A stretch of 64,000 nucleotides of DNA from Desulfobacterales bacterium (GTDB lineage: Bacteria > Desulfobacterota > Desulfobacteria > Desulfobacterales > Desulfosalsimonadaceae), in NCBI GenBank assembly GCA_034520365.1, contig JAXHNP010000006.1:55001-119000 (forward strand), read 5' to 3'. Made by a program: the position numbers and the translations under genes. Shown here piece after piece: positions 1 through 64,000 of the stretch (position 1 is its first letter; each line of letters begins with the position of its first letter). The notes beneath the pieces were generated by a model. The model made no database searches. It was not told the origin of the DNA and saw only the letters and a program-made list of their open reading frames with translations.

Positions 1-338
<338 letters not shown>

Positions 339-387
339 AATCTTTTTCGGTCTGAACGTTTTGATGAGGCTACATTGCAAGGATTTA

Positions 388-506
388 TTTCGGTGGCGAT
401 GGCAAAGGGGACACACCCGTCACCATCCCGAACACGGAAGTTAAGCCCTTTAGCGCCGATGGTACTGCACGGGTAGCTGTGTGGGAGAGTAGGTCGCCGC
501 CGAAAT
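388..506 (+). rRNA. rrf: 5S ribosomal RNA
   Basis: This ~119-base gene lies 50 bases after the 23S. It is closed by an acceptor-like helix (TTTCGGTGGCGA at the 5' end pairing with TCGCCGCCGAAA at the 3' end) and contains the conserved CCCGAACACGGAAGTTAAG segment. It completes an rRNA operon and is followed directly by a terminator. Confidence 0.95.
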
Positions 507-519
507 ATTCTTTATATAA

Positions 520-571
520 AAAGCCCCTGGACAAGCCGGTATAACGCCGACTTCCAGGGGCTTTTTTTTTT
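520..571 (+). terminator. Rho-independent terminator of the rRNA operon
   Basis: The stem AAGCCCCTGG...CCAGGGGCTT, with an inner arm GCCGGTATAACGCCGAC, is followed by a run of ten or more T. It sits 14 bases after the 5S gene. Confidence 0.93.
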
Positions 572-573
572 GT

Positions 574-757
574 CTTACTCTTAATCTTAATCAAAAGGCA
601 CTAAGGGCCTGAGGCACTCAGGCACTAAGGGGGAAGGATTGTATCTTTTTAAAAAGGAAGCTTTCCTTTTTCACTCAGTGCCTCAGTGCCTTGGGACCTC
701 AGGACCTTAGGACCTCCGCACCTCAGGACCTCAGTGCCTTTCTCGCTCAGTGCCTTA
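574..757. repeat. Degenerate hexamer and heptamer phrase array
   Basis: A short hexamer run (TCTTACTCTTAATCTTAATC, 574-593) is followed by imprecise ~7-base phrases of the form GGCACTnA / GGACCTnA, first in one orientation (597-640) and then in the other (670-757). No coding signal was seen. Related phrase arrays recur across the window (for example near 45.8, 57.8 and 60.6 kb). The far end touches the stop codon of the small membrane-protein gene. Confidence 0.6.
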
Positions 758-949
758 ATCACCAAGCGCCTCAATATCGTCCTTGATTTTTTGTCCAGCC
801 TCTTCGGCCGTCTTCTTGGCATCCCTGGCCCGATCAATGGATTCTATTTTTTTGGTGCCATCTGCGGTTTCGGTCCTCATGTTCTGGATCACGAGGATAC
901 CCACAATCAAGGTGACGATTAAGAGTCCCACAGCTAAAAGGCTTCGCAT
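755..949 (-). CDS. Small single-pass membrane protein
   Basis: A 64-residue protein of unknown function. Residues 4-21 form one hydrophobic segment (LLAVGLLIVTLIVGILVI). The remainder is a charged, probably helical tail rich in Lys, Glu and Asp, so it would be anchored at its N terminus. It begins 5 bases after the larB stop and is probably the last gene of the guaA-coiled-coil-larB transcript. It was not assigned to a family; being short, it could be poorly conserved. Confidence 0.55.
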   Translation of the reverse strand: MRSLLAVGLLIVTLIVGILVIQNMRTETADGTKKIESIDRARDAKKTAEEAGQKIKDDIEALGD

Positions 950-954
950 GGCGG

Positions 955-1731
955 CTATTCCTTTTTTAAATGCGGCCTGGCTGATATATGATTGATGGCG
1001 GAAGCCACATACCCGGCGCCAAACCCATTGTCAATGTTTACGACCGATACATTTGAGCTGCAGCTGTTAAGCATTGAAAAAAGGGCGGTAAGCCCGTTAA
1101 AGCTCGCCCCGTAGCCGATGCTGGTCGGCACCGCAATCACGGGCCCCGATACAAGACCGGCCACAACACTTGGCAGCGCCCCCTCCATGCCGGCGACCAC
1201 AATAAAAATATCCGCGGCCTCGATTTTTTCTTTGTAACTGAACAGCCGGTGAATGCCGGCGACCCCCACGTCAAATACGGTGTCTACAATATTTCCCATG
1301 GCCCGGGCAGTAAGAAAGGCTTCCTTGGCCACCGGGATGTCCGAGGTACCGGCCGACATCACCAGAATGGCACCGTTTCCTGTGATCGGCACTTCCTTGC
1401 GGGAAAGAACGAGCATTTGTGCATCCGGATGGTAATCGGCATCCGGAAATATTTTATTGACCGCTTCTGCCTTTTCCGCATCAAGCCTTGTGACCAGAAT
1501 GATTTCATCCTGGCGCGCCATTTTTTCCATGATGCCGATGATCTGCGCCGCGGTTTTGCCGTGTCCGAAAATAACCTCCGGAAACCCTTTACGGAGCGTT
1601 CGGTGATGATCAATATGGGCATATTCGATATTTTCAATACTTAAGTGCTTAAGCGACTCGGCCGCCTCCTCAACAGAAGTCTGTCCGCCGGCCACCGCAT
1701 TGAGCATTTTTTTTAACGATTCAGGGGTCAT
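955..1731 (-). CDS. larB: Nickel-pincer cofactor biosynthesis protein LarB
   Basis: A 258-residue protein matching LarB, pyridinium-3,5-biscarboxylic acid mononucleotide synthase, which carboxylates and hydrolyses nicotinic acid adenine dinucleotide in the first step of NPN cofactor synthesis. The C-terminal half is PurE-like (SAGTSDIPVAKEA near 126-138; GMEGALPSVVAGLVSGPVIA near 181-200). The Cys of LNSCSSN (residue 224) lies where LarB carries its catalytic cysteine. No larC, larE or larA is present, so the cofactor's client enzyme is not in view. It follows the coiled-coil gene with a ~19-base gap. Confidence 0.92.
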   Translation of the reverse strand: MTPESLKKMLNAVAGGQTSVEEAAESLKHLSIENIEYAHIDHHRTLRKGFPEVIFGHGKTAAQIIGIMEKMARQDEIILVTRLDAEKAEAVNKIFPDADYHPDAQMLVLSRKEVPITGNGAILVMSAGTSDIPVAKEAFLTARAMGNIVDTVFDVGVAGIHRLFSYKEKIEAADIFIVVAGMEGALPSVVAGLVSGPVIAVPTSIGYGASFNGLTALFSMLNSCSSNVSVVNIDNGFGAGYVASAINHISARPHLKKE

Positions 1732-1750
1732 TTGAATTTACCGGCATCTG

Positions 1751-2665
1751 CTAGTCGATTTCCTGCTCGATAATTTGTCCGTTTTCCGGGACAGGCATTA
1801 TTTCTGAATTCGATTCAGTTGACGGCGGTTTTATCGGTCCTTGCATTGCCGCCTGATTGTCAACCTGCTTTTGCAGCGTGTCTATTTGGGATTCCAATTC
1901 ATCCATATGACTGCGCATGTCATCCATACGACTGCGCATGGTTTTCAGCTTATCCCCATAGGCTGCCAATTCGCTGAAAAGGGTTTCTGTTGTGTGCGCC
2001 ATATTCTGTTTATTAAATTCCCGTTCTTTTGCCAACGCCTTGTCAAGGGTTTCCCGGTCCACCATGGCGTCAGAAACCATGTCGATTGTTTCTGAATGGG
2101 CGGCGATCTGGTTTTGTATGTCGGATTGAGCGGCTTTTAGCTTCTTAGTGGTGTCCGTTAATTCGCCTATGTCGCTGCTGATTTTTTGAATCCGGGCTTC
2201 AATCGGGCTGATGGTTTGCTTGAGGCCGCCGAGATCCTTTTCGAACGCGGCCACACCCGCCTGGAGCTTATCAATGCGGCTGCTGGTATCAGTTATCGAA
2301 GATTTTAGCGTCGCCACCTCTTTTTGCAGGGATTGCTCAAGAGCGGATACCTGATTGCTGATATCTGCGATTTGTTCATTCAATTGCCGGGACAGCTCGG
2401 CGATTTCTTCTGAGCCGGATGTGTTGATGGTTTGCAGCCGATCCTGGATATCATAATAGAACCAGGCCATCCCTGCGCCTAAAACCAGAAAGCCCAAGAA
2501 TAAAAGGAAAATCGAATTGCCGGGTGATTTCCGTTCTACCTTGGACGGTTTTCTGGTTTTTTTTTCAGACGGTGGAACCTTGGCTTCGGGTTCGGATGGC
2601 CCGGCTTCGGGTTCCGGTTTGTCCAGCCCGATTTTAAATCCGTTGGGTTGATTCTCTTCCACCAT
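1751..2665 (-). CDS. Membrane-anchored coiled-coil protein
   Basis: A 304-residue protein that I cannot name. It has a Pro/Glu/Lys-rich N-terminal segment (1-50), one transmembrane helix (about 51-70, ending FYYDIQDRL) and a very long heptad-rich coiled coil (about 80-285) with repeated LEQSLQKEV / DELESQIDTLQKQV patterns, followed by a short acidic tail. The architecture suggests a bitopic protein with a periplasmic coiled coil acting as scaffold or spacer. It starts 4 bases after the guaA stop, so it is probably translationally coupled to guaA, but no functional link is evident. Confidence 0.75.
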   Translation of the reverse strand: MVEENQPNGFKIGLDKPEPEAGPSEPEAKVPPSEKKTRKPSKVERKSPGNSIFLLFLGFLVLGAGMAWFYYDIQDRLQTINTSGSEEIAELSRQLNEQIADISNQVSALEQSLQKEVATLKSSITDTSSRIDKLQAGVAAFEKDLGGLKQTISPIEARIQKISSDIGELTDTTKKLKAAQSDIQNQIAAHSETIDMVSDAMVDRETLDKALAKEREFNKQNMAHTTETLFSELAAYGDKLKTMRSRMDDMRSHMDELESQIDTLQKQVDNQAAMQGPIKPPSTESNSEIMPVPENGQIIEQEID

Positions 2666-2668
2666 ATA

Positions 2669-4198
2669 TTATTCCCATTCAATTGTGCTGGGGGGTTTGG
2701 AACTAATGTCATAGGCCACCCGGTTGACCCCGCCGACCTCATTGATAATGCGGTTTGAGATGCGGCCCAGCAGTTTATACGGCAGCCTCGCCCAGTCCGC
2801 GGTCATGGCGTCCTTGCTGGTCACCGCCCGGATGGAGATAATATTTTCATAGGTCCGCTTATCGCCCATGACGCCCACACTTTTAATCGGGAGCAGTACA
2901 GCAAACGACTGCCAGAGGCGCTTGTAATAGCCGCTGGCTTTGATTTCCTCCAGCAGAATGGCATCCGCCTTTCTCAATATGGACAAGCGCCGCTGGGTGA
3001 TTTCCCCGATGATCCGAACGGCCAGACCGGGCCCGGGAAAGGGCTGACGCCAGACCAGCTCTTCCGGCAGTCCGATGGTTTTACCGAGTTTGCGCACCTC
3101 ATCTTTAAACAGGTATTGCAGCGGCTCCACCAGTTTAAGCTTCATTTTTTTGGGAAGCCCCCCTACATTATGATGGGATTTAATGATCGAAGTGGGGCCG
3201 CCAAAGGCGGAGCGTGATTCAATGACATCCGGATAAAGGGTGCCCTGGGCCAGAAATTCCGCGCCCTCAATTTTTTTGGCCTCATTCTCAAATACGTCCA
3301 TGAAAACTTTGCCGATAATTTTGCGCTTTTTCTCAGGATCCTTCACACCGGCCAGAGCGGATAAAAACGGCTTCCGGGCATTAACAAACCGGATGTTGAT
3401 GTCCAGGTGCTGCTTAAGCAGTTTTTTTAACCGCTCGCCTTCGTTTAGGCGAAGCAGCCCGTTATCCACAAATATACAGGTGAGGTGCTTGCCGATGGCT
3501 TTGTGGATTAAAAGGGCGGCAACCGATGAATCCACACCGCCGCTTAAGCCCAGAATCACCTTTTTGTCGTCCACCGATTCGCGGATGGTGGAGATGGCAT
3601 CCCGGGCAAAGGCTTTCATGGTCCAGTTCTGCTTGCAGCCGCAGATCCTCACAATAAAGTTTTTGAGCATCTGTTTGCCTTTGGGCGTATGATGGACTTC
3701 CGGATGAAATTGCAGGCCATAGAGATTTTGTTTGGGATTGGCCACCGCGGCAAAATCGGTGTTGGCCGTGGATGCGGTGACCGTAAAATCGGGGGGAAGC
3801 CCGACAATGGCATCCCCGTGGCTCATCCAGCAGGAGGTGTTATTTTCGATATTTTCAAAAAGCCCGGATGCCTCCTTTATGTTTAATTCGGCAAAACCGT
3901 ATTCGCGCTTGCCCGCCTTTTCCACTGTGCCTCCCAGGGCATGGATCATAAACTGCATGCCATAGCAGATCCCTAAGACCGGAATGCCCAGATCAAATAT
4001 GGCCGGATCGATTTTCGGGCTGTTAGTCTCATATATGCTCGCCGGGCCGCCGGAGAGGATAATGCCTTGTGGATTTAGCGCTTTAATGGTCTCAATATCC
4101 GCAAATGGCGGTTCAATCTGGCAGTATACGCGGCATTCGCGAACACGGCGGGCGATTAGCTGATTGTATTGAGACCCGAAATCGATAACAATGACCAT
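2669..4198 (-). CDS. guaA: GMP synthase (glutamine-hydrolysing)
   Basis: GuaA converts XMP to GMP with ATP and glutamine. The class I amidotransferase domain shows the nucleophile elbow GICYGMQ and the His/Glu of LQFHPEV. The ATP-pyrophosphatase domain carries the PP-loop LSGGVDSSV, and the C terminus ends with the usual dimerisation domain (SSKPPSTIEWE). The chosen start gives MVIVIDFGSQYNQ, 509 residues, the family length; an upstream in-frame ATG would add 17 non-conserved residues. It heads a four-gene minus-strand run ending with larB and a small membrane protein. Confidence 0.97.
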   Translation of the reverse strand: MVIVIDFGSQYNQLIARRVRECRVYCQIEPPFADIETIKALNPQGIILSGGPASIYETNSPKIDPAIFDLGIPVLGICYGMQFMIHALGGTVEKAGKREYGFAELNIKEASGLFENIENNTSCWMSHGDAIVGLPPDFTVTASTANTDFAAVANPKQNLYGLQFHPEVHHTPKGKQMLKNFIVRICGCKQNWTMKAFARDAISTIRESVDDKKVILGLSGGVDSSVAALLIHKAIGKHLTCIFVDNGLLRLNEGERLKKLLKQHLDINIRFVNARKPFLSALAGVKDPEKKRKIIGKVFMDVFENEAKKIEGAEFLAQGTLYPDVIESRSAFGGPTSIIKSHHNVGGLPKKMKLKLVEPLQYLFKDEVRKLGKTIGLPEELVWRQPFPGPGLAVRIIGEITQRRLSILRKADAILLEEIKASGYYKRLWQSFAVLLPIKSVGVMGDKRTYENIISIRAVTSKDAMTADWARLPYKLLGRISNRIINEVGGVNRVAYDISSKPPSTIEWE

Positions 4199-4322
4199 GA
4201 ATGCCTCATAAGCCTGGAAAAATAAATACTTATCTGCGTACGCAAACAATTTGATTAAATAAAATTAATATGTTAAAGCAAGCCGGAAATGTCAACTGAA
4301 TTTTAAGCTGTTAGCGTTTTAA

Positions 4323-5108
4323 ATGTCCGTGGAACGATTGATTACACAGATTTACGAGATTCAGACACCGGATGAGGCTAGGTTGTGCGCTGATTGCGGA
4401 GTGGATCATATCGGAAGTGTGATCCTTTCTGAAAAAGACTGGCGGCAGCCCGCCATTTACGAGACCATTCGGGCGGCGGGGGCTGCAAATGCGAAAAGCA
4501 GCTTGATCCTCCTGTTTAATGACAGAGAAACGGTGTTTTCCGCCCTTGGCTACTATCAGCCGGATATTGTGCATTTTTGCGAGGATTTAACCGCTTTTGC
4601 CGGGGAGCCGGATTTGGCCGCATCCCTTAAGCCCTTGCTTGATTTGCAGGCAGAAATCCGCTCGCGCTTTCCGGACATTGAAATCATGCGCTCCATCCCG
4701 ATTGCGGAAGCCGGCAACAACCCAAAGGGGCGGGTATTGGAATTTGCCCGTTTGCTTGAGCCGGTGAGTGATTATTTTTTAACCGATACCTGGATAACCG
4801 GCGGTGCGGTGCAGCCGGTATGCGGGTTTGTGGGAATTACCGGAAAAACCTGTGACTGGCGTGCCGCCTCTGAGTTGGCGGCGAACAGCCGGATACCGGT
4901 TATCCTGGCCGGCGGACTGTCGCCGGATAATGTCTATGACAGCGCCGTATACGTGCGCCCGGCCGGGGTGGACAGCTGTACCCGGACCAATGCGGTGGAT
5001 GATGCCGGAAATCCGATCCGGTTTAAAAAGGATTGGGAAAATGTTCGAAAGTTCGTCAAGGAGGCCCGTCGGGCGGAAGAGGCGCTTTTTAGCAAGACGA
5101 TTTTTTGA
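4323..5108 (+). CDS. TrpF-like (phosphoribosylanthranilate isomerase superfamily) protein lacking the catalytic Cys
   Basis: A 261-residue TIM-barrel protein resembling TrpF, which isomerises phosphoribosylanthranilate in tryptophan synthesis. The phosphate-binding motif GGLSPDNV (197-204), the following VRPAGVDS, and an Asp in YFLTDTWITGG (D155) match the family. TrpF normally starts K-I-C-G-I-T with a catalytic Cys; here the aligned segment is QIYEIQ, with Tyr11 in place of Cys. It is also longer than the usual ~200-220 residues and lies apart from any trp gene. It may be a diverged paralogue with another sugar-phosphate substrate. Family placement is fairly sure, activity is not. Confidence 0.75.
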   Translation: MSVERLITQIYEIQTPDEARLCADCGVDHIGSVILSEKDWRQPAIYETIRAAGAANAKSSLILLFNDRETVFSALGYYQPDIVHFCEDLTAFAGEPDLAASLKPLLDLQAEIRSRFPDIEIMRSIPIAEAGNNPKGRVLEFARLLEPVSDYFLTDTWITGGAVQPVCGFVGITGKTCDWRAASELAANSRIPVILAGGLSPDNVYDSAVYVRPAGVDSCTRTNAVDDAGNPIRFKKDWENVRKFVKEARRAEEALFSKTIF

Positions 5109-5140
5109 AAATATTAAATTTTTAAGATAACAAGGCAGTT

Positions 5141-5261
5141 AATCGTACTCAGGCCTGCGCGAGCAGGCCGGTACGCGTACTCGTGCTCGTACTCGAAAAT
5201 TTTTGTTTCCGATTACGATTACGAGTACGAGTACGATTACGATTACGAGTACGAGTACGAT
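5141..5261. repeat. Hexamer-array hairpin element, copy 1 (GTACTC/GAGTAC)
   Basis: A left arm of TCGTACTC units and a right arm of GATTACGAGTACG units are inverted relative to each other and could form a long imperfect hairpin. Inside the left arm sits a perfect small hairpin, GGCCTGC-GCGA-GCAGGCC (about 5152-5169), with a GNRA-type loop. The same plan occurs at 30091-30190 and 62048-62144 with different stem bases. The rest of the 5109-5329 gap holds only the efp ribosome-binding site. Confidence 0.8.
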
Positions 5262-5329
5262 TTAATATAAAAGATTTTTTATAATACACTTTGATAGACA
5301 ACAAATTAGAATAACAGGAGACAGTAACA

Positions 5330-5896
5330 ATGTATGAATGCGGCGACCTTCGCAAAGGACTGAAAATCGAAATTGATGGGGAACCCCATGTGATTGCGGA
5401 TTTCCAGTTTGTCAAGCCCGGCAAAGGCCAGGCGCTTTATAAGTGCCGGCTGAAAAATATGCTGACCGGCGCCCAGTTTGACCGGACGTATCGGTCGGGC
5501 GAGAAGTTCAAGCCCGCCAATCTGGAAGAGCAGGAAATGGAGTTTCTCTATTTTGACGGCGAACAGTACTGCTTTATGAACACCTCCTCCTTTGAACAGG
5601 AATTTTTGACCGCGGATCAGGTGGGTGAGACCGCGGCCAAGCTGTTAAAAGAAAATACCAAATGCGATGTGCTGCTGTTTGACGGCAGACCCATCGGGAT
5701 TTCACTCCCCAATTTTATCGACCTCCGGATCACCAGGGCCGACCCCTGGGTGAAAGGGGATACAGCATCCGGCAGCTCCAAACCCGCCACCCTTGAGACC
5801 GGATACGTGGTCCAGGTCCCGCCGTTTATCGAGGAAGGTGAAAAAGTCCGCATTGATACCCGGACCGGGCAGTATGTGGAACGGGTGAAGGAATAG
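5330..5896 (+). CDS. efp: Translation elongation factor P
   Basis: A 188-residue EF-P, which binds between the P and E sites and relieves ribosome stalling at polyproline. It has the KOW-like N domain and the two OB-type domains. The loop lysine that is modified in many bacteria is present in KPGKGQA (K32), and the C-terminal signature is intact (ISLPNFIDLRI; RIDTRTGQYVERV). AGGAGAC lies 7 bases upstream of the ATG. No epmA/epmB-type modification gene is visible nearby. Confidence 0.97.
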   Translation: MYECGDLRKGLKIEIDGEPHVIADFQFVKPGKGQALYKCRLKNMLTGAQFDRTYRSGEKFKPANLEEQEMEFLYFDGEQYCFMNTSSFEQEFLTADQVGETAAKLLKENTKCDVLLFDGRPIGISLPNFIDLRITRADPWVKGDTASGSSKPATLETGYVVQVPPFIEEGEKVRIDTRTGQYVERVKE

Positions 5897-5910
5897 CCTG
5901 CCGGGAAAAT

Positions 5911-6013
5911 GTCACCGCATCTAAGGCGTCAAGTGACGTCTCGCACAGGCCTCCATCGCTCGGCGTCATCTTTCCTCTCTCTGCGGTAGACTTGAAAATC
6001 GCTCAATTTGGGT
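5911..6013. repeat. CCGCATCT...ATCGCTCAATTTRGG repeat, long form
   Basis: The segment begins TCACCGCATCTAAGGCGTC and ends CTTGAAAATCGCTCAATTTG. A short form with the same two ends lies at 41581-41631, and isolated copies of the right end occur at 8591-8609, 42663-42676 (inverted) and 42749-42770. Its function is unknown. Confidence 0.6.
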
Positions 6014-6033
6014 AAAAAAGCCGAATATTTTTC

Positions 6034-6095
6034 TTGACAGCGAAAAATTTGGTTTGTTAATGAATGAATACTCATTCAGTGAATGAGTATTCATT
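6034..6095 (+). promoter_or_regulatory. tetR-acd promoter with 33-bp palindromic operator
   Basis: A perfect -35 box (TTGACA, 6034-6039) is followed, at the expected position of the -10, by a 33-base inverted repeat (6063-6095). It is perfect except for the central odd base: AATGAATACTCATTCA on the left and its complement TGAATGAGTATTCATT on the right. The TGAATGA/TTCATTCA halves match the type of site bound by TetR regulators of fatty-acid genes. It probably mediates autoregulation. Confidence 0.8.
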
Positions 6096-6115
6096 TTTAA
6101 CAGAGAGGTGTCATT

Positions 6116-6733
6116 ATTTCGCGCCAAGAAAAGACAAACAAGAGCAACGGCAAGTACCAACTGATATTAAATGCCGCCATCAAGGTGTTTGCCGAGCAGG
6201 GGTTTTATAAGGCCACCATTTCCCAGGTTGCCCGCGAGGCCGGCGTCGCTGACGGGACCATCTATATCTATTTCAAAAATAAAGCGGACATCCTGAATAA
6301 TTTTTTCAGCCATAAGACCCGTCTGGTGTTTCAGCGCTTCCGGGAAACGGTGGAGCAGGCGGAAAACGCCGAGGATAAGCTAAGAAATTTGATCCGCCGG
6401 CATTTGTCCGAATTCCAGCGGGATCGGAACATGGCCGTGGTCTTTCAGCGGGAAGCCCTTCAGGCCCGCTACATTGCGGATGAGTATATAAAGGACATCA
6501 CCAAGATGTATCTGGACATTGTGGGCGAAATCATCGTCCAGGGCCAGAAGGAGGGGACGATCCGGAAAAATTTTCAGATCGGACTCGGCAAACGCTTCAT
6601 TCTGGGCGCGGTCAACGAGGTGATCAATACCTGGGTCACCACCGGCGGAAAGTATGATCTGGTATCCATGGCAGATCCCCTGGTGGATCTCTATTTGCAG
6701 GGGATCGGTCAAAAAATACAGACAAGGCATTAA
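6116..6733 (+). CDS. TetR-family regulator of acyl-CoA metabolism (probable ATT start)
   Basis: From 6116 the protein is 205 residues: M-SRQEKTNKSNGKYQLIL, then the classic TetR helix-turn-helix (AIKVFAEQGFYKATISQVA, AGVADGTIYIYFKNK) and a helical ligand-binding domain. No ATG, GTG or TTG occurs between the upstream stop at 6098 and the GTG at 6185, and starting at that GTG would delete helix 1. ATT at 6116 lies 8 bases after GAGAGG, so it is the best start. The gene is autoregulated by the palindrome upstream and lies 35 bases before the acyl-CoA dehydrogenase gene. By analogy with FadR/PsrA-type TetR proteins its ligand may be an acyl-CoA. Confidence 0.85.
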   Translation: MSRQEKTNKSNGKYQLILNAAIKVFAEQGFYKATISQVAREAGVADGTIYIYFKNKADILNNFFSHKTRLVFQRFRETVEQAENAEDKLRNLIRRHLSEFQRDRNMAVVFQREALQARYIADEYIKDITKMYLDIVGEIIVQGQKEGTIRKNFQIGLGKRFILGAVNEVINTWVTTGGKYDLVSMADPLVDLYLQGIGQKIQTRH

Positions 6734-6768
6734 CATTATTATTATTTCACTAAAAGGAGCAAAAGGAT

Positions 6769-8580
6769 ATGGCACAATCAATTAATGACCGAAGGGATGT
6801 CGATTTTGTCCTTCACGAGCAACTGAACGTGGATCAATTCAGCAAGCATGAACGCTACGCCGAGTTTAACAAGAAAACGGTGGATCTGGTTATTTCCGAG
6901 GCCCGCAACCTGGCCATCAAGGAAATACTGCCCAGCCGAAAAGAAGGCGATGAGCAGGGCTGCACCTTTGAGAATGGGAAAGTCACGATACCGGAAGTGC
7001 TGAGGCGGCCGTTTGAATTGCTTTGCGAGGGGGAGTGGACCGCAATGCCTGAAGATCCGGATTACGGCGGGCAGGGGATGCCCCGGTCGGTTGCCATGGC
7101 AGCGTCCGAGTATTTCAACGGCGCTAACTATGCTTTTATGATGTATGCCGGCCTGACCCATGGGGCGGGTAAACTGGTTGAAGCATTCGGCACGGATGAG
7201 CAGAAAAAACTCTATTTGAAGAATCTGTTCACCTGCAAATGGGGCGGCACCATGCTTCTTACCGAGCCCAATGCCGGCTCCGACGTCGGCGCACTGGAAA
7301 CCAAGGCGGTGCCCAACGGCGACGGCACCTACGCCATAACCGGCCAGAAGATTTTTATCTCCAGTGGTGAGCATGACTTGACAGAAAATATTGTGCACCC
7401 GGTCCTTGCCCGGATCGAGGGCGCGCCTGCCGGCACCAAGGGGATTTCCCTGTTTCTGGTCCCCAAATACCGGGTCAATGACGACGGCAGCCTGGGCGAA
7501 TTCAACGATGTGACCTGCGTGGGCATTGAAGAGAAAATGGGCATCCATGCCAATTCTACCTGTACGTTGAACCTGGGCGATAAGGGCAACTGCATCGGAA
7601 CGCTGTTGGGCGAAGAGAACAAAGGCATGCGGGCCATGTTCCTGATGATGAACGAAGCCCGGCTGCTGGTTGGCATGCAGGGATTCGCCTGCGCGACCGC
7701 CTCCTATATCAATGCGGTGAATTATGCCAAAGAGCGCGTTCAGGGCCGGCATCTCCTGAAAATGATGGAAAAGGACGCCCCGGCGGTCACCATTATCAAC
7801 CACCCCGATGTCCGGCGGATGCTGCTTTCCATGAAAGCCTACGTGGAAGGCATGAGAAGCCTGCTCTACTATGTGGCCTTTTGTGAGGACAAAGCCAATA
7901 CCACCGATGACGAAGCGGAAGCCGAAAAATATCTCGGCCTGATTGATCTGCTGATTCCGATTGCCAAGGGCTATGTCACCGACCGGTCATTTGACGTGTG
8001 CAACTGGGGCATGCAGGTCTATGGCGGCTACGGCTACATCAGCGAATATCCGCAGGAGCAGCTCATGCGGGACTGCCGCATCACCCAGATTTACGAGGGA
8101 ACCAACGGCATCCAGGCGATGGATCTGCTCGGCCGGAAGCTGGGAATGAAAAAAGGCAAGCTGGTCATGGATCTGATGGGCGAGGTCAATAATACCATCA
8201 ACTGGGCTAAGGGCATTGAGGGCCTGGAAGATATGGCGGCCAAGGTTGAAGAAGCCTTGAACAAGCTGGGTGAAGCGGCCATGCATATGGGCAAAACCGC
8301 CATGTCTGAAAAAGTTCTGCAGGCCTTTGGCTTTGCCTATCCGTTCATGGAAGCCTGCGGCGACGTGGTGCTTTCCTGGATGTTGCTGTGGCGGGCCGTG
8401 GCTGCCAAGGAAGCCCTGGCCAAGGCCAAGAAAAAGGATGTGCCCTTTTACGAGGGCCAGATTAAAAGCCTTGAGTTCATGGCTTACACCGTGCTGCCAA
8501 GCGCGCTGGGCAAAATGAATGCGATTCTGGGAACCAACGGCGCGGTTGTTGAAATTGATGAAGCCTCCTTTATCGGATAA
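6769..8580 (+). CDS. Acyl-CoA dehydrogenase (603-residue, C-terminally extended class)
   Basis: An FAD-dependent dehydrogenase that would introduce the 2,3-double bond into acyl-CoA thioesters and pass electrons to ETF. The N-terminal extension (about 1-60), the flavin-binding middle domain (MLLTEPNAGSDVGALETKA; QKIFISSGEHD) and the C-terminal helical domain (QVYGGYGYISEYPQEQLMRDCRITQIYEGTNGIQAMDLLGRK) are followed by an extra ~150-residue C-terminal domain. This is the layout of the long ACAD class that includes DmdC. Substrate chain length cannot be read from the sequence. AAAAGGAG precedes the ATG. It is probably co-transcribed with tetR and followed by a terminator. Confidence 0.92.
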   Translation: MAQSINDRRDVDFVLHEQLNVDQFSKHERYAEFNKKTVDLVISEARNLAIKEILPSRKEGDEQGCTFENGKVTIPEVLRRPFELLCEGEWTAMPEDPDYGGQGMPRSVAMAASEYFNGANYAFMMYAGLTHGAGKLVEAFGTDEQKKLYLKNLFTCKWGGTMLLTEPNAGSDVGALETKAVPNGDGTYAITGQKIFISSGEHDLTENIVHPVLARIEGAPAGTKGISLFLVPKYRVNDDGSLGEFNDVTCVGIEEKMGIHANSTCTLNLGDKGNCIGTLLGEENKGMRAMFLMMNEARLLVGMQGFACATASYINAVNYAKERVQGRHLLKMMEKDAPAVTIINHPDVRRMLLSMKAYVEGMRSLLYYVAFCEDKANTTDDEAEAEKYLGLIDLLIPIAKGYVTDRSFDVCNWGMQVYGGYGYISEYPQEQLMRDCRITQIYEGTNGIQAMDLLGRKLGMKKGKLVMDLMGEVNNTINWAKGIEGLEDMAAKVEEALNKLGEAAMHMGKTAMSEKVLQAFGFAYPFMEACGDVVLSWMLLWRAVAAKEALAKAKKKDVPFYEGQIKSLEFMAYTVLPSALGKMNAILGTNGAVVEIDEASFIG

Positions 8581-8653
8581 ATAACTACCTAAAATCGCTC
8601 AATTTAGGAAACACCTAAGTTGGGTAAACAGAAAATTCATAAAGGGTATCGGT

Positions 8654-8694
8654 TCAGGGGGCTTCGAAAAGGCGAGGGGCCCCCTGACTTTTTT
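8654..8694 (+). terminator. Terminator after the acyl-CoA dehydrogenase gene
   Basis: TCAGGGGG and CCCCCTGA form a stem around a ~20-base loop, followed by a T run (CTTTTTT). The 8581-8886 gap also holds one right-end copy of the CGCTCAATTTAGG repeat (8591-8609) and the etfQO promoter; nothing else was seen there. Confidence 0.8.
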
Positions 8695-8753
8695 GGCGGT
8701 TAAACGGCCAATTGTCCGGGATACCGTTAACTCGCAAGCGACTGAATTTTTTC

Positions 8754-8798
8754 TTGACTGACCGGGCGTTTTCACCTATGAATGAACGTTCATTCATA
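8754..8798 (+). promoter_or_regulatory. etfQO-etfBA promoter with 22-bp palindromic operator
   Basis: TTGACT (8754-8759) is followed after 17 bases by TATGAA (8777-8782) as -10. The -10 is embedded in a perfect 22-base palindrome (8777-8798) with core TGAATGAACGTTCATTCA. Both the half sites and the flanking TTTTCTTGAC resemble the tetR promoter, so the same TetR probably represses both operons. Confidence 0.82.
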
Positions 8799-8886
8799 GT
8801 ATATTCGGATTTTTAGATATCGTCGACCTCGCAGCGGTTGATGCGCCGGGCGATTTGACGCGAAGAAAGGAGAAGGAACGCATATC

Positions 8887-10956
8887 ATGGAACCATTACT
8901 GCAGTCACCGGCAAGTTTTGATATTTTCGGCATCCCCACCGTGATATTTTCTGTGCTGATACCGGTGGTGGCTGTCGCTCTGTTTGCTTATATTATCGCC
9001 AAGCGATTGGCGCCGATCGTGAAGGCCCGGCCGGACCATCGATTTGACCGTCCGGCGGAGCGGATCAAAAATATTCTTAAAATCTGGCTGGCGCAATGGC
9101 GGCAGCCCCGATACATGATGGCCGGGGTTATACATATCATCATTTTCTTTGGCTTTCTGATTCTCTCCATCCGGTCAACAGAACTGGTGATCAAAGGAAT
9201 TTCCGCGGATTTCGTATTCCCCGGGTTAAACACATTTCTGGGCGATATCTACTACGCGCTAAAAGATTATGCGGCCACCGCGGTATTCTTTGCCGTGATT
9301 ATCGCCGCCATCCGGCGGGGCATCTTCAAGCCCGAACGCTATCAGTACACCAAGGCCTATCCCCATGACCACACATGGGAGGCCATGCTGGTGCTCTTTT
9401 TTATCGCCGCCCTGATGGTCTCGGAGAGCCTGTTTGAGGCCGCGCATGTGGCCGCACAGATTCAGGTTGGCGTCACGCCTGATTTTCTGGCCCCAGCCAC
9501 ATTGGGCTGGTTCTTTAAAAGCCTGCTTGTGGATGAATCCCAGGCCATGCTGCAGAATGTGCATATCCTCTCTTATTACGTCCACGATATTGTATTCTTC
9601 ACATTTTTGTGTTTTCTTCCCCTGGGCAAGCACTTCCATGTTATTACCTCGATTTTCAATGTCTTCTTCATGCGCCTGGAAAAAGGCAATATCCGGCCGG
9701 TCCGCTACGGGGTCAGCGAAGCGGAACTGGATGATCTGGAATCATTTGGGGTTAAAAAGTATGAGGATTTTACCTGGAAGGATATCCTGGATTTTTATAC
9801 CTGCGCGGACTGCGGCCGGTGCTCGGACAACTGCCCGGCCAACACGGTGGGGCGGCCGCTCTCGCCGCGGTTTATTTCTCTTAAAGGAAGAGACTATGCA
9901 TTCTCCCATTATCCGCTGATGGGGGAATTCGCCGCTGGTGGCGGAGCGCTGATCGGCGATATTTACAGTGAGGATGAAATCTGGTCCTGCACCACCTGCG
10001 GGGCGTGCGAGCAGGAATGTCCGCTGGGAATCGAATATATCAACAAGATTGTGGACCTGCGCCGCGGGATGGTGGATGAGGGCAATGTGCCCCAGTCCCT
10101 GCAAAAGCCGCTTCAATCCCTTGAAAAACGCGGCAATCCCTATGGGAAGCTTGAGAAAAAGCGGGCAGACTGGACCAAGGATATCGAGGACTGTGAAATA
10201 AAAATTCTCGAGAAAGGTGAAACTGCTGGAATCCTTTATTTTGTTGACTCCTGTACTTCCTATGACGACCGGATGCAGTCCGTGGCCCAGGCCAATGCCA
10301 GGATTCTCTGCGCCGCAGGGATTGACTTCGGGGTTTTGGGCAAAGCGGAAAAAGACTCCGGCAATGAAATCAAGCGGTTTGGCGAGGAAATGCTCTTTCA
10401 GGACATCAAAGCCCAGAACACCGAGGCGATTCAAAATGCCGGCGTCAAACGGATCGTTACCGGTGATCCACACGCTTATAACGCATTGAAAAATGAATAT
10501 ACCGATCTGCCGGCGGTGGAACATATCAGCCAGACGGTGCTGAAAGGGGTTAAATCAGGCAAACTCAAGCTCTCCGGCGTTACGGAAGAGGAAAAGGACA
10601 AGGTGTTTGTCTATCATGATCCCTGTTACCTGGGGCGCCATAACGAGATGTATGAAGACCCGCGGGCGGCGATTGACTGTATCCCCGGCATTAAGCGGGC
10701 GGAAATGCTGAGAAGCCGGGATCGTTCATTCTGCTGCGGCGGCGGGGGGCTGATGCTCTTTTACGAACCCACGGAAGATGAGCGCATGGGGGTCAGGCGC
10801 GTGAAAATGGCCCAGAAGGCGGGCGCCCATGTGATCGTTACCGCCTGTCCGTTCTGCCTGACCAACCTGGAGGACGGCATCAAGGTGGCCGGCCTGGAAG
10901 GCAAAATGGAGGCGATTGATCTGGGTGAACTGATCGCCAACCATATTATTAAATAA
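8887..10956 (+). CDS. Membrane-bound ETF:quinone oxidoreductase (DUF224/CCG iron-sulfur protein)
   Basis: A 689-residue protein with several N-terminal transmembrane helices resembling a NarI/HdrE-type cytochrome b module (about 15-270). Two ferredoxin motifs follow, C306-ADCGRCSDNCP and C368-TTCGACEQECP, and then heterodisulfide-reductase D-like CCG domains, the second very clear (HDPCYLGRHNEMYEDPR ... FCCGGGG near 615). Homologues encoded with etfBA are proposed to move electrons from reduced ETF to menaquinone during beta-oxidation; the gene order here (this gene, etfB, etfA) fits. It could also be annotated as an HdrD-like reductase. Cofactor content is inferred from motifs only. Confidence 0.9.
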   Translation: MEPLLQSPASFDIFGIPTVIFSVLIPVVAVALFAYIIAKRLAPIVKARPDHRFDRPAERIKNILKIWLAQWRQPRYMMAGVIHIIIFFGFLILSIRSTELVIKGISADFVFPGLNTFLGDIYYALKDYAATAVFFAVIIAAIRRGIFKPERYQYTKAYPHDHTWEAMLVLFFIAALMVSESLFEAAHVAAQIQVGVTPDFLAPATLGWFFKSLLVDESQAMLQNVHILSYYVHDIVFFTFLCFLPLGKHFHVITSIFNVFFMRLEKGNIRPVRYGVSEAELDDLESFGVKKYEDFTWKDILDFYTCADCGRCSDNCPANTVGRPLSPRFISLKGRDYAFSHYPLMGEFAAGGGALIGDIYSEDEIWSCTTCGACEQECPLGIEYINKIVDLRRGMVDEGNVPQSLQKPLQSLEKRGNPYGKLEKKRADWTKDIEDCEIKILEKGETAGILYFVDSCTSYDDRMQSVAQANARILCAAGIDFGVLGKAEKDSGNEIKRFGEEMLFQDIKAQNTEAIQNAGVKRIVTGDPHAYNALKNEYTDLPAVEHISQTVLKGVKSGKLKLSGVTEEEKDKVFVYHDPCYLGRHNEMYEDPRAAIDCIPGIKRAEMLRSRDRSFCCGGGGLMLFYEPTEDERMGVRRVKMAQKAGAHVIVTACPFCLTNLEDGIKVAGLEGKMEAIDLGELIANHIIK

Positions 10957-11033
10957 ATTAGCGGTTAGGTATTGGACCAACACCCAATGCCCAAACCCAA
11001 CACCAACTTTAAACAGATCAGGTGGAGGCGAAT

Positions 11034-11822
11034 ATGGAAATTTTGGTATGTGTAAAGCGCGTTCCCGACACTGCTGAAAATGAGATTGAAATCAACAGCG
11101 AGGGAAACGACATCGAAAGAGACGACTTGGTGTATTCGGTCAATGAGTGGGACAACTACGCGGTCGAAGAAGCCATCCAGATCGTGGACAAAGTGGGCGG
11201 CTCAGTGACTGTCGTCACCGTCGGAGACGAGGAATCTGAAGAGGTGCTGCGCCGCGAGATGGCCATGGGCGCCCAGAACGGACTCCTGTTGACCGATGAC
11301 GCCTTTGAAGGCTCCGACGGCAGAGGCATTGCCTCAATCCTGGCCGCGGCCGTCAAGAAAGGCAATTATGATCTGATCCTGACCGGCGCCCAGGCCGATG
11401 ACGGGGCGGCAGAGGTTGGCGGCATGCTGGCTGCCATGCTGGATGTCCCCTATGCCTCTCTGGTCAACACCATCGAGGTGCAGGACAGCAAGCTCAAAGT
11501 CGGCCGCGAGGTTGAAGGCGGCAATCAGGATATGTATGAGATTGAAATGCCTTGTGTTCTTTCCATCCAGACAGGTATCAACGAACCCCGTTATGTCGGT
11601 ATCCGCGGTATCCGGAAAGTGGCATCGGTTGAAATTCCGGAACAGGGGGCTTCAGATCTCGGCATTGATGCATCAACCGTTGGCGAAAAGGGGGCCAGAG
11701 TCAAGCGCATGGATTACTTCATGCCGGAAATGGGCGAAGGCGCCGAAATGCTGGAGGGCAGCACGGAAGAGATTATTGAAAAACTCATTGAATACTTGAA
11801 AGCCAAAGGAGGGTTGAAATAA
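11034..11822 (+). CDS. etfB: Electron transfer flavoprotein, beta subunit
   Basis: A 262-residue EtfB starting MEILVCVKRVPDTAENEIEI. It carries the family signature around VEGGNQDMYEIEMPCVLSIQTGINEPRY and the ADDGAAEVGGMLAAML segment. With EtfA it forms the FAD heterodimer that accepts electrons from acyl-CoA dehydrogenases. The ATG at 11034 has GGTGGAGG 6 bases upstream; a GTG 12 bases earlier overlaps that ribosome-binding site and is less likely. It is followed by etfA with a one-base overlap (TAATG). Confidence 0.96.
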   Translation: MEILVCVKRVPDTAENEIEINSEGNDIERDDLVYSVNEWDNYAVEEAIQIVDKVGGSVTVVTVGDEESEEVLRREMAMGAQNGLLLTDDAFEGSDGRGIASILAAAVKKGNYDLILTGAQADDGAAEVGGMLAAMLDVPYASLVNTIEVQDSKLKVGREVEGGNQDMYEIEMPCVLSIQTGINEPRYVGIRGIRKVASVEIPEQGASDLGIDASTVGEKGARVKRMDYFMPEMGEGAEMLEGSTEEIIEKLIEYLKAKGGLK

Positions 11823-12790
11823 TGGCTGATATTTTTGCATATATTGAGCATGACCAGGGAGTCGCGGATGATTCCGCGCTGGAGTTGCTGACAGCTGCCA
11901 AAAAGATCTTCCCGGATGCACCTGTAACTGCCGTTGTCATGGGATCCGGCGGGGATCTGGATAAGGCCGCAAATGATGTGGCCGCCTCTTACAATGCGGT
12001 CTGGAAAGTTGATAACGCTGCTTTCTCCTTTCCGGATGCCGAAGCCGCGCGCAAGGCGCTGGTCAATATTCTGCCGGCCGACTGTGTTCTGCTGGTGCCG
12101 CATGCCCATTTGGGAATGGATCTGAGCCCGGGCCTGGCAATTAAGATGGATTCCGCGTTTGTACCGGATATCGTTGATGTGGAAGGCCTTGAGGGAAATA
12201 CCCTGAAGGTAATCCGGCAGGAGTTCGCCGGCCAGGTCAGCGCCCATGTCCATGCGGATATTTCCAGCGGCGCAGTGGTCAATATCCGCCCCGGCGTATT
12301 TCAGCCGGATGAAAGTAAGTCCGGCGGCGGGGATGTGGCGGACAAGTCCGGCGATACCGGAGATATCTCCGTTAAGCGCAAATATCTTGAGACGGTCCAG
12401 GCCGAAGCCGGTGAAGTCGATATCACCAAATCAGAAGTTCTCGTATCCGTTGGCCGCGGCGTTGAAGACGAAGACAACATTGAGACGATGTTTGATCTCG
12501 CCGAAGCCATGGGCGCGGATGTCTCCTGTTCACGGCCGATCGTTGATGCCAAGTGGCTTGAAAAAGCCCGCCAGGTGGGGACTTCCGGACAGACCGTAAA
12601 GCCCAAAGTCTACATGGCCTTAGGCATCAGCGGCTCATTCCAGCATATGGGCGGCGTTAAGGGCAATCCCTTTATCGTAGCCGTGAACAAAAATGCCAAG
12701 GCCCCGATCTTCCAGGTGGCAGACGTGGGCATCGAAGCCGATATCCTGGAGTTTGTGCCGGAACTGACCGAAAAAATTAAAGAACTTTAG
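11822..12790 (+). CDS. etfA: Electron transfer flavoprotein, alpha subunit
   Basis: A 322-residue EtfA. The C-terminal FAD-binding domain shows the family pattern VSVGRGVEDEDN, GADVSCSRPIVDAKWLEKARQVGTSGQTV, KPKVYMALGISGSFQHMGGVKG and FIVAVNKNAKAPIFQVADVGIEAD. Its ATG overlaps the etfB stop by one base, which indicates translational coupling, and the operon ends at a strong terminator 30 bases later. It is the physiological partner of EtfB, of the upstream membrane oxidoreductase and, through regulation, of the acyl-CoA dehydrogenase. Confidence 0.97.
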   Translation: MADIFAYIEHDQGVADDSALELLTAAKKIFPDAPVTAVVMGSGGDLDKAANDVAASYNAVWKVDNAAFSFPDAEAARKALVNILPADCVLLVPHAHLGMDLSPGLAIKMDSAFVPDIVDVEGLEGNTLKVIRQEFAGQVSAHVHADISSGAVVNIRPGVFQPDESKSGGGDVADKSGDTGDISVKRKYLETVQAEAGEVDITKSEVLVSVGRGVEDEDNIETMFDLAEAMGADVSCSRPIVDAKWLEKARQVGTSGQTVKPKVYMALGISGSFQHMGGVKGNPFIVAVNKNAKAPIFQVADVGIEADILEFVPELTEKIKEL

Positions 12791-12820
12791 TACTGACAGT
12801 TCTGCTTTTGGTAAATCATA

Positions 12821-12857
12821 AGCCCCGGGTTGCAATCCAACCCGGGGCTTTTGTATT
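12821..12857 (+). terminator. Terminator of the etf operon
   Basis: A perfect 13-base stem, AGCCCCGGGTTGC in one arm and its near-complement CCAACCCGGGGCT, is followed by TTTTGTATT. Confidence 0.93.
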
Positions 12858-12861
12858 ATTA

Positions 12862-12965
12862 AGCCGACTCTACGACGCATGTCGCCGTAGGGCAGGCCAC
12901 CGTGCCTGCCTAAAAAAAGACAGAACAAATTTGCCCTGGCCAAAAAAATCACGGCTAATTTGTTC
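12862..12965. repeat. REP-like GGCAGGCCACCGTGCCTGCC unit
   Basis: GCAGGCCACCGTGCCTGC (hairpin) is followed by AAAGACAGAACAAATT. It is a variant of the GGCGGGCCACCGTGCCCGCC family found at about ten intergenic places in this window; the same text recurs at 57100-57152. Confidence 0.7.
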
Positions 12966-13000
12966 TAACCGCAAAATCCATACCCCCGGTCCTGTTAACG

Positions 13001-13465
13001 CTAAGGTTGGGATTCGTTTTCCTCGCTATCGGGATCGAAATCGGGATCGAAATCGGGATCGAAATCGCTATCGGGATCGAAATCGATGCTGTAGACTTCC
13101 TGATCCTCTCGAACTTGGTATCCTCTTCCGCCGAGACGGCTGAGCATCGCGGCCATACGGTCGAGTTCATCCTTGCGGTTCCGGCTTTCCATCTTGTCCA
13201 GCGCCTTGCCGACAACCAGCACATCTTGAATCGCCGCGCACTCAAGCGCGGAGCCACGAGCGATTTCGAAATAACGCCTTCGGTCGGCTTCCGCGGTCTT
13301 GCCATTACCTTCGGCGATATTGAGCGGTATCGACTGGCTGGCCCGAAGCCATTGATCCCGGGCGGGCCGATGGACTCCGTTCAGGCTGTCGGCCTTCTCG
13401 TAAACCCATGCAACGTAGCCTATTGAAAGGCGATAGACGTCCAGTTTTTCGTGTCCAAGGGTCAT
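13001..13465 (-). CDS. Four-helix-bundle protein (23S rRNA IVP / S23 family) with DFDP-repeat tail
   Basis: A 154-residue protein of the family first seen in 23S rRNA intervening sequences. The N-terminal MTLGHEKLDVYRLSIGYV, then QWLRASQSIPLNIAEGNGK and RYFEIARGSALECAAIQDVL, are diagnostic. The last ~25 residues are an acidic repeat, (DFDP/DS)n, encoded by the 12-base unit GATTTCGATCCC at 13021-13085. Related hexamers lie in the 5' leader in the opposite sense, so the ORF is bracketed by complementary arrays. An upstream ATG at 13579 would start inside a duplicated fragment and is rejected. Molecular function is unknown. Confidence 0.85.
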   Translation of the reverse strand: MTLGHEKLDVYRLSIGYVAWVYEKADSLNGVHRPARDQWLRASQSIPLNIAEGNGKTAEADRRRYFEIARGSALECAAIQDVLVVGKALDKMESRNRKDELDRMAAMLSRLGGRGYQVREDQEVYSIDFDPDSDFDPDFDPDFDPDSEENESQP

Positions 13466-13680
13466 ATTTTTTTCGATCCCGATCCCGATAGCGATTTCGA
13501 TTTGGATCTGGCCCGAAGCCATTGATCCCGGGCGGGCCGATGGACTCCGTTCAGGCTGTCGGCCTTCTCGTAAACCCATGCAACGTAGCCTATTGAAAGG
13601 CGATAGACGTCCAGCTTTTCGTGTCCAAGAGTCATATTTTTTCGATTTCGATCCCGATCCCGATAGCGATTTCGATTTGG
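13466..13680 (-). pseudogene. Partial tandem duplicate of the four-helix-bundle gene 5' end plus hexamer leader
   Basis: Bases 13511-13640 repeat 13341-13470 almost exactly (offset 170 bases). They re-create the start codon (13635) and the first ~42 codons, then run into the GGATCG/AAATCG leader and stop after about 58 codons, out of frame with the intact gene. Both copies share the upstream hexamer leader, which differs by one hexamer. It appears to be a recent duplication mediated by the arrays. The remaining bases up to 13829 hold only a short promoter region. Confidence 0.8.
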
Positions 13681-13829
13681 ATACAGAACAAATTTGCCCT
13701 GGCCAAAAAATAAACCAAGTTGTGTTTGACGGGTTGATATGCTATATTTAAATCTTAATATAACACCATGCCAGTTTATTGGTATTGTGTAAAAAAATAC
13801 AGGTTGTTGCTAAAGGACCCGAACCATTA

Positions 13830-14738
13830 ATGGATGATCGCGCCAACCGGGTGATTTTTGAATTGCCCGATATAGCAGAGTTAAATAAAACCCACAGCGT
13901 TTTTGACCTTCACTTCCACACCCGTTTTTCCGACGGCGTGAATACCCCCCGGCAAGTCGCCAGAAAGGCGAGAAGTCTGGGCATTGGCATCGCAATCACC
14001 GATCACAATGCCGTGGCCGGCGCCCTCGAAATGCAGGCGTTCAAGGATGTGTTAAGTATTCCGGGCATTGAAATCACCTCCCGGGAAGGGGCCCACCTCC
14101 TGGTCTATTTTTATGAATACAGGGCGCTTATGCATTTTTATGATGTGGAGGTCATGCCGTTTCTGGGAAAGGAGCTCATGTCCTCGGTGATGCTCACGAT
14201 GGAGGAGATCATCTCCCGGGCGAGAAAGTATGAAGCGGTCATCATCTTCCCGCATCCCTATTGCGCCATGTACACCGGGGTCTGCAATTCCATGTTTACT
14301 GCGGACCGGCAAAAGGAACTGCTTGAAATGGTGGATGGCGTGGAGGCGATAAACGCCGGCAATCTTAAGAAATGGAATCTTCAATGTGCGCTGCTGGGAT
14401 TTAACATGAACAAAGCCATCACCGGGGGCAGTGACGGCCACAGTCTCTATCAGATGGGTAAAGCCGTGACCTATGCCCAAACCCCCGGGGACCGGACAGC
14501 CTTTCTGGATGCCGTGCGCGCCGGCGAAGTCCGGATCATGGGCAAAGAGATTGCGTTTATGCGTAAAGTGGCGTCAAATGGTGCCAAACTCCGGACGAAC
14601 CTGAAGAATTCCCCGGATATTATGGAAAAAAATGTGCGCTACTCCTACGCCCTCATCAACCGAAAGTCCCGCCAGGTAAAAGCCCGGATGCAGCGGCGTC
14701 TCTATAATCGGCGGCTGCGCAAGAACTCCTCCCTTTAG
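13830..14738 (+). CDS. PHP-domain metal-dependent phosphoesterase
   Basis: A 302-residue protein with the PHP metal-ligand motifs in order: DLHFHTRFSDG, ITDHNAVAG, PGIEITSREGAH, FPHPYC and GGSDGH. Such proteins hydrolyse phosphoesters (for example RNase AM / nucleoside bisphosphatase-type enzymes). The C-terminal ~60 residues are strongly basic (KSRQVKARMQRRLYNRRLRK), which could bind nucleic acid. ATG 13830 with AAAGGA ~10 bases upstream is preferred over a TTG at 13779. It converges with the cardiolipin synthase gene, stop codons overlapping by 4 bases. Confidence 0.82.
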   Translation: MDDRANRVIFELPDIAELNKTHSVFDLHFHTRFSDGVNTPRQVARKARSLGIGIAITDHNAVAGALEMQAFKDVLSIPGIEITSREGAHLLVYFYEYRALMHFYDVEVMPFLGKELMSSVMLTMEEIISRARKYEAVIIFPHPYCAMYTGVCNSMFTADRQKELLEMVDGVEAINAGNLKKWNLQCALLGFNMNKAITGGSDGHSLYQMGKAVTYAQTPGDRTAFLDAVRAGEVRIMGKEIAFMRKVASNGAKLRTNLKNSPDIMEKNVRYSYALINRKSRQVKARMQRRLYNRRLRKNSSL

Positions 14739-16174
14739 AAATAAGGGGAAAAAAGCCACATCAGCGCATCCCGGAATTTAATGATCAGCGGCCGCTGATC
14801 GATATCCGATAAATGGATTATCTGCGAGTGTTTGATCCGGTGTTCAATATGGCTGGCAATAGTCTTGGCCACATGGTGATCATAGATTTCAACGGAGAGT
14901 TCGAAATTTAACCGGAAGCTTCTTGGGTCAAAATTGGCTGAGCCGATCTGGGCATACTGCTGATCCACTACAAATAATTTGGTGTGCACAAACGGGGGCG
15001 GCTGGTAATAGACCCTTACCCCCCAGTAAAGCAGTTCCCGAAGCATATTGTTGGTCGCCCACTGAATAAAGGGCAGGTTGTTTTTCCCCGGCAGCACGAT
15101 CCTGACGTCAATTCCCCTCAGCGCTGCGCTCTGGAGCGCGGAAGCCATTTCAAGGGAGGGCAGAAAATAAGGGGTCATAATCAGCACCTGCTCCCGGGAG
15201 GAGGAGATTGCCCCCAGGATGATGGTGGAGAGCTTATTGATATCCTCATTCGGCCCGTCTGTTATCGCCCGGCAAATGGCCGGCCCGCTTGGGGCCGGGG
15301 GTGACGGCCGCGGGGCGGATATCTCACCGGTGCAAAACGCCCAGTCTTCCAAAAACGCCTGTTCAATCTGCATGATCACCGGGCCCTTGAGCCGAAAATG
15401 CATGTCAATCACGCGGGAGCGGTTGCTTGTATGATGGGCCAGATGGCGATCGCCAATATTCATCCCCCCGGTAAAGGCGATTTTTCCGTCTGCGATTAAT
15501 ATTTTCCGGTGATTGCGCAGGTTAATATGAATGGTGGGCGGAAAAAGGCTTGGCGGAATGAACCGCGCCACTTTTACCCCCCGTTTTTTAAGAAGGGCGC
15601 CGGCTCGCGGGAAATAATAGTATTCCCCCACGCCATCGATCATCACCCGAACATCCAGACCGCGCCGGGCCGCCCGGGAGAGGGCCTCGATGAAGTCCCG
15701 ACCGGTTTTGTTGGTTTCAAAAATATAAGTCGTTAGAAATACATAGTGTTTCGCCTGGTCAATGCTCTCAATCATTTCCGGATAGGCGGTTTCGCCGCCG
15801 GGCAGAAGGTCCACGCGGTTTCCGTCAACCAGCGGCAGCCGGGTGACCCTGTCTGAAATCCGGGCAATTTGCGCATAGGAGCGGGGCAGCTTCAACTGGG
15901 AGGCAGCGATGGAGACCTCGGAGACAGCCTGTTGGTATTCGTGGCCCCCAAGCGAATAGGCGGACCGCTTGTCCTCCAGCTTTCTGGCGCGGGTTTCCAC
16001 CCGGTTGATACCGAACAGAAAATATAGAAAGGCGCCCACAAAGGGGAAAATCAGGCATACCGCAATCCAGCCCAAAGCCGAGGAGGGGGTTCGCTTGTGA
16101 AGCAGCGCATGCCCGGCCGTGGTCAGGGAGAGCAGTATGTTAAGGGTCAGGATAAAACCGTGTATAATATCCAT
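14735..16174 (-). CDS. cls: Cardiolipin synthase (ClsA-type phospholipase D family)
   Basis: A 479-residue membrane enzyme that would join two phosphatidylglycerols to form cardiolipin. Two N-terminal hydrophobic segments (PLDNc region, about 5-55) are followed by two HxK(x4)D motifs: HRKILIADGKIAFTGG in the middle and HTKLFVVDQQYAQIGS near the C terminus, each with the expected downstream Asn/Asp. The length is that of bacterial ClsA. It lies 9 bases downstream of the Ski2-like helicase gene and may share its transcript. Confidence 0.95.
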   Translation of the reverse strand: MDIIHGFILTLNILLSLTTAGHALLHKRTPSSALGWIAVCLIFPFVGAFLYFLFGINRVETRARKLEDKRSAYSLGGHEYQQAVSEVSIAASQLKLPRSYAQIARISDRVTRLPLVDGNRVDLLPGGETAYPEMIESIDQAKHYVFLTTYIFETNKTGRDFIEALSRAARRGLDVRVMIDGVGEYYYFPRAGALLKKRGVKVARFIPPSLFPPTIHINLRNHRKILIADGKIAFTGGMNIGDRHLAHHTSNRSRVIDMHFRLKGPVIMQIEQAFLEDWAFCTGEISAPRPSPPAPSGPAICRAITDGPNEDINKLSTIILGAISSSREQVLIMTPYFLPSLEMASALQSAALRGIDVRIVLPGKNNLPFIQWATNNMLRELLYWGVRVYYQPPPFVHTKLFVVDQQYAQIGSANFDPRSFRLNFELSVEIYDHHVAKTIASHIEHRIKHSQIIHLSDIDQRPLIIKFRDALMWLFSPYF

Positions 16175-16183
16175 GCCGGGCCA

Positions 16184-18307
16184 TTATAAATCATGTGTCG
16201 AAATCACCGGGTCCCTTAAAATGAGTTCAATGGCGGTAATTGCGGTTTCCGCGGCTTCAGGAAATACATGGCCGATATTTCGGATATGGCGGAGGTTATC
16301 CGCTGTCCGCAGGATGAGCATGGCCTGGTCGCCTTCGGCCATGCCCGAGATGTCCAGCACCTTCTCCCAGGGCACGCCCCGCGCCCACATGTACAGGGTC
16401 AACGCGGGCAGAAAATATAGGTCCGGGGCGTCAAAGCCGCTACGCAAGAGTTCAATTAAAAACGGATTCAGGCCCTGTTCAATCTGTTTGAACCGACTTA
16501 AAAGGGGTTTGGGGATCTCCGATGGTGGAATCGATTCATCATCGGTTTCCCGCTCATTGACAAATGAGGCCATGATGCCGGCCAGAATCGCCGGATCGGT
16601 ATTCGGAAACAGCCCCAGACGGAAGCCCTCAGCTACCATCAGGGGGTGATCGATCCTGAGCTGCGAGGCCCACCGGCCATCCGCCGTGAGGCGGTCATCT
16701 TCTGTAACGTATTCTTTTTCTTTTAAAAAGTCAAGGTGCCGGAGGAACTCACGCCAGAGGATATCCGGATCGTCGCCGAAGATCCGGCGGAACTTTTTTT
16801 TGCGGCCCTTGGTGGTCAGCAGATAGGTGGCAAAGGACTTCTCCAATAGCAGCTTGGCCTCCCCCGGTGTGTGGGACAGCATCAGGTTTAAGACCATGGA
16901 GAAGTTGATTTTGATCTGGCTGTACACATCGGATGCCGGCGCATGGATGAGTTTGGCCACAAGGCGTGTGTCCATGAATTTGCCGGGGATCAATACCGCA
17001 AACCCGATATTGTCCATCCCCCGGCGGCCGGCCCGGCCGGTCATCTGATGAAATTCCGTGGGAGTCAGGGGAACAAACTCCCGGCCGTTGAACCGGTCGG
17101 AGTTCAAAAATGCGATGGTTCGGGCGGGAAAGTTGACGCCTGCGGCCACGGTGGAGGTGGCAAATACGGCATCCAAAAGGCCCTCGGTCATCAGGGTCTC
17201 GATCAAAAGCTTCCAGGCCGGAAGCTGGCCGCTGTGATGGGCGGCCACCCCCACGTATTTTAAATATTTCATTTGCTTGTGATCAGCCATACGGGGGGTG
17301 GCGGCGATCAATTCCTCAATCCGGCGCAGGCGCTCTTTTTTTCGCTCAGGATCATCATTGACCGCGGTTTTGGGGCACAGCGCCAGGGCGTTGTCGCAGT
17401 CCGCCCGGGATTTTAAAAAGAAAATGGCCGGCAGCAGCCGGTATTTGTTTAAGATCCGAAGGATCTCGCCCATCCTGGGCAGCTGGTTAAACTGGCTGAA
17501 CCGAGCGGCCTGTTTGTTGTCGATGTATTTTAGGACTTTTTTATAAAGCAGAATATTGGATTTGCGGGATTTCTGCCCGGAAAGCAGCGGAAAAAGCGTG
17601 CCGGACGGGTGCATGAACAGGGGGTAGAGCGGCACCGGCCGCTGAGTCTCCTCCACCACATAGCAGGTCCGGCCCCGGATGGACTCCAGCCAGCCGGCGA
17701 TCCGATCGGCGTTTCCGATGGTGGCGGACAGGAGCAGCATAGGAATTCGCACCGGCAGGTAAATCATGGTTTCTTCCCATACCACGCCCCGGTCCTCATC
17801 GCCTAAGTAATGGGCTTCATCCAGGATGACAAAATCCGTGTCCAGATCTTCGCCCCGGTGCATGGCATCATAGAGCTGGTTGCGCAGGATCTCCGTTGTA
17901 CCCACAATAATCGGGGCATCGGTGTTCTCCTTGCGGTCGCCGGTCAGAATACCGATATTTGCCTCACCGAAAATCTTAGAAAATTCGCTGTATTTGGAGT
18001 TGGTCAAAGCTTTTAACGGCGAGGCATACCAGGCTTTTCCCTGTTGATCCAGCGTTCGCCGGATAACCTGCTCCGCAATCCATGTTTTACCGGCCCCGGT
18101 CGGGGCGGTGACCAGGCAGTCTCCGTGTTGGATGGCCTCCAGCGCTTCTTCCTGGAACGGGTCGGGCTGGAAAGGTTTTTGCTCCGGCACCCCGATGCCG
18201 GCAAATACGCTTTTAAGCTTGCCGTCTGCGCCGGGTTTAAGCTTGCCGGCCGTCGGTTTTTTGTTTTTATTGGGTTTTCGCCGGGGGCTTCGCTTGGGTT
18301 CAGTCAT
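16184..18307 (-). CDS. Ski2-like DEAH-box helicase
   Basis: A 707-residue superfamily 2 helicase. It has a basic Lys/Arg-rich N-terminal tail (1-35), motif I APTGAGKT, motif II DEAHYLGD, motif III SATIGNAD, and motif VI QMTGRAGRRG preceded by AAGVNFPARTIAFL. The C-terminal region is a Ski2/Mtr4/Hel308-like helical domain. It would unwind RNA or DNA, but the substrate is unknown. Its start overlaps the end of the CooC-like ATPase gene by 8 bases, indicating coupled translation. Confidence 0.88.
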   Translation of the reverse strand: MTEPKRSPRRKPNKNKKPTAGKLKPGADGKLKSVFAGIGVPEQKPFQPDPFQEEALEAIQHGDCLVTAPTGAGKTWIAEQVIRRTLDQQGKAWYASPLKALTNSKYSEFSKIFGEANIGILTGDRKENTDAPIIVGTTEILRNQLYDAMHRGEDLDTDFVILDEAHYLGDEDRGVVWEETMIYLPVRIPMLLLSATIGNADRIAGWLESIRGRTCYVVEETQRPVPLYPLFMHPSGTLFPLLSGQKSRKSNILLYKKVLKYIDNKQAARFSQFNQLPRMGEILRILNKYRLLPAIFFLKSRADCDNALALCPKTAVNDDPERKKERLRRIEELIAATPRMADHKQMKYLKYVGVAAHHSGQLPAWKLLIETLMTEGLLDAVFATSTVAAGVNFPARTIAFLNSDRFNGREFVPLTPTEFHQMTGRAGRRGMDNIGFAVLIPGKFMDTRLVAKLIHAPASDVYSQIKINFSMVLNLMLSHTPGEAKLLLEKSFATYLLTTKGRKKKFRRIFGDDPDILWREFLRHLDFLKEKEYVTEDDRLTADGRWASQLRIDHPLMVAEGFRLGLFPNTDPAILAGIMASFVNERETDDESIPPSEIPKPLLSRFKQIEQGLNPFLIELLRSGFDAPDLYFLPALTLYMWARGVPWEKVLDISGMAEGDQAMLILRTADNLRHIRNIGHVFPEAAETAITAIELILRDPVISTHDL

Positions 18308-19061
18308 TTAGATGCTGTATGATATCGGCTATTTTTTCTTTGGATTCAGATTCAACGTCATAGGGGGATACGCCGTTTAGATCCGCTTCAATGAGCGCAT
18401 CATCATAGGGCAGAAACCCCAGGAATTCAAAATCGGAAAGGTGGGTTTTAAGGTATTCTTCATCCTTTGGGCTGCGGATTTTGTTGCCCACCAGGGAGAT
18501 GGCGTTTAAACCGATTTCTCCGGCAAGCGAGCGGATGTGGGTGGCCGTGTCAATGCTTCTCCGGCCCGGCTCAACCACCACCACCAGTTTATCCACCGCT
18601 TTGGCGGTGGCCCGGCCCAGGTGTTCGATCCCCGCCTCCATATCCATGATCACCATTTCATCCCGGGCCAGCACAATATGGGTGACAAGCGCTCTCAAAA
18701 GGGTGCTTTCCGGACAGATACAGCCGGAACCTCCCTTTTTAACGCCGCCCAGGCGCATGAGTTTGATGTTGCCGAGCTTGGCGGAGAGTGCCTCCGGCAG
18801 GTCGTCCACCTTGGGGTTTAATTTGAAAAATCCGCCGATGGAGCCGGGCTGGGCCTCGGTGCGCTCATAGACCAGATCCTTCATTTCCGAGATCGGCGTA
18901 ATGGATTCGGCATTCTCGATGCCTACGGCGGAGGCGAGGTTTGCATCCGGATCCGCATCAATGGCCAGGACTTTCTTGTTGTTATCGTTAAACGCCCGTA
19001 TCATCATGGCGGCAAATGTGGTTTTGCCCACCCCGCCCTTGCCGCTGACCGCTATTTTCAT
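18300..19061 (-). CDS. CooC-type nickel-insertion/MinD-family ATPase
   Basis: A 253-residue deviant-Walker P-loop ATPase (GKGGVGKTTFAAM near the N terminus; DADPDANLASAVG; IMDMEAGIEHLGRATAKAVDKLVVVVEPG). The sequence GSGCICPES carries the CxC motif used by CooC to bind metal during maturation of the nickel site of CO dehydrogenase. No cooS/acsB is nearby, so the client is unknown. It overlaps the helicase gene by 8 bases, an unexpected partner. It could equally be a generic MinD/ParA-like maturation factor. Confidence 0.82.
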   Translation of the reverse strand: MKIAVSGKGGVGKTTFAAMMIRAFNDNNKKVLAIDADPDANLASAVGIENAESITPISEMKDLVYERTEAQPGSIGGFFKLNPKVDDLPEALSAKLGNIKLMRLGGVKKGGSGCICPESTLLRALVTHIVLARDEMVIMDMEAGIEHLGRATAKAVDKLVVVVEPGRRSIDTATHIRSLAGEIGLNAISLVGNKIRSPKDEEYLKTHLSDFEFLGFLPYDDALIEADLNGVSPYDVESESKEKIADIIQHLND

Positions 19062-19077
19062 AATATATCCTTTCCTA

Positions 19078-19205
19078 TCCCGTCTTACGCTTAATCTTAC
19101 TCTTTATGATTTGAAAATATTGCTGTTATTCTTACTGCCATTAACTTTAGCCTTCCGCCACTGTCATTTCGAGGAGCGACAGTGACGGGAAATCTTAAAA
19201 AGTTA
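19078..19205. repeat. Hexamer run plus TCATTTCGAGGAGCGACAGTGACG repeat half
   Basis: A TCTTACGCTTAATCTTAC hexamer run is followed by one arm of a hairpin repeat (TCATTTCGAGGAGCGACAG, 19163-19181, then TGACGGGAAATCTTA). The complete two-arm form is seen at 38780-38872, 57896-57973 and 62222-62306. The rest of the gap up to 19301 is AT-rich and shows no gene. Confidence 0.65.
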
Positions 19206-19319
19206 CCCTGCTTCATAATTAGGATTGATTTTGAAATTTCAAGTATATATCATCATATCCGCGCCGGAGCAAGAAGATAATCAATTATTTAAATCAATTA
19301 AGTGAGTTTTGAATTTTTT

Positions 19320-21323
19320 ATGACTGAATCCCAAGTTTCCAATGTCCCCGGTCGGCGGCCCGGCACCCCCGAAATCCTGGCCCCTGCCGGCAGCAAGGCG
19401 GCGTTTCTGGCCGCCCTTTCCGCTGAAGCGGACGCCATCTACTGCGGGTTAAAACAGTTCTCCGCCCGGATGGCGGCGGAGAACTTTACCATACCGGAGC
19501 TGGCCCGGCTTACGGGCCTTGCCCATGAGCGGAACACAGCCGTGTATGTGGCCATCAATACTCTGATCAAACCGGATGAACTCGACGATGCCGGCCGGCT
19601 GATCCAGCAGTTAAGCCGCCAGGTCCGGCCGGACGGGCTGATCATCCAGGACCTGGCGCTTCTGTCCCTGGCCCGCCAGGCCGGGTTTCGGGGCGAGATT
19701 CATCTCTCCACCATCGCCAATGTGAGTTTTCCCGGAGCCCTGGATATTATCCGGGGGCTGCCGGATATCAGCCGCGTGGTGCTGCCCCGGGAGCTAAGCA
19801 TCGATGAAATCAAGGCAATGGCGGAAAATTGCGGCAATGATCTCTCCCTTGAAGTGTTTGTGCACGGGGCCCTCTGCTATGCGGTTTCCGGCAGATGCTA
19901 CTGGAGCAGCTATCTGGGCGGGAAAAGCGGGCTTCGGGGAAGGTGCGTGCAGCCCTGCCGAAGGTTTTATGAGCAGGCCGGCGCGCGCCAAAAGTTTTTT
20001 TCCTGCCGGGATCTGTGGCTGGATGTGCTGGCCAAGCTGCTTGTGGAGATCCCCCAAATCTCCGCCTTAAAGATCGAGGGCCGGAAAAAGGGGCCGCACT
20101 ATGTCTATTACACCACAGCCGCCTACCGGATGATCCGGGATTATCCCAATGACCGGGAGGCGAAAAAGGCGGTGTCCGAATACCTCGACTATGCCCTGGG
20201 CCGGAAAGGGACGCATTTTTATTTTCTGCCCCAGCGGCCGTTCTCACCCATTGATGTCGAGGACCACACCGGCTCCGGGTTGCTGGTGGGAAAAATCCAG
20301 GGGCCCAACAAGAAACCCTATCTTGAGCCGCGGATGGCCTTGTTCAACAATGATGTGCTGCGGATCGGCTATGAAGATGAGCCCTGGCACCGGATTTACC
20401 GGGTCAATAAAAATGTGCCCAAAAAGGGCAACCTGTACCTGAATTTCAGTGAAAAAGATCGTCCCAAAAATGCGACGGCAGTGTTTTTAATTGACCGCCG
20501 GGAAGGCGAACTCGATCAATCCATGGCCGAATTAGAAAACCAGCTGGAGCAGATCAGGGCGCCGGAGCCCCCAAAAACCCGTTTCCGGGCGGATCGGCCG
20601 CAGCGGGCCATCAAGCAGTTTCAGCCCTTTGATTTAACCGTTTACCGGGAAATGCCGGAGAAAAATCCGGACAAACAAGAGCATGTGGGCGTTTGGCTGT
20701 CTACTGAAGCCCCGGAAATTCAGATGACAGAGGACTATCGCGTCTGGTACTGGCTGCCCCCGGTGATCTGGCCGGATGAGGAAGCCGCGTTTGCGGCTTT
20801 AATCGATCAGGCCTTGAAGAATCGCTGCCGTAATTTTGTGCTGAATGCGCCCTGGCAGATCGCCTTTTTTCCGGATGATGCCAATCTGCGTTTGTGGGCC
20901 GGTCCGTTCTGCAATACGGCCAATGATCTGGCCGCTGAAGTGCTCTCCTTTATGGGGTTCTCCGGTGTCATCGTAAGCCCTGAACTTGGAAAAACCGACT
21001 ATACCAAGCTTCCCGCCAAAAGCCCGCTGCCCTTAGGCATTGTGGTGTCCGGCAACTGGCCGCTTTGCATCTCGCGCAGTGTCTCCGATGCCATCGGCAT
21101 GGAAAAACCCTTTGTCAGCCCCAAGGGCGAGCATGCCTGGATACGCAAATATGACAACAATTACTGGGTATATCCCAACTGGCCCATGGATTTGACCCCT
21201 GTCCGGGATCAGCTCAAAAAAATCGGCTACCGGGTATTTGTCCACCTCAAGGAACCCGTTCCGGACGCGGTTCAGATGAAAAAACGCCAGGGCTTGTGGA
21301 ACTGGGATATCGGGCTGAAATAG
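19320..21323 (+). CDS. Peptidase U32 family protein
   Basis: A U32-family protein (~667 residues from ATG 19320). The N-terminal domain has EILAPAGSKAAFLAALSAEADAIYCGL, EVFVHGALCYAVSGRCYWSSYLGGKSGLRGRCVQPCRR and the SALKIEGR signature, whose Cys cluster resembles the [4Fe-4S]-binding Cys of U32 proteins such as RlhA, TrhP and UbiU. A long C-terminal region (about 340-667) resembles the DUF3656-type extension. The likely role is tRNA/rRNA hydroxylation or another Fe-S dependent modification rather than proteolysis. A GTG six codons upstream is an alternative start; neither has a strong ribosome-binding site. Confidence 0.85.
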   Translation: MTESQVSNVPGRRPGTPEILAPAGSKAAFLAALSAEADAIYCGLKQFSARMAAENFTIPELARLTGLAHERNTAVYVAINTLIKPDELDDAGRLIQQLSRQVRPDGLIIQDLALLSLARQAGFRGEIHLSTIANVSFPGALDIIRGLPDISRVVLPRELSIDEIKAMAENCGNDLSLEVFVHGALCYAVSGRCYWSSYLGGKSGLRGRCVQPCRRFYEQAGARQKFFSCRDLWLDVLAKLLVEIPQISALKIEGRKKGPHYVYYTTAAYRMIRDYPNDREAKKAVSEYLDYALGRKGTHFYFLPQRPFSPIDVEDHTGSGLLVGKIQGPNKKPYLEPRMALFNNDVLRIGYEDEPWHRIYRVNKNVPKKGNLYLNFSEKDRPKNATAVFLIDRREGELDQSMAELENQLEQIRAPEPPKTRFRADRPQRAIKQFQPFDLTVYREMPEKNPDKQEHVGVWLSTEAPEIQMTEDYRVWYWLPPVIWPDEEAAFAALIDQALKNRCRNFVLNAPWQIAFFPDDANLRLWAGPFCNTANDLAAEVLSFMGFSGVIVSPELGKTDYTKLPAKSPLPLGIVVSGNWPLCISRSVSDAIGMEKPFVSPKGEHAWIRKYDNNYWVYPNWPMDLTPVRDQLKKIGYRVFVHLKEPVPDAVQMKKRQGLWNWDIGLK

Positions 21324-21449
21324 AAGGGTAGGTGGCCGATTCCTTTAAGCTCCTGTAGGCCGGTTTTGCATACCCGGCTTATAAAAAAGACCGATTCCTT
21401 TAAGTCCCACTTTGATAAAGGGGGATTTAGGGGGGGGGTCCATCATTAC

Positions 21450-21550
21450 TCGCTCCCACGCAAAGCGTGGGAGCGAATGGGGAAAATTTTTACTCGTTTA
21501 CTCGTTCCCACGCTTTGCGTGGGAATGAATCCCGGACGCTTTGCGTCCCC
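21450..21550. repeat. REP palindromes upstream of the RAYT gene
   Basis: Two imperfect palindromes sit 25 bases apart: 21450-21476 (CTCCCACGCAAAGCGTGGGAG core) and 21502-21528 (TTCCCACGCTTTGCGTGGGAA core, opposite orientation of the AAA/TTT centre), followed by a half unit GGACGCTTTGCGTCC (21535-21549). Paired, opposed REPs flanking a RAYT gene are the typical arrangement of these elements. Confidence 0.88.
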
Positions 21551-21582
21551 CCTCAGCATCAAACATCCTGGGAAAAAGAAAA

Positions 21583-22113
21583 ATGGGCAGAAGCCGTTAC
21601 AAAATTATTGAAATGAACAGGCCCCATTTTGTCACCTGTACAACGATCCAATGGCTGCCGTTGTTCAGCAGCCCCACGGTTGTCCGCTTCTTGTTGGATT
21701 CCCTTTCATTTTTACAGGACCAGAGCCGGATAATCATCTATGCCTATGTTATTATGGAAAATCATATCCACCTGATCCTGTCTTCCGGCAGATTGAACAA
21801 AGAAATTGCTATATTCAAATCCTACACCGCCAGACAGATCATTGATTTTCTGGAGGAAAGACACGCAAGCCACATTCTTAAAACGCTGCAATACCATAAG
21901 CTTGCGCATAAAAAGGACCGCCAGTACCAAGTATGGCAGGAAGGCAGTCATCCGCAGGCCATTATAAACGAAGAAATGATGCTTCAAAAAATTGAATACA
22001 TACATTATAACCCGGTTAAACGCGGGTATGTGGACGCCCCGGAACATTGGAGATATTCGAGCGCGCGCAATTATGCGGGTGGGGAGGGGTTGCTGGAGAT
22101 TGCGCGTTTTTAG
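21583..22113 (+). CDS. REP-associated tyrosine transposase (RAYT, IS200-like HUH)
   Basis: A 176-residue Y1 HUH nuclease. It has the HUH motif ENHIHLIL (near 60), the RAYT signature HFVTCTTIQWLPLF near the N terminus, and the catalytic region EYIHYNPVKRGYV carrying the nucleophilic Tyr. These enzymes cut and rejoin single-stranded REP palindromes. REPs with the CACGCAAAGCGTG core occur on both sides (21450-21550 and 22135-22180). ATG 21583 gives MGRSRYKIIEMNRPHF, the usual RAYT start. The gene looks intact. Confidence 0.93.
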   Translation: MGRSRYKIIEMNRPHFVTCTTIQWLPLFSSPTVVRFLLDSLSFLQDQSRIIIYAYVIMENHIHLILSSGRLNKEIAIFKSYTARQIIDFLEERHASHILKTLQYHKLAHKKDRQYQVWQEGSHPQAIINEEMMLQKIEYIHYNPVKRGYVDAPEHWRYSSARNYAGGEGLLEIARF

Positions 22114-22134
22114 CATGGATTGCGCCGGGTTTTG

Positions 22135-22180
22135 GACGCAAAGCGTCAAAAATGCGTTCCCACGCAAAGCGTGGGAACGA
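22135..22180. repeat. REP palindromes downstream of the RAYT gene
   Basis: A half unit GACGCAAAGCGTC (22135-22147) is followed by a full REP, GTTCCCACGCAAAGCGTGGG (starting 22156), with AACGA. These match the upstream copies. Confidence 0.88.
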
Positions 22181-22213
22181 GTGGGGAAATGGCCCCCCAA
22201 GCGAAAAATGACA

Positions 22214-22247
22214 TAAAAAAAGGGTTATGGCATGGCCATAACCCTTT
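22214..22247 (-). terminator. Terminator of tRNA-Pro
   Basis: On the minus strand AAAGGGTTATGG and CCATAACCCTTT form a stem around a GCCATG-type centre, followed by a T run, 8 bases after the tRNA 3' end. Confidence 0.88.
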
Positions 22248-22253
22248 GAATTT

Positions 22254-22332
<79 letters not shown>

Positions 22333-22444
22333 ACTTGATTTAACGCATAGCAATTAGCACGGCCCATTTTGGATGTCAAGACTGAAGTGACCGTGTGTCA
22401 CATGGGCGGTGCGGCTGATGGGCGGAATCAATTGAGGATCATGT

Positions 22445-22531
22445 TCAGGTCTGGAGCTCTACGATGTCTCCGTCATGCAGGAGGTAGTCGCGCTGGTCTC
22501 TATAATAATCCGGGGGCAGGTTAGTCGGCAT
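22445..22531 (-). other. 28-codon ORF resembling the end of a ThiS/TGS-like beta-grasp domain
   Basis: MPTNLPPDYYRDQRDYLLH followed by DGDIVELQT. The DGDxVEL ending is typical of beta-grasp (ThiS, MoaD, TGS) proteins, but the N-terminal strands are missing. It may be a remnant or a spurious ORF. The surrounding 22333-22550 gap contains nothing else that I recognise. Confidence 0.2.
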
Positions 22532-22550
22532 TTTTTGAGCCTGTTAGGAC

Positions 22551-22703
22551 TGACGGCTTCGTAAAAAGTCCAATATCTGTGTTGCGCTGCATCCCTCGAA
22601 ATTTCACATACTCCTATGTACGCTGCATTTCTCGGGATTTGCGCGCCTTGATCTTGAACTTTTTTCTTTGCCGTCTCAAAATTGACTTTTTACGACTCCA
22701 TCA
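22551..22703. repeat. MITE-like element, copy 1 (GTCGTAAAAAGTC ends)
   Basis: A 153-base element with ~23-base terminal inverted repeats: TGACGGCTTCGTAAAAAGTC on the left, and the complement of TGATGGAGTCGTAAAAAGTC on the right. The core CACATACTCCTATGTACGC and nearby GCTGCAT are shared with the element at 45641-45785. Its right end starts exactly at the TGA stop codon of the minus-strand macro-like gene. Confidence 0.75.
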
Positions 22704-23333
22704 AGACTGGTTTAAATGAAAATTTTCCTCTAAAGCCGTTATCACATCACAATTATCCGGCACCGGCGCAACAATCCAGAGTTTTTTTAAACTGTTGAAT
22801 TCATTCTGCGCCAGCACCCGGCTTAACAGCTGCGCAAAACGGCTGCAGGGCAGACGGCCGTGCCGGGTGGCTAGCGGTGGTATGGCCAGGGACTGGATGC
22901 CCCGGCGTTCAACTTCCCGGAATACCCCATGGAGGGCTTTTTCCACCCATTTGCCCCGGCATGTGGGCTCCTGGTTGACGTCATGGACTACGGCCAGAAG
23001 TTTAAGCGGCGTTCCCGCCTTGACAATGACGCTGCCGATTTTTTTGGGTTCAAATGATTCGAGTTCGGCCATCAGGCGGATGGGATGGATATCCGGCGGC
23101 ACCTCTTCCGGATCCGCGCTCATGATCAGAAACGTATCCTCTTCATAGGTCATGGCATCCACGGAAAAAGGCGGAGCCTCTTCCGGTGCCGCAACAATGC
23201 GGATCGGTCCATATTCGGCGGCCCGGTGCAGCCCCCCGGGGATGACGCGAAATGCCGGTTTTTTTTGGCCATTATTATTCATCGGGATTGTATTCACTTC
23301 TCTCAAAATTTGTTTGTCCGCTGACGCCCTCAT
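22701..23333 (-). CDS. Macro-domain-like protein
   Basis: A protein of up to 210 residues, or 193 if it starts at the internal ATG (MNNNGQKKPAFRVIPGG, 23282). The pattern LAVVHDVNQEPTCRGKWVEKAL ... RGIQSLAIPPLATRHGRLPCSRF resembles the strand-loop-strand region of macro domains (SIALPLLGTGHGG), which bind ADP-ribose. The N-terminal ~80 residues are not recognised. Its stop codon is supplied by the first bases of a MITE-like repeat. It stands alone. The family call is tentative. Confidence 0.55.
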   Translation of the reverse strand: MRASADKQILREVNTIPMNNNGQKKPAFRVIPGGLHRAAEYGPIRIVAAPEEAPPFSVDAMTYEEDTFLIMSADPEEVPPDIHPIRLMAELESFEPKKIGSVIVKAGTPLKLLAVVHDVNQEPTCRGKWVEKALHGVFREVERRGIQSLAIPPLATRHGRLPCSRFAQLLSRVLAQNEFNSLKKLWIVAPVPDNCDVITALEENFHLNQS

Positions 23334-23494
23334 ATCATTTTTTCAAGGGGTATTTACCAATATAACAGCCGAGCGGCCGGATTCAAATGTTGGATGACGG
23401 CGCCATGCCTTGACTTTTTGCCGGAATATTTTATTTTTAAAACTTAACAGTCTCGTAGGTGAAACTGATACATTTTTAATATAAGGAACTTGTT

Positions 23495-23698
23495 ATGCCG
23501 ATTTATGAGTTTGTTTGCAAAGATTGTCACCATGAATTTGAAACCCTGGTATCCATTTCTGATAAAGACCGACCTCAGTGCCCAAAATGCAATTCCGGGC
23601 AGGTTAAGAAAAAACTTTCCGCCTGCGGCATCCGGCCCCACGGCATCCCGGCGGGTGCGGGCGGTTTTACCCCGCCGGCCTGTTCCACCAGCGGGTGA
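23495..23698 (+). CDS. FmdB-family zinc-ribbon protein (possible UGA-Sec extension)
   Basis: A 67-residue FmdB/CxxC_CxxC_SSSS regulator-type zinc ribbon: MPIYEFVCKDCHHEFETLV followed by CPKCNSGQVKKKL. TAAGGAAC precedes the ATG. Translation stops at TGA (23696-23698) after PPACSTSG, but four codons later there is a TAG, and 23712-23730 form an 8-base-pair hairpin with a GGA loop. Many FmdB tails end in Cys/Ser/Gly-rich text, so the UGA may encode selenocysteine (tail SG-U-ATN, ending 23710). Without Sec the protein still looks functional. Confidence 0.85.
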   Translation: MPIYEFVCKDCHHEFETLVSISDKDRPQCPKCNSGQVKKKLSACGIRPHGIPAGAGGFTPPACSTSG

Positions 23699-23755
23699 GC
23701 GACGAACTAGCCTGCTTCTGGAAGAAGCAGAAATCGATGGAATAAAAGGGAAAAT

Positions 23756-24148
23756 TTAGGGCATGAGCGCGTTTTTCAGGACCGCGGGAAAGGCTTTGCA
23801 GTTTCTGCACATTTTAATTTTTTCCGTCCAGTTGGCCTGAACGGTGCCGCTGCAGATGGTGCCGTTGATAAACCAGCAGAGCATGCCGGCTTTGAACTCC
23901 CAGGCCGGGCAGTTCAATTTGCAGGTGTCCGGGCAGCCGATGATTTTCCAGCAGGGCTTGCCGTTTACCCAATCGCCTTTTTTGAGAAACAGCAGAAACA
24001 GTGCCTGGCGCTCGGCATGGACGGGGATATGGCGCCAGCCCTGCTCATAGCTGCGTACGGCTTTAACGGAGCCGCCCAGCAGCGAAGCCATTTCCTGCTG
24101 GGTTTTTCCCAGTTCTTTGCGTATTCCGGTAAATTCTTCTGATACCAA
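23756..24148 (-). CDS. HTH protein with two-CW cysteine domain
   Basis: A 130-residue protein. Residues 1-45 form an XRE-like helix-turn-helix (RKELGKTQQEMASLLGGSVKAVRSYEQGWR). The C-terminal ~75 residues are Cys/Trp-rich: CWKIIGCPDTCKLNCPAWEF, then LCWFINGTICSG and MCRNCKAF. This spacing matches the two-CW domain seen in anaerobes, possibly binding a metal or an iron-sulfur cluster. Such a fusion suggests a redox- or metal-responsive regulator. Its target is unknown; the Crp/Fnr regulator and cus operon lie just upstream on the same strand. Confidence 0.75.
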   Translation of the reverse strand: MVSEEFTGIRKELGKTQQEMASLLGGSVKAVRSYEQGWRHIPVHAERQALFLLFLKKGDWVNGKPCWKIIGCPDTCKLNCPAWEFKAGMLCWFINGTICSGTVQANWTEKIKMCRNCKAFPAVLKNALMP

Positions 24149-24247
24149 TTCTATCGACCCGTTCGGTTTTTCCTTTCTTTCTGCTTAGACTGTTCAGATA
24201 ATTTTTTCAACCGGAATCCGGAGTTGATTGCCGGGGCGGTTGAACGC

Positions 24248-24940
24248 CTATATGCCGTTTTCGTCGAGTCGTCCGGATTCAGCCAGGATTTCAAGGCCCT
24301 CAAAGTCTAAAATTTTTATCTCCCGGCCGTTTACCTGGATAAGCCCCTGTTCGCTCATTTTTTTGAGAATCCGGGACAGGGTTTCGGGAATTGTCCCCAG
24401 AAAACTGGCCAGATGGCCCTTGGAGATATGCAGGGTGACGTTGGATTGACTCTGCTGCTCTTCGGAAAGCAGCAGCAGGTAGCCGGCCAGCCGGCCGGGG
24501 ACTTCTTTTAAGGAGAGGTTCTCGATCTGCACGGTAAACTGCCTCAGCCGCTTGGAGAGCACGGCCAGCATGTTCAAGGCCAGCGTGGGATCTTCGTTGA
24601 TCAGCGCAATAAACCGCTCCCTGGGGAAAAACAGCACGCGGCATCGCTTGACGGCCTCGGCAGAGGCCGGGAATACATCGCCCGAAAATACCGGCACCTC
24701 GCCGAACGGCTCGCCCGGGCCGAAAATGTGGAGGATGTGTTCTTTTCCCTCCATGGAGAGTTTGTAGATTTTGATCTGCCCCTCGACCACGATATAGAAT
24801 CCGCTGCCCGGGTCCCCTTCTGAGAATATGTGCTCCCCTTTTTCCAGCGTTTTTTTGACGGCAATTTTAAGCACCGCATCCAGGTGATGCGCCGGCAGAT
24901 CTTTAAACAGAATCGATTGGGCGGCAATGGTTTTGTTCAT
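24248..24940 (-). CDS. Crp/Fnr-family transcriptional regulator
   Basis: A 230-residue regulator with an N-terminal cyclic-nucleotide-binding-type jelly roll (GEHIFSEGDPGSGFYIVVEGQIKIYKL ... GPGEPFGEVPVFSGD) and a C-terminal winged HTH (HISKGHLASFLGTIPETLSRILKKMSEQGLIQV). No N-terminal Fnr Cys cluster is present, so it is not an Fnr-type oxygen sensor; heme or other ligands are possible. It lies downstream of the metal-efflux genes on the same strand and might be co-transcribed with them. The effector is unknown. Confidence 0.9.
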   Translation of the reverse strand: MNKTIAAQSILFKDLPAHHLDAVLKIAVKKTLEKGEHIFSEGDPGSGFYIVVEGQIKIYKLSMEGKEHILHIFGPGEPFGEVPVFSGDVFPASAEAVKRCRVLFFPRERFIALINEDPTLALNMLAVLSKRLRQFTVQIENLSLKEVPGRLAGYLLLLSEEQQSQSNVTLHISKGHLASFLGTIPETLSRILKKMSEQGLIQVNGREIKILDFEGLEILAESGRLDENGI

Positions 24941-24944
24941 GGCA

Positions 24945-25076
24945 TTATTCTATTGTGTATTTGAATCCGTCAATGAGCTTTACCTCTCCGAAAACTGCTT
25001 TTGATTTAATGGTATAGCCGCCTTTTTCGGATAAATCAAGATCTGCGCCGAATCCGCCGGCTATGGCCATGGCCAT
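24945..25076 (-). CDS. Short ORF between cusA and the Crp/Fnr gene
   Basis: 43 codons: MAMAIAGGFGADLDLSEKGG then YTIKSKAVFGEVKLIDGFKY. In-frame codons (APDGETQK) continue back to the cusA stop. The alternating beta-strand look resembles the end of small periplasmic FixH/YtkA-like domains found in metal-efflux operons. It could be a remnant of such a gene or a real small protein. No clear ribosome-binding site. Confidence 0.3.
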   Translation of the reverse strand: MAMAIAGGFGADLDLSEKGGYTIKSKAVFGEVKLIDGFKYTIE

Positions 25077-25103
25077 GGCCTTTTGCGTCTCGCCGTCCGG
25101 CGC

Positions 25104-28100
25104 TTAATCTGTTTTCCGCCGCATCTCCCAGCGCTTCCACAAATCATATACCGCCGGAATAATAATCAATGTGAGAATGGCCGAGGAGATCAATCCCCCC
25201 ACCATGGGCGCGGCAATCCGTTTCATCACCCGCACGCCGGTTTCTGTTCCGATCATTATCGGCAGCAGGGCGATCAGGGTGGTGGCCACGGTCATCAGCT
25301 TGGGGCGCACCCGTTCCACGGCCCCTTCAATGACAGCCCTGTTTAGGTCCTTGAAGGTGTTCATTTGACCGGCGTCCCGGCGGCGGGCATACGCCTCGTC
25401 CAGGTACACCAGCATGACCACGCCGGTCTCCGCGGCCAGCCCCGCAAGCGCGATAAAGCCCACCACCACGGCCACGGACAGATTATAATCAAGGATGTAG
25501 AGCAGCCAGATGCCGCCCACCAGGGCAAACGGGATGCTGGCCATCACGATGGCCGCCTCGGCCACGTTGTGAAAATGAACATAGAGCAGAATAAATATCA
25601 GCAGAATGGTCAGCGGCACAATGACGTTTAAGGTGCTCCGGGCCTCCTGCATATACTCGAACTGCCCGGACCAGGCCAGGGAATAGCCGGTGGGCATGTC
25701 GATTTGCTCCCGGACCACGTTTTTGGCATTATTGACGTATGTGCCCACATCCACACCTTTTAAATCCACATAGATCCATGCGGTTTTTCGGGCGTTTTCG
25801 CTTTTGATCATGGGCGGCCCCTTTTTAATGGACAGATCGGCTAATTGGGCGAGCGGCACATGGGCGCCTGTGGGCGTTGCCACCAGTACGCGCTTTAAGC
25901 GCTGTATATTATCGCGCAGTTCCCGCTTGTAACGCAGGTTGACCGGGTAGCGCTCCAGCCCCTCCACCGTGTAGGTGACATTCATGCCGCCCACCGCGCT
26001 CATGATCACCTCCTGGACGTCGTCGACCGTCAGGCCGTATCGGGCGATTTCATGCCGGCGGATATCAAAGTCCAGGTAGTTGCCGCCGGTGACGCGCTCG
26101 GAGTAGACCGACAGCGTGCCCGGGAGCTCTCTGACAACAGATTCGATTTCGGTGCCGAGGTCGTTTAAAACCGAAAGATCCGGGCCCATCAGTTTGATGC
26201 CCACCGGTGTTTTGATGCCGGTGGAGAGCATATCAATCCGGGTTTTGATGGGCATGGTCCAGGAATTGGTCAGCCCCGGAAACTGAATGGCGGCATCCAG
26301 GTCGTCTGAGAGCTCTTCAATGGTCAGATAGCGCTCTTCCGGCAATATCCGGGCAAGCGGGGCTTTGAGCCACCCCGGCCAGCCCGAGAAAAACCGATCC
26401 ACTTTGGTTTTCCGCCATTCATGGGAAATTTCGCCTTTAACGGTCTCCGGCCAGATCCAGTAAAACGGAAAATGGGCCCATTCCGGCCAGTCTGAATAAA
26501 ATCGCTCGACCTGGCGTGTTTCATATTCTACCTTGGGCCGCAGCATAATGGTGGTCTCGATCATGGTGAGCGGCGCGGGGTCGGTGGCGGTCTCGGCCCG
26601 GCCGATTTTGCCGTGAACGGATTTGACTTCCGGGAATTTGGCAATAATCTTGTCGGTCTGCTGCAGCAGCTCCCGGGCTTTTGTAATGGATATCCCCGGC
26701 AGCGTTGTGGGCATGTAAAGCAGATCCCCCTCGTTTAACGGCGGCATGAACTCGCTGCCCAGGTCTCTGGCGGGGAAATAGGTGCCGGCCATGATCAGGA
26801 CGGCGATCAGTATGGTGGTTTTCCGCCAGTTAAGGATGGTCCGGATCACGGGCCGGTAAAGGTTTACGAAAAACCGGCTGATCGGATTTTTCCCCTCCGG
26901 CCGGATGCGCTGGGGAAACAGGCAGAGCAGCGCAAAGACCGAAACGCCGATGCCTGCTGCCAGGCTCCATCTTGGCAGGTCAAGGCCTGCGATACCCCCG
27001 GCAATTACCAGCACGACCGGACCGGCCACGGCCGCCAGCCAGATGCCAACCCGCCGCTTGCGGGAAGGAACCGGCGCCAGGGGCTTTTCTGTGATAAAAA
27101 AGGTCATCAGTACGGGAATAATGGTTATGGCCAGAATTGAAGAGGCGGCCATGGCAAAGGTCTTGGTAAAGGCAAGCGGCATAAACATCCGCCCGGATTG
27201 GCCGGTCAGGGAAAACACCGGCAGAAATGATACCGTGATGATCAGCAGGCTGTAGAAAAGCGCCGGCCCCACCTCCTTTGCGGCATCGGAGATGATCTGG
27301 GCGAGCGGTTTTTTGCCGCGGTCCCGCTCCAGGTGTTTGTGGGCGTTTTCAACCATCACGACAGAGGCGTCAACCATAACGCCGATGGCGATGGCGATGC
27401 CGCCGAGGCTCATGATATTGGCGTTGATTCCCAGGGGATACATGATCAGAAACGAGGCCAGCACCCCCACCGGCAGGGTGAAGAGGGCCACAAAGGCGGA
27501 TCGGAAATGCAGCAGAAAAATGACACAGATAATGGCCACCACCGCCATTTCCTCGATCAGCTTTTTCTGGAGCGTGTGGATGGAGCGCTCGATCAGTCCG
27601 GAGCGGTCATAGCCGGTTTCAATGGTAACGCCTTCCGGCAGCCCCTGCTTGAGAGCATTTAACTTTTCCTTGACCCGGCGGATGGTTTCCAGTGCGTTTT
27701 CCCCGTAGCGCATCACCACGATGCCGCCCGCGGTCTCGCCCTTGCCGTTCCAATCCAGCAAACCCCGCCTGAGTTCCGGACCTTCGTGGACGCTTGCGAT
27801 ATTTTTGAGCAGGATGGGCGTGCCTTTGGCGTCAACCCCCACGGCGATTTCTTCAATATCGGCGATTGACTTGATATAGCCCAGGCCCCGCACCATGAAT
27901 TCGGTTTCGGCCATTTCGATAACCCGGCCGCCGACATCTTTGTTGGATTCCTGGATGGCCCGGCGGACGTGCTGGATGGGCATATCATAGGCCAGCAGTT
28001 TGTTGGGGGCCACCTCCACCTGGTACTGCTTGACAAAGCCCCCGATGCTGGCGACTTCAGCCACCCCCTGGACGGCCATGAGTTCGTATTTGAGATACCA

Positions 28101-28583
28101 GTCCTGGATGCTGCGCAGCTCGGACAGATCATGTTCACCGGTGGTGTCTTTTAGCACGTACTCGTAAACCCAGCCCACACCGGTGGCATCCGGCCCCAGG
28201 CGGGGGGTGACCCCTTCGGGCAGCCGGGCCGCGGCCCCGTTTAAATATTCAAGCACCCGGGATCTGGCCCAGTAAAGGTCGGTGCCGTCCTCGAAAATGA
28301 TATAGACAAAGGATAATCCGAAAAAGGAATAGCCCCGCACGGTTTTGGCATAGGGGACGCTTAACATGGTGGTGGTCAGGGGATAGGTCACCTGGTCTTC
28401 CACCACCCGGGGCGCCTGGCCCGGGTAGTCCGTTTGGATGATCACCTGGACGTCTGATAAATCCGGTATCGCATCCAGGGGGATCGATTTTATGGCCAGG
28501 ATCCCGCCGGCAATCACAGAAAGTGTCGCCAGGATGACCATGAACTTGTTTCTAATGGACCAGTCGATGATTTTTTCGATCAT
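25104..28583 (-). CDS. cusA: CusA/CzcA-family heavy-metal efflux RND permease
   Basis: A 1159-residue inner-membrane RND pump that exports Cu(I)/Ag(I)- or Co/Zn/Cd-type cations using proton flow. It has the N-terminal MIEKIIDWSIRNKFMVILATL, the TM4 signature GGIAIAIGVMVDASVVMVENAHKHLE, and the second half with GFIALAGLAAETGVVMLVYLDEA. It is ~110 residues longer than typical: one insert between the TM6 region and the second porter domain holds an extra hydrophobic pair (about 500-545), another holds duplicated Trp/Pro-rich text. The start overlaps the cusB stop by 4 bases (ATGA). Confidence 0.93.
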   Translation of the reverse strand: MIEKIIDWSIRNKFMVILATLSVIAGGILAIKSIPLDAIPDLSDVQVIIQTDYPGQAPRVVEDQVTYPLTTTMLSVPYAKTVRGYSFFGLSFVYIIFEDGTDLYWARSRVLEYLNGAAARLPEGVTPRLGPDATGVGWVYEYVLKDTTGEHDLSELRSIQDWYLKYELMAVQGVAEVASIGGFVKQYQVEVAPNKLLAYDMPIQHVRRAIQESNKDVGGRVIEMAETEFMVRGLGYIKSIADIEEIAVGVDAKGTPILLKNIASVHEGPELRRGLLDWNGKGETAGGIVVMRYGENALETIRRVKEKLNALKQGLPEGVTIETGYDRSGLIERSIHTLQKKLIEEMAVVAIICVIFLLHFRSAFVALFTLPVGVLASFLIMYPLGINANIMSLGGIAIAIGVMVDASVVMVENAHKHLERDRGKKPLAQIISDAAKEVGPALFYSLLIITVSFLPVFSLTGQSGRMFMPLAFTKTFAMAASSILAITIIPVLMTFFITEKPLAPVPSRKRRVGIWLAAVAGPVVLVIAGGIAGLDLPRWSLAAGIGVSVFALLCLFPQRIRPEGKNPISRFFVNLYRPVIRTILNWRKTTILIAVLIMAGTYFPARDLGSEFMPPLNEGDLLYMPTTLPGISITKARELLQQTDKIIAKFPEVKSVHGKIGRAETATDPAPLTMIETTIMLRPKVEYETRQVERFYSDWPEWAHFPFYWIWPETVKGEISHEWRKTKVDRFFSGWPGWLKAPLARILPEERYLTIEELSDDLDAAIQFPGLTNSWTMPIKTRIDMLSTGIKTPVGIKLMGPDLSVLNDLGTEIESVVRELPGTLSVYSERVTGGNYLDFDIRRHEIARYGLTVDDVQEVIMSAVGGMNVTYTVEGLERYPVNLRYKRELRDNIQRLKRVLVATPTGAHVPLAQLADLSIKKGPPMIKSENARKTAWIYVDLKGVDVGTYVNNAKNVVREQIDMPTGYSLAWSGQFEYMQEARSTLNVIVPLTILLIFILLYVHFHNVAEAAIVMASIPFALVGGIWLLYILDYNLSVAVVVGFIALAGLAAETGVVMLVYLDEAYARRRDAGQMNTFKDLNRAVIEGAVERVRPKLMTVATTLIALLPIMIGTETGVRVMKRIAAPMVGGLISSAILTLIIIPAVYDLWKRWEMRRKTD

Positions 28584-30064
28584 TTTTCAATGCCTTCCAG
28601 TTCTTCGAAAAAATCCGTTTCATCTTCGGATTCACCCTGTGTTTTTGAAGCTTTTTCGTCTTCCGGCGGGGTCATTTTCTGGACCGATTCATTGAGTTTG
28701 GATTCCGAGTCAAGCAGGAACTGCCCGGAGGTGACAACGGTCTCTCCCGTGGCCACGCCCTTTAAGACCTGGACCATGCCGCCGTCAAGCGGCATGCCGA
28801 GCGTTACCTCCCGGGGGGTGAACTCCCCCGGCGCACGCCGGATAAATACCAGGTTCCGCTCCCCCGTGCGGAGAACCGATCGAACGGGGATTTTGATGCC
28901 GGTCTCCCCCATGCTTGTCCGGATTTTAACATCCGCGTACATGTCCGGCTTAAGTTCCAGTTCCGGATTGTCAAATTCGAGGCGCACCACCACGTCCCGG
29001 GTTTTGCGCTGCAGATAGGGGTACACATAGGATACTGTCCCGAAATAGTGTTTTCCCGGCAGGTAGGGCAGGGTCATTTCCACGGACTGGCCTTTTTGGA
29101 CGGCTGCCAGTTCATATTCGTATATATGGGCCTCCACCCAGACCCTTGAGAGGTCGGCAAGTTCATACACCGTGGTGCCGGATTGGACATATGCGCCCTC
29201 GAAAGCATTTTTTTCCGTCACCACGCCTGAAAACGGCGAGCGGATGGTCAGGGCCTGCCGGATGGCCCCGCTTTTTTCGATTTCGGAAATTTCTGTTTCG
29301 GCAATATCATAATAGCCCAGGCGGCGGCGCACCGAATCGAGCACCTTTTTGTTAGTTTCTGACGGACGGTCTTGATAATTGCGGTATGCTTCGATCAGGT
29401 CCTGCTGGGCGGTAATCAGCTCCGGGGAATAAATATCGAACAGGGGTTGGCCCTTTTCAACCATTTCTCCTGTAAAATTCACATGCAGCTTTTCCAGCCA
29501 CCCGCTGAATTTTAAATTGACACGGGTCATTCGGGTCTCATCATAGGTGATATGCCCGTATGTCCGGATGGTATGGGTCAAGGGCCCCCGCTTAACCTTG
29601 GCCGTGCGGATGCCCATGTTGAGTTCCACCACCGGGTCGATGGAAATGTTGACGCCGCCCACCAGTTCGTCCTCGTAGACCGGGACCAGGTCCATGCCCA
29701 TGGCGCTTTTGCCCGGTTCGTCATACGTTTCTTGAGGGTTCATGGGCGCTCGCCAATAGGCGACCTCCCGTTCTTCATCGCTTTTTTCGGCTTTTTTGTC
29801 TTTTCTCTTCGGCACCAGCTTCATGCCGCAGATGGGGCAGTTGCCCGGTTCCTCTTGAATAATTTGCGGGTGCATGCCGCAGGTGTAAAGGGTTTCGTCT
29901 TCTGCCGGCATCGTCATGTCGGTTGCAACTGTTTTCTCCGGCGGGCCGAGGTAGCCGGCATACCAAGCCGCAGAGCCCGCGACCAGCAGTGTAATTGCTG
30001 CGGTGGCAACGATAGTGAGCACCGATGTTCGCCCGGTTTGATTATGAAATTGGTTGATATTCAT
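28580..30064 (-). CDS. cusB: CusB-type periplasmic adaptor with heavy-metal-binding domains
   Basis: A 494-residue membrane-fusion protein linking the RND pump to the outer-membrane channel. One N-terminal transmembrane segment (about 15-37) is followed by YTCGMHPQIIQEEPGNCPIC/GMKLVP, a YHS-like metal-binding unit with Cys and His, and a second diverged copy (APMNPQETYDEPGKSAMGMDLVP) that lost its Cys. Then come barrel-sandwich, alpha-hairpin and beta-barrel regions, ending DETDFFEELEGIEK. The paired Cys/Met-rich units suggest Cu/Ag specificity. Second gene of a C-B-A operon. Confidence 0.92.
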   Translation of the reverse strand: MNINQFHNQTGRTSVLTIVATAAITLLVAGSAAWYAGYLGPPEKTVATDMTMPAEDETLYTCGMHPQIIQEEPGNCPICGMKLVPKRKDKKAEKSDEEREVAYWRAPMNPQETYDEPGKSAMGMDLVPVYEDELVGGVNISIDPVVELNMGIRTAKVKRGPLTHTIRTYGHITYDETRMTRVNLKFSGWLEKLHVNFTGEMVEKGQPLFDIYSPELITAQQDLIEAYRNYQDRPSETNKKVLDSVRRRLGYYDIAETEISEIEKSGAIRQALTIRSPFSGVVTEKNAFEGAYVQSGTTVYELADLSRVWVEAHIYEYELAAVQKGQSVEMTLPYLPGKHYFGTVSYVYPYLQRKTRDVVVRLEFDNPELELKPDMYADVKIRTSMGETGIKIPVRSVLRTGERNLVFIRRAPGEFTPREVTLGMPLDGGMVQVLKGVATGETVVTSGQFLLDSESKLNESVQKMTPPEDEKASKTQGESEDETDFFEELEGIEK

Positions 30065-30078
30065 TAAAAATTCCTTCT

Positions 30079-30298
30079 TCTTCTAAGTAACTTAATCGTA
30101 CTCAGTCCCGCGCAAACGGGACGGTTCTCGTACTCGTAATCGTACTCGAAAAAATCAAAAGCCGATTACGAGTACGAGCACGAGTACGAGGCATTAGGTT
30201 AATTAGATCAATAATTTAGGGTCGGCACGGTGGCCGCCCCTACGATGGATCGGGTTTTTCCCCATTCGTAGGGCGGGCCACCGTGCCCGCCTGAACAA
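30079..30298. repeat. Hexamer-array hairpin element, copy 2, with REP pair
   Basis: TTCTAAGTAACTTAATCGTA opens the element (30079). The small hairpin GTCCCGCGCAAACGGGAC, the arms CTCGTACTCGTAATCG and GATTACGAGTACGAGCACG (30091-30190), and then the GGTCGGCACGGTGGCC / GGCGGGCCACCGTGCCCGCC pair (30219-30293) follow. The block lies between the tolC-like gene and cusB within one operon. Confidence 0.8.
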
Positions 30299-30314
30299 TA
30301 GATAGCCAAATGCC

Positions 30315-31637
30315 CTATGGTGTTCGTCCTTCCTTCAACGGCCGCCCGACTAATGCCTCCAATGCCGCTCGTTTCTGATAAATGGTAAACTTCAGCCGGC
30401 TGGCGTCGCGTTCATACCGCAGCAGCCGGATTCGTGCGTCGATCATGGTATCGAACGGCACCTTGCCCACCTCGTAGGCATCAAGTGCCGAGCGCGCCCA
30501 TTGCTCCGCCTGGGGGATCAGTTCATCATGATAAAGCTGATGCCGCTGCCGGGTATCTTCAATTTCCGAGACCAGGGTATTGATCTGGTGCGGCAGTCGT
30601 CGTCTCAGATCCGTATACCGGTTTTCGGCCGATCGCAGCTGGTGACTGGCCGCAGCGACGTCCCTGGACTGCTTGGTCCGGTGCCACAGGGGAACGTCCA
30701 TCATCACGGAGGCCGAGAAAAAATCGGGCAGATCTCTTCCGGTAAAGTCCTCGTCCCGCTGGCCATAAGCCAGGCGAAAATTGAAGTCCGGAAAATATTC
30801 TTTTTCCGCCAGTTTAATTTCCGCCCGGGCGCGGTCTGTACCGGATTTAAGTCCTTCCAGCTCCGGATTGGCGGAAAAGGCGGCCTGTTTCAGTTGACTG
30901 ATGTTTAAATTGAAATCCGGCTGCGGCAGTTTAGCCGGCGGATCAACGGGGCGGTATGCTTCCCGGTTCAGCAGGGCATTTATGCGGTTGGCCAGTGTTT
31001 TGCGCCGGTTTTCAAGCATAATGGCTTCATCGCGAAGCCGGCTTAGCTCCACATCCGCCTGAAAAATATTCTGCTGAAGTCCCTTGCCCACCGCATAATT
31101 ATTTTCAGCATCCCGCCGGATCCGCCGGACCATCTCCATGAGTTTGGCGTTTATTCCCTGGCTTTGCGCCACGTATCCGATTTCATAATAGGCCTCCGCA
31201 ATGTCTCGGGCCAGCGAAAGCCTGGCGGATGCCAGGTTGGCTGCTTTTTTTCGAGCGTTTTGCGCCATTGTTTCGGATTTAAGATCCAGCTTGGAAAGCC
31301 AGGGCACGGTCTGCTCCACCGCGATTTGCTTCTGCGTCATGCCTTCCTCGTCAAACCGAAAAGAATCGGTCGGCATATTCAATGCCGCTATGCCGACTTT
31401 CGGATCCGGCAGGGCACCTGAGGATTCAATTCTTTCCCCAAAAGCTTTGACCTCGGCTTCAAGCGCCTGAATGGATTGATTGTTGGCTAAACCTTCTGCA
31501 ATGATTCGGGCAAGTTCGGGCTTGGCGGATAAGGGCAATGGCGCTGCTGTTTCCCCTGCAGCCAGGGCGCCAAAGTTGTGCCATATCAAAACGATGACAG
31601 TAAGCCTTAAAATATGTCTTAGGGACCTGTTGAACAT
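30315..31637 (-). CDS. TolC-family outer-membrane efflux protein (CusC-like)
   Basis: A 440-residue outer-membrane factor. A signal peptide (about 1-27, LTVIVLIWHNFGALAA) is followed by long alpha-helical repeats typical of OEP domains (GIAALNMPTDSF; VEQTVPWLSKLDLKSETMAQNARKKAANL; PELEGLKSGTDRARAEIKLAEKEYFPDFNFRLAYGQRDE). It would form the trimeric exit duct for the CusBA pump. First gene of the cus operon; the repeat block that follows may affect expression of the downstream genes. Confidence 0.9.
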   Translation of the reverse strand: MFNRSLRHILRLTVIVLIWHNFGALAAGETAAPLPLSAKPELARIIAEGLANNQSIQALEAEVKAFGERIESSGALPDPKVGIAALNMPTDSFRFDEEGMTQKQIAVEQTVPWLSKLDLKSETMAQNARKKAANLASARLSLARDIAEAYYEIGYVAQSQGINAKLMEMVRRIRRDAENNYAVGKGLQQNIFQADVELSRLRDEAIMLENRRKTLANRINALLNREAYRPVDPPAKLPQPDFNLNISQLKQAAFSANPELEGLKSGTDRARAEIKLAEKEYFPDFNFRLAYGQRDEDFTGRDLPDFFSASVMMDVPLWHRTKQSRDVAAASHQLRSAENRYTDLRRRLPHQINTLVSEIEDTRQRHQLYHDELIPQAEQWARSALDAYEVGKVPFDTMIDARIRLLRYERDASRLKFTIYQKRAALEALVGRPLKEGRTP

Positions 31638-31955
31638 AAACTTATCCTTCCTATATTCAACCTGAATTGAGGTTCAACCAACGCCGGCCTTTTATAGGTG
31701 TCTGTTATGCCCGGGAAGGCTTGACTTTAGGGTTGATGACTTATTATTTGAAGACCTATAATTTAGTAATAAGCATAAATGAATAGATATCCACAGGCTG
31801 TTGTTGGGTTAACTTTTTTCAAGATTTAAAAGAAATCCTCGAGCCTCCGTATAAGACAATAACTTTATTGAAAAAACATTTTTAACCTGTTAAAAATATT
31901 TATATGCTTATGGTTGAAATAACACACTGATGAACCGTTAAAGGGCACGATATAT
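31638..31955. other. Divergent AT-rich promoter region
   Basis: This 318-base gap separates the efflux operon (minus) from the nucleotidyltransferase gene (plus). It is AT-rich, with a near-palindromic pair ATAAGCATAAAT (about 31771) and ATTTATATGCTTATG (about 31897) that could be a regulator site, though this is not certain. No gene, REP or array was seen. Confidence 0.4.
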
Positions 31956-32321
31956 ATGACAAAGGTTAAAGCACAGCAATATGCAACATATTGGAATAAA
32001 TATTATCTGGAGAGCAAAAAGAAAGAAGATGCCCGACGTATGCGTTTTCGGGAGTCTGCTCTCGATATTGCCCGAAGGCTCTGCGAGGACCATGGTGCAA
32101 GCAAGGTCCTGCTGTTTGGTTCGGTGATAGACTCTTACTGGCTGCCGGACGATATTGATTTGGCGGTTGAGGGCCTAAGCGATGAAGATTTTTATAAGGC
32201 TGTATTTGATGTTCAGGGAATTGCTGATTGCCGGGTTGATGTGGTAGCGATAGAAGATTTGCCGGCACGTTTCAGGCAACATATATATGAAACGGGTGAA
32301 ATTCTGTATGAATCCTCCTGA
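31956..32321 (+). CDS. Nucleotidyltransferase-fold (MNT) domain protein
   Basis: A 121-residue protein with the minimal nucleotidyltransferase motif LLFGSVIDSYWLPDDIDLAVEG (GS followed by DxD) after a ~40-residue helical Lys/Arg-rich N-terminus, then CRVDVVAIEDLP, which supplies the third acidic residue. MNT proteins usually accompany a HEPN toxin and act as antitoxins by AMPylating it. No HEPN ORF lies on either side, so it is an orphan or acts alone. The canonical Arg-containing loop after GS is altered (GSVIDSYWLP). Confidence 0.78.
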   Translation: MTKVKAQQYATYWNKYYLESKKKEDARRMRFRESALDIARRLCEDHGASKVLLFGSVIDSYWLPDDIDLAVEGLSDEDFYKAVFDVQGIADCRVDVVAIEDLPARFRQHIYETGEILYESS

Positions 32322-32463
32322 TCGTATTTGAGATTCCATCCCATCCCATCCCATCCATCTTTCATATTCTGACTATGCCCGCTTTTTTTGATTTAAGTCA
32401 ACCAAACGCTTATCTATTTCATTTAGTATCCAACAGAATCAAAACAGAAACAAGGGACAAAAT

Positions 32464-33291
32464 ATGAGATGGTTGCCGGAAGCAGACGCGGCAATTAAAA
32501 AAGCCCCGTTTTTTGTCCGGAAAAAGGCCCGGCAGCGGGTGGAGGAACGGGTGGCGGCCGAGGGCCGGGATGGGGTAACTGCGGCAGATGTCCATGCCGC
32601 CAAAAAGCGGTTTTTAAACCGGATGGACGAAGAGGTGAAGGGTTATCAGGTGGATGCCTGCTTCGGCCCCGAGGGATGTCCCAACCGGGCTGTTGAGAAT
32701 GACGGTTTGGCTGAATCCATTGAATCGGTCCTGGCCGCGGAAGATTTGCGGGGATTTTTAAAACAGACGGTGGGCGGCCCTTTGAAGTTTCACCATGAAT
32801 TCCGGGTCACCCTGGCAGACTGCCCGAATGCCTGCTCCCAGCCGCAGATAAAAGATATCGGGATTATCGGCGCGGCAGAGCCCGGAAAAACAGATGAACC
32901 CTGCAGCGAGTGCGGGGCCTGCCAGGATATTTGCCGAGAGGCGGCCGTAACCCTGGATCCTGACCTGGGCGGCCCGGTATTTGACCGGGAGCGCTGCGTT
33001 TACTGCGGGCAGTGCATTAAAGCCTGTCCCACCGGCACCATCACCTGCGAGAGGCGGGGGTATCGCATTCTCATCGGCGGCAAACTCGGCCGGCACCCCC
33101 GGCTTGCCAGGGAACTTCCGGGTGTCTATGATGCAGACACCGTGATTCATCTGGTCAAGTGGTGTGTCAAATATTATAAACATCACAGCAGCGGCGGCAC
33201 CCGGTTTGCCGCGCTTGTGGAAAATGCCGGGCCGGATTTCTTTGACGACCTGCAGGCCGCAGCTTATGCTTATAAGAAAAGGAGCAATTAA
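32464..33291 (+). CDS. Half-size siroheme sulfite/nitrite reductase-like protein with ferredoxin and PCP_red domains
   Basis: 275 residues. Residues 1-50 (MRWLPEADAAIKKAPFFVRK then KARQRVEERV) match the PCP_red domain found in protochlorophyllide reductase and related proteins. C66-x5-C72 and C120-x3-C124 (ADCPNACSQP) form the siroheme-[4Fe-4S] ligand pattern of one sulfite-reductase module. Two ferredoxin motifs follow (C147-SECGACQDIC and C178-VYCGQCIKACP). It resembles a small assimilatory-type or AsrC-like reductase. AAGGGA precedes the ATG; the stop overlaps the next gene (TAATG). Substrate (sulfite or other) is inferred from the family. Confidence 0.8.
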   Translation: MRWLPEADAAIKKAPFFVRKKARQRVEERVAAEGRDGVTAADVHAAKKRFLNRMDEEVKGYQVDACFGPEGCPNRAVENDGLAESIESVLAAEDLRGFLKQTVGGPLKFHHEFRVTLADCPNACSQPQIKDIGIIGAAEPGKTDEPCSECGACQDICREAAVTLDPDLGGPVFDRERCVYCGQCIKACPTGTITCERRGYRILIGGKLGRHPRLARELPGVYDADTVIHLVKWCVKYYKHHSSGGTRFAALVENAGPDFFDDLQAAAYAYKKRSN

Positions 33292-34349
33292 TGCCTATTC
33301 CCGGAAATTTACTGACAACCGCCATGGCGGTGATGCCGCATACCGATGCCGACCGGGCGCTTGAGGTGGCGGCCACCATGGATATCCCGTTCTGGCCGCA
33401 GCTGCCGAGGCTTTCCTATTATGAGGACATGTACGTCCAGGCGGCCGAGCATTTTCCCGGTATTGTGCTGGATGTGGAAAACCAGAAGCTCTCCTTTTCC
33501 ACGGATAAGTTCATGGATGAGCTGGAATCGGCCATGGCCGGATTTGAAGATCCGGACATGTTCGATGTGAGCCGGGATTATTCAGCGGTTTATCATAAGT
33601 TTCTGGATATGGACCTTGCGGGCCGGCCGGCCATCCGCGGACAGCTCGAGGGGCCGATCAGCTTCGGGTTTAACATCAATGATGAAAACGACCGGTCCAT
33701 ATTATTCAATGACACGGTGCGGCCCTTTATGTTCGAATTCATGGCCCGCCGCGTCAACGTCCAGCTTGAGCGCTTAAAGCAGAAAAACGAAAACGCGTTT
33801 ATGTTTGTGGATGAACCGGGCTTGCAGTTTTTATTTTCAGCCCTGTCCGGCTATGGCGATGTGCAGGCAAAGCAGGACATGGAGATGTTTTTTTCAATGA
33901 TCGAACGTCCCCGCGGGGTCCACCTCTGCGGCAACCCGGACTGGGATTTTCTCTTGAACCTGGACATAGACATTCTATCCATGGATATCTATACCAATCG
34001 GGATGTGTTTGCCGCTTACAGCCAGTCCATCAAACGGTTCCTGAAAAAAGGCAATACCCTGGTCTGGGGCATTGTGCCGACCAATATCGAGCCGTATGAA
34101 AAGGAATCCCTTCAAACCCTTCGCGACCAGCTCGAAGATGTCTGGTCACGGCTTGATGCCGCAGGGGTTGACCGGGATCTCCTCCTTTCGCAGAGTTTGA
34201 TCTCACCGGCTACCTGCTGCCTGGTGAATCCGGATTTTGAAAAAACCGTGGAAAAGGGATTTCAGACCGTAAAACGCCTTTCCGAAACCCTTCGCGCGGA
34301 TTATGGCTTAGACGGCAGAGGAAATGATGAAACCGGAGATTTGCCGTAA
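33291..34349 (+). CDS. UROD/MetE-like methyltransferase-fold protein
   Basis: A 352-residue TIM-barrel protein of the uroporphyrinogen decarboxylase / cobalamin-independent methionine synthase superfamily. GVHLCGNPDW (HxC) and a later Cys in SPATCCLV provide the zinc-thiol ligand set used by MetE and corrinoid methyltransferases, which argues for methyl transfer to a thiol rather than decarboxylation. FVDEPGLQFLFSALSGYGD is also family-like. Its ATG overlaps the stop of the siroheme-reductase-like gene, so the two are translationally coupled and may act together. The acceptor is unknown. Confidence 0.75.
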   Translation: MPIPGNLLTTAMAVMPHTDADRALEVAATMDIPFWPQLPRLSYYEDMYVQAAEHFPGIVLDVENQKLSFSTDKFMDELESAMAGFEDPDMFDVSRDYSAVYHKFLDMDLAGRPAIRGQLEGPISFGFNINDENDRSILFNDTVRPFMFEFMARRVNVQLERLKQKNENAFMFVDEPGLQFLFSALSGYGDVQAKQDMEMFFSMIERPRGVHLCGNPDWDFLLNLDIDILSMDIYTNRDVFAAYSQSIKRFLKKGNTLVWGIVPTNIEPYEKESLQTLRDQLEDVWSRLDAAGVDRDLLLSQSLISPATCCLVNPDFEKTVEKGFQTVKRLSETLRADYGLDGRGNDETGDLP

Positions 34350-34508
34350 ATCCGCCCGCCACCTCCCATTTTTTTTCGGATAAACCAATTTAATTATCGC
34401 TGGTCTATGGCAATGCCGCCGATTCTGATTAAATTTTATTAAGAAGGCCCATTTATAAGCCGCCCCCTATGATGTCAATGATTCGGGGAAATTTCCCATG
34501 AAGGCGCT

Positions 34509-34889
34509 ATGGAGAATAAAAATATGAGCCAAAGCCCGGATGCCAGCAGCCGCCTTGTCTATTCATCGGAAAGCGGCGGGATGTGTCCGCAATGCAATAA
34601 GCCGCTTAAAAAATGTGCGTGCGGCCACGATAAGGCCGTATCCGCCGGGGACGGCATCGTCCGGGTCAGCCGGGAAACCAAGGGACGCAAGGGCAAAGGG
34701 GTGACCCTGATAACCGGACTCCCCCTTGATGCGGAGCCGCTCAAGCAGCTTGGCAAACAGCTTAAGGCCAAATGCGGCTGCGGCGGCACGGTTAAAAACG
34801 GAATTATTGAAATCCAGGGCGATCACCGCGATCTGGTAGTTAAAGAACTAAAGCAGCAGGGCTTTACCGTAAAACGCGCCGGCGGTTGA
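34509..34889 (+). CDS. yciH: SUI1/YciH-type translation initiation factor
   Basis: A 126-residue bacterial homologue of eIF1 (SUI1). Zinc-ribbon-like Cys pairs (MCPQCNKPLKKCACG) precede the SUI1 fold: RETKGRKGKGVTLITGLPLD, CGCGGTVKNGIIEIQGDHRD and LKQQGFTVKRAGG. In E. coli YciH influences initiation fidelity; the role here is inferred. Two in-frame ATGs (34509 and 34524) are both plausible; the first has GAAGG five bases upstream. Confidence 0.9.
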   Translation: MENKNMSQSPDASSRLVYSSESGGMCPQCNKPLKKCACGHDKAVSAGDGIVRVSRETKGRKGKGVTLITGLPLDAEPLKQLGKQLKAKCGCGGTVKNGIIEIQGDHRDLVVKELKQQGFTVKRAGG

Positions 34890-34968
34890 AACAGTCCACC
34901 GATCCCCATCCCTCTCATCGTTCGCGGAAAGCCGTAAATTTTTCCATCCATTTATAAAAGGGGGAGCC

Positions 34969-35827
34969 ATGCCCTATTTTAAAAGAGGCAATGCAGATAT
35001 TTATTTTCTGGAGCAGGGAAATGGGTTTCCGGTTATCGCCATCCACGGGCTGATTGAAAACACCGCCTATTGGCGCCTGCGGGGAGTGACCGACCGGCTG
35101 GCCCATGAATTTCAGGTGGTTTCCATGGATATGCGGGCCCACGGCAATACCAAGGTCAGCGGTGACCCGCCCGGCTATGATGCCGAAACAGTGGGGGAAG
35201 ACATTCTGGCCCTTGCCGACAAGCTGGGGTTTGACCGGTTTCACCTCCTGACCCATTCAACCGGCGGATTCGCCGCCGTCCGCCAGGCCATGAAGGATTT
35301 CAAGCCGCTTCGCCTCCCTGATTCTGACGGATACCGGCTCCGCCACGTCGCCCATTCCCGGAAACCAGGATCGCATTCGCAAGTTGAACGAGGCCTATGC
35401 GCGAACGTTTGAAAACTATTCGTGGGAGGAGATCTTTGAGGGCCTCAAGTCCAAGCCGGGCCCGTTTTTCCGCGGTATTATGGAGGCGGATGCCTCGGAT
35501 GAATTGCTTGCGGCCGCCTTTGAAATGGCCAAACAGAACAACCGCCATGAGATTGCTAATTTTGTCCGGAACTTTTACACGGACCCGGATCCCTGCAAGG
35601 AGGCCCTTGGGCAGATTGACTGCCCCACGCTCATTATTTATGGAGAAAAGGATGATATGTTCATCGAATCGAGCCACTTGATGGCCGAGCACATTCCCGG
35701 CGCCCAGCTGGTGAGATATGACGGGGTCGGCCACATGACCGCCATTGAAGCTCCGGATCGGCTGGCCTCGGATATCCTGGCCTTCTGCCGGGAATCAAGG
35801 GGCCGTGCTTATGGGGCCGCCCTATGA
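34969..35827 (+). pseudogene. Alpha/beta hydrolase interrupted by a frameshift
   Basis: Two overlapping frames encode one hydrolase. The first carries the N-terminal strands, the oxyanion region VIAIHGLIENTAYW and the nucleophile LTHSTGG. Near 35313-35320 (CTCCCTG) the frame must shift by one base to continue as LILTDTGSATSPIPGNQDR and the rest (LIIYGEKDDMFIE with the acid, GVGHMTAIEAPDRL with the His). The catalytic triad is complete across the two frames. It looks like a single inserted C, so either a recent pseudogene or a sequencing error. The substrate is unknown. Confidence 0.82.
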
Positions 35828-35846
35828 CCGGGGCATTGCATCCTTC

Positions 35847-36062
35847 TAAGTAACTTATCGGATTTTAGGTTTTGGGTATTAGGTATTAGGTTAATGAAAT
35901 AAAGAATTTATGGTCGGCACGGTGGCCGACCCTACGATGAATCGGGTTTTTCCCCATGCGTAGGGCGGGCCACCGTGCCCGCCGAAAAATAGATAGAACA
36001 AATTTACCGTGCCTCAGTGCCTTTAAAGTTATTTATAGGCTCGGTCCCGGGCGGTGGCCCGG
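35847..36062. repeat. Composite TAAGTAACTT element, copy 1
   Basis: In order: TAAGTAACTT (35847-35856); ~7-base phrases (GGTTTTGGGTATTAGGTATT); the palindrome GGTCGGCACGGTGGCCGACC; CCTACGATGAATC...CGTAGG; GGGCGGGCCACCGTGCCCGC; AGATAGAACAAATTTACCGT; CCTTTAAAGTTATTTA (mirror of the left end); and a final GGTCCCGGGCGGTGGCCCGG hairpin. Nearly the same series occurs at 42901-43215 and, inverted, at 55534-55751. Confidence 0.8.
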
Positions 36063-36118
36063 GGAATTACTTCCAATTAATCATTTTAGTTAAGTCAAAA
36101 ATTTTTCAAAAATTTTTC

Positions 36119-36188
36119 TTGACAGTCAAAAATATATCTATATAATTAAATCAATATATCAAGATAATTTGATTTATTGATCTTGATA
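36119..36188 (+). promoter_or_regulatory. Consensus sigma70 promoter with nested inverted repeats upstream of sahR-like/ahcY
   Basis: TTGACA (36119-36124), a 16-base spacer and TATAAT (36141-36146) form a textbook promoter. Two interleaved inverted repeats start right after the -10: TAAATCAA (36147-36154) with TTGATTTA (36169-36176), and TATCAAGAT (36157-36165) with ATCTTGATA (36180-36188). They are placed to let the downstream ArsR-type regulator block initiation. Confidence 0.8.
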
Positions 36189-36242
36189 AAATTAAATTCA
36201 AGCCTGGACGCAAGTATATTTAACCACATGCTTATTTAAATA

Positions 36243-37157
36243 ATGGACAGCCTCAAATATTTTAAAGCCCTTTCGGATGAGACCCGCATCCGGCTGATGA
36301 ACATCATGCTCCACCATGAACTCAAGGTGGGCGAACTGGTGTCGGTGCTCGAAATGGGGCAATCCCGGATCTCCAGGCATTTGAAAATTCTGGCTGAGGC
36401 CGGCCTGGTGGAAAATCTCCGGGAAGGGGTCTCGGGCTTTTATTACATCGCCCGCAAGGGGCCGGGGCGGCGGTTCATTGATGCAGTGCGCTACCTGTTT
36501 GAAGATGATCCGGTTTATGAAGCCGATATCCGGCGGGCGGCCCAAATGATTGAGGAACGCAAACGTCACACCCTGCAGTTTTTCGATGATATCGGCCCCC
36601 GCTGGGACCTTTTCAAGGGCGAGATATTAGGGGGATTCGATCTGAATCAGGCGATTCTCAGGGATGCAGGCAAGCACCGGGTCGGGGTCGATTTGGGCTG
36701 CGGCACCGGCGATCTGCTGGAACCCCTGAAGCGCCATGCGGAAAAGGTGATCGGCGTGGACAGCTCGCCGCGGATGCTAGAGGAGACCAGGAAACGGTTT
36801 CAGGATGCGGGCGAAAAGATAGAGATACGGCTCGGTGAAATCGAGCATCTGCCCCTTAGCGACGGAGAAGCCGATTTCGCGGTTATCTCATTGGTTCTTC
36901 AGTATCTGGCCAAGCCTGAGGCGGCCGTTGGGGAGGTAAGCCGGGTGCTGACACCGGGCGGGCTTTTTATCGTGGCGGATTTTGACAAGCACGAGAATTT
37001 AGGGCTTCGGGAAACATACGGTGCCCGCTGGCTCGGATTTACGCCCGAGGAAGTGGAAAACTGGCTGACAGCCAATGGATTCAGCCTGCAGAGGATCGAT
37101 AATTACGAACTGGAAAAGGGGCTGCCGCTGAATATTTATCAAGCCGTTAAAAATTAA
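36243..37157 (+). CDS. ArsR-family regulator fused to a SAM-dependent methyltransferase domain (SahR-like)
   Basis: 304 residues. An ArsR winged HTH (1-85: MDSLKYFKALSDETRIRLMN, ELVSVLEMGQSRISRHLKILAEAGLV) is fused to a class I methyltransferase domain (HRVGVDLGCGTGDLLEPL, VIGVDSSPRMLEE, GGLFIVADFDKHEN). Directly upstream of ahcY, this matches SahR, the regulator of S-adenosylhomocysteine recycling described in Proteobacteria, in which the domain is thought to sense SAM/SAH. The nested inverted repeats upstream suggest autoregulation. Methyltransferase activity cannot be excluded. Confidence 0.87.
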   Translation: MDSLKYFKALSDETRIRLMNIMLHHELKVGELVSVLEMGQSRISRHLKILAEAGLVENLREGVSGFYYIARKGPGRRFIDAVRYLFEDDPVYEADIRRAAQMIEERKRHTLQFFDDIGPRWDLFKGEILGGFDLNQAILRDAGKHRVGVDLGCGTGDLLEPLKRHAEKVIGVDSSPRMLEETRKRFQDAGEKIEIRLGEIEHLPLSDGEADFAVISLVLQYLAKPEAAVGEVSRVLTPGGLFIVADFDKHENLGLRETYGARWLGFTPEEVENWLTANGFSLQRIDNYELEKGLPLNIYQAVKN

Positions 37158-37229
37158 TTCATCATTATTATAAATTGCCGATATATTGCAACCAATCGGC
37201 CAAAACCCAAAAGAAAGGAAGAATTAACC

Positions 37230-38678
<1,449 letters not shown>

Positions 38679-38686
38679 TCCTAGCT

Positions 38687-38712
38687 AACCCCGCCGAGAC
38701 CGGCGGGGTTAA
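38687..38712. other. GC-rich stem-loop after ahcY
   Basis: AACCCCGCCG and CGGCGGGGTT pair perfectly around AGAC. A-rich rather than T-rich sequence follows on the plus strand, so it is not a classic intrinsic terminator; it may stabilise the mRNA 3' end. Confidence 0.6.
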
Positions 38713-38759
38713 AAAGTTAAATTCTAAGTAACACTGCACTATATTTAGTTATTACGGAA

Positions 38760-39012
38760 TGTTCCGTCACTGTCATTCCGAGGAACGGCAGTGACGAGGA
38801 ATCATGTCATTCCGAGAAACGAAAGTGACGAGGAATCTTAGATTTCTCGCTGCCGCTCGAAATGACAGTATGGACGGATTTTTGAGCGCCTTTTTAAGTT
38901 GCTTTCTGCAAAAGGGCCGGCCACCGCAACGACCGGGATAATCCGCGAATTGCGTAGGGTCGGCCACCGTGCCGACCTTTATTGATGGCGGGCGCAGTGG
39001 CCCGCCACTACA
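38760..39012. repeat. Nested TCATTCCGAGGAACG hairpin repeats and REP variants
   Basis: One and a half copies of the TCATTCCGAGAAACG ... GAGGAATCTTAGATTTCTCG ... CTGCCGCTCGAAATGACA hairpin (38775-38872) are followed by three variants of the GGnCGGnCACCG family: GGGCCGGCCACC (38911), GGTCGGCCACCGTGCCGACC (38958) and GGCGGGCGCAGTGGCCCGCC (38986). They fill most of the 457-base gap; no gene was seen. Confidence 0.7.
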
Positions 39013-39135
39013 CTGAGTTTTCCCCCGGGCTAAACCGTCGTCAAGTGGTAGGTCATAGTGCCGACCATTCACGCCCTAACAGCCCCAGAGCTATAGGCTT
39101 GACGACCGGCCGTTGCTTTTTCTATAAATCAATTT

Positions 39136-40494
39136 ATGGAAAACACATGCCCTAATTCTAGTCCCCTTTCTCAGCCAACAATGGCCCATCTGGTCGACCA
39201 CCTTATGCGCATCCGTGCGGAAGGCAGGAAAATCCCGGTGATCGTGGCTTTCTGCTTTTCAGATGATCTGGCCCTAAAGGCCTGCCTGGCCGGATGCCGG
39301 GAGGCAGGCGCCATCCCCGTAATCATGGCCACCATGAATCAGGTCAATTCGGACGGCGGATATGCCGGACTGACGGCAAACCAATTTGTGCAAAAGGTCA
39401 AACACCTTTCAAAGGAAGCGGGCTATGACGGCCCGATCATTTTTGGCCGGGATCACGGCGGCCCTTTTATCGTGGAGGCGCATAAAAAATGGTCCCGCCC
39501 GGAAGCAATGGCCTGGGTTAAAAAAAATATCATCCAGGATCTTGAGGCCGGCTTTACATGCTGGCATGCGGACGGCACGTCGGGCCGTGACGACGAACTC
39601 GAAGCGGCGCAGCTGCCGGTGCGGATGATCGCGGAAATCACCCTGGAGTTGATCGAATATTGCGAAGATGCGCGCAAGCGGCGCAAAATCGGTCCCGTCT
39701 CCTATGAAGTGGGCTCCGAAGAGCAGCAGGGCGGGCTGACCACTCCTGAAGGGATGGATCAATACCTCCGGGCTTTAACTTCAGGTCTTCTGGCGCGGGG
39801 ACTTGGGCAGGCGCGGATTGATTTCGTGGTGGCCCAGACCGGCACGCACATGAAACTCCACTATGATAAAGCCGCACAGGATTTTGAGCTGGTTCAAAAC
39901 GGATTTCAGCCGCGGCTGGTGGCGGCTTTAGATGAAATCGCGGAAAAATACCGGTCCGATTATCAGAAGTTTTTGTTTACTCAGCACTATTCGGATCATA
40001 TGATCCCGGCGGATGCCCGTGCCCTGCGCCGGTTCGGTGCGGGAAAGGTTAATTTCGGCCCGGAGATGACCATGCCGGAGCTAAAGCGCCTGCTGGCATG
40101 GGAACGTGAAGAAACGGCCATGCTTAAAAAGAGGGGGAGACTACATCTGGCATCGCACTTCCGGGAGACCCTGCTGACGCATCTGGACCAGCGGCCGGAT
40201 TTCTGGCAAAAATTCATCCCAATGGAAATGACGGTCCAGGAAACCGGGCACGTGCCATCCATTTTTGAATTCGCCCCGAATGTACAGGATGCGCTGATCG
40301 TCTTTCGGGGCCGGTATGTCAAAAGCCGGCCGGCCTGCCGGGCGGCCGCGGAAAAACTGCTGGATAATCTGGTTTCTCTGGAAATTGCTGAACATCCAAG
40401 GCAGGCCATCATATCTGAAATCAAGACCAATACGGTGCTGCCCCGGCTGGGGCAGTTTCAAATGACAGACCGGCTTGATAAAATTGGATATTAA
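39136..40494 (+). CDS. GatZ/KbaZ-like tagatose-bisphosphate aldolase subunit family protein
   Basis: A 452-residue protein resembling the non-catalytic GatZ/AgaZ subunit of class II tagatose-1,6-bisphosphate aldolase (GRDHGGPFI; CWHADGTSGRDDELE; YEVGSEEQQGG; TGTHMKLHYD; RFGAGKVNFGPEMT; AEHPRQAIISEIK). No catalytic GatY/KbaY partner or sugar transport gene is present, so an independent sugar-phosphate role is possible. Its stop overlaps the convergent MetE-like gene by 4 bases. The family is fairly sure, the reaction is not. Confidence 0.75.
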   Translation: MENTCPNSSPLSQPTMAHLVDHLMRIRAEGRKIPVIVAFCFSDDLALKACLAGCREAGAIPVIMATMNQVNSDGGYAGLTANQFVQKVKHLSKEAGYDGPIIFGRDHGGPFIVEAHKKWSRPEAMAWVKKNIIQDLEAGFTCWHADGTSGRDDELEAAQLPVRMIAEITLELIEYCEDARKRRKIGPVSYEVGSEEQQGGLTTPEGMDQYLRALTSGLLARGLGQARIDFVVAQTGTHMKLHYDKAAQDFELVQNGFQPRLVAALDEIAEKYRSDYQKFLFTQHYSDHMIPADARALRRFGAGKVNFGPEMTMPELKRLLAWEREETAMLKKRGRLHLASHFRETLLTHLDQRPDFWQKFIPMEMTVQETGHVPSIFEFAPNVQDALIVFRGRYVKSRPACRAAAEKLLDNLVSLEIAEHPRQAIISEIKTNTVLPRLGQFQMTDRLDKIGY

Positions 40495-41555
40495 AGGTTC
40501 AGTTCTTTTGCGGCGAGCCGCGTACCCTCCAGGCGGGCCCGGATCATGTCAAAGGCGGCCTGCCGCGATGTGGAAAGATCGTCTGAAAACGGAGAGAACC
40601 CGCAGTCATCCGTGGTGCCGAGCTGAACCACCGGGATATACTCCGCGGCTTTTAAAATCAGGTCCCGGACTTCTTCCGGGGACTCCACCCGCGGGTTGGT
40701 CACATCGATCACGCCCAGAAAAATCATCTGTTCATGGCCCATGTATTTATTGATGCACTGAAGCACCCGCTCCTTGTCAGGTTCACTCGCAAACTGCATG
40801 TAAAAACTCCCGGCATTTAATGAAAAAAGCAGCGGCAGCAGCTCTACATAATCCACATCCGCGCTGTGTGTGGAATCCTGATCCCCGCCGGGGCAGGTGT
40901 GGATGCCGATGCGCTTGCGCTCTTCTTCGGAAAAGCGGTTCAAAACCCGGTTGTTCAGGTCGATAAACGATTTTAACAGCTTACGGGTCGGATCGAGTTT
41001 AACGGCCAGGCGGCCTTCGGTAAAATCAATCTGAACATTGTATGCGCCTTTTTGCAAGCAGAGCCGGATTTCCTTTTCCGCTTCATCCACCAGGTCTTCA
41101 AGGAATTTCTCCTTTGGATAGCCGTCAATGCCCGCTTCAGGATAGATCAGGCTCAGTGCGGAAGCCGAAATCACGGGCTGCTTTACCGGTTTCGTGGCAT
41201 GCTCCAGCGCCTCCTCCAGATAGCGGTCCGCATGGATCTTATATTGAAATGGCCCTTCCTTAAGGCGCGGGAGCTGACGGATATGACCGTCTCTGAATAC
41301 GAGTTTGATGCCATCCGGGGCAAGGTTGTCCAGCCCATGGATCGGGTATGTGGCAAAGCTGGGTTTGCTCTGCTCGCCATCGGTGATCACCGGCGATCCG
41401 GTAGCTTCGAATTCTGCGATGGTTTGCCGGACCGCCTGGTCATACATTTCATCTAATTCACTTCGGTCGAGCCGCCCCTTTTCATAGGCCTGGATGGCCT
41501 CAACCAGTTCTTTCGGCCGGGGGATGCTGCCGATGGGTTCAGTGGGCAGTGTCAT
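40491..41555 (-). CDS. MetE-like cobalamin-independent methionine synthase family protein
   Basis: A 354-residue C-terminal-type MetE domain protein (MTLPTEPIGSIPRPKELVEA). HTCPGGDQDSTHSADVDY gives the HxC zinc ligands and LGTTDDCGFSPF the last Cys. It lacks the N-terminal MetE half, so it resembles archaeal/core MetE, which takes methyl groups from a corrinoid protein or other donor rather than from folyl-triglutamate. The start at 41555 has AAGGAG six bases upstream; a GTG two codons earlier is less likely. It could help make methionine from the homocysteine released by AhcY. Overlaps the GatZ-like gene tail to tail. Confidence 0.85.
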   Translation of the reverse strand: MTLPTEPIGSIPRPKELVEAIQAYEKGRLDRSELDEMYDQAVRQTIAEFEATGSPVITDGEQSKPSFATYPIHGLDNLAPDGIKLVFRDGHIRQLPRLKEGPFQYKIHADRYLEEALEHATKPVKQPVISASALSLIYPEAGIDGYPKEKFLEDLVDEAEKEIRLCLQKGAYNVQIDFTEGRLAVKLDPTRKLLKSFIDLNNRVLNRFSEEERKRIGIHTCPGGDQDSTHSADVDYVELLPLLFSLNAGSFYMQFASEPDKERVLQCINKYMGHEQMIFLGVIDVTNPRVESPEEVRDLILKAAEYIPVVQLGTTDDCGFSPFSDDLSTSRQAAFDMIRARLEGTRLAAKELNL

Positions 41556-41580
41556 GAACACTCCTTCGCGATTTCCAATT

Positions 41581-41631
41581 TCACCGCATCTACTGCGTCA
41601 AACTTGAACATCGCCCAATTTAGGTTTTTGA
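41581..41631. repeat. CCGCATCT...CAATTTAGG repeat, short form
   Basis: TCACCGCATCTACTGCGTCA then CTTGAACATCGCCCAATTTA. It shares both ends with the longer copy at 5911-6013. Confidence 0.6.
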
Positions 41632-41633
41632 TT

Positions 41634-42647
41634 TTAATGCCTGAAAACGCCGGCCAACGCTTGCCCGCACTTGGGGCAGCGGCCGTCTTCCGAGAGGTTG
41701 ACCTCTCCGCCGGAAAAACCGCGGCGGATCAGCAGGTCTTTGCAGCCGGAACAATACGTATCCAGCGATTCCCCGGGCACATTGCCCATGTAAATGTGTT
41801 TCAGTCCGGCCGCCTTGCCCAGTTCAAACGCAGTTTTCATCACAGAGATCGGGGTGGGGCCGACGTGGTCGTATTTGTAGTCCGGATGAAACCGGCTGAT
41901 ATGCCAGGGGATATTCGTATCTACGCCGGCGATAAACTCGGCAATGCCTTTCAGTTCCGCCTCGGAATCATTGGCGCCGGGCACAATCAAAGTGGTTACC
42001 TCAACCCAGATGTTAAGCGCTTTCAGGCTGCGGATGGTATCGAGCACCGGCTGCAGGCGGCCGTGGCAGACATTCTTGTAAAAGTCCTTATTAAAGGCTT
42101 TTAGATCCACATTGCAGGCGTCCAAATAGGGCTGCATGGTTTCAAGCGCCTCCCGGGTCATGAACCCGTTGGTGACGAAAACATTGGCGATGCCTTCCGG
42201 TTTTGCCAACTTGGCGGTATCATAAGCGTATTCGAAAAAAATCGTGGGCTCGGTATACGTATAGGCAATGCTCTCGCAGCCCCTTGATTTGGCCTCCTGG
42301 ACGATCTTTTCCGGCGGGAGTTCATAGCCGCGGGACCGGCTGTCCGTGCGCCTGTTGGCCTGGGAAATCTGCCAGTTCTGGCAGAATTCGCACTGGAAAT
42401 TGCAGCCCATGGTGGCAACGGAAAACGAGCGGGTGCCGGGCAGAAAATGGTAAAGCGGCTTTTTTTCAATGGGATCGGCATTGGCGGCGATCACCTCACC
42501 GTAGGCATGCGTATACAGGGTGCCGTCAAGATTCTGGCGCATGCCGCAAGTGCCGAATTCATCCGGCTTGATGCGGCAGTGATGGTTGCAGAGATAGCAG
42601 TGAACCTCGTTTTCTTTGATTTTTTCATATAGCATGGCCTCGCGCAT
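41634..42647 (-). CDS. amrS: AmmeMemoRadiSam-system radical SAM enzyme (AmrS)
   Basis: A 337-residue radical SAM protein. The N-terminal Cys cluster CYLCNHHCRIKPDEFGTCGMR, the radical SAM motif MGCNFQCEFCQNW (CxxxCxxC), the IAYTYTEPTIFFEY segment and the C-terminal CSGCKDLL ... GRCPKCGQ zinc-like knuckle are diagnostic of AmrS. This family is related to pyruvate formate-lyase activases and is typically linked to AmmeMemo proteins, none of which is present here. ATG 42647 has AAAGGAGGT six bases upstream. The reaction is not established from sequence. Confidence 0.88.
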   Translation of the reverse strand: MREAMLYEKIKENEVHCYLCNHHCRIKPDEFGTCGMRQNLDGTLYTHAYGEVIAANADPIEKKPLYHFLPGTRSFSVATMGCNFQCEFCQNWQISQANRRTDSRSRGYELPPEKIVQEAKSRGCESIAYTYTEPTIFFEYAYDTAKLAKPEGIANVFVTNGFMTREALETMQPYLDACNVDLKAFNKDFYKNVCHGRLQPVLDTIRSLKALNIWVEVTTLIVPGANDSEAELKGIAEFIAGVDTNIPWHISRFHPDYKYDHVGPTPISVMKTAFELGKAAGLKHIYMGNVPGESLDTYCSGCKDLLIRRGFSGGEVNLSEDGRCPKCGQALAGVFRH

Positions 42648-42662
42648 GGCTGACCTCCTTTT

Positions 42663-42776
42663 CACCTAAATTGAGCGTTCCAAATTTTTAAAATGAAAAT
42701 TTTTATATTCTTTTTAAGGAGTTGAATCAATTTTTAGTTTAAAAACTTGAAAATCGCTCAATTTAGGTTTTAGTCT
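42663..42776. repeat. Inverted pair of CGCTCAATTTAGG repeat ends
   Basis: CCTAAATTGAGCG (42664-42676, inverted) and CTTGAAAATCGCTCAATTTA (starting 42749) enclose ~70 AT-rich bases. The next 120 bases up to 42900 hold nothing that I recognise. Confidence 0.55.
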
Positions 42777-42900
42777 ATAACTCTATAAAATAATAATCAT
42801 TTATCCTTAGTTTGTCGAAATGCGCCCCCGCTGCTGATATGATGCCCATGGCAGGCCGGAAATTAAATCCCGCCAAGCCCGCAGAGAGCGCAAAGGGTTT

Positions 42901-43215
42901 TAAGTAATTTCGGGTATTAGGTTTTGGGTGTTAGGTATTAGGTTAATGAAATCAAGAATTTATGGTCGGCACGGTGGCCGACCCTACGATGAATCGGGTT
43001 TTTCCCCATTCGTAGGGCGGGCCACCGTGCCCGCCTGAAAAATAGATAGAACAAATTTACCGTGCCTCAGAATCAGTAGGGTGGATAAGCGATAGCGCAT
43101 CCGCCAAATGTTTCGAGTTCGCAGTTCACAGTTCACGGTTTAATGTTATACAACCTCAGAGCCTCAGTGCCTTTAAAGTTACTTTTACGCTCGGTCCCGG
43201 GCAAACGGCCCGGGG
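42901..43215. repeat. Composite TAAGTAACTT element, copy 2 (with internal insertion)
   Basis: Same series as 35847-36062: TAAGTAATTT, GGTATTAGG phrases, GGTCGGCACGGTGGCCGACC, CGTAGG pair and GGCGGGCCACCGTGCCCGCC. About 90 extra bases (43070-43160, GTAGGGTGGATAAGCGATAG...) then interrupt the GCCTCAG phrase, before CCTTTAAAGTTACTTTTA and the GGTCCCGGGCAAACGGCCCG hairpin. Together with the previous entry it fills most of the 42648-43360 gap. Confidence 0.78.
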
Positions 43216-43360
43216 GGAATATTTCTATATAATTACAAATAAGCGATCCCGGGTTTGCATATGCCGATGGAGATGTTAGTTTCAATTTATATACGGATGA
43301 TGAAAGCGATTCCATGCAGTTTGGCAAATGATGCTTTTAACTGCATGATAAAGGATCTTG

Positions 43361-44131
43361 ATGAATCTTATGCACCCCTTAATGGATTCACATACCCATC
43401 TCTATGATGACAGTTTTGATGCGGATCGACCGGCGGTGCTGGAAAGGGCCCGGGCTGCCGGGGTGAGCCGGATTGTTACGGTAAGCGAAACCGTGGAGGA
43501 TGCCCGGCGAAATCTTGAACTGGCAGGCGAATATCCGGAATTGATGCCCGCTGCCGGACTTTATCCGACCTATCTGGATTTTGATGCGGCAGACGGCATG
43601 CAGGCCTTTATCCGTCGGAAGCGCGACCAGCTGGCCGCCATCGGCGAGGTGGGCATGGATTTCTGGGCGGTTCAGGAAGAGGGCCAGCGGGAGATTCAGC
43701 GCCGGATTTTTGAATCCTTTATTGATCTCTCTTTTGAGCTGGATCTGCCCTTAAATGTCCATTCCCGTTCAGCCGGCCGGCATGCGGTTGATTTATTAAT
43801 AAGAAAAGGCGTCGAACGGGTGCAGCTCCATGCCTTTGACGGCAAATTCGGCGCCGCTCAGCCGGCGGTGGAAGCCGGATATTTTTTTTCAGTACCATCC
43901 TCCATTGAGCGTTCCCGCCAGAAGCAGAAGCTGGTCCGCCAGCTGCCGCTTTCCTGTCTTCTCCTTGAAACCGATAGCCCGGTGCTGGGCCCGGACCCCA
44001 AAGCCCGCAATGAACCCAAAAACGCAGTGATTGCCCTTAACATGATCGCACAAATTAAAGACGTAAGCCCTGAGGCGGCGGCCGAGGCGGTGTATGACAA
44101 TTCCCGCCGGCTCTACGGTGACGTATTTTAA
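43361..44131 (+). CDS. TatD-family metal-dependent hydrolase
   Basis: A 256-residue TIM-barrel amidohydrolase related to TatD DNases: MDSHTHLYDD (HxH metal site), AAIGEVGMDFW, PLNVHSRSAGRHA, VQLHAFDG and LLLETDSPVLGPDPKARNEPKN. It may act as a 3'-5' exonuclease or an editing deacylase. AAGGATC lies just upstream of ATG 43361. It is followed 27 bases later by the O-methyltransferase gene. Confidence 0.9.
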   Translation: MNLMHPLMDSHTHLYDDSFDADRPAVLERARAAGVSRIVTVSETVEDARRNLELAGEYPELMPAAGLYPTYLDFDAADGMQAFIRRKRDQLAAIGEVGMDFWAVQEEGQREIQRRIFESFIDLSFELDLPLNVHSRSAGRHAVDLLIRKGVERVQLHAFDGKFGAAQPAVEAGYFFSVPSSIERSRQKQKLVRQLPLSCLLLETDSPVLGPDPKARNEPKNAVIALNMIAQIKDVSPEAAAEAVYDNSRRLYGDVF

Positions 44132-44158
44132 ATGGATACCTTATATAGGCAATAATTT

Positions 44159-44773
44159 ATGGCAGATATTGTTTCCAATCCGGAAGCGTATTTTGAGGGC
44201 CTGATTCCGGATCGGGATGCGCTTTTACGAGACCTGGAGGCCGAAGCCGCGGCTGAAGAGATCCCGATTGTCGGTCCGGTGGTGGGCGAGCTTTTGTTTG
44301 TGCTGGCCCGGGCGACCGGAGCGAAGCATATCCTGGAATTGGGCGCAGCCACCGGTTATTCGGCTATTTATCTGGGACGGGCGTGCGAGCCGGCCGGCGG
44401 CCGGGTGGTGACTTTTGAATATGATCCCGCCATGGCCGCGCGGGCCCGGGAAAATATTGATCAGGCCGGTCTCTCCCGAACCGTGTCGGTCCGCGACGGC
44501 AATGCGCTGACGCAGTTGGGGGAGCTCGACGGTCAGTCTGATTTCGTCTTCATGGATATCGAAAAAGAGGATTACCACAAGGCGTTAAAGGAGCTTGAGC
44601 CGTTGGTACGCCCCTCCGGACTGTTGGTGGCGGACAACACCGGGTTCAGGGATGCGGATGCCTTCAACCGGATGATGCACGCCAATCCCGCCTGGCGCAG
44701 CGTTCAGCTGTTTTCCTTCCTTCCCATGCATTCCGGCATTTATGACGGTCTGTGCCTGGCCGTCCGCATCTGA
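44159..44773 (+). CDS. Class I SAM-dependent O-methyltransferase
   Basis: A 204-residue protein of the CCoAOMT/YrrM-type O-methyltransferase family: VGELLFVLARATGAKHILELGAATGYSAIYLG (SAM motif I), VVTFEYDPAMAARARENI, DFVFMDIEKEDYHKALKELEPLVRPSGLLVADN (metal-binding Asp and motif). The acceptor is unknown. Its TGA stop codon forms the first three bases of TGATGGCTTCGTAAAA, a lone end of the MITE-like repeat found at 22551-22703. Confidence 0.88.
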   Translation: MADIVSNPEAYFEGLIPDRDALLRDLEAEAAAEEIPIVGPVVGELLFVLARATGAKHILELGAATGYSAIYLGRACEPAGGRVVTFEYDPAMAARARENIDQAGLSRTVSVRDGNALTQLGELDGQSDFVFMDIEKEDYHKALKELEPLVRPSGLLVADNTGFRDADAFNRMMHANPAWRSVQLFSFLPMHSGIYDGLCLAVRI

Positions 44774-44788
44774 TGGCTTCGTAAAACC
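44772..44788. repeat. Solo end of the GTCGTAAAAAG-type element
   Basis: GATGGCTTCGTAAAACC matches the terminal repeat of the 22551-22703 element and overlaps the stop codon of the O-methyltransferase gene. No opposite end was found before the peroxiredoxin gene. Confidence 0.5.
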
Positions 44789-44916
44789 AGTTTCCACTCC
44801 ATAGAAAATTTAAATTTGATTTGCAAAACCGATTTGCAGAATTAATAATGGGTATAAGATCAAAAAGTCAGAAAGCTTGGGAAGAATCTAAGGTATCCAA
44901 ACAAGGAGGTATTTGA

Positions 44917-45642
44917 ATGCCAACAGAAGAGGCGGTCGGATGTGCACGGCCGACAGGCGGCCCGGTGGGTGAACCCGCTCAGGAAAAAGCACCTGCAGGA
45001 CAGGAACCATTTTCGACACAGGAGGTTAAAAAGATGGTGGAAGTCGGCAAGAAGGCGCCGGATTTTGCAGCGCCCGCTTATTATCAGGGAAAGTTTGTTT
45101 CAGTGAATCTGTCCGAATATCTGGGCAAATGGGTGGTTTTGTGCTTCTACCCGGGCGACTTCACCTTTGTTTGAGCGACCGAGATTTCGGCAGTTGCCGA
45201 AAAATACAAAGAGTTCCAGAACCTGGACGTCGAAGTCCTGTCCATGAGCATTGACAGCGTGTTCGTCCATAAGATGTGGAATGACAATGAACTTTCCAAA
45301 ATGGTGGACGGCGGTGTGCCTTTCCCGATGCTCTCTGATGCCGGCGGCCGCGTCGGCAAGGTCTTTGGGGTGTTTGACGAGGATGCCGGGGTCGAGGCCC
45401 GGGGCCGTTTCATCATCGACCCGGATGGGGTCATCCAGGGCTACGAGGTACTTACCCCGCCGGTGGGCAGAAACGTGGCCGAAAGCCTCCGCCAGATTCA
45501 GGCGTTCCAGCATGTCCGGAAAACCGAGGGCGCAGAGGCCACGCCGTCCGGATGGCGGCCCGGCAAGACGACCCTCAAGCCCGGCCCCGATTTGGTGGGC
45601 AGAGTGTGGGAGGTATGGAAGACAAGCGAGGCATTCGAGTAG
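44917..45642 (+). CDS. Selenocysteine peroxiredoxin (AhpC/Prx1-like), UGA at 45172-45174
   Basis: A single 241-residue reading frame interrupted only by TGA at codon 86, exactly where AhpC-type peroxiredoxins carry the peroxidatic Cys: [23 protein letters not shown] (P80, T83, U86 of PxxxTxxC). Downstream sequence ([56 protein letters not shown]) is conserved and in frame. A SECIS-like hairpin follows the UGA. The usual C-terminal resolving Cys (VCPAGW) is replaced by ATPSGW; a Cys in the extra N-terminus (VGCARP, C9) might serve instead. Starts at 44917 and 45034 both have strong ribosome-binding sites (AAGGAGG, GGAGG). Reduces peroxides in the cytoplasm. Confidence 0.92.
45186..45201 (+). 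promoter_or_regulatory. Bacterial SECIS-like hairpin
   Basis: TTCGGC-AGTT-GCCGAA is a six-base-pair stem with a four-base loop that has G in its second position. The loop begins 17 bases after the UGA at 45172-45174. This fits the usual limits for bacterial SECIS elements (loop about 16-37 bases downstream, with a G among the first two loop bases). Confidence 0.8.
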
Positions 45643-45785
45643 AAGCTGTTTCAAAACATCATCTAAGGCCTGCTGGCTGCGTTGCAGTCCGCTTCAAAAT
45701 ACTCACATACGCCTATGTATGCTGCGTTTTTTCATCGGCCTGCGCCTTGCCATCAGGCCTGACCTAAAGCTTTGAAACAGCTTCT
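45641..45785. repeat. MITE-like element, copy 2 (AGAAGCTGTTTCAAA ends)
   Basis: A 145-base element with inverted ends AGAAGCTGTTTCAAAAC and GCTTTGAAACAGCTTCT. The interior has GCTGCGTTGCAGTCCGC and TCACATACGCCTATGTATGC, homologous to the core of 22551-22703. Its left end overlaps the TAG stop codon (45640-45642) of the peroxiredoxin gene. Confidence 0.78.
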
Positions 45786-45791
45786 TGATAA

Positions 45792-45927
45792 AAGGCATGG
45801 GTATTAGGCATCAGGGCGGCAAACCCTATGCCTAATACCTTATCAGACACGCAAAACCAGAAACCAGAAACCAGAAACCTGAAACCCTACACCCTACACC
45901 CTACACCCTATATACCCTATACCTGAT
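45792..45927. repeat. 7-base phrase array (AAACCAG / CCCTACA)
   Basis: Successive runs of ~7-base phrases: GGTATTAGGCATCAGGG, then AAACCAG x3-4, then ACCCTAC x3-4, ending TATACCCTATACCTGATTT. The array ends at the stop codon of the DUF169 gene. Confidence 0.7.
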
Positions 45928-46746
45928 TTACTTCAACGCCCTTAGCTGATACCAGGTGTTTCTCTCCACAAAAGAGCCCGGGAGATTGGTCTCCATTTCC
46001 TCGAACAGCTGATAGGGGACCGCAAAACTCATCAAATCCTTTTTTAACAGCCGTTTAATGGCGAGCCGTGCGGAGATATCATTTAAACCCAGCACCGCCC
46101 GCGGGGTTTGGGATTTGGCCTCGGCGAATGCATAGATGCCGATGGACTGGCATCCGGCGGCATAGGGAAAGATGACGTTGTCGTTGGTCTCCCGGTGATA
46201 ATTGGCCAGGATGGTAAGCCCCGCAATCTGGTCCATATCCGCCAGAAACACGACCACTTCGGGTTTTTCCCGGTGCTTATCAATGTCCTTTAGGGGTTTG
46301 AAAACGACATAGGTATTGGGGATATCAATAATGGGCAGGCATTCGATAAATTTTTTGACCATCTCAGGGGACTGGATGTAGCGCTCCCCTTTCATGAAAT
46401 CGTCAAAAGCCTCATCGCGCATATAGGGCTTAACCTGCTCGCCGGCTTTTCGGCCCTTCTCCCATTGGTCATTGCCGATGGACAGAAAATAGCAGAAACA
46501 GTCCTCACCGCCCGGAAAGTTTTTATACTGGTTGCCGAACCCCAGGCCGGTGCCGCCGCCCTGACAGCCGTAAGTCCCACGGTCAAATGCCGCGGTCTGG
46601 CCTTTAACCGCAGCCACCAGCATATACATCACACAGCCCCAGCGGCCCTGTTTAAACTGCTTGGCATCTTCCGGTTTTTCGTCTGTCAGAATGATGGCCA
46701 CCGGTTCATGCGCTATCTCCAGGGCCTCTTTAATCGCGCTTTTCAT
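45928..46746 (-). CDS. DUF169 family protein
   Basis: A 272-residue protein of the DUF169 family, common in anaerobes and methanogens and of unknown function. Conserved-looking Cys/Gly-rich parts: GRWGCVMYMLVAAVKGQTAAF, GTYGCQGGGTGLGFGNQYKNFPGGEDCFCYFLSIGN and IFPYAAGCQSIGIYAFAEA. The clustered Cys suggest a metal or iron-sulfur site. It is a single-gene unit with no informative neighbours. Confidence 0.82.
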   Translation of the reverse strand: MKSAIKEALEIAHEPVAIILTDEKPEDAKQFKQGRWGCVMYMLVAAVKGQTAAFDRGTYGCQGGGTGLGFGNQYKNFPGGEDCFCYFLSIGNDQWEKGRKAGEQVKPYMRDEAFDDFMKGERYIQSPEMVKKFIECLPIIDIPNTYVVFKPLKDIDKHREKPEVVVFLADMDQIAGLTILANYHRETNDNVIFPYAAGCQSIGIYAFAEAKSQTPRAVLGLNDISARLAIKRLLKKDLMSFAVPYQLFEEMETNLPGSFVERNTWYQLRALK

Positions 46747-46849
46747 TTCAACGCCTCCCCATTAATTTGCCTTTTTTATTGCGATGTTCCCCATTCTAAT
46801 GCAATGTGAGCCAATCCAAAAGAAAAAAACAGGGGCGGCGGTCAGCAAA

Positions 46850-46990
46850 CCGGTAAATTTGTTCTATTTATTTTTCAGGCGGGCACGGTGGCCCGCCCTA
46901 CGCGACAATGCCGACCTTACATGCGAACACCCCTATGGTTATGGGGTTGTTCGCCAGAACAAATTCATCGTGCGGTCAGCAAACCGGGAA
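46850..46990. repeat. REP-like GGCGGGCACGGTGGCCCGCC unit and flanks
   Basis: AATTTGTTCTATTTATTTTT then GGCGGGCACGGTGGCCCGCC, which is the internal part of the composite element, inverted. The remaining bases of the 46747-47060 gap show a repeated GCGGTCAGCAAACCGG (46838 and 46973) but no gene. Confidence 0.6.
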
Positions 46991-47060
46991 TTGATTTTTC
47001 AGGCCGGCAGTGCGATGATTCATTGATCGGCAGTGTTTTATTGAAGGCAAGGGCATTAGC

Positions 47061-47636
47061 GTGCGCATGGTTGAAAAGCGGTTTTCAAATGTGGCCGGAT
47101 TTGACGATGCCCCCTTTGCCCGGGACCATAGGGGGCCGGTCAAACTGGTGGGCACGGTATACGCGGGCTTGCGGTTTGACGGCGTGTTGATCGGCGAAGT
47201 CCAAAAGGACGGATTTGATGCCGCCGCGCGGCTTGCGGAGCTCGTCGCCGAATCCCGGTTTGCCGGACACATTCAGCTGATTATACTTCAGGGGATTGCC
47301 TTTGGGGGATTCAATGTGGTGGATGTGTTTGATCTGAACCGCCGACTGGAACTTCCCGTTCTGGTGGTGGCCCGCAGAAAGCCGGATTTGATAAGTATCC
47401 AGGATGCGCTCGCCGCCCACATCGGTCACGGAAAAGCCAAGTGGGCGGTGATCGAACGGCTCGGGGCGATGGAGCCGCTCGGCCCCGTATTTATCCAGCG
47501 GGTGGGCCTCTCCTATGAACAGGCGGCGGATGTGATGGGTCGGTTTGCGATTAACGGCAACATCCCGGAGCCGCTGCGCACGGCCCACATGATTGCCAGC
47601 GCACTGGTGTACGGGCACAGCCGGGGCAATGTGTAG
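47061..47636 (+). CDS. DUF99 family protein
   Basis: A 191-residue protein of the DUF99 family (endonuclease V-like fold), mostly archaeal: FDDAPFARDHRGPVKLVGTVYAG, QLIILQGIAFGGFNVVDVF, LPVLVVARRKPDL and RTAHMIASALVYGHSRG. Function is unknown; the EndoV-like fold suggests nucleic acid binding, but that is inference. Start GTG 47061 or ATG 47067. Archaeal-type distribution makes horizontal acquisition possible. Confidence 0.8.
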   Translation: MRMVEKRFSNVAGFDDAPFARDHRGPVKLVGTVYAGLRFDGVLIGEVQKDGFDAAARLAELVAESRFAGHIQLIILQGIAFGGFNVVDVFDLNRRLELPVLVVARRKPDLISIQDALAAHIGHGKAKWAVIERLGAMEPLGPVFIQRVGLSYEQAADVMGRFAINGNIPEPLRTAHMIASALVYGHSRGNV

Positions 47637-47762
47637 CGCTCTGGGCACAGTTTATATCTTGACTTTGTGCCGCAGTCAATGTAGGGGCGGGCTTCAGCCC
47701 GCCCTTTGCAGATGCCGGATTAAAGCAAAACAGTGCGGCATCATTCAAATTTAAGGGGGTAT

Positions 47763-48203
47763 ATGATGGCAGATATGAAAAATGTGTCAAAAAAATCGGT
47801 GTATATGGGAAGACTTTCGCACGGCGGGGATCTGCTGGAAGAATTGACAAACATTTGCAGGGACCAAAATATCCAATCCGGCCGGGTGGAGGCCATCGGT
47901 GCGGTCCAAAAGGCATGCATCGGTTATTATGACCAGAAAAAATGGGAATATCAGTTCCATACCCTGGATCAGGCCATGGAGATTTTAAAACTCTCCGGCA
48001 ACATCTCCCTGAAAGACGGCGCCCCCATGGTACACGCCCACATCACCCTGGCGGATGGGGAGGGCCGGGCGTTCGGCGGCCACCTGGCGCCGGACACCAT
48101 CATTTTTGCCTGCGAGTGTATTATCGAAGCATTTGACAGTGCGGCTTTCAATCGGGTTTATGACGAGGAAACCGGTCTGCCCCTATGGGGATTGTCGTCT
48201 TAA
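47763..48203 (+). CDS. DUF296 / PCC-domain protein
   Basis: A 146-residue protein of the DUF296 (plants-and-prokaryotes conserved, PCC) family: GRLSHGGDLLEELTNICRDQNIQSGRVEAIGAVQKACIGYYD, then MVHAHITLADGEGRAFGGHLAPDTIIFACECIIEAF, which contains the conserved His cluster. DNA binding is known in plant AT-hook proteins but not for stand-alone bacterial members. AAGGGGG lies ~6 bases before ATG 47763. Its TAA stop lies within a TCTTAATCTTATTC hexamer run. Confidence 0.85.
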   Translation: MMADMKNVSKKSVYMGRLSHGGDLLEELTNICRDQNIQSGRVEAIGAVQKACIGYYDQKKWEYQFHTLDQAMEILKLSGNISLKDGAPMVHAHITLADGEGRAFGGHLAPDTIIFACECIIEAFDSAAFNRVYDEETGLPLWGLSS

Positions 48204-48240
48204 TCTTATTCTTATTCTTACTCTTACTCTTATTTATCAG
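48198..48240. repeat. TCTTAT/TCTTAC hexamer run overlapping a stop codon
   Basis: Seven hexamers TCTTAA, TCTTAT, TCTTAT, TCTTAC, TCTTAC, TCTTAT (with one slip) lie between the DUF296 and ABC transporter genes. The TAA stop of the former is the first unit. Confidence 0.75.
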
Positions 48241-48246
48241 GCGAAC

Positions 48247-49014
48247 ATGAACCCGGTCGTTGAAGTCAGAAACGTTCACAAATCCTTTAAAAACGTCCAT
48301 GCGGTAAAGGGTGTCTCCCTTAGCATTGAAAAGGGCGGCTTCATCGGGCTTTTGGGTCCCAACGGCGCCGGCAAGACCACGCTGGTGGAGATGATCGAGG
48401 GCATCCAGACGCCGGATTGCGGCGAGATCCGTATTCTGGGCAAAACCTGGCAGTCCGATGCGGATGAACTCCACCAAGCCATCGGCATCTCGCTCCAGGA
48501 AACCCGGTTTATCGATAAATTAACGGTTCGGGAGATCCTGCGGCTTTTTGCAAGCTTTTATAATCTGCACAAATCGCGGGTGGAAGAAATATTGGAGCTT
48601 ATCTCGCTTACTGAAAAGCGAAACGCCTATACCGTAAACCTATCCGGCGGCCAGCGCCAGCGGCTGGCGCTGGGTCTTTCCCTGATCAACAGACCGCAGA
48701 TCCTGCTTCTGGATGAGCCCACCACGGGCCTTGACCCCAATGCCCGGCGGGAGATATGGTCGATTCTTCTGGATCTTAAAGAACGCACCCATACTTCGCT
48801 CATTTTAACCACCCACTATATGGAGGAGGCGGAGCAGCTCTGCGACTACATCATGATCATGGATCAGGGAGAGGTTCTAAAGGAGGGGACCCTGAAATCC
48901 TTGCTGGAAGCCCATCCGGAAGCGGAGGCGGCAGACCTGAAAAATCCGGAATGCCGGCACAAAACCCTGGATGATTTGTTTACGTCAATGACAGGCAGGC
49001 AGCTCAATGAATAG
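48247..49014 (+). CDS. ABC transporter ATP-binding protein
   Basis: A 255-residue ABC-2 exporter ATPase: Walker A LLGPNGAGKTTLVEM, Q loop SLQETRF, signature LSGGQRQRLALGLSL, Walker B ILLLDEPTTGLDPNAR and switch His in LTTHYMEEAEQL (DrrA/CcmA-like). Upstream in-frame codons overlap the DUF296 gene, so ATG 48247 is chosen. It overlaps the permease start by 8 bases; together they form an exporter of unknown substrate. Confidence 0.94.
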   Translation: MNPVVEVRNVHKSFKNVHAVKGVSLSIEKGGFIGLLGPNGAGKTTLVEMIEGIQTPDCGEIRILGKTWQSDADELHQAIGISLQETRFIDKLTVREILRLFASFYNLHKSRVEEILELISLTEKRNAYTVNLSGGQRQRLALGLSLINRPQILLLDEPTTGLDPNARREIWSILLDLKERTHTSLILTTHYMEEAEQLCDYIMIMDQGEVLKEGTLKSLLEAHPEAEAADLKNPECRHKTLDDLFTSMTGRQLNE

Positions 49015-50149
49015 ATGGTTTGCGCCCATACAGATGGCGCACCTGGTGGCGGCCCATTTCAAAGAGGTAAGCCGGCAGCCGGCCGTGTTTTTCTGGGGAA
49101 TTATCTTTCCGATCCTTATCTCTTTGGGTCTGGGCCTGGCATTTACCCAGCAGACAGAGGTTGATCGCCAAATCGCGATCATAGACAAGGCTGAGCCGGG
49201 GGATGCGCATGTAAAATCCGGGCAGCTGGCATCCTTTCTTGAAACCCGCGCCACCCGGATATCTTCTGAGAGGGGGACGGATGCGCGGTATCAGCTGACC
49301 CTGTCGGAGGAGCATTTGGGCACCACCCGGTTTGTATTTATAAAAACCACCTGGCCGCAGGCCCTGAAGCTGCTCAAGCGCGGCCGTATCAGTCTGATTA
49401 TGACCGAAGAGAACCGGAATATCAGGTATCATTTTGATCCCGCCAACCCGGAGGCCCAGATTACCTATCTCAAGCTCTCCAAAGTGCTCTCCGGGGAGGC
49501 GCCGGGGGATGCCGGGCTCAGTAAAAACGTCGAACCCTTGACGGTTCAGGGCTCCCGATATATCGATTTTCTAATCCCCGGCCTGATTTCCATGGGCATC
49601 ATGATGTCCTGCATGTGGGGGATCAGCTACGGGATGATCGAGAAGCGGTCCAAGAAAATGCTGCGCCGCATGGTGGCGACCCCCATGCGGAAATCCCATT
49701 TTCTGCTGGCCCTGATGGTGGTCCGGATTGCCATGAATGTTATTGAAGCCGGGCTCCTTTTTCTGTTCGCCTGGATCGCCTTTGATATCGTCATCCAGGG
49801 AAGCCTTGCCGCCCTTTTTGTGATTTTTATGGCCGGCAATATCGCCTTTGGCGGCATTGCCATACTGACCTCATCGCATACCGCGAATACGGAAATCGGA
49901 AACGGGCTGATCAATGCGGTGGTGCTGCCCATGTCCGTGCTCTCCGGCATTTTCTTCAGCTACCACAATTTTCCGGACTGGAGCCTGCCGGTGATTGAAA
50001 AGCTGCCGCTCACACTTCTGGCAGACGGTATCCGGAGTATTTTTATCGAGGGCGCGGGATTTGCCGAAACCGCCGGACCTTCCGTGCTCTTGTTTGCCAT
50101 CGGCATTTTTTTCTTTTCCCTGGGGCTTCGGGTGTTTAAGTGGCACTGA
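49007..50149 (+). CDS. ABC-2 type transporter permease
   Basis: A 380-residue permease. One N-terminal transmembrane helix (about 30-48, VFFWGIIFPILISLGLGLAF), a large extracytoplasmic domain (about 50-180), then five C-terminal helices (DFLIPGLISMGIMMSCMWGISYGM ... VLSGIFFSYHNFPDW ... LLFAIGIFFFSLGLRVF). This is the YadH/DrrB-type layout with a long periplasmic loop. It overlaps the ATPase gene. Confidence 0.92.
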   Translation: MNRWFAPIQMAHLVAAHFKEVSRQPAVFFWGIIFPILISLGLGLAFTQQTEVDRQIAIIDKAEPGDAHVKSGQLASFLETRATRISSERGTDARYQLTLSEEHLGTTRFVFIKTTWPQALKLLKRGRISLIMTEENRNIRYHFDPANPEAQITYLKLSKVLSGEAPGDAGLSKNVEPLTVQGSRYIDFLIPGLISMGIMMSCMWGISYGMIEKRSKKMLRRMVATPMRKSHFLLALMVVRIAMNVIEAGLLFLFAWIAFDIVIQGSLAALFVIFMAGNIAFGGIAILTSSHTANTEIGNGLINAVVLPMSVLSGIFFSYHNFPDWSLPVIEKLPLTLLADGIRSIFIEGAGFAETAGPSVLLFAIGIFFFSLGLRVFKWH

Positions 50150-50216
50150 AACGGATGTCGTTTCCGGAAACGGCTACAACAAACTGCTACAATTGAATGT
50201 TGGTTTAAGGGCAAAA

Positions 50217-50432
50217 AGGTTTCAGGTTTCAGGTTTCAGTATTCATAATGGACGGTCGGTACGGTGGCCGACCCTACAAAATGTCGTATCACCTTTCGTA
50301 GGGCAGGCCACCGTGCCTGCCTGAAAAATAGACAGAACAAATTTACCGTGAAGGCGAGGCGCAGGGGCTTGGATTTTTGGCGAAGAACGGTTATACTATT
50401 TGTTATGCCCTGAACCCTGAACCCTGAATTTT
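50217..50432. repeat. Phrase arrays around REP-like units
   Basis: GGTTTCA x3 (50220), then GGTCGGTACGGTGGCCGACC (50252), the CTACAAAATG/CGTAGG spacer, GGCAGGCCACCGTGCCTGCC (50302), AGACAGAACAAATTTACCGT, and CCCTGAA x3 (50408-50428). This is the inner part of the composite element without its TAAGTAACTT ends. It occupies most of the 50150-50473 gap. Confidence 0.7.
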
Positions 50433-50473
50433 TTTTATCAAAGGGGTGACCCATCGCAAAGGCAAAACCGGCC

Positions 50474-51403
50474 GTGAATCCGGCCATGAACGAGGAGTTT
50501 GAAAACATCGTCCGGCAGATCAGCCGGGTGGTGATTGGCAAAGAGGCGCATGTGCGTCTGGCCCTGACCTGTTTGTTTGCAAAAGGCCATCTTTTAATCG
50601 AGGATCTGCCGGGGATCGGCAAAACCACGCTGGCCAAGGTGCTGGCCAAATGCCTGGGCCTTGACTTCCAGCGCATGCAGTTTACCAGCGACATGCTGCC
50701 CGGCGACATCCTGGGGGTATCCATTTTTGATCAAAATGCGGGCACCTTTCATTTCCACCCCGGGCCGATATTTTCCCAGGTGCTTTTGGCGGATGAAATC
50801 AACCGCGCCACGCCAAAGACCCAGAGCGCCCTGCTCGAGGCCATGGAAGAGGAGCAGGTCACCATTGAGGGCGAAACCCGGCATCTGGGCCAGCCCTTTT
50901 TTGTGATCGCCACCCAGAATCCGCTGGAGCATGCGGGCACCTTTCCGCTGCCCGAATCCCAGATGGACCGGTTTCTGATGCGGATTGAACTGGGCTATCC
51001 GGACCGCCACGCGGAAAAAAAGATTCTTCAGGGCGATGGCGCGCAGGCGGCCCTGGAGAACATGTCCCACTGCATGGACAAAGCGGATGTGATCCGGATT
51101 CAGGATGAGATTACCCGGGTGCATACCTCGGATGCGTTTCTGGATTACCTGCAGGATATCCTGCATTTTACCCGCACCTCGCCGCATTTTCAGGTGGGGC
51201 TCTCCCCGCGGGCGGGGCTTTCCCTTTCCCGGGCGGCCCGGTCCTGGGCCTATCTCCACGGCCGGGATTACACCATTCCGGAAGACCTCCAGAAGGTACT
51301 CTTATGGGTGGTCGGCCATCGGCTGCGCACCCGGGCGGACCGGATGGAAATCCCCCGCAACAAATTGATCGATCTGTTAAAGGAAGTCCCGGTCCCGGTT
51401 TGA
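50474..51403 (+). CDS. MoxR-family AAA+ ATPase
   Basis: A 309-residue MoxR ATPase: Walker A DLPGIGKTTLAK, Walker B VLLADEINRATPKTQSALLEAMEEEQVT, sensor 1 FFVIATQNPLEHAGTFPLPESQMDRF, sensor 2 LSPRAGLSL. These act as chaperones for maturation of metalloproteins or membrane complexes, usually with DUF58/VWA proteins, as here. GTG 50474 is used; AAGGGG lies 6 bases before an in-frame ATC (50453), which would add MAKAKPA, and ATG 50486 is also possible. The three-gene operon is MoxR-DUF58-TgpA. Confidence 0.9.
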   Translation: MNPAMNEEFENIVRQISRVVIGKEAHVRLALTCLFAKGHLLIEDLPGIGKTTLAKVLAKCLGLDFQRMQFTSDMLPGDILGVSIFDQNAGTFHFHPGPIFSQVLLADEINRATPKTQSALLEAMEEEQVTIEGETRHLGQPFFVIATQNPLEHAGTFPLPESQMDRFLMRIELGYPDRHAEKKILQGDGAQAALENMSHCMDKADVIRIQDEITRVHTSDAFLDYLQDILHFTRTSPHFQVGLSPRAGLSLSRAARSWAYLHGRDYTIPEDLQKVLLWVVGHRLRTRADRMEIPRNKLIDLLKEVPVPV

Positions 51404-52332
51404 AAAAGCGTTTCCCAGTTACGCAGTCAGATACCTCCCTGCCGATTCGGCTCAACCGGCGCCGGATATACATCCTGCCCACCCGCCACGGCGTGCTGTT
51501 TCTTTTGGTTTTGTTCGGCATGCTGCTTGGCTCCATTAATTACAACAACAACCTGGGCTTTCTCCTGGTGTTTCTCCTGGGCGGCATGCTCCTGGTCTCT
51601 ATCATCCATACCTGGCGAAATCTGCTGGGGTTAAAAATTTTATCCGTGTCCGCCGATCCGGTGTTTGCCGGGGAAACCGCGGTCTTTCAGGTGCTTGTCC
51701 GCTCGGAGACGCTGCTTCGCAAGGCCGTGACCGTTGGCTTTAAAAATGCGGCCCGCACCATTGCAAACATTTCCCCGGGGGCTGAGAATGTTATTTCGGT
51801 AGACGCGGAAACCGGGCATCGCGGCTGGTATGCCCCGGGACGCCTGATCATTGCCACCCGTTTTCCGTTGGGGCTTTTCAGGGCCTGGGCCAATCTGAAT
51901 ACCGGGGCGAAAGTGGTTGTTTATCCCCGGCCGATTGCCGGCGCTCTTGAGTTGACCGATAATGCGGCCGCCGGCGATGATGAAAAGGCCAGGCAGACCA
52001 GCGGGGTTGATGATTTCAAAGGCTTAACGCCCTATCAGCCCGGGGATGCCATCCAGCATATTGCCTGGAAGACCCTGTCCCGGGGGCAGGGCGTTTTTAC
52101 CAAGGCGTTTGGCAGTGAAGAAAGGCAATCGGTGATCATAGATTATGCGAAGATTCCATCGGCGGATACGGAGTACAGGCTGTCGCGCCTTACGGATATG
52201 GTGCGCCAAGCCAGCCGGCAGAACCTGTTTTACGGTTTGAAGCTGCCCGGTGACTATCTGCCGCCGGATAAAGGGGAGCGGCATAAGCACGAATGCTTGA
52301 AAACCCTCGCCCTGTTTGCGGCGGACGAATAA
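51400..52332 (+). CDS. DUF58 domain membrane protein
   Basis: A 310-residue protein with two adjacent N-terminal transmembrane helices (GVLFLLVLFGMLLGSINY and LGFLLVFLLGGMLLVSIIHTW), a beta-rich segment and the DUF58 core LTPYQPGDAIQHIAWKTLSRG (consensus YxPGDxxRxIdWkasAR). TTG 51400 overlaps the moxR TGA stop, with AAAGGAAG ~13 bases upstream. It is the usual MoxR partner, probably presenting a client at the membrane. No VWA domain was recognised. Confidence 0.87.
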   Translation: MKKRFPVTQSDTSLPIRLNRRRIYILPTRHGVLFLLVLFGMLLGSINYNNNLGFLLVFLLGGMLLVSIIHTWRNLLGLKILSVSADPVFAGETAVFQVLVRSETLLRKAVTVGFKNAARTIANISPGAENVISVDAETGHRGWYAPGRLIIATRFPLGLFRAWANLNTGAKVVVYPRPIAGALELTDNAAAGDDEKARQTSGVDDFKGLTPYQPGDAIQHIAWKTLSRGQGVFTKAFGSEERQSVIIDYAKIPSADTEYRLSRLTDMVRQASRQNLFYGLKLPGDYLPPDKGERHKHECLKTLALFAADE

Positions 52333-52349
52333 ACGCGTTTTAAAGGCCC

Positions 52350-54299
52350 ATGAACGATACGGATAAATATTTGCCCCATATTATTTTGGCGCTGGTGGTC
52401 GCTATTTTGCCGCATCTGACGCGTCTTCCGGCCTGGATTATTATCTGGTGCGCGGGGATGTGGGGCTATATCCTGATATCCCTGCGGCTTCAGTGGCCCC
52501 GGCCAACCCGCTGGGTGCGGATCCTTCTGTCTGTGCTCGGTCTTTTCGGCCTTTTCGCCACATACAGTACCCGGATCGGGCCCAACGCCTATCTGGGCCT
52601 CCTCTCCATTATGGCCGCCCTTAAACCCTTTGAGATCAGCACTCACCGGGACCGGATGATCACCCTTTTTCTGGCGTATTTTATCGTCATCACGAGCCTG
52701 TTTCAGTCCGAGACCCTGGCCGTCACCCTTTACATGTTCGTATCCGTTTTTGTCACCACCAGCGCCCTGGTCCGTATAAACGATCCCGCGGGGCATTTTA
52801 AAAGCGATGCAAGGCTCTCCGCTATGATCATGGCCCAGGCGGTCCCCTTGATGCTGATTCTGTTTTTCCTGTTTCCCCGGATTCAGGGCAGCATGTTCGG
52901 CCTGTCCCAGGCCCCTGCCGGGAGAACCGGATTTTCGGACCGCCTGAGCCCGGGCAACATCGCCCGATTGGTTGAAAATAATGACATCGCGTTTCGGGTC
53001 GAGTTTGAGGGGGACACGCCTTCGGCAGAGGCGCTTTACTGGCGGGGGATGGTGTTTCATGAATTTGACGGCAGAAGCTGGCACCGGGCGGATCGGGTCC
53101 CTGCAGCGGATGAGCCGCCGCAGGGACAACAGCCTGTCGATTATACGATTTCGCTGGAACCCCACGGCCAGCGGTGGCTTTTTGCCCTGGACCGGCCGGG
53201 GAAAAAGCCCAAGTGGAGCCGGATGCATGCGGATTATGTGATCCGCAACATCCGGCCGGTCAACCGGAAAAAATACTATGATATGACCAGTTTCTTAGCG
53301 CCGCGGAAAGGTTCTGCATGGGGGGTTGAGGCAGCCAGGCGGCTGCCGGCTGAGGGCAACCCGCGGGCGCGGGAGCTGGCGGCCGGGTTTGAGCAAGCCG
53401 CGGATTCTGTCAATGGCATCGCCAATCAGGGCCTTAAATATTTAACGGATAACGGGTTTGTCTATACCCTGGAGCCGCCGGGTTTGGGTCGAAATCCGGT
53501 GGATGATTTTTTGTTTCAGTCCAGAAAAGGCTATTGCGAGCACTATGCGTCCGCATTCGCCTTTCTCATGCGCGCCGCCGGTGTGCCCGCCCGGATTGTG
53601 GGCGGATATCTGGGCGGGGAGGTCAACCCGTTCGGGGACTACCTGATCATCCGGCAGTCGGATGCCCATGTGTGGGTGGAGGTCTGGACTGAGAACGCGG
53701 GTTGGATGCGGGTGGATCCGACGGGAGCGGTGGCCCCGGGCCGGATCTCGGAAGGGGCGGCCGGTGCGCTGTCGGGCGGGGGATCCGGCGGGGGCGGCGG
53801 TTTCGGATGGCTGAAGCAGTTTAGCCTCAGGTGGGATGCCCTTAGTTCGAACTGGGAGGCTTGGTTTGACAAATACTCCTATCTTGAGCAAAAGGCCCTG
53901 CTCGAGCGGCTGGGGTTCCGGATGGGCTCATGGAAGGGCCCGTTCATGGTATTTCTGGTGGTTTGCGGAGCGGTTTTTCTGATCGTGGGGGTCTACGTGC
54001 TCTTGCAGGCACGGCCCGCGGCCATGGAAAAAGACCGGGTACGGCGCTGTTATGAAAAGTTCTGCCGGAAGCTGGAAAACGCGGGTCTGCCTAAGCCGCC
54101 GGATCAGGGGCCGGTGGATTTCGCCGGGCAGATCGCCCGGGAGCGGCCGGAGTTAAAGGCGCAGGTGGATGAAATAATCCGCCTCTATATCTGGCTGCGC
54201 TACAGGGGAAGTCATGATCCGGATATGGAAAAGCACTTTTGCGAGCGGGTAAAGCGGTTTCGGCCCAAAAAATCAGGTAAGATAAATGTAAAAAGTTGA
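52350..54299 (+). CDS. TgpA-like transglutaminase membrane protein (DUF3488)
   Basis: A 649-residue protein with about five to six N-terminal transmembrane helices (up to ~residue 180), a periplasmic transglutaminase domain with the Cys/His/Asp triad in GYCEHYASAFAFLMRAAGVPAR, DAHVWVEVWTENAGWMRVDPTG, a Gly-rich linker (GGGSGGGGGF), one more helix (MVFLVVCGAVFLIVGVYVLL) and a DUF4129-like cytoplasmic tail. TgpA is an essential surface-related protease/transglutaminase in Pseudomonas. Third gene of the MoxR operon. Confidence 0.92.
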   Translation: MNDTDKYLPHIILALVVAILPHLTRLPAWIIIWCAGMWGYILISLRLQWPRPTRWVRILLSVLGLFGLFATYSTRIGPNAYLGLLSIMAALKPFEISTHRDRMITLFLAYFIVITSLFQSETLAVTLYMFVSVFVTTSALVRINDPAGHFKSDARLSAMIMAQAVPLMLILFFLFPRIQGSMFGLSQAPAGRTGFSDRLSPGNIARLVENNDIAFRVEFEGDTPSAEALYWRGMVFHEFDGRSWHRADRVPAADEPPQGQQPVDYTISLEPHGQRWLFALDRPGKKPKWSRMHADYVIRNIRPVNRKKYYDMTSFLAPRKGSAWGVEAARRLPAEGNPRARELAAGFEQAADSVNGIANQGLKYLTDNGFVYTLEPPGLGRNPVDDFLFQSRKGYCEHYASAFAFLMRAAGVPARIVGGYLGGEVNPFGDYLIIRQSDAHVWVEVWTENAGWMRVDPTGAVAPGRISEGAAGALSGGGSGGGGGFGWLKQFSLRWDALSSNWEAWFDKYSYLEQKALLERLGFRMGSWKGPFMVFLVVCGAVFLIVGVYVLLQARPAAMEKDRVRRCYEKFCRKLENAGLPKPPDQGPVDFAGQIARERPELKAQVDEIIRLYIWLRYRGSHDPDMEKHFCERVKRFRPKKSGKINVKS

Positions 54300-54305
54300 T
54301 CAGGT

Positions 54306-54330
54306 TGGTCTATTCTGGTATAGTAGACCA
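54306..54330 (+). promoter_or_regulatory. Candidate antitoxin operator
   Basis: The inverted repeat TGGTCTA...TAGACCA (11-base spacer, containing TGGTATAG as a possible -10) lies 57 bases before the Phd-type gene. Phd/YefM antitoxins repress their own operons from such sites. Confidence 0.5.
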
Positions 54331-54386
54331 TCAAGATGGAAGCCGGGTATGGAAACCCAAAATTATTTGTAGCTGGTGCGATTATC

Positions 54387-54620
54387 ATGAAGATCGTCAA
54401 TATATCCGAGGCAAAGGCAAGCCTTTCTAAGCTGGTGGCACTTGTTTACAGGGGGGAGAAGGTCGTTATCGCCAAAAACAATCTGCCGCTTGTGGATTTG
54501 GTGGTTCATAAGCCGGAGGGAAAAAGAAAACTCGGCCTGCTGGCGGGAAAATTCAGCGTGCCGGATAACATAATGGCCGAGGATGAGGAAATAAATTCCA
54601 TGTTCTATGACGATGATTAA
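54387..54620 (+). CDS. Phd/YefM-type antitoxin
   Basis: A 77-residue antitoxin: MKIVNISEAKASLSKLVALV, followed by YRGEKVVIAKNNLPLVDLV (the Phd/YefM DNA-binding and dimerisation fold) and an acidic C-terminal tail (LAGKFSVPDNIMAEDEEINSMFYDDD) that would cover the toxin active site. It partners the PIN gene whose ATG overlaps its stop. An in-frame ATG 17 codons upstream adds non-conserved residues and is rejected. Confidence 0.88.
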   Translation: MKIVNISEAKASLSKLVALVYRGEKVVIAKNNLPLVDLVVHKPEGKRKLGLLAGKFSVPDNIMAEDEEINSMFYDDD

Positions 54621-54799
54621 TGAATATCATTATTGTATTACTTGATTTTACGTCGGAAGCAGCCCTGTTGCTTAAAGACATGCCGTTTCATCATAAAGAT
54701 CCCTTTGATCGTATGCTGGTCGCCCAGAGTATCGCCGACAACTATCCGATCATGACGGAGGATTCTAAAATAGCCCGATACAATTGCCGGGTGATTTAA
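54620..54799 (+). pseudogene. Truncated PIN-domain (VapC-like) toxin
   Basis: 59 codons starting at an ATG that overlaps the antitoxin stop (TAATG): MNIIIVLLD, then FTSEAALLLKDMPFHHKDPF and DRMLVAQSIADNYPIMTEDS, ending YNCRVI. The second part is the C-terminal half of a ~125-residue PIN toxin of the HHRDPFDR class. About 65-70 residues between the first strand and FTSEAA, including the catalytic Glu region, are missing, while the frame is kept. The deletion probably inactivates the RNase and leaves the antitoxin orphaned. Confidence 0.82.
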
Positions 54800-54838
54800 C
54801 AGCGCTGGTAAAATTAATCCATCCATCATTTTTTTTGA

Positions 54839-55318
54839 TTACTTCTTCGCTTTATACTTCCTGTGCCATCCCCAGTTTTCGTAATACTCCCAGCTGGCGA
54901 TCTGGTTTAGCTCCTTGATTTCCTGATCTTTTTCCAGAAGGCTGGCCCGAAGCACATCCCCTATGGATAACAGCCCCAGGTATCGGTCTTCCTTTTTGAT
55001 GAGGATATGCCGGATAAACAGGCCCAGAAACATTTCCTGAAGCTGGATGAGCGGTGTGTCCGCCGGGGCGGATTTTAATTCGGACTGCATGTAATCTTTA
55101 ATCACTGCAGTCTTTGGGTCAAAGCCCGTCTCCAGGCTGTTGCGCACATAATCGCGCTCGGACCAGATGCCCATAATCACGTCATTTCTGGAGACAAGGA
55201 TGGCGCCGATATGCTTTTCCGCCATTTTTTGAATGGCTTCATAAATGGTTTGCTCCTCGGGCATCGTCACCATCAGGGGTGTTCCCTTTTCTTTTAAAAT
55301 ATCTTCCGCGGTTTTCAT
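54839..55318 (-). CDS. CBS-domain pair protein
   Basis: A 159-residue protein made of two CBS domains: MVTMPEEQTIYEAIQKMAEKHIGAILVSRNDVIMGIWSERDYVRN and LKSAPADTPLIQLQEMFLGLFIRHILIKKEDRYLGLLSIGDVLRASLLE, then a Trp/Tyr-rich basic tail (WEYYENWGWHRKYKAKK). Such modules bind adenosyl nucleotides and regulate partner proteins. ATG 55318 has GGAG a few bases upstream; 20 further in-frame residues upstream are not typical. No partner domain is present. Confidence 0.87.
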   Translation of the reverse strand: MKTAEDILKEKGTPLMVTMPEEQTIYEAIQKMAEKHIGAILVSRNDVIMGIWSERDYVRNSLETGFDPKTAVIKDYMQSELKSAPADTPLIQLQEMFLGLFIRHILIKKEDRYLGLLSIGDVLRASLLEKDQEIKELNQIASWEYYENWGWHRKYKAKK

Positions 55319-55433
55319 GGGTGGTCTCCTTTTATTCATACCTCCCTGTTGAATACAGCTATTACCGAAATATTCCACAAGTTAATCATGATCTGTCGCA
55401 ATGTCATTAACTTAACAAAAAAATGGGCAAACT

Positions 55434-55751
55434 CTTGGGTTTCGCAAGCTCAACCCAACCTGCGCGGGCTGAATTGTCCCGGGATTTGTTCTGACGTTTT
55501 TTGGGGTTGGCCTCAACTTTTGGAAGTATTCCCCCCGGGCTGCCGCCCGGGACCGAGTGTATAAGTAACTTTAAAGGTCCTGAGGCACGGTAAATTTGTT
55601 CTATCTATTTTTCAGGCGGGCACGGTGGCCCGCCCTACGAATGGGGAAAAACCTGATTCATCGTAGGGTCGGCCACCGTGCCGACCATAAATTCTTGATT
55701 TCATTAACCTAATACCTAATACCCAAAACCTAAAACCCGTCAAGTTACTTA
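55434..55751. repeat. Composite TAAGTAACTT element, copy 3 (inverted) with GGGTTTCGC...AACCCAACC repeat
   Basis: 55434-55462 carries TTGGGTTTCGCAAGCTCAAC then CCAACC, which recurs inverted at 63118-63148. From 55534 the composite element runs inverted: CCCCGGGCTGCCGCCCGGGA, TAAGTAACTTTAAAGG (55562), AATTTGTTCTATC, GGCGGGCACGGTGGCCCGCC, GGTCGGCCACCGTGCCGACC, phrase array CCTAATACC, and AAGTTACTTA (55742-55751). It fills most of the 461-base gap downstream of nqrF. Confidence 0.8.
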
Positions 55752-55779
55752 GAAGAGCGCCTGAGGCGGCGGCTGCCTT

Positions 55780-56994
55780 TTACGAAAACTCATCGTAGGC
55801 GATCATTTCCGGCTCCACGCCAAGGCTGTCCAGCATGTTTTTCATGGCGGCGATCATGGGCGGGGGGCCGCAGAGGTAGTATTCGACTTCAGTCGGGTCG
55901 GGATGATCCTGGAGGTATCGGTCAAGCAGGCACTGGTGGATAAACCCGACCATGCCGTTCCATTCGTCATCCGGCAGCGGATCGGAGAGGGCCACATGGT
56001 AAGAGAAATTGTCAAATTGTTGATCCAGCGCCCGGAATTCCTCATCATAGAGCATCTCCATCCGGTTTCTGGCCCCGTACCAGAACGTGGCCTTGCGGCG
56101 GGTGCTAAGCGCCAGCAGCTGGTGCCGCAGATGGCTGCGCATGGGCGCCATGCCCGCGCCGCCGCCCACAAAGCACATTTCCCGCTCGGATTCCTTGACC
56201 TTGAACTCCCCGAACGGCCCGCTCATGGTCACCCGGTCGCCGGGTTTCAGGCTGAAGATATAGGAGGAGCCCACTCCCGGGGGCGCATCCGGCAGGTCCG
56301 GCGGCGGGGTAGCGATGCGCACGTTAAACATCATGCGCTGGTTGTCAGCGGGCGGGTTGGCCGCGGAATAGGCCCGGAAGATCGGCTCGTCATTTGCCGC
56401 CGCTAAATCCCAGAGATTGTAATAGTCCCAGGTTGCTTTAAACGGCTCGTCGATTTCGAATTCGGAAAACGAAACCGAGTATTCGGGGATGTCAATCTGC
56501 ATGTAGATGCCGGCATCAAATTCGATGGGCTCATTCAGATCCACCACCAGCTCCTTGATAAATGTGCCGATGTTTTTATTCGAGGCCACGGTGCCGGTAA
56601 ATTTTTTAATGCTGAAAATCTCCGGCGGGATTTCGATTTTTAAGTCTTCCCGGATTTTTAGCTGGCATGACAAGCGGATATTTTCCGCCTTTTCCTGCCG
56701 GGAGAGGTGAGGCAGCTCAGTGGGCACGATCTCGCCGCCGCCCGCCAGCACCTTGCACTTGCACAGCCCGCAGGAGCCGCTGCCGCCGCAGGCAGAGGGC
56801 AGGTAGATGCTGTTTTTATTCAGCGCAGACAGCAGATTGGTGCCCATGGGCACGGTCAGGGGGTTGTCTTTATCCTCATTGATAATGATTTGGCGGTCGC
56901 CCTTTTTAACGATTCTGGTTTCAACAAAAAGCAGCAGCAGAACCAGAATCAGAATGATCCCTGAAAATACGCCTATGCTAACGAGATAAATCAA
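55780..56994 (-). CDS. nqrF: Na+-translocating NADH:quinone reductase subunit F
   Basis: The NADH-oxidising subunit (404 residues from TTG 56994). An N-terminal transmembrane helix (IYLVSIGVFSGIILILVLLLLFV), a plant-type [2Fe-2S] domain (CGGSGSCGLCKC plus SCQL), the FAD-binding barrel (RAYSAANPPAD) and the NAD-binding part (MCFVGGGAGMAPMRSHLRHQL, YLCGPPPMIAAM) are in order. The TTG gives MIYLVSIGVF, like other NqrF starts, with AGAAGG 6 bases upstream; a GTG 7 codons earlier is the alternative. Last gene of nqrABCDEF. Confidence 0.94.
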   Translation of the reverse strand: MIYLVSIGVFSGIILILVLLLLFVETRIVKKGDRQIIINEDKDNPLTVPMGTNLLSALNKNSIYLPSACGGSGSCGLCKCKVLAGGGEIVPTELPHLSRQEKAENIRLSCQLKIREDLKIEIPPEIFSIKKFTGTVASNKNIGTFIKELVVDLNEPIEFDAGIYMQIDIPEYSVSFSEFEIDEPFKATWDYYNLWDLAAANDEPIFRAYSAANPPADNQRMMFNVRIATPPPDLPDAPPGVGSSYIFSLKPGDRVTMSGPFGEFKVKESEREMCFVGGGAGMAPMRSHLRHQLLALSTRRKATFWYGARNRMEMLYDEEFRALDQQFDNFSYHVALSDPLPDDEWNGMVGFIHQCLLDRYLQDHPDPTEVEYYLCGPPPMIAAMKNMLDSLGVEPEMIAYDEFS

Positions 56995-57039
56995 AAGCGC
57001 CCTTCTTTCACACACGGCTAATTTGTTCTAACCGCAAAG

Positions 57040-57152
57040 CCCATAACCACGGTCCTGTTAACGGACAGACAGTCGGCGCGGTGGCCGACTCTACGACGCA
57101 TGTCGCCGTAGGGCAGGCCACCGTGCCTGCCTAAAAAAAGACAGAACAAATT
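57040..57152. repeat. REP-like unit between nqrE and nqrF
   Basis: GTCGGCGCGGTGGCCGAC (57072), a CTACGACGCATGTCGCCGTAG spacer and GGCAGGCCACCGTGCCTGCC (57113), then AGACAGAACAAATTTACCGT. It nearly duplicates 12862-12965, including the outer CTAATTTGTTCTAACCGCAA. Confidence 0.7.
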
Positions 57153-57164
57153 TACCGTGTTCTT

Positions 57165-57773
57165 TCACATCGCAATGCCGGAGAACATCATAAACGCCAT
57201 GGCCATGAGTCCCGTTACGATCATGGTGATGGCAAACCCTTCAAGCCCTTGGGGAAGATCCGCATAGCGCAGCTTGAGCCGAACCGCGGCCATGGCCACG
57301 ATGGCCAGCATCCAGCCCACGCCCGAGCCGAACCCGTATACGACGGATTCCATAAACGTGTAATTGCGCTCCACCATGAACAGGGAGCCGCCCAGAATGG
57401 CGCAGTTCACAGCGATCAGGGGCAGAAAAATGCCTAAGTTGGCATAAAGGGCCGCCGAGAACCGGTCTATGATCATCTCGATGGCCTGCACCATGGCCGC
57501 AATCACGGCGATAAAAACGATTAATTTTAAAAAGCTCAGGTTAAATCCGCCCAGCCCGGCCCATTCCAGGGCGTCCGGCGCCAAAAGATAGCGGAAAATC
57601 AGCCAGTTTAAAGGTACCGTGATGCTTAACACGAAGATCACCGCAAAGCCCAGACCGATGGAGGCCTCAAGATTTCGGGAGACCGCCACGAATGAGCACA
57701 TCCCCAGAAAATAGGCCAGCAGGATGTTTCCCGCAAAAACCGAGTTTAAAAAAAGGCTGACAAGATCGACCAT
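57165..57773 (-). CDS. nqrE: Na+-translocating NADH:quinone reductase subunit E
   Basis: A 202-residue membrane subunit with six helices, homologous to NqrD and RnfA. The half-site Cys in [16 protein letters not shown] and NCAILGG are those that, with the NqrD pair, hold the intramembrane [2Fe-2S] cluster. [22 protein letters not shown] and [17 protein letters not shown] are strongly family-like. Confidence 0.96.
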
Positions 57774-57777
57774 AATT

Positions 57778-57975
57778 AAAGGTTCAAGGTTTAGGGTTCA
57801 AGGTTTAGGGTTCAAGGTTTCAGGTTTCAGGTTCAGACTTCCGCCCTTGTCATGCCGAGGTTCGCAAGCCCTTGCCCCTGTCATTCCGAGGAGCGCAAGC
57901 CTTTTCCCCTGTCATTCCGAGGAGCGCAAGCGACGAGGAATCTTAAGATTTCTCGCTAACGCTCGATATGACAGA
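57778..57975. repeat. Phrase array and TCATTCCGAGGAGCGCAAGC hairpins between nqrD and nqrE
   Basis: GGTTCAA/GGTTTAG phrases (57780-57836) are followed by three TCATTCCGAGGAGCGCAAGC-type left arms and one right arm (AAGATTTCTCGCTAACGCTC then GATATGACA). The block lies inside the nqr operon. Confidence 0.75.
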
Positions 57976-57989
57976 ATAGCGAATTTCTG

Positions 57990-58610
57990 TCATTCTTCAT
58001 TACTCAAATACTTCTGCAGCCATGCCATCAGGCCGATGATAATGAATGCGGCCGGTGCCAGCAGCATGATCCCCATGTCTTCATACCCGGCGTTGTAGAA
58101 AGCCTCGGGCACCACGGAAAAACCGAAGATTTTCCCGGAGCCGAAAAGCTCCCGGATAAAGGCTACAGAGATCAGCACCGAGCCGTAGCCCGCGCCATTG
58201 CCCAACCCGTCGATAAATGCCAGGTGCGGCGGATTGGAGAGCGCAAATCCCTCGGCCCGGCCCAGAATAATGCAGTTGGTGATAATCAGCCCCACAAATA
58301 CGGAAAGCAGCTTGCTCACATCATACATGTAGGCGCGTAAGAATTCGTCCGTCAGAATCACCAGCGAAGCGATCACCACCAGCTCCACGATAATCCGGAT
58401 GTTTGACGGAATGATATGGCGCATGGCGGAAATAATCAGGTTGGAAAACGAAACCACGAACGTCATGGCAATGGCCATGACAAATGCGGTTTTAAGCTGA
58501 ACGGTTACCGCAAGCGCCGAGCAGATGCCCAGCATCTGCATGTTGATCGGGTTTTCCGTCCAGGCGGGCCCGGCAAATGTTTTAAAAGCTTTAGTTTTGG
58601 TCAGTTTCAT
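57990..58610 (-). CDS. nqrD: Na+-translocating NADH:quinone reductase subunit D
   Basis: A 206-residue six-helix membrane subunit, homologous to RnfE. Cys in MLGICSALAVTVQLKTA and TNCIILGRAEGFAL match the [2Fe-2S] ligands shared with NqrE; DGLGNGAGYGSVLISVAFIRELFGSGK is diagnostic. Its ATG overlaps the nqrC end by 20 bases. Confidence 0.96.
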   Translation of the reverse strand: MKLTKTKAFKTFAGPAWTENPINMQMLGICSALAVTVQLKTAFVMAIAMTFVVSFSNLIISAMRHIIPSNIRIIVELVVIASLVILTDEFLRAYMYDVSKLLSVFVGLIITNCIILGRAEGFALSNPPHLAFIDGLGNGAGYGSVLISVAFIRELFGSGKIFGFSVVPEAFYNAGYEDMGIMLLAPAAFIIIGLMAWLQKYLSNEE

Positions 58611-59349
58611 CGGTCTCGCACCATGGTTGTTCTTCCTGCATCCGGCATTTCAGCCGGTTTTTCCGGAAGGACACGGATACCGGTTCATATTCGGAAAGCG
58701 TTTTTTGAAGCCCCTGGGTCAGATATTTGCCGGTGAGCGTCGCCCCGCTGATGCCGTCCACATAATGGGGCAGCTTCTCATCCGGCACCTTTTTTTCGGC
58801 CTCGCCCTTGGCAATGGCCACGGAGACGAAATTGCCGGTCTGGTCGATAATTTTTTTGCCCTCAAATTTTTCCTGGAACCACTGGGTGTCGATTTCCCCG
58901 CCCAGGCCCGGAGTTTCCGAGTGTTTGTAAACGGTAAAGCCGGCAATGGTTGAGCCATCCGCCGCTATCGCCATATAGGCGTAAATTTTTCCCCACAGCC
59001 CCTGGGATTCAATCGGAATAATGTAGGCCTGGATATTTTCATCTTTTGTAAAAAGATACACCGGCAAGAGGTTTTTATCCGTCTCGGCAACATCCGGGGA
59101 CACGATGGTGCCATCCGGGCTGACCGCCATTTTGCTGATGTTTTCTTTATAAAGCCGGGCGATTTCATCCGGCGTATAGGTTTTCTCCCTGGAGACCAGG
59201 TCCACGGCCAGAAGAATGTTCTTGCGGCGGTCATTTAACATGTTTTTCTGCTGGATGTCCTGAAGCGCGGTGGCGGCCGTGGTCAAAAGCACCCCGCAGA
59301 TCAAGCCCATCCCTATGGCAAAAACGATGGATTTCAGTTTATCAGACAT
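58591..59349 (-). CDS. nqrC: Na+-translocating NADH:quinone reductase subunit C
   Basis: A 252-residue subunit with one N-terminal transmembrane helix (SIVFAIGMGLICGVLLTTAATAL) and a periplasmic FMN domain. The Thr that carries covalent FMN is in DGISGATLTGKYLTQGL (SGAT motif). ATG 59349 overlaps the nqrB stop; six upstream codons would read through nqrB. Its 3' end overlaps nqrD. Confidence 0.95.
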   Translation of the reverse strand: MSDKLKSIVFAIGMGLICGVLLTTAATALQDIQQKNMLNDRRKNILLAVDLVSREKTYTPDEIARLYKENISKMAVSPDGTIVSPDVAETDKNLLPVYLFTKDENIQAYIIPIESQGLWGKIYAYMAIAADGSTIAGFTVYKHSETPGLGGEIDTQWFQEKFEGKKIIDQTGNFVSVAIAKGEAEKKVPDEKLPHYVDGISGATLTGKYLTQGLQKTLSEYEPVSVSFRKNRLKCRMQEEQPWCETDETDQN

Positions 59350-60538
59350 TGGGGATCCTTCCGGCAATCTTTAGGCGGATTTCAATGGTTTCCATGAGCG
59401 GGGCGAAAAGGTTCATAAACAGAATCGCCAGCATGACCCCCTCCGGAAACGCGGGATTAAAGACCCGGATCAATATGGTCAGCACCCCGATTAAAAAGCC
59501 GTAAATCCAGCGGGCGCGGTTGGTGCCCGGCCCGGAAACCGGGTCTGTGGCCATATAGGCGATACCAAAGGCGAAACCGCCGGATGCCAGATGATAGATC
59601 GGGTTGACGCCGAACCAGGGCAGGGCACCCGGGCCGGCAAACAGGTTCAAAACCCCGGCCATGGCCAGAAGACCGATGATACCCCCCGCAATAACCCGGA
59701 AGTTGGCCACGCCCAGGATTATAAGGAAAGCGGCGCCGAGCAGGCATAAAAGCGCGGATGTGCCGCCGATGGTGCCCGGATAATAGCCCAGAAAAAGTTT
59801 GGACAGGTTAAAGCCGTTGGCCTGCAAGAGCTCCTTAATGGAGTTAAACGGTGCGGCAAGCTCCGTGAAGGAGAGCGGCGTGGCGCCGGTGACTGCATCC
59901 ACCGTCTGCCCCGCTTTATCGCGAACCGCCACCCAGACGGCGTCACCGGACATCTGGGCGGGATAGGCGAAAAACACGAACGCCCGGGCGGTTAGCGCCG
60001 GATTAAAGATATTTCTGCCAGTGCCGCCGAAAATCTCCTTTCCGATCACAATGCCGAACGACATGCCGACCGCCACCTGCCACAAGGGCATATCCGGCGG
60101 CAGGGTCAGGGGATATAAAAGCCCCGTCACCAGAAGCCCCTCGCTGATGGGATGCTTGCGGATAGCTGCGAACAGGGTTTCCCAGAAAAACCCCACAGCA
60201 TAGGAGACAAGGATGATCGGGAGCACAAAGTAGAGGCCGGTCATAAAAGCCGGCAGCAGATCCGTTGATAGCCCTGAGGCCAGCCGGCTCTGGTAGCCGG
60301 CATTCCAGATGCCGAAAACCGTGGGCGGCAGAAGCGCCACAATCACCAGGCTCATAAACCGCTTAAGGTCCAGGCTGTCCCGGACAACCGGCTTTTTCCG
60401 GGTGGGAATGACCGGGTAGAGGAAAAAGGTCTCCGTGGCCTCATAAAAAGGGCCCAGCTTCTCCAGCTTCCCGCCTTCCTCAAACAGGTCCCGCCGGGCG
60501 GCAAACAGGCGCTTGATTTGCTTTGTGACCCACTGCAT
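59342..60538 (-). CDS. nqrB: Na+-translocating NADH:quinone reductase subunit B
   Basis: A 398-residue membrane subunit homologous to RnfD. FMN-attachment site DAVTGATPLSFTEL (TGAT), plus GKEIFGGTGRNIFNPALTARAFVFFAYPAQMSGD and GFAFGIAYMATDPVSGPGTNRARWIYG. It forms the quinone-binding and Na+ route core with NqrD/E. The nqrA-nqrB gap is occupied by a phrase array. Confidence 0.96.
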   Translation of the reverse strand: MQWVTKQIKRLFAARRDLFEEGGKLEKLGPFYEATETFFLYPVIPTRKKPVVRDSLDLKRFMSLVIVALLPPTVFGIWNAGYQSRLASGLSTDLLPAFMTGLYFVLPIILVSYAVGFFWETLFAAIRKHPISEGLLVTGLLYPLTLPPDMPLWQVAVGMSFGIVIGKEIFGGTGRNIFNPALTARAFVFFAYPAQMSGDAVWVAVRDKAGQTVDAVTGATPLSFTELAAPFNSIKELLQANGFNLSKLFLGYYPGTIGGTSALLCLLGAAFLIILGVANFRVIAGGIIGLLAMAGVLNLFAGPGALPWFGVNPIYHLASGGFAFGIAYMATDPVSGPGTNRARWIYGFLIGVLTILIRVFNPAFPEGVMLAILFMNLFAPLMETIEIRLKIAGRIPNV

Positions 60539-60572
60539 CAGTCAGTTGTATTTTCCCTTCGCAATCAACGGT

Positions 60573-60648
60573 TTTTCCACCTTAAACCCTGAACCTTAAA
60601 CCCTGAACCTAATCCCCAATACCTAACACCTAATCCCCAACACCTAAA
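60573..60648. repeat. 7-base phrase array between nqrA and nqrB
   Basis: AAACCCTGAACCTTAAACCC, TGAACCTAATCCCCAATACC and TAACACC/TAATCCC phrases, period close to 7-8 bases. It ends at the nqrA stop codon. Confidence 0.7.
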
Positions 60649-61990
60649 TCTTCCCCCAATAATACTTGTGCTTGGTATCCTTGAAAGTTTCAGTCAGCTC
60701 GATTTTGGAGGGGCACACATAGGAGCAGAGTCCGCATTCAACGCAGTCGAGCAGTCCGTGGGCCAGGGCTTCTTCGATTTCTTCGGCATAAATGCATTTA
60801 TAGGTGTACTGGGGAAGGATCCCCACCGGGCAGATGGCCGCGCAGTAGGAGCAGTTCACGCATGCCCGAAGCTCGCCGTGCCGGTCGGCGTCCACTGTGA
60901 GCGTCGGCCGGGTGATTGCCGACAGAAATGTCCGGGAACTGGTGGGTTTCTTCAGCCCGGGCCGGGCAAATCCCAGCAGTTCCTTTTCGGTTACCTCAGG
61001 CACAAGCATCAGCGCGGTTTCATAGAGTCCCATAAAACCATCGGGCGCTGCATTATAGCCGGTAAACAGTCCGCCGGCCACCCATCGGTAGGCCTCCGGA
61101 GAATCGATTTGTTTAACCAAAGATTTCAGCGGCGCCCCGATCCGCGAACGTACATGGCGGTTGTTGTCCGGGCGGCCGCCGGATACGGTCATGACCCGGG
61201 CGGTTGGATATCTCCCGGTAAGAAGCGCCTCTGCCAGAAGCAGCACATCCTGGCCGGTTACATACCAGGCCCGGTTTTCTTTGGCCGACTGTTTGGTCTG
61301 ATAATGCATCACGCCGGGCTCGCCCGCTGGAAACGGCCCGGCCGCGCGATGGGTAAGGACCTGCCGCAGTCTTTCATCAGGCACCGGGCGGTCCGTATGC
61401 TCACACACGCAAACCCGGCCGGCGAGTTTTTGAAGGACTTTTATGCCGAATAAAAATTGTTCTTTGGCCGGGCCTTCGGCCAGATAGACATCGGAATGCG
61501 GATGAAAGGGATCGAGAATATCCAGGGGCACCCATACGGCCGCCGGGGCTTCCTCCGGATCGGCAACCCCCTTAAACGGGATGCCGCGGATAAGGGGCCA
61601 GAGCCCGCGCGCCATCAAGGCGTCTATAATTTCTTCGCGGCCCATTCCGGAAATCTGCGTTTCATCAATCACCGGAAACTCAACATAGGGCTCATCCGGT
61701 GCGATTTTGATGATAATGGCTTCAATCACCCGGCGGGGACCGTACTGGATGTCCATAACATGGCCGCCGCCCGGAGACAGCAGTTTTAGATTCGGGTTCC
61801 CTTTGTCTTCGATCAGGGGCGTGCCCAATTTGACCGAGTCATTGGGCTTAACCAGAAGGCGCGGCCGGATGAGCGGAATTTGATGCGGGATGGCCGCCAC
61901 ATGGGCCGGTGCGGGAATTGATTCCAGGCGGGCCGCTGGTTTTCCCGCGACGCGGAATTTGCATCGATTTTTAACAGAAACAGTCTTCAT
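60644..61990 (-). CDS. nqrA: Na+-translocating NADH:quinone reductase subunit A with RnfC-like ferredoxin motifs
   Basis: A 448-residue cytoplasmic subunit homologous to RnfC (RLLVKPNDSVKLGTPLIEDK, LLSPGGGHVMDIQYGPRRVIEAIII, MARGLWPLIRGIPFKGVADP). Unlike Vibrio-type NqrA, whose corresponding region is degenerate, this one has two complete cluster motifs: C377-VNCSYCAAICP and C416-VECGLCSYVCPSKIEL, as in RnfC. The subunit could therefore hold two [4Fe-4S] clusters and receive electrons differently from the model enzyme. First gene of nqrABCDEF. Confidence 0.93.
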   Translation of the reverse strand: MKTVSVKNRCKFRVAGKPAARLESIPAPAHVAAIPHQIPLIRPRLLVKPNDSVKLGTPLIEDKGNPNLKLLSPGGGHVMDIQYGPRRVIEAIIIKIAPDEPYVEFPVIDETQISGMGREEIIDALMARGLWPLIRGIPFKGVADPEEAPAAVWVPLDILDPFHPHSDVYLAEGPAKEQFLFGIKVLQKLAGRVCVCEHTDRPVPDERLRQVLTHRAAGPFPAGEPGVMHYQTKQSAKENRAWYVTGQDVLLLAEALLTGRYPTARVMTVSGGRPDNNRHVRSRIGAPLKSLVKQIDSPEAYRWVAGGLFTGYNAAPDGFMGLYETALMLVPEVTEKELLGFARPGLKKPTSSRTFLSAITRPTLTVDADRHGELRACVNCSYCAAICPVGILPQYTYKCIYAEEIEEALAHGLLDCVECGLCSYVCPSKIELTETFKDTKHKYYWGKI

Positions 61991-62035
61991 CCGCTAATTC
62001 AGACAAGTATAGGGTCATCAAATCAGAAATGGTTT

Positions 62036-62402
62036 TCTAAGTAACTTCATCGTACTCAGTTCCGCGCAAGCGGGACGGTTCTCGTACTCGTAATCGTACT
62101 CGAAAAAATTAAAAGCCGATGACGCGCACGAGTACGCGTACGAGAATCAGTAGAAGGGCGGGCCACCGTGCCCGCCTGAAAAATAGACAGAACACAATGT
62201 CGTTAACTTTAGCATTCCGCACCTGTCATTTCGAGGAACGACAGTGACGAGAAATCTTAAAAAATCGTACAATTATAAGATTTCTCGCTGCCGCTCGAAA
62301 TGACAACCGAGCCAATTTTCAGTCTTAAGTTAATGGCATTGAGATAGAACAAATTTATCGTACCTCAGTACCTCAGCACCTCAGTACCTTTAAAGTTATT
62401 GG
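62036..62402. repeat. Hexamer-array hairpin element, copy 3, with REP, TCATTTCGAGG hairpin and phrase array
   Basis: TCTAAGTAACTT (62036), small hairpin GTTCCGC-GCAA-GCGGGAC, arms CTCGTACTCGTAATCGTAC and GCGCACGAGTACGCGTACGA (62048-62144), GGCGGGCCACCGTGCCCGCC (62159), a TCATTTCGAGGAACGACAGT / CTGCCGCTCGAAATGACA hairpin (62225-62306), and ACCTCAGTACCTCAGCACCT phrases ending at CTTTAAAGTTATT. It occupies the upstream region of nqrA; no gene was seen. Confidence 0.8.
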
Positions 62403-62448
62403 CCCGTTCCCGGGCGGCGCCCCCAAATTTTTTTGACGGCTCGGCTGC

Positions 62449-62889
62449 TTAAGCCGGCACCGTGAGCACCGGAACATCCGTGCACCGAAGCACCCGTTCA
62501 GCCACGGAGCCGAAATCAAAGTGGCTCTCCCGTCCCCGGTTGGCCATTATCACCATGTCTGCCTTTTCTTTTTTGACCAGATCCAGAATTTTCTGAGACG
62601 GGTCCCCCACATCAATATGCCGGATATAGAGGGGGCAGCTCACGAGAAACTTTTCGCAGAGTTCATCCAGCCGTTTCTCAGCGGTTTCCCGCTCCCACTC
62701 GCGCATGCGCTTGAAGTCCTCTTCCGGATTGGTATCGCCGTAGGCGGCGCCAAAAGCCACGTATTCCTTTAATACATAGAGGATATGGATTTCCGCCTGG
62801 TACTGCTGGGCAAGCGAGGTTACATAGGGCAGCGCCTTGGATGCATTTTCGGATAAATCCGTTGGCCAGACAATTTTTTCAATTTTCAT
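62449..62889 (-). CDS. Universal stress protein (UspA family)
   Basis: A 146-residue UspA fold: KIEKIVWPTDLSENASKALPYVTSLA, then KADMVIMANRGRESHFDFGSVAERVLRCTDVPVLTVPA, close to the ATP-binding G-x2-G-x9-G(S/T) motif but with the first glycine pair altered (NRGRESHFDFGS). ATP binding is likely but not certain. Single-gene unit flanked by repeats. Confidence 0.92.
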   Translation of the reverse strand: MKIEKIVWPTDLSENASKALPYVTSLAQQYQAEIHILYVLKEYVAFGAAYGDTNPEEDFKRMREWERETAEKRLDELCEKFLVSCPLYIRHIDVGDPSQKILDLVKKEKADMVIMANRGRESHFDFGSVAERVLRCTDVPVLTVPA

Positions 62890-63117
62890 GGAATCCCTCT
62901 TTTTTGCTGAAAGATTAATAGGTATTAAATTTTAAATCCTTGGCTTAAACCAAGTGCTTAACTTTTTGCTGTATTCTATATTTTGAATTCTATATCATAT
63001 CCGCGGGGGCTAAAAAAGTTATAAAATGCTTCAAATCAGAAAACGCCGCTGAAGTGCCAAACGGGCCTGCCGACCCCGGATTCGATTCGCCCTGGCGCTG
63101 AATTCGGGCGAGCCTCC

Positions 63118-63148
63118 TAGGTTGGGTTGAGCGAAGCGAAACCCAACA
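63118..63148. repeat. GGTTGGGTTGAGCGAAGCGAAACCCAAC repeat
   Basis: GGTTGGGTT and AACCCAAC pair around GAGCGAAGCGA. The inverted, slightly changed copy is at 55434-55462. The rest of the 62890-63157 gap is AT-rich with no gene seen. Confidence 0.7.
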
Positions 63149-63157
63149 TGGCTACTG

Positions 63158-64000
63158 TTAAATCATCAGCGACCTGAGAAAATCTTCGCCCCTGCGCACT
63201 TCAATGTCCTGCTTTTTGCGCTGCTGCTTCAAATGCAGCACCACCTGCATTGCCGGAATATCATAGCGCCGGGAAAAATTGACCAAACTACGGCCGGGCT
63301 TTTCATCGGTGCGCTTGACTTCGATCAGCCGCCGGGGCTGATTGTCTTCTGTGAGGCAGAAATCCACCTCAGCCCCATCCCGGGTGCGGACATAATGCAA
63401 AGCAGCGGCCCGGCCCTGCAGGTCCACGCAGCCGCAGACATGCTTTAACAAGCACAAAGCCACCATGTTTTCAAAACGGGCACCTTCATCCCCATTGACC
63501 AGGCCGGTATCATAAAAATAGATTTTGGGCGTCTTCACGATGGAACGGGCAATATTTTTGGCATATGGGGTTACCCGGAAAACAATGAACAGGGATTCCA
63601 GCACCTGGATATATTTTTTCACAGTATTGGGTGCGACCCCCGCGTCTTCGGCCAAAGACTGGTAGGACACCGGCGAACCTGTCCGGGACCGGAGCAGTTC
63701 CAGAATCAGTTGAATGGCTTTGAAATCATGAATTTTTTCAAAATCAAGGATATCTGTCCGAATCAGACCGTCTAAGTACTGCATCCGCCAGCGGTTTGCG
63801 TCCCTGTCCTCAGCAGCCAGAAACGGCTCAGGAAAACCGCCCCGCTCCAGAAACCGGGCCATATCCACGGATTCACCCACATGGCCGGCCTCCGCCGGCG
63901 AAAACGGCAGCAGCCGGTGCCGGAAAAACCGACCCGCCAGTGAATCCCCGCCCTGCCGAAACGCCTCCAGTCGGGCACTTCCGGTGACAAGAATCCGCAT
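63158..64000 (-). CDS. AAA+ ATPase with DUF4143 domain (5' end outside the window)
   Basis: At least 280 residues, entering from the right edge. The visible part starts at ILVTGSARLEAFRQGGDSLAGRFFRHRLLPFS (sensor and arginine-finger region of the ATPase), followed by the DUF4143 nuclease-like domain (VSYQSLAEDAGVAPNTVKKYIQVLESLFIVFRV, KIYFYDTGLVN, GARFENMVAL, GAEVDFCL, LIEVKRT). The Walker A part lies beyond 64000. These proteins are widespread and of uncertain role; some are suspected to act in defence or as mobile accessory genes. Confidence 0.88.
   Translation of the reverse strand: MRILVTGSARLEAFRQGGDSLAGRFFRHRLLPFSPAEAGHVGESVDMARFLERGGFPEPFLAAEDRDANRWRMQYLDGLIRTDILDFEKIHDFKAIQLILELLRSRTGSPVSYQSLAEDAGVAPNTVKKYIQVLESLFIVFRVTPYAKNIARSIVKTPKIYFYDTGLVNGDEGARFENMVALCLLKHVCGCVDLQGRAAALHYVRTRDGAEVDFCLTEDNQPRRLIEVKRTDEKPGRSLVNFSRRYDIPAMQVVLHLKQQRKKQDIEVRRGEDFLRSLMI

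Follow-up and report, generated by a model that had tools for sequence, protein, structure and literature searches.

Hairpin-bearing hexamer arrays in a Desulfobacterales genome are probably miniature, ORF-less relatives of free-standing S23 mobile elements

To our knowledge, neither a function nor a way of moving has been assigned to S23 and the intervening sequences of rRNA since they were discovered, a puzzle of about 30 years. The closest described system is the intervening sequence (IVS) of 23S rRNA that carries an S23 ORF, for example in Coxiella and Leptospira, for which mobility was proposed and left unexplained (PMC4990558). PF05635 proteins have been noted in rRNA insertions (PMC4990558, PMC11270868) and in cas loci (PMC3936711, PMC10910872), and Avd of the diversity-generating retroelements has been described as their structural homologue (PMC10053308). 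The TAACTGA repeats of Beggiatoaceae were described with no link to S23 (PMC4679880). The elements analyzed here come from a stretch of 64,000 nucleotides of a Desulfobacterales genome (the window). As a family they resemble the rRNA IVS in the S23 gene (PF05635) placed between complementary terminal arms that form a long stem, and in their sporadic spread. However, they lie outside rRNA genes, their arms consist of tandemly repeated short units into which hairpins are inserted, and they reach tens of copies per genome with abundant ORF-less forms. The family has the plan of the rRNA intervening sequence, with an S23 ORF between complementary arms (PMC4990558), but moved out of rRNA. Like MITEs, the hairpin elements are short, non-coding and of high copy number, and a subset of copies may have inverted ends, but they are without consistent target duplications, and their arms make up a branched junction and are part of S23 elements. 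REPs, too, are hairpins. The elements have in common with the REP/REPIN and RAYT system (PMC3733652) that they are dispersed extragenic hairpins and possibly relics of mobility, but here the unit is a two-armed repeat array with no Y1 transposase adjoining it. The window elements are not rRNA IVSs by location, not REP/RAYT elements, not an Rfam RNA and not proven MITEs. Their anatomy, the pairing kept in their stems, S23 genes found between such arms, a series of deletions, a link to one S23 clade, the copy number and the marks of transposition at S23-bearing copies make it the best explanation that they are probably miniature relatives, lacking the ORF, of S23 mobile elements that are IVS-like and free-standing.

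An earlier note on this DNA had described three elements with their parts in a common order, and inspection of the window sequence bore this out: the elements lie at 5141-5261, 30091-30190 and 62048-62144, and two of the three are joined to a TAAGTAACTT end, as had also been stated (Table 1). Two of them precede genes, one efp and the other an efflux gene, and one lies close to rnfC. By chance 0.02 occurrences of the hexamer array motif would be expected in the window; 17 were counted, all of them inside these three elements. Complementary terminal arms are present in them as in their S23-bearing relatives, and an S23 open reading frame is absent from all three. The protein of the window S23 gene at 13001-13465 is related to the solved structure XCC0516.

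Table 1. Positions of the hairpin elements and of the S23 transposon copy in the window
Feature	Position	Strand	Basis
Element 1, outer left arm TCGTACTC	5143..5150	+	sequence; pairs with right arm in predicted fold
Element 1, inner hairpin GGCCTGC-GCGA-GCAGGCC, in register within hexamer array	5152..5169	+	sequence, fold, covariation
Element 1, inner left arm GGTACGCGTACTCGTGCTCGTACTCG	5170..5195	+	sequence, motif count
Element 1, A/T-rich spacer, where full-length relatives have the S23 ORF	5196..5209	+	comparison with L193, L272-L274
Element 1, right arm (CGATTA/CGAGTA)n, inverted relative to left arm	5210..5261	+	sequence
S23 transposon copy carrying an S23 gene, TCG-hexamer arms and a partial internal duplication; TIRs 12950-12966 and ~13682-13701	12950..13701	-	
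S23 / 23S_rRNA_IVP gene	13001..13465	-	PF05635, 67.8 bits; TIGR02436
Element 2, end TAAGTAACTT, common to many genome copies	30084..30093	+	
Element 2: arm, hairpin GTCCCG/CGGGAC (30105-30122), arm, spacer, right arm from 30163	30094..30190	+	sequence, fold
Element 3, end TAAGTAACTT	62038..62047	+	sequence
Element 3: hairpin GTTCCGC-GCAA-GCGGGAC (62059-62076); degraded right arm from 62117	62048..62144	+	sequence, fold

Elements 1, 2 and 3 folded much better than dinucleotide shuffles, with z values of -8.1, -8.7 and -2.9 as RNA, and of -7.7, -8.1 and -1.7 as DNA; the fold of element 3, the right arm of which is damaged, was weaker than the other two. The reverse strand of element 1 folds equally well, so the fold cannot tell which strand or which nucleic acid matters. 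In 61 distinct inserts the inner stem had a mean of 3.57 bp inside the fixed outer G-C, against 0.67 after shuffling (maximum 1.13 in 1000). Covariation was then measured on further copies, in an alignment of 42 sequences hand-picked from the inserts of a wide pattern (see below) and from the copies in the window genome, with evident chance hits excluded. In this alignment 91.6% of the stem cells pair, and two-sided changes were seen in 48 cells against 16 in shuffles, six of the seven pairs being affected. The covariation score, a statistic that ignores kinship (the aligned sequences span phyla), was 0.431 against 0.131 +/- 0.019 for shuffled sequences, and shifted registers gave at most 0.080. 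The earlier note had suggested selection for folded RNA; these results support selection for a folded nucleic acid, whether the form selected is RNA or single-stranded DNA. Within the window itself, the stems differ and still pair as it had reported, but true two-sided changes are seen only in the 5141 copy (GGCCTGC/GCAGGCC); the change in GTTCCGC/GCGGGAC is a one-sided T-G wobble, and the innermost pair of the 30091 copy is C-A. Loops of GCGA or GCAA, likewise, are correct for the window but not for the genome, where GTGA, GTAA, GAGA, GTTA, GCCA and ATGA also occur; the loops are RYAA in sister species and T-rich or of two bases in relatives. GNRA was therefore rejected as a conserved feature, and since loops vary by lineage the argument from a GNRA loop to folded RNA fails. 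Some inserts appear to have G-A mismatches in tandem, or else GNA loops that are very short, so that the loop is in general not a GNRA tetraloop. Part of the pattern in the 3' arm could be protein-level, since this arm codes in full-length elements.

Strong folding together with covariation is what speaks for a structured regulatory or non-coding intergenic RNA that is kept for a host function. The family in the host genome bears on this reading. With the 107-bp unit as query against the host genome (4.33 Mb, 8 contigs), and with copies taken from similarity searches and retrieved stretches, about 40 copies of at least ~50 bp were found, the best of them 92-96% identical and with different flanks. 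The oriented copies have in common TCGTACTCAG, the hairpin and CGGTTCTCGTACTCGTAATCGTACTCG, followed by an A-rich spacer and by a right arm that is inverted and differs in length; in several the hairpin is missing, or one side has been lost to another repeat. A subset of copies has CTTCTAAGTAACTT against AAGTTACTTTCTGC as putative inverted ends, and the remaining copies end differently. By simple ORF calls, 33 of the 34 copies examined were intergenic, the remaining one being a mis-located core, and no strand preference relative to genes was seen (16 same and 18 opposite with respect to the upstream gene, 14 same and 19 opposite with respect to the downstream gene). The hairpin element was present in 6 of the 60 genomes searched, host included; the other carriers were the two congeners with the better assemblies, two further genera of the family and, with a weak match, a genome from a different family of the order. 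Both loops and inner stems vary between these genomes. At the efp locus one congener retains the right arm only, while the other has unrelated repeats there; the flanks of another host copy (L010) had no match in either congener. An Rfam covariance-model search gave no family, and only chance miRNA matches near the element. Furthermore, an arm of identical type flanks a gene in relatives. The element was thus rejected as a conserved regulator of efp, since the efp copy is decayed or replaced in congeners, and its reduction to the right arm in a sister species, with the lack of strand bias and of an Rfam family, makes a conserved regulatory RNA, one form of the structured RNA that the earlier note had proposed, improbable. 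The other half of its proposal, a mobile hairpin element, fits best, with ~40 dispersed copies, random strand and S23-bearing relatives. We also observed that a module AAGTTACTTTTAGGCTCGGTCCCGGGC...GGCCCGGGGGG..ACTTC, itself a hairpin, often adjoins the 5' end of the elements to give composite repeats (seven loci). At four loci of genome G005 the same hairpin core lies between other inverted ends (GGTTATCCGGAAAACTCCAGT...ACTGGAGTTTTCCCGATATCC), which suggests that ends may be exchanged between element families.

The core of the element is a (TCGTAC)n array broken in register by AG-hairpin-CG, i.e. TCGTAC TC(AG-stem-CG)GTAC TCGTAC. A wide pattern, with the flanks fixed and 10-30 free bases inside, matched more than 120 contigs, mainly of Planctomycetota (Pirellula, Rhodopirellula), Phycisphaerae, Lentisphaerales and Desulfobacterota; a few matches in unrelated groups look like chance. 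An inverted arm followed within 700 nt in 73 of 113 array hits, against 2 of 107 control stretches, and in 7/113 hits against 0/107 controls the array was followed, at a distance of 18-41 nt and in the same orientation, by similarity to S23; full-length S23 elements are a minority among the hits. S23 was present in all 21 other genomes chosen by the array, a co-occurrence that is weak by itself because S23 is common anyway (70 of 118 genomes of the phylum). The hairpin array of contig L193 immediately precedes an S23 gene, and the end of the gene enters the inverted arm, which has a mini-hairpin of its own. Five other loci are internally deleted versions of the L193 plan, and this series shows the way in which ORF-less copies originate. 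Hairpin-bearing arms were seen on both sides of S23/IVS genes (PF05635) in Planctomycetota, and S23 loci in six genomes had hairpin-hexamer arms on one or both sides. No S23 gene with a hairpin arm was found among the 45 S23 copies of the window genome, the arms of which are TCGAAA, TCGGGA or TCGCTA without hairpin, nor among the other Desulfobacterota S23 loci. At L286, a Desulfobacterales locus, a TCGTAC array lies on the 5' side of an S23 gene, and there is neither a hairpin nor a 3' arm. The weakest point of the account is that no Desulfobacterota element combining both parts was found; the descent of the window elements from an S23 element is inferred from the Planctomycetota loci and L286.

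The coding tail of S23 offers another source for the arrays: they might be repeats grown by slippage from this tail and spread by recombination, the fold being functionless. The 3' arm is indeed translated (DFDPDSDFDP, EHEHRCAEHEHE; the former is the C-terminal tail of the window S23 gene and is encoded by its 3' hexamer arm), and the number of units differs between copies. However, the 5' arm is a mirror image of the 3' arm although it is not translated with S23, pairing within the hairpin insert persists despite sequence change, and the junction is retained in ORF-less copies. That slippage accounts for the elements seems quite improbable.

Genes of other S23 clades, too, lie between inverted arms of short repeats, usually heptamers. 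Inverted exact arms of at least 12 nt were found at 17 of 27 S23 genes in other genomes and, among the own copies, which are nearly identical to one another, at 21 of 22; of 1000 placements at other positions in these loci, 0.6% had such arms. In a fresh Desulfobacterota set of 29 S23 genes, chosen without regard to arms, such arms were present at 13 genes against 0/220 controls, and mostly repeat at period 7 (heptamers). S23 lineages differ in their repeat unit. The S23 proteins with TCG-hexamer arms, 19 in number and drawn from both Planctomycetota and Desulfobacterota, all form one clade (support 100/99), and the trait needs 1 change on the S23 tree against 11.4 with shuffled labels, L286 being scored as hexamer-armed on its 5' array only. 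The window also contains orphan 7-8-nt arrays (CTCAGTGC, AAGGTTC, ACCTTAAACCCTGA, GTACCTCA) at 674-740, 57779-57835, 60579-60647 and 62360-62389, which resemble the arms of other S23 clades.

The S23 copies of the host genome have the marks of transposition. Many of the 45 S23 matches in this genome score equally, and no S23 match was found in 14 well-known control genomes. Among 26 own copies analyzed, both ends (CACGGCTAATTTGTTCT or CAGGGCTAATTTGTTCT and its inverse) were recognizable in 20, and direct repeats of 8-14 bp, mostly of exactly 10 bp, flanked 18 of these 20, against 1.6% of mismatched pairs. The target duplications and the matching ends indicate that these copies transpose. The ends occur 243 times genome-wide within two mismatches. 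In 20 places inspected, among the matches listed, no transposase was found between such ends; a palindromic element of ~150 bp was found instead, and the transposase for the own-genome S23 copies is probably supplied elsewhere. This palindromic element (CACGGTAAATTTGTTCTGT...GGCAGGCACGGTGGCCTGCC...) has no S23 and carries the terminal repeats of the S23 transposon; it is also represented at ~12900-12932 of the window. The window S23 copy has a 170-bp internal tandem duplication of its 5' arm and S23 gene start (13338-13682). These observations bear on whether the hairpin elements are ordinary MITEs, the ends of which are moved in trans by a DDE transposase while S23 and the arms are mere cargo. 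The ~10-bp duplications and matching ends of the own S23 copies agree with it, as does the presence of S23-type ends on the palindromic family without S23. On the other hand, no transposase was seen between these ends in the places inspected, and at the hairpin elements a search for consistent target duplications and for a flanking transposase found neither. The link between arm and S23 also holds across phyla and vehicles. In Rhodopirellula solitaria, S23 and its hairpin-hexamer arms lie in repeated units bounded by GTTCTGGC, then GCCAGAAC-palindrome-GTTCTGGC, and integron integrases are present in four genomes of this kind; these units are likely integron attC cassettes, and the S23-arm module would thus travel on more than one vehicle. 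In one R. solitaria case the integron integrase was ~1.6 kb from an S23 copy (C12:180843-181790 and 183404). Taking both sides, we consider ordinary MITEs a somewhat unlikely explanation.

Movement by a RAYT (Y1) transposase, as for REP/REPIN elements, was considered as well, six Y1_Tnp matches being present in the genome, one of them within the window. All six Y1 loci were without the array motif, the RAYT in the window has another kind of REP at its flanks, and the elements have two arms around a spacer, not a single tagged hairpin. A RAYT/REP origin was rejected on the first of these grounds and must be regarded as extremely improbable. The window gene in question, RAYT-like Y1 at 21541-22113 (+), matches Pfam below the curated cut-off and has its own, unrelated REP hairpins CTCGTTCCCACGC-AAA-GCGTGGGAACGAG.

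Returning to the relationship with S23 elements, the following account may be proposed. A full-length element consists of a gene for the S23 four-helix bundle between two inverted arms made up of tandem copies of a short unit, which in the hexamer-armed clade is TCGNNN; each arm can carry a small in-register hairpin (AG-stem-CG). When the gene is absent the arms meet, and the RNA or single-stranded DNA is predicted to fold into a three-way junction of the outer arm helix, the inner hairpin and the long arm helix with its A-rich loop. The cognate S23 protein may recognize the folded arm, or the fold may be a processing structure that resembles the stem of the rRNA IVS, or both may apply, and ORF-less copies would spread in trans. 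The window elements would then be what remains, or spreads, once a hexamer-clade S23 element has lost its gene. We propose recognition of the arms by S23, and a fold that acts as RNA, because of the covariation and the clade-specific arm type; we infer also that the elements are selfish, not regulatory.

In the open-access literature, which was the scope of the search, we found no account of short-repeat arms, ORF-less derivatives, or integron or multicopy S23. As a wider and tentative possibility, S23/PF05635 might be the specificity protein of a widespread class of mobile elements, in which each clade recognizes its own folded arms (RNA or ssDNA) and aids the spread, in trans, of its element and of the ORF-less derivatives; the rRNA IVSs would be one branch of it, and many environmental short-tandem-repeat arrays would be orphan arms. 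It may be conjectured that reports of S23 genes in cas loci (PMC3936711) are due in part to repeat arms of these genes that were taken for repeat arrays. A concrete pair of protein and site, S23 and its arm, can now be tested, and a class of hairpin and short-repeat arrays that had lacked an explanation is given a likely origin.
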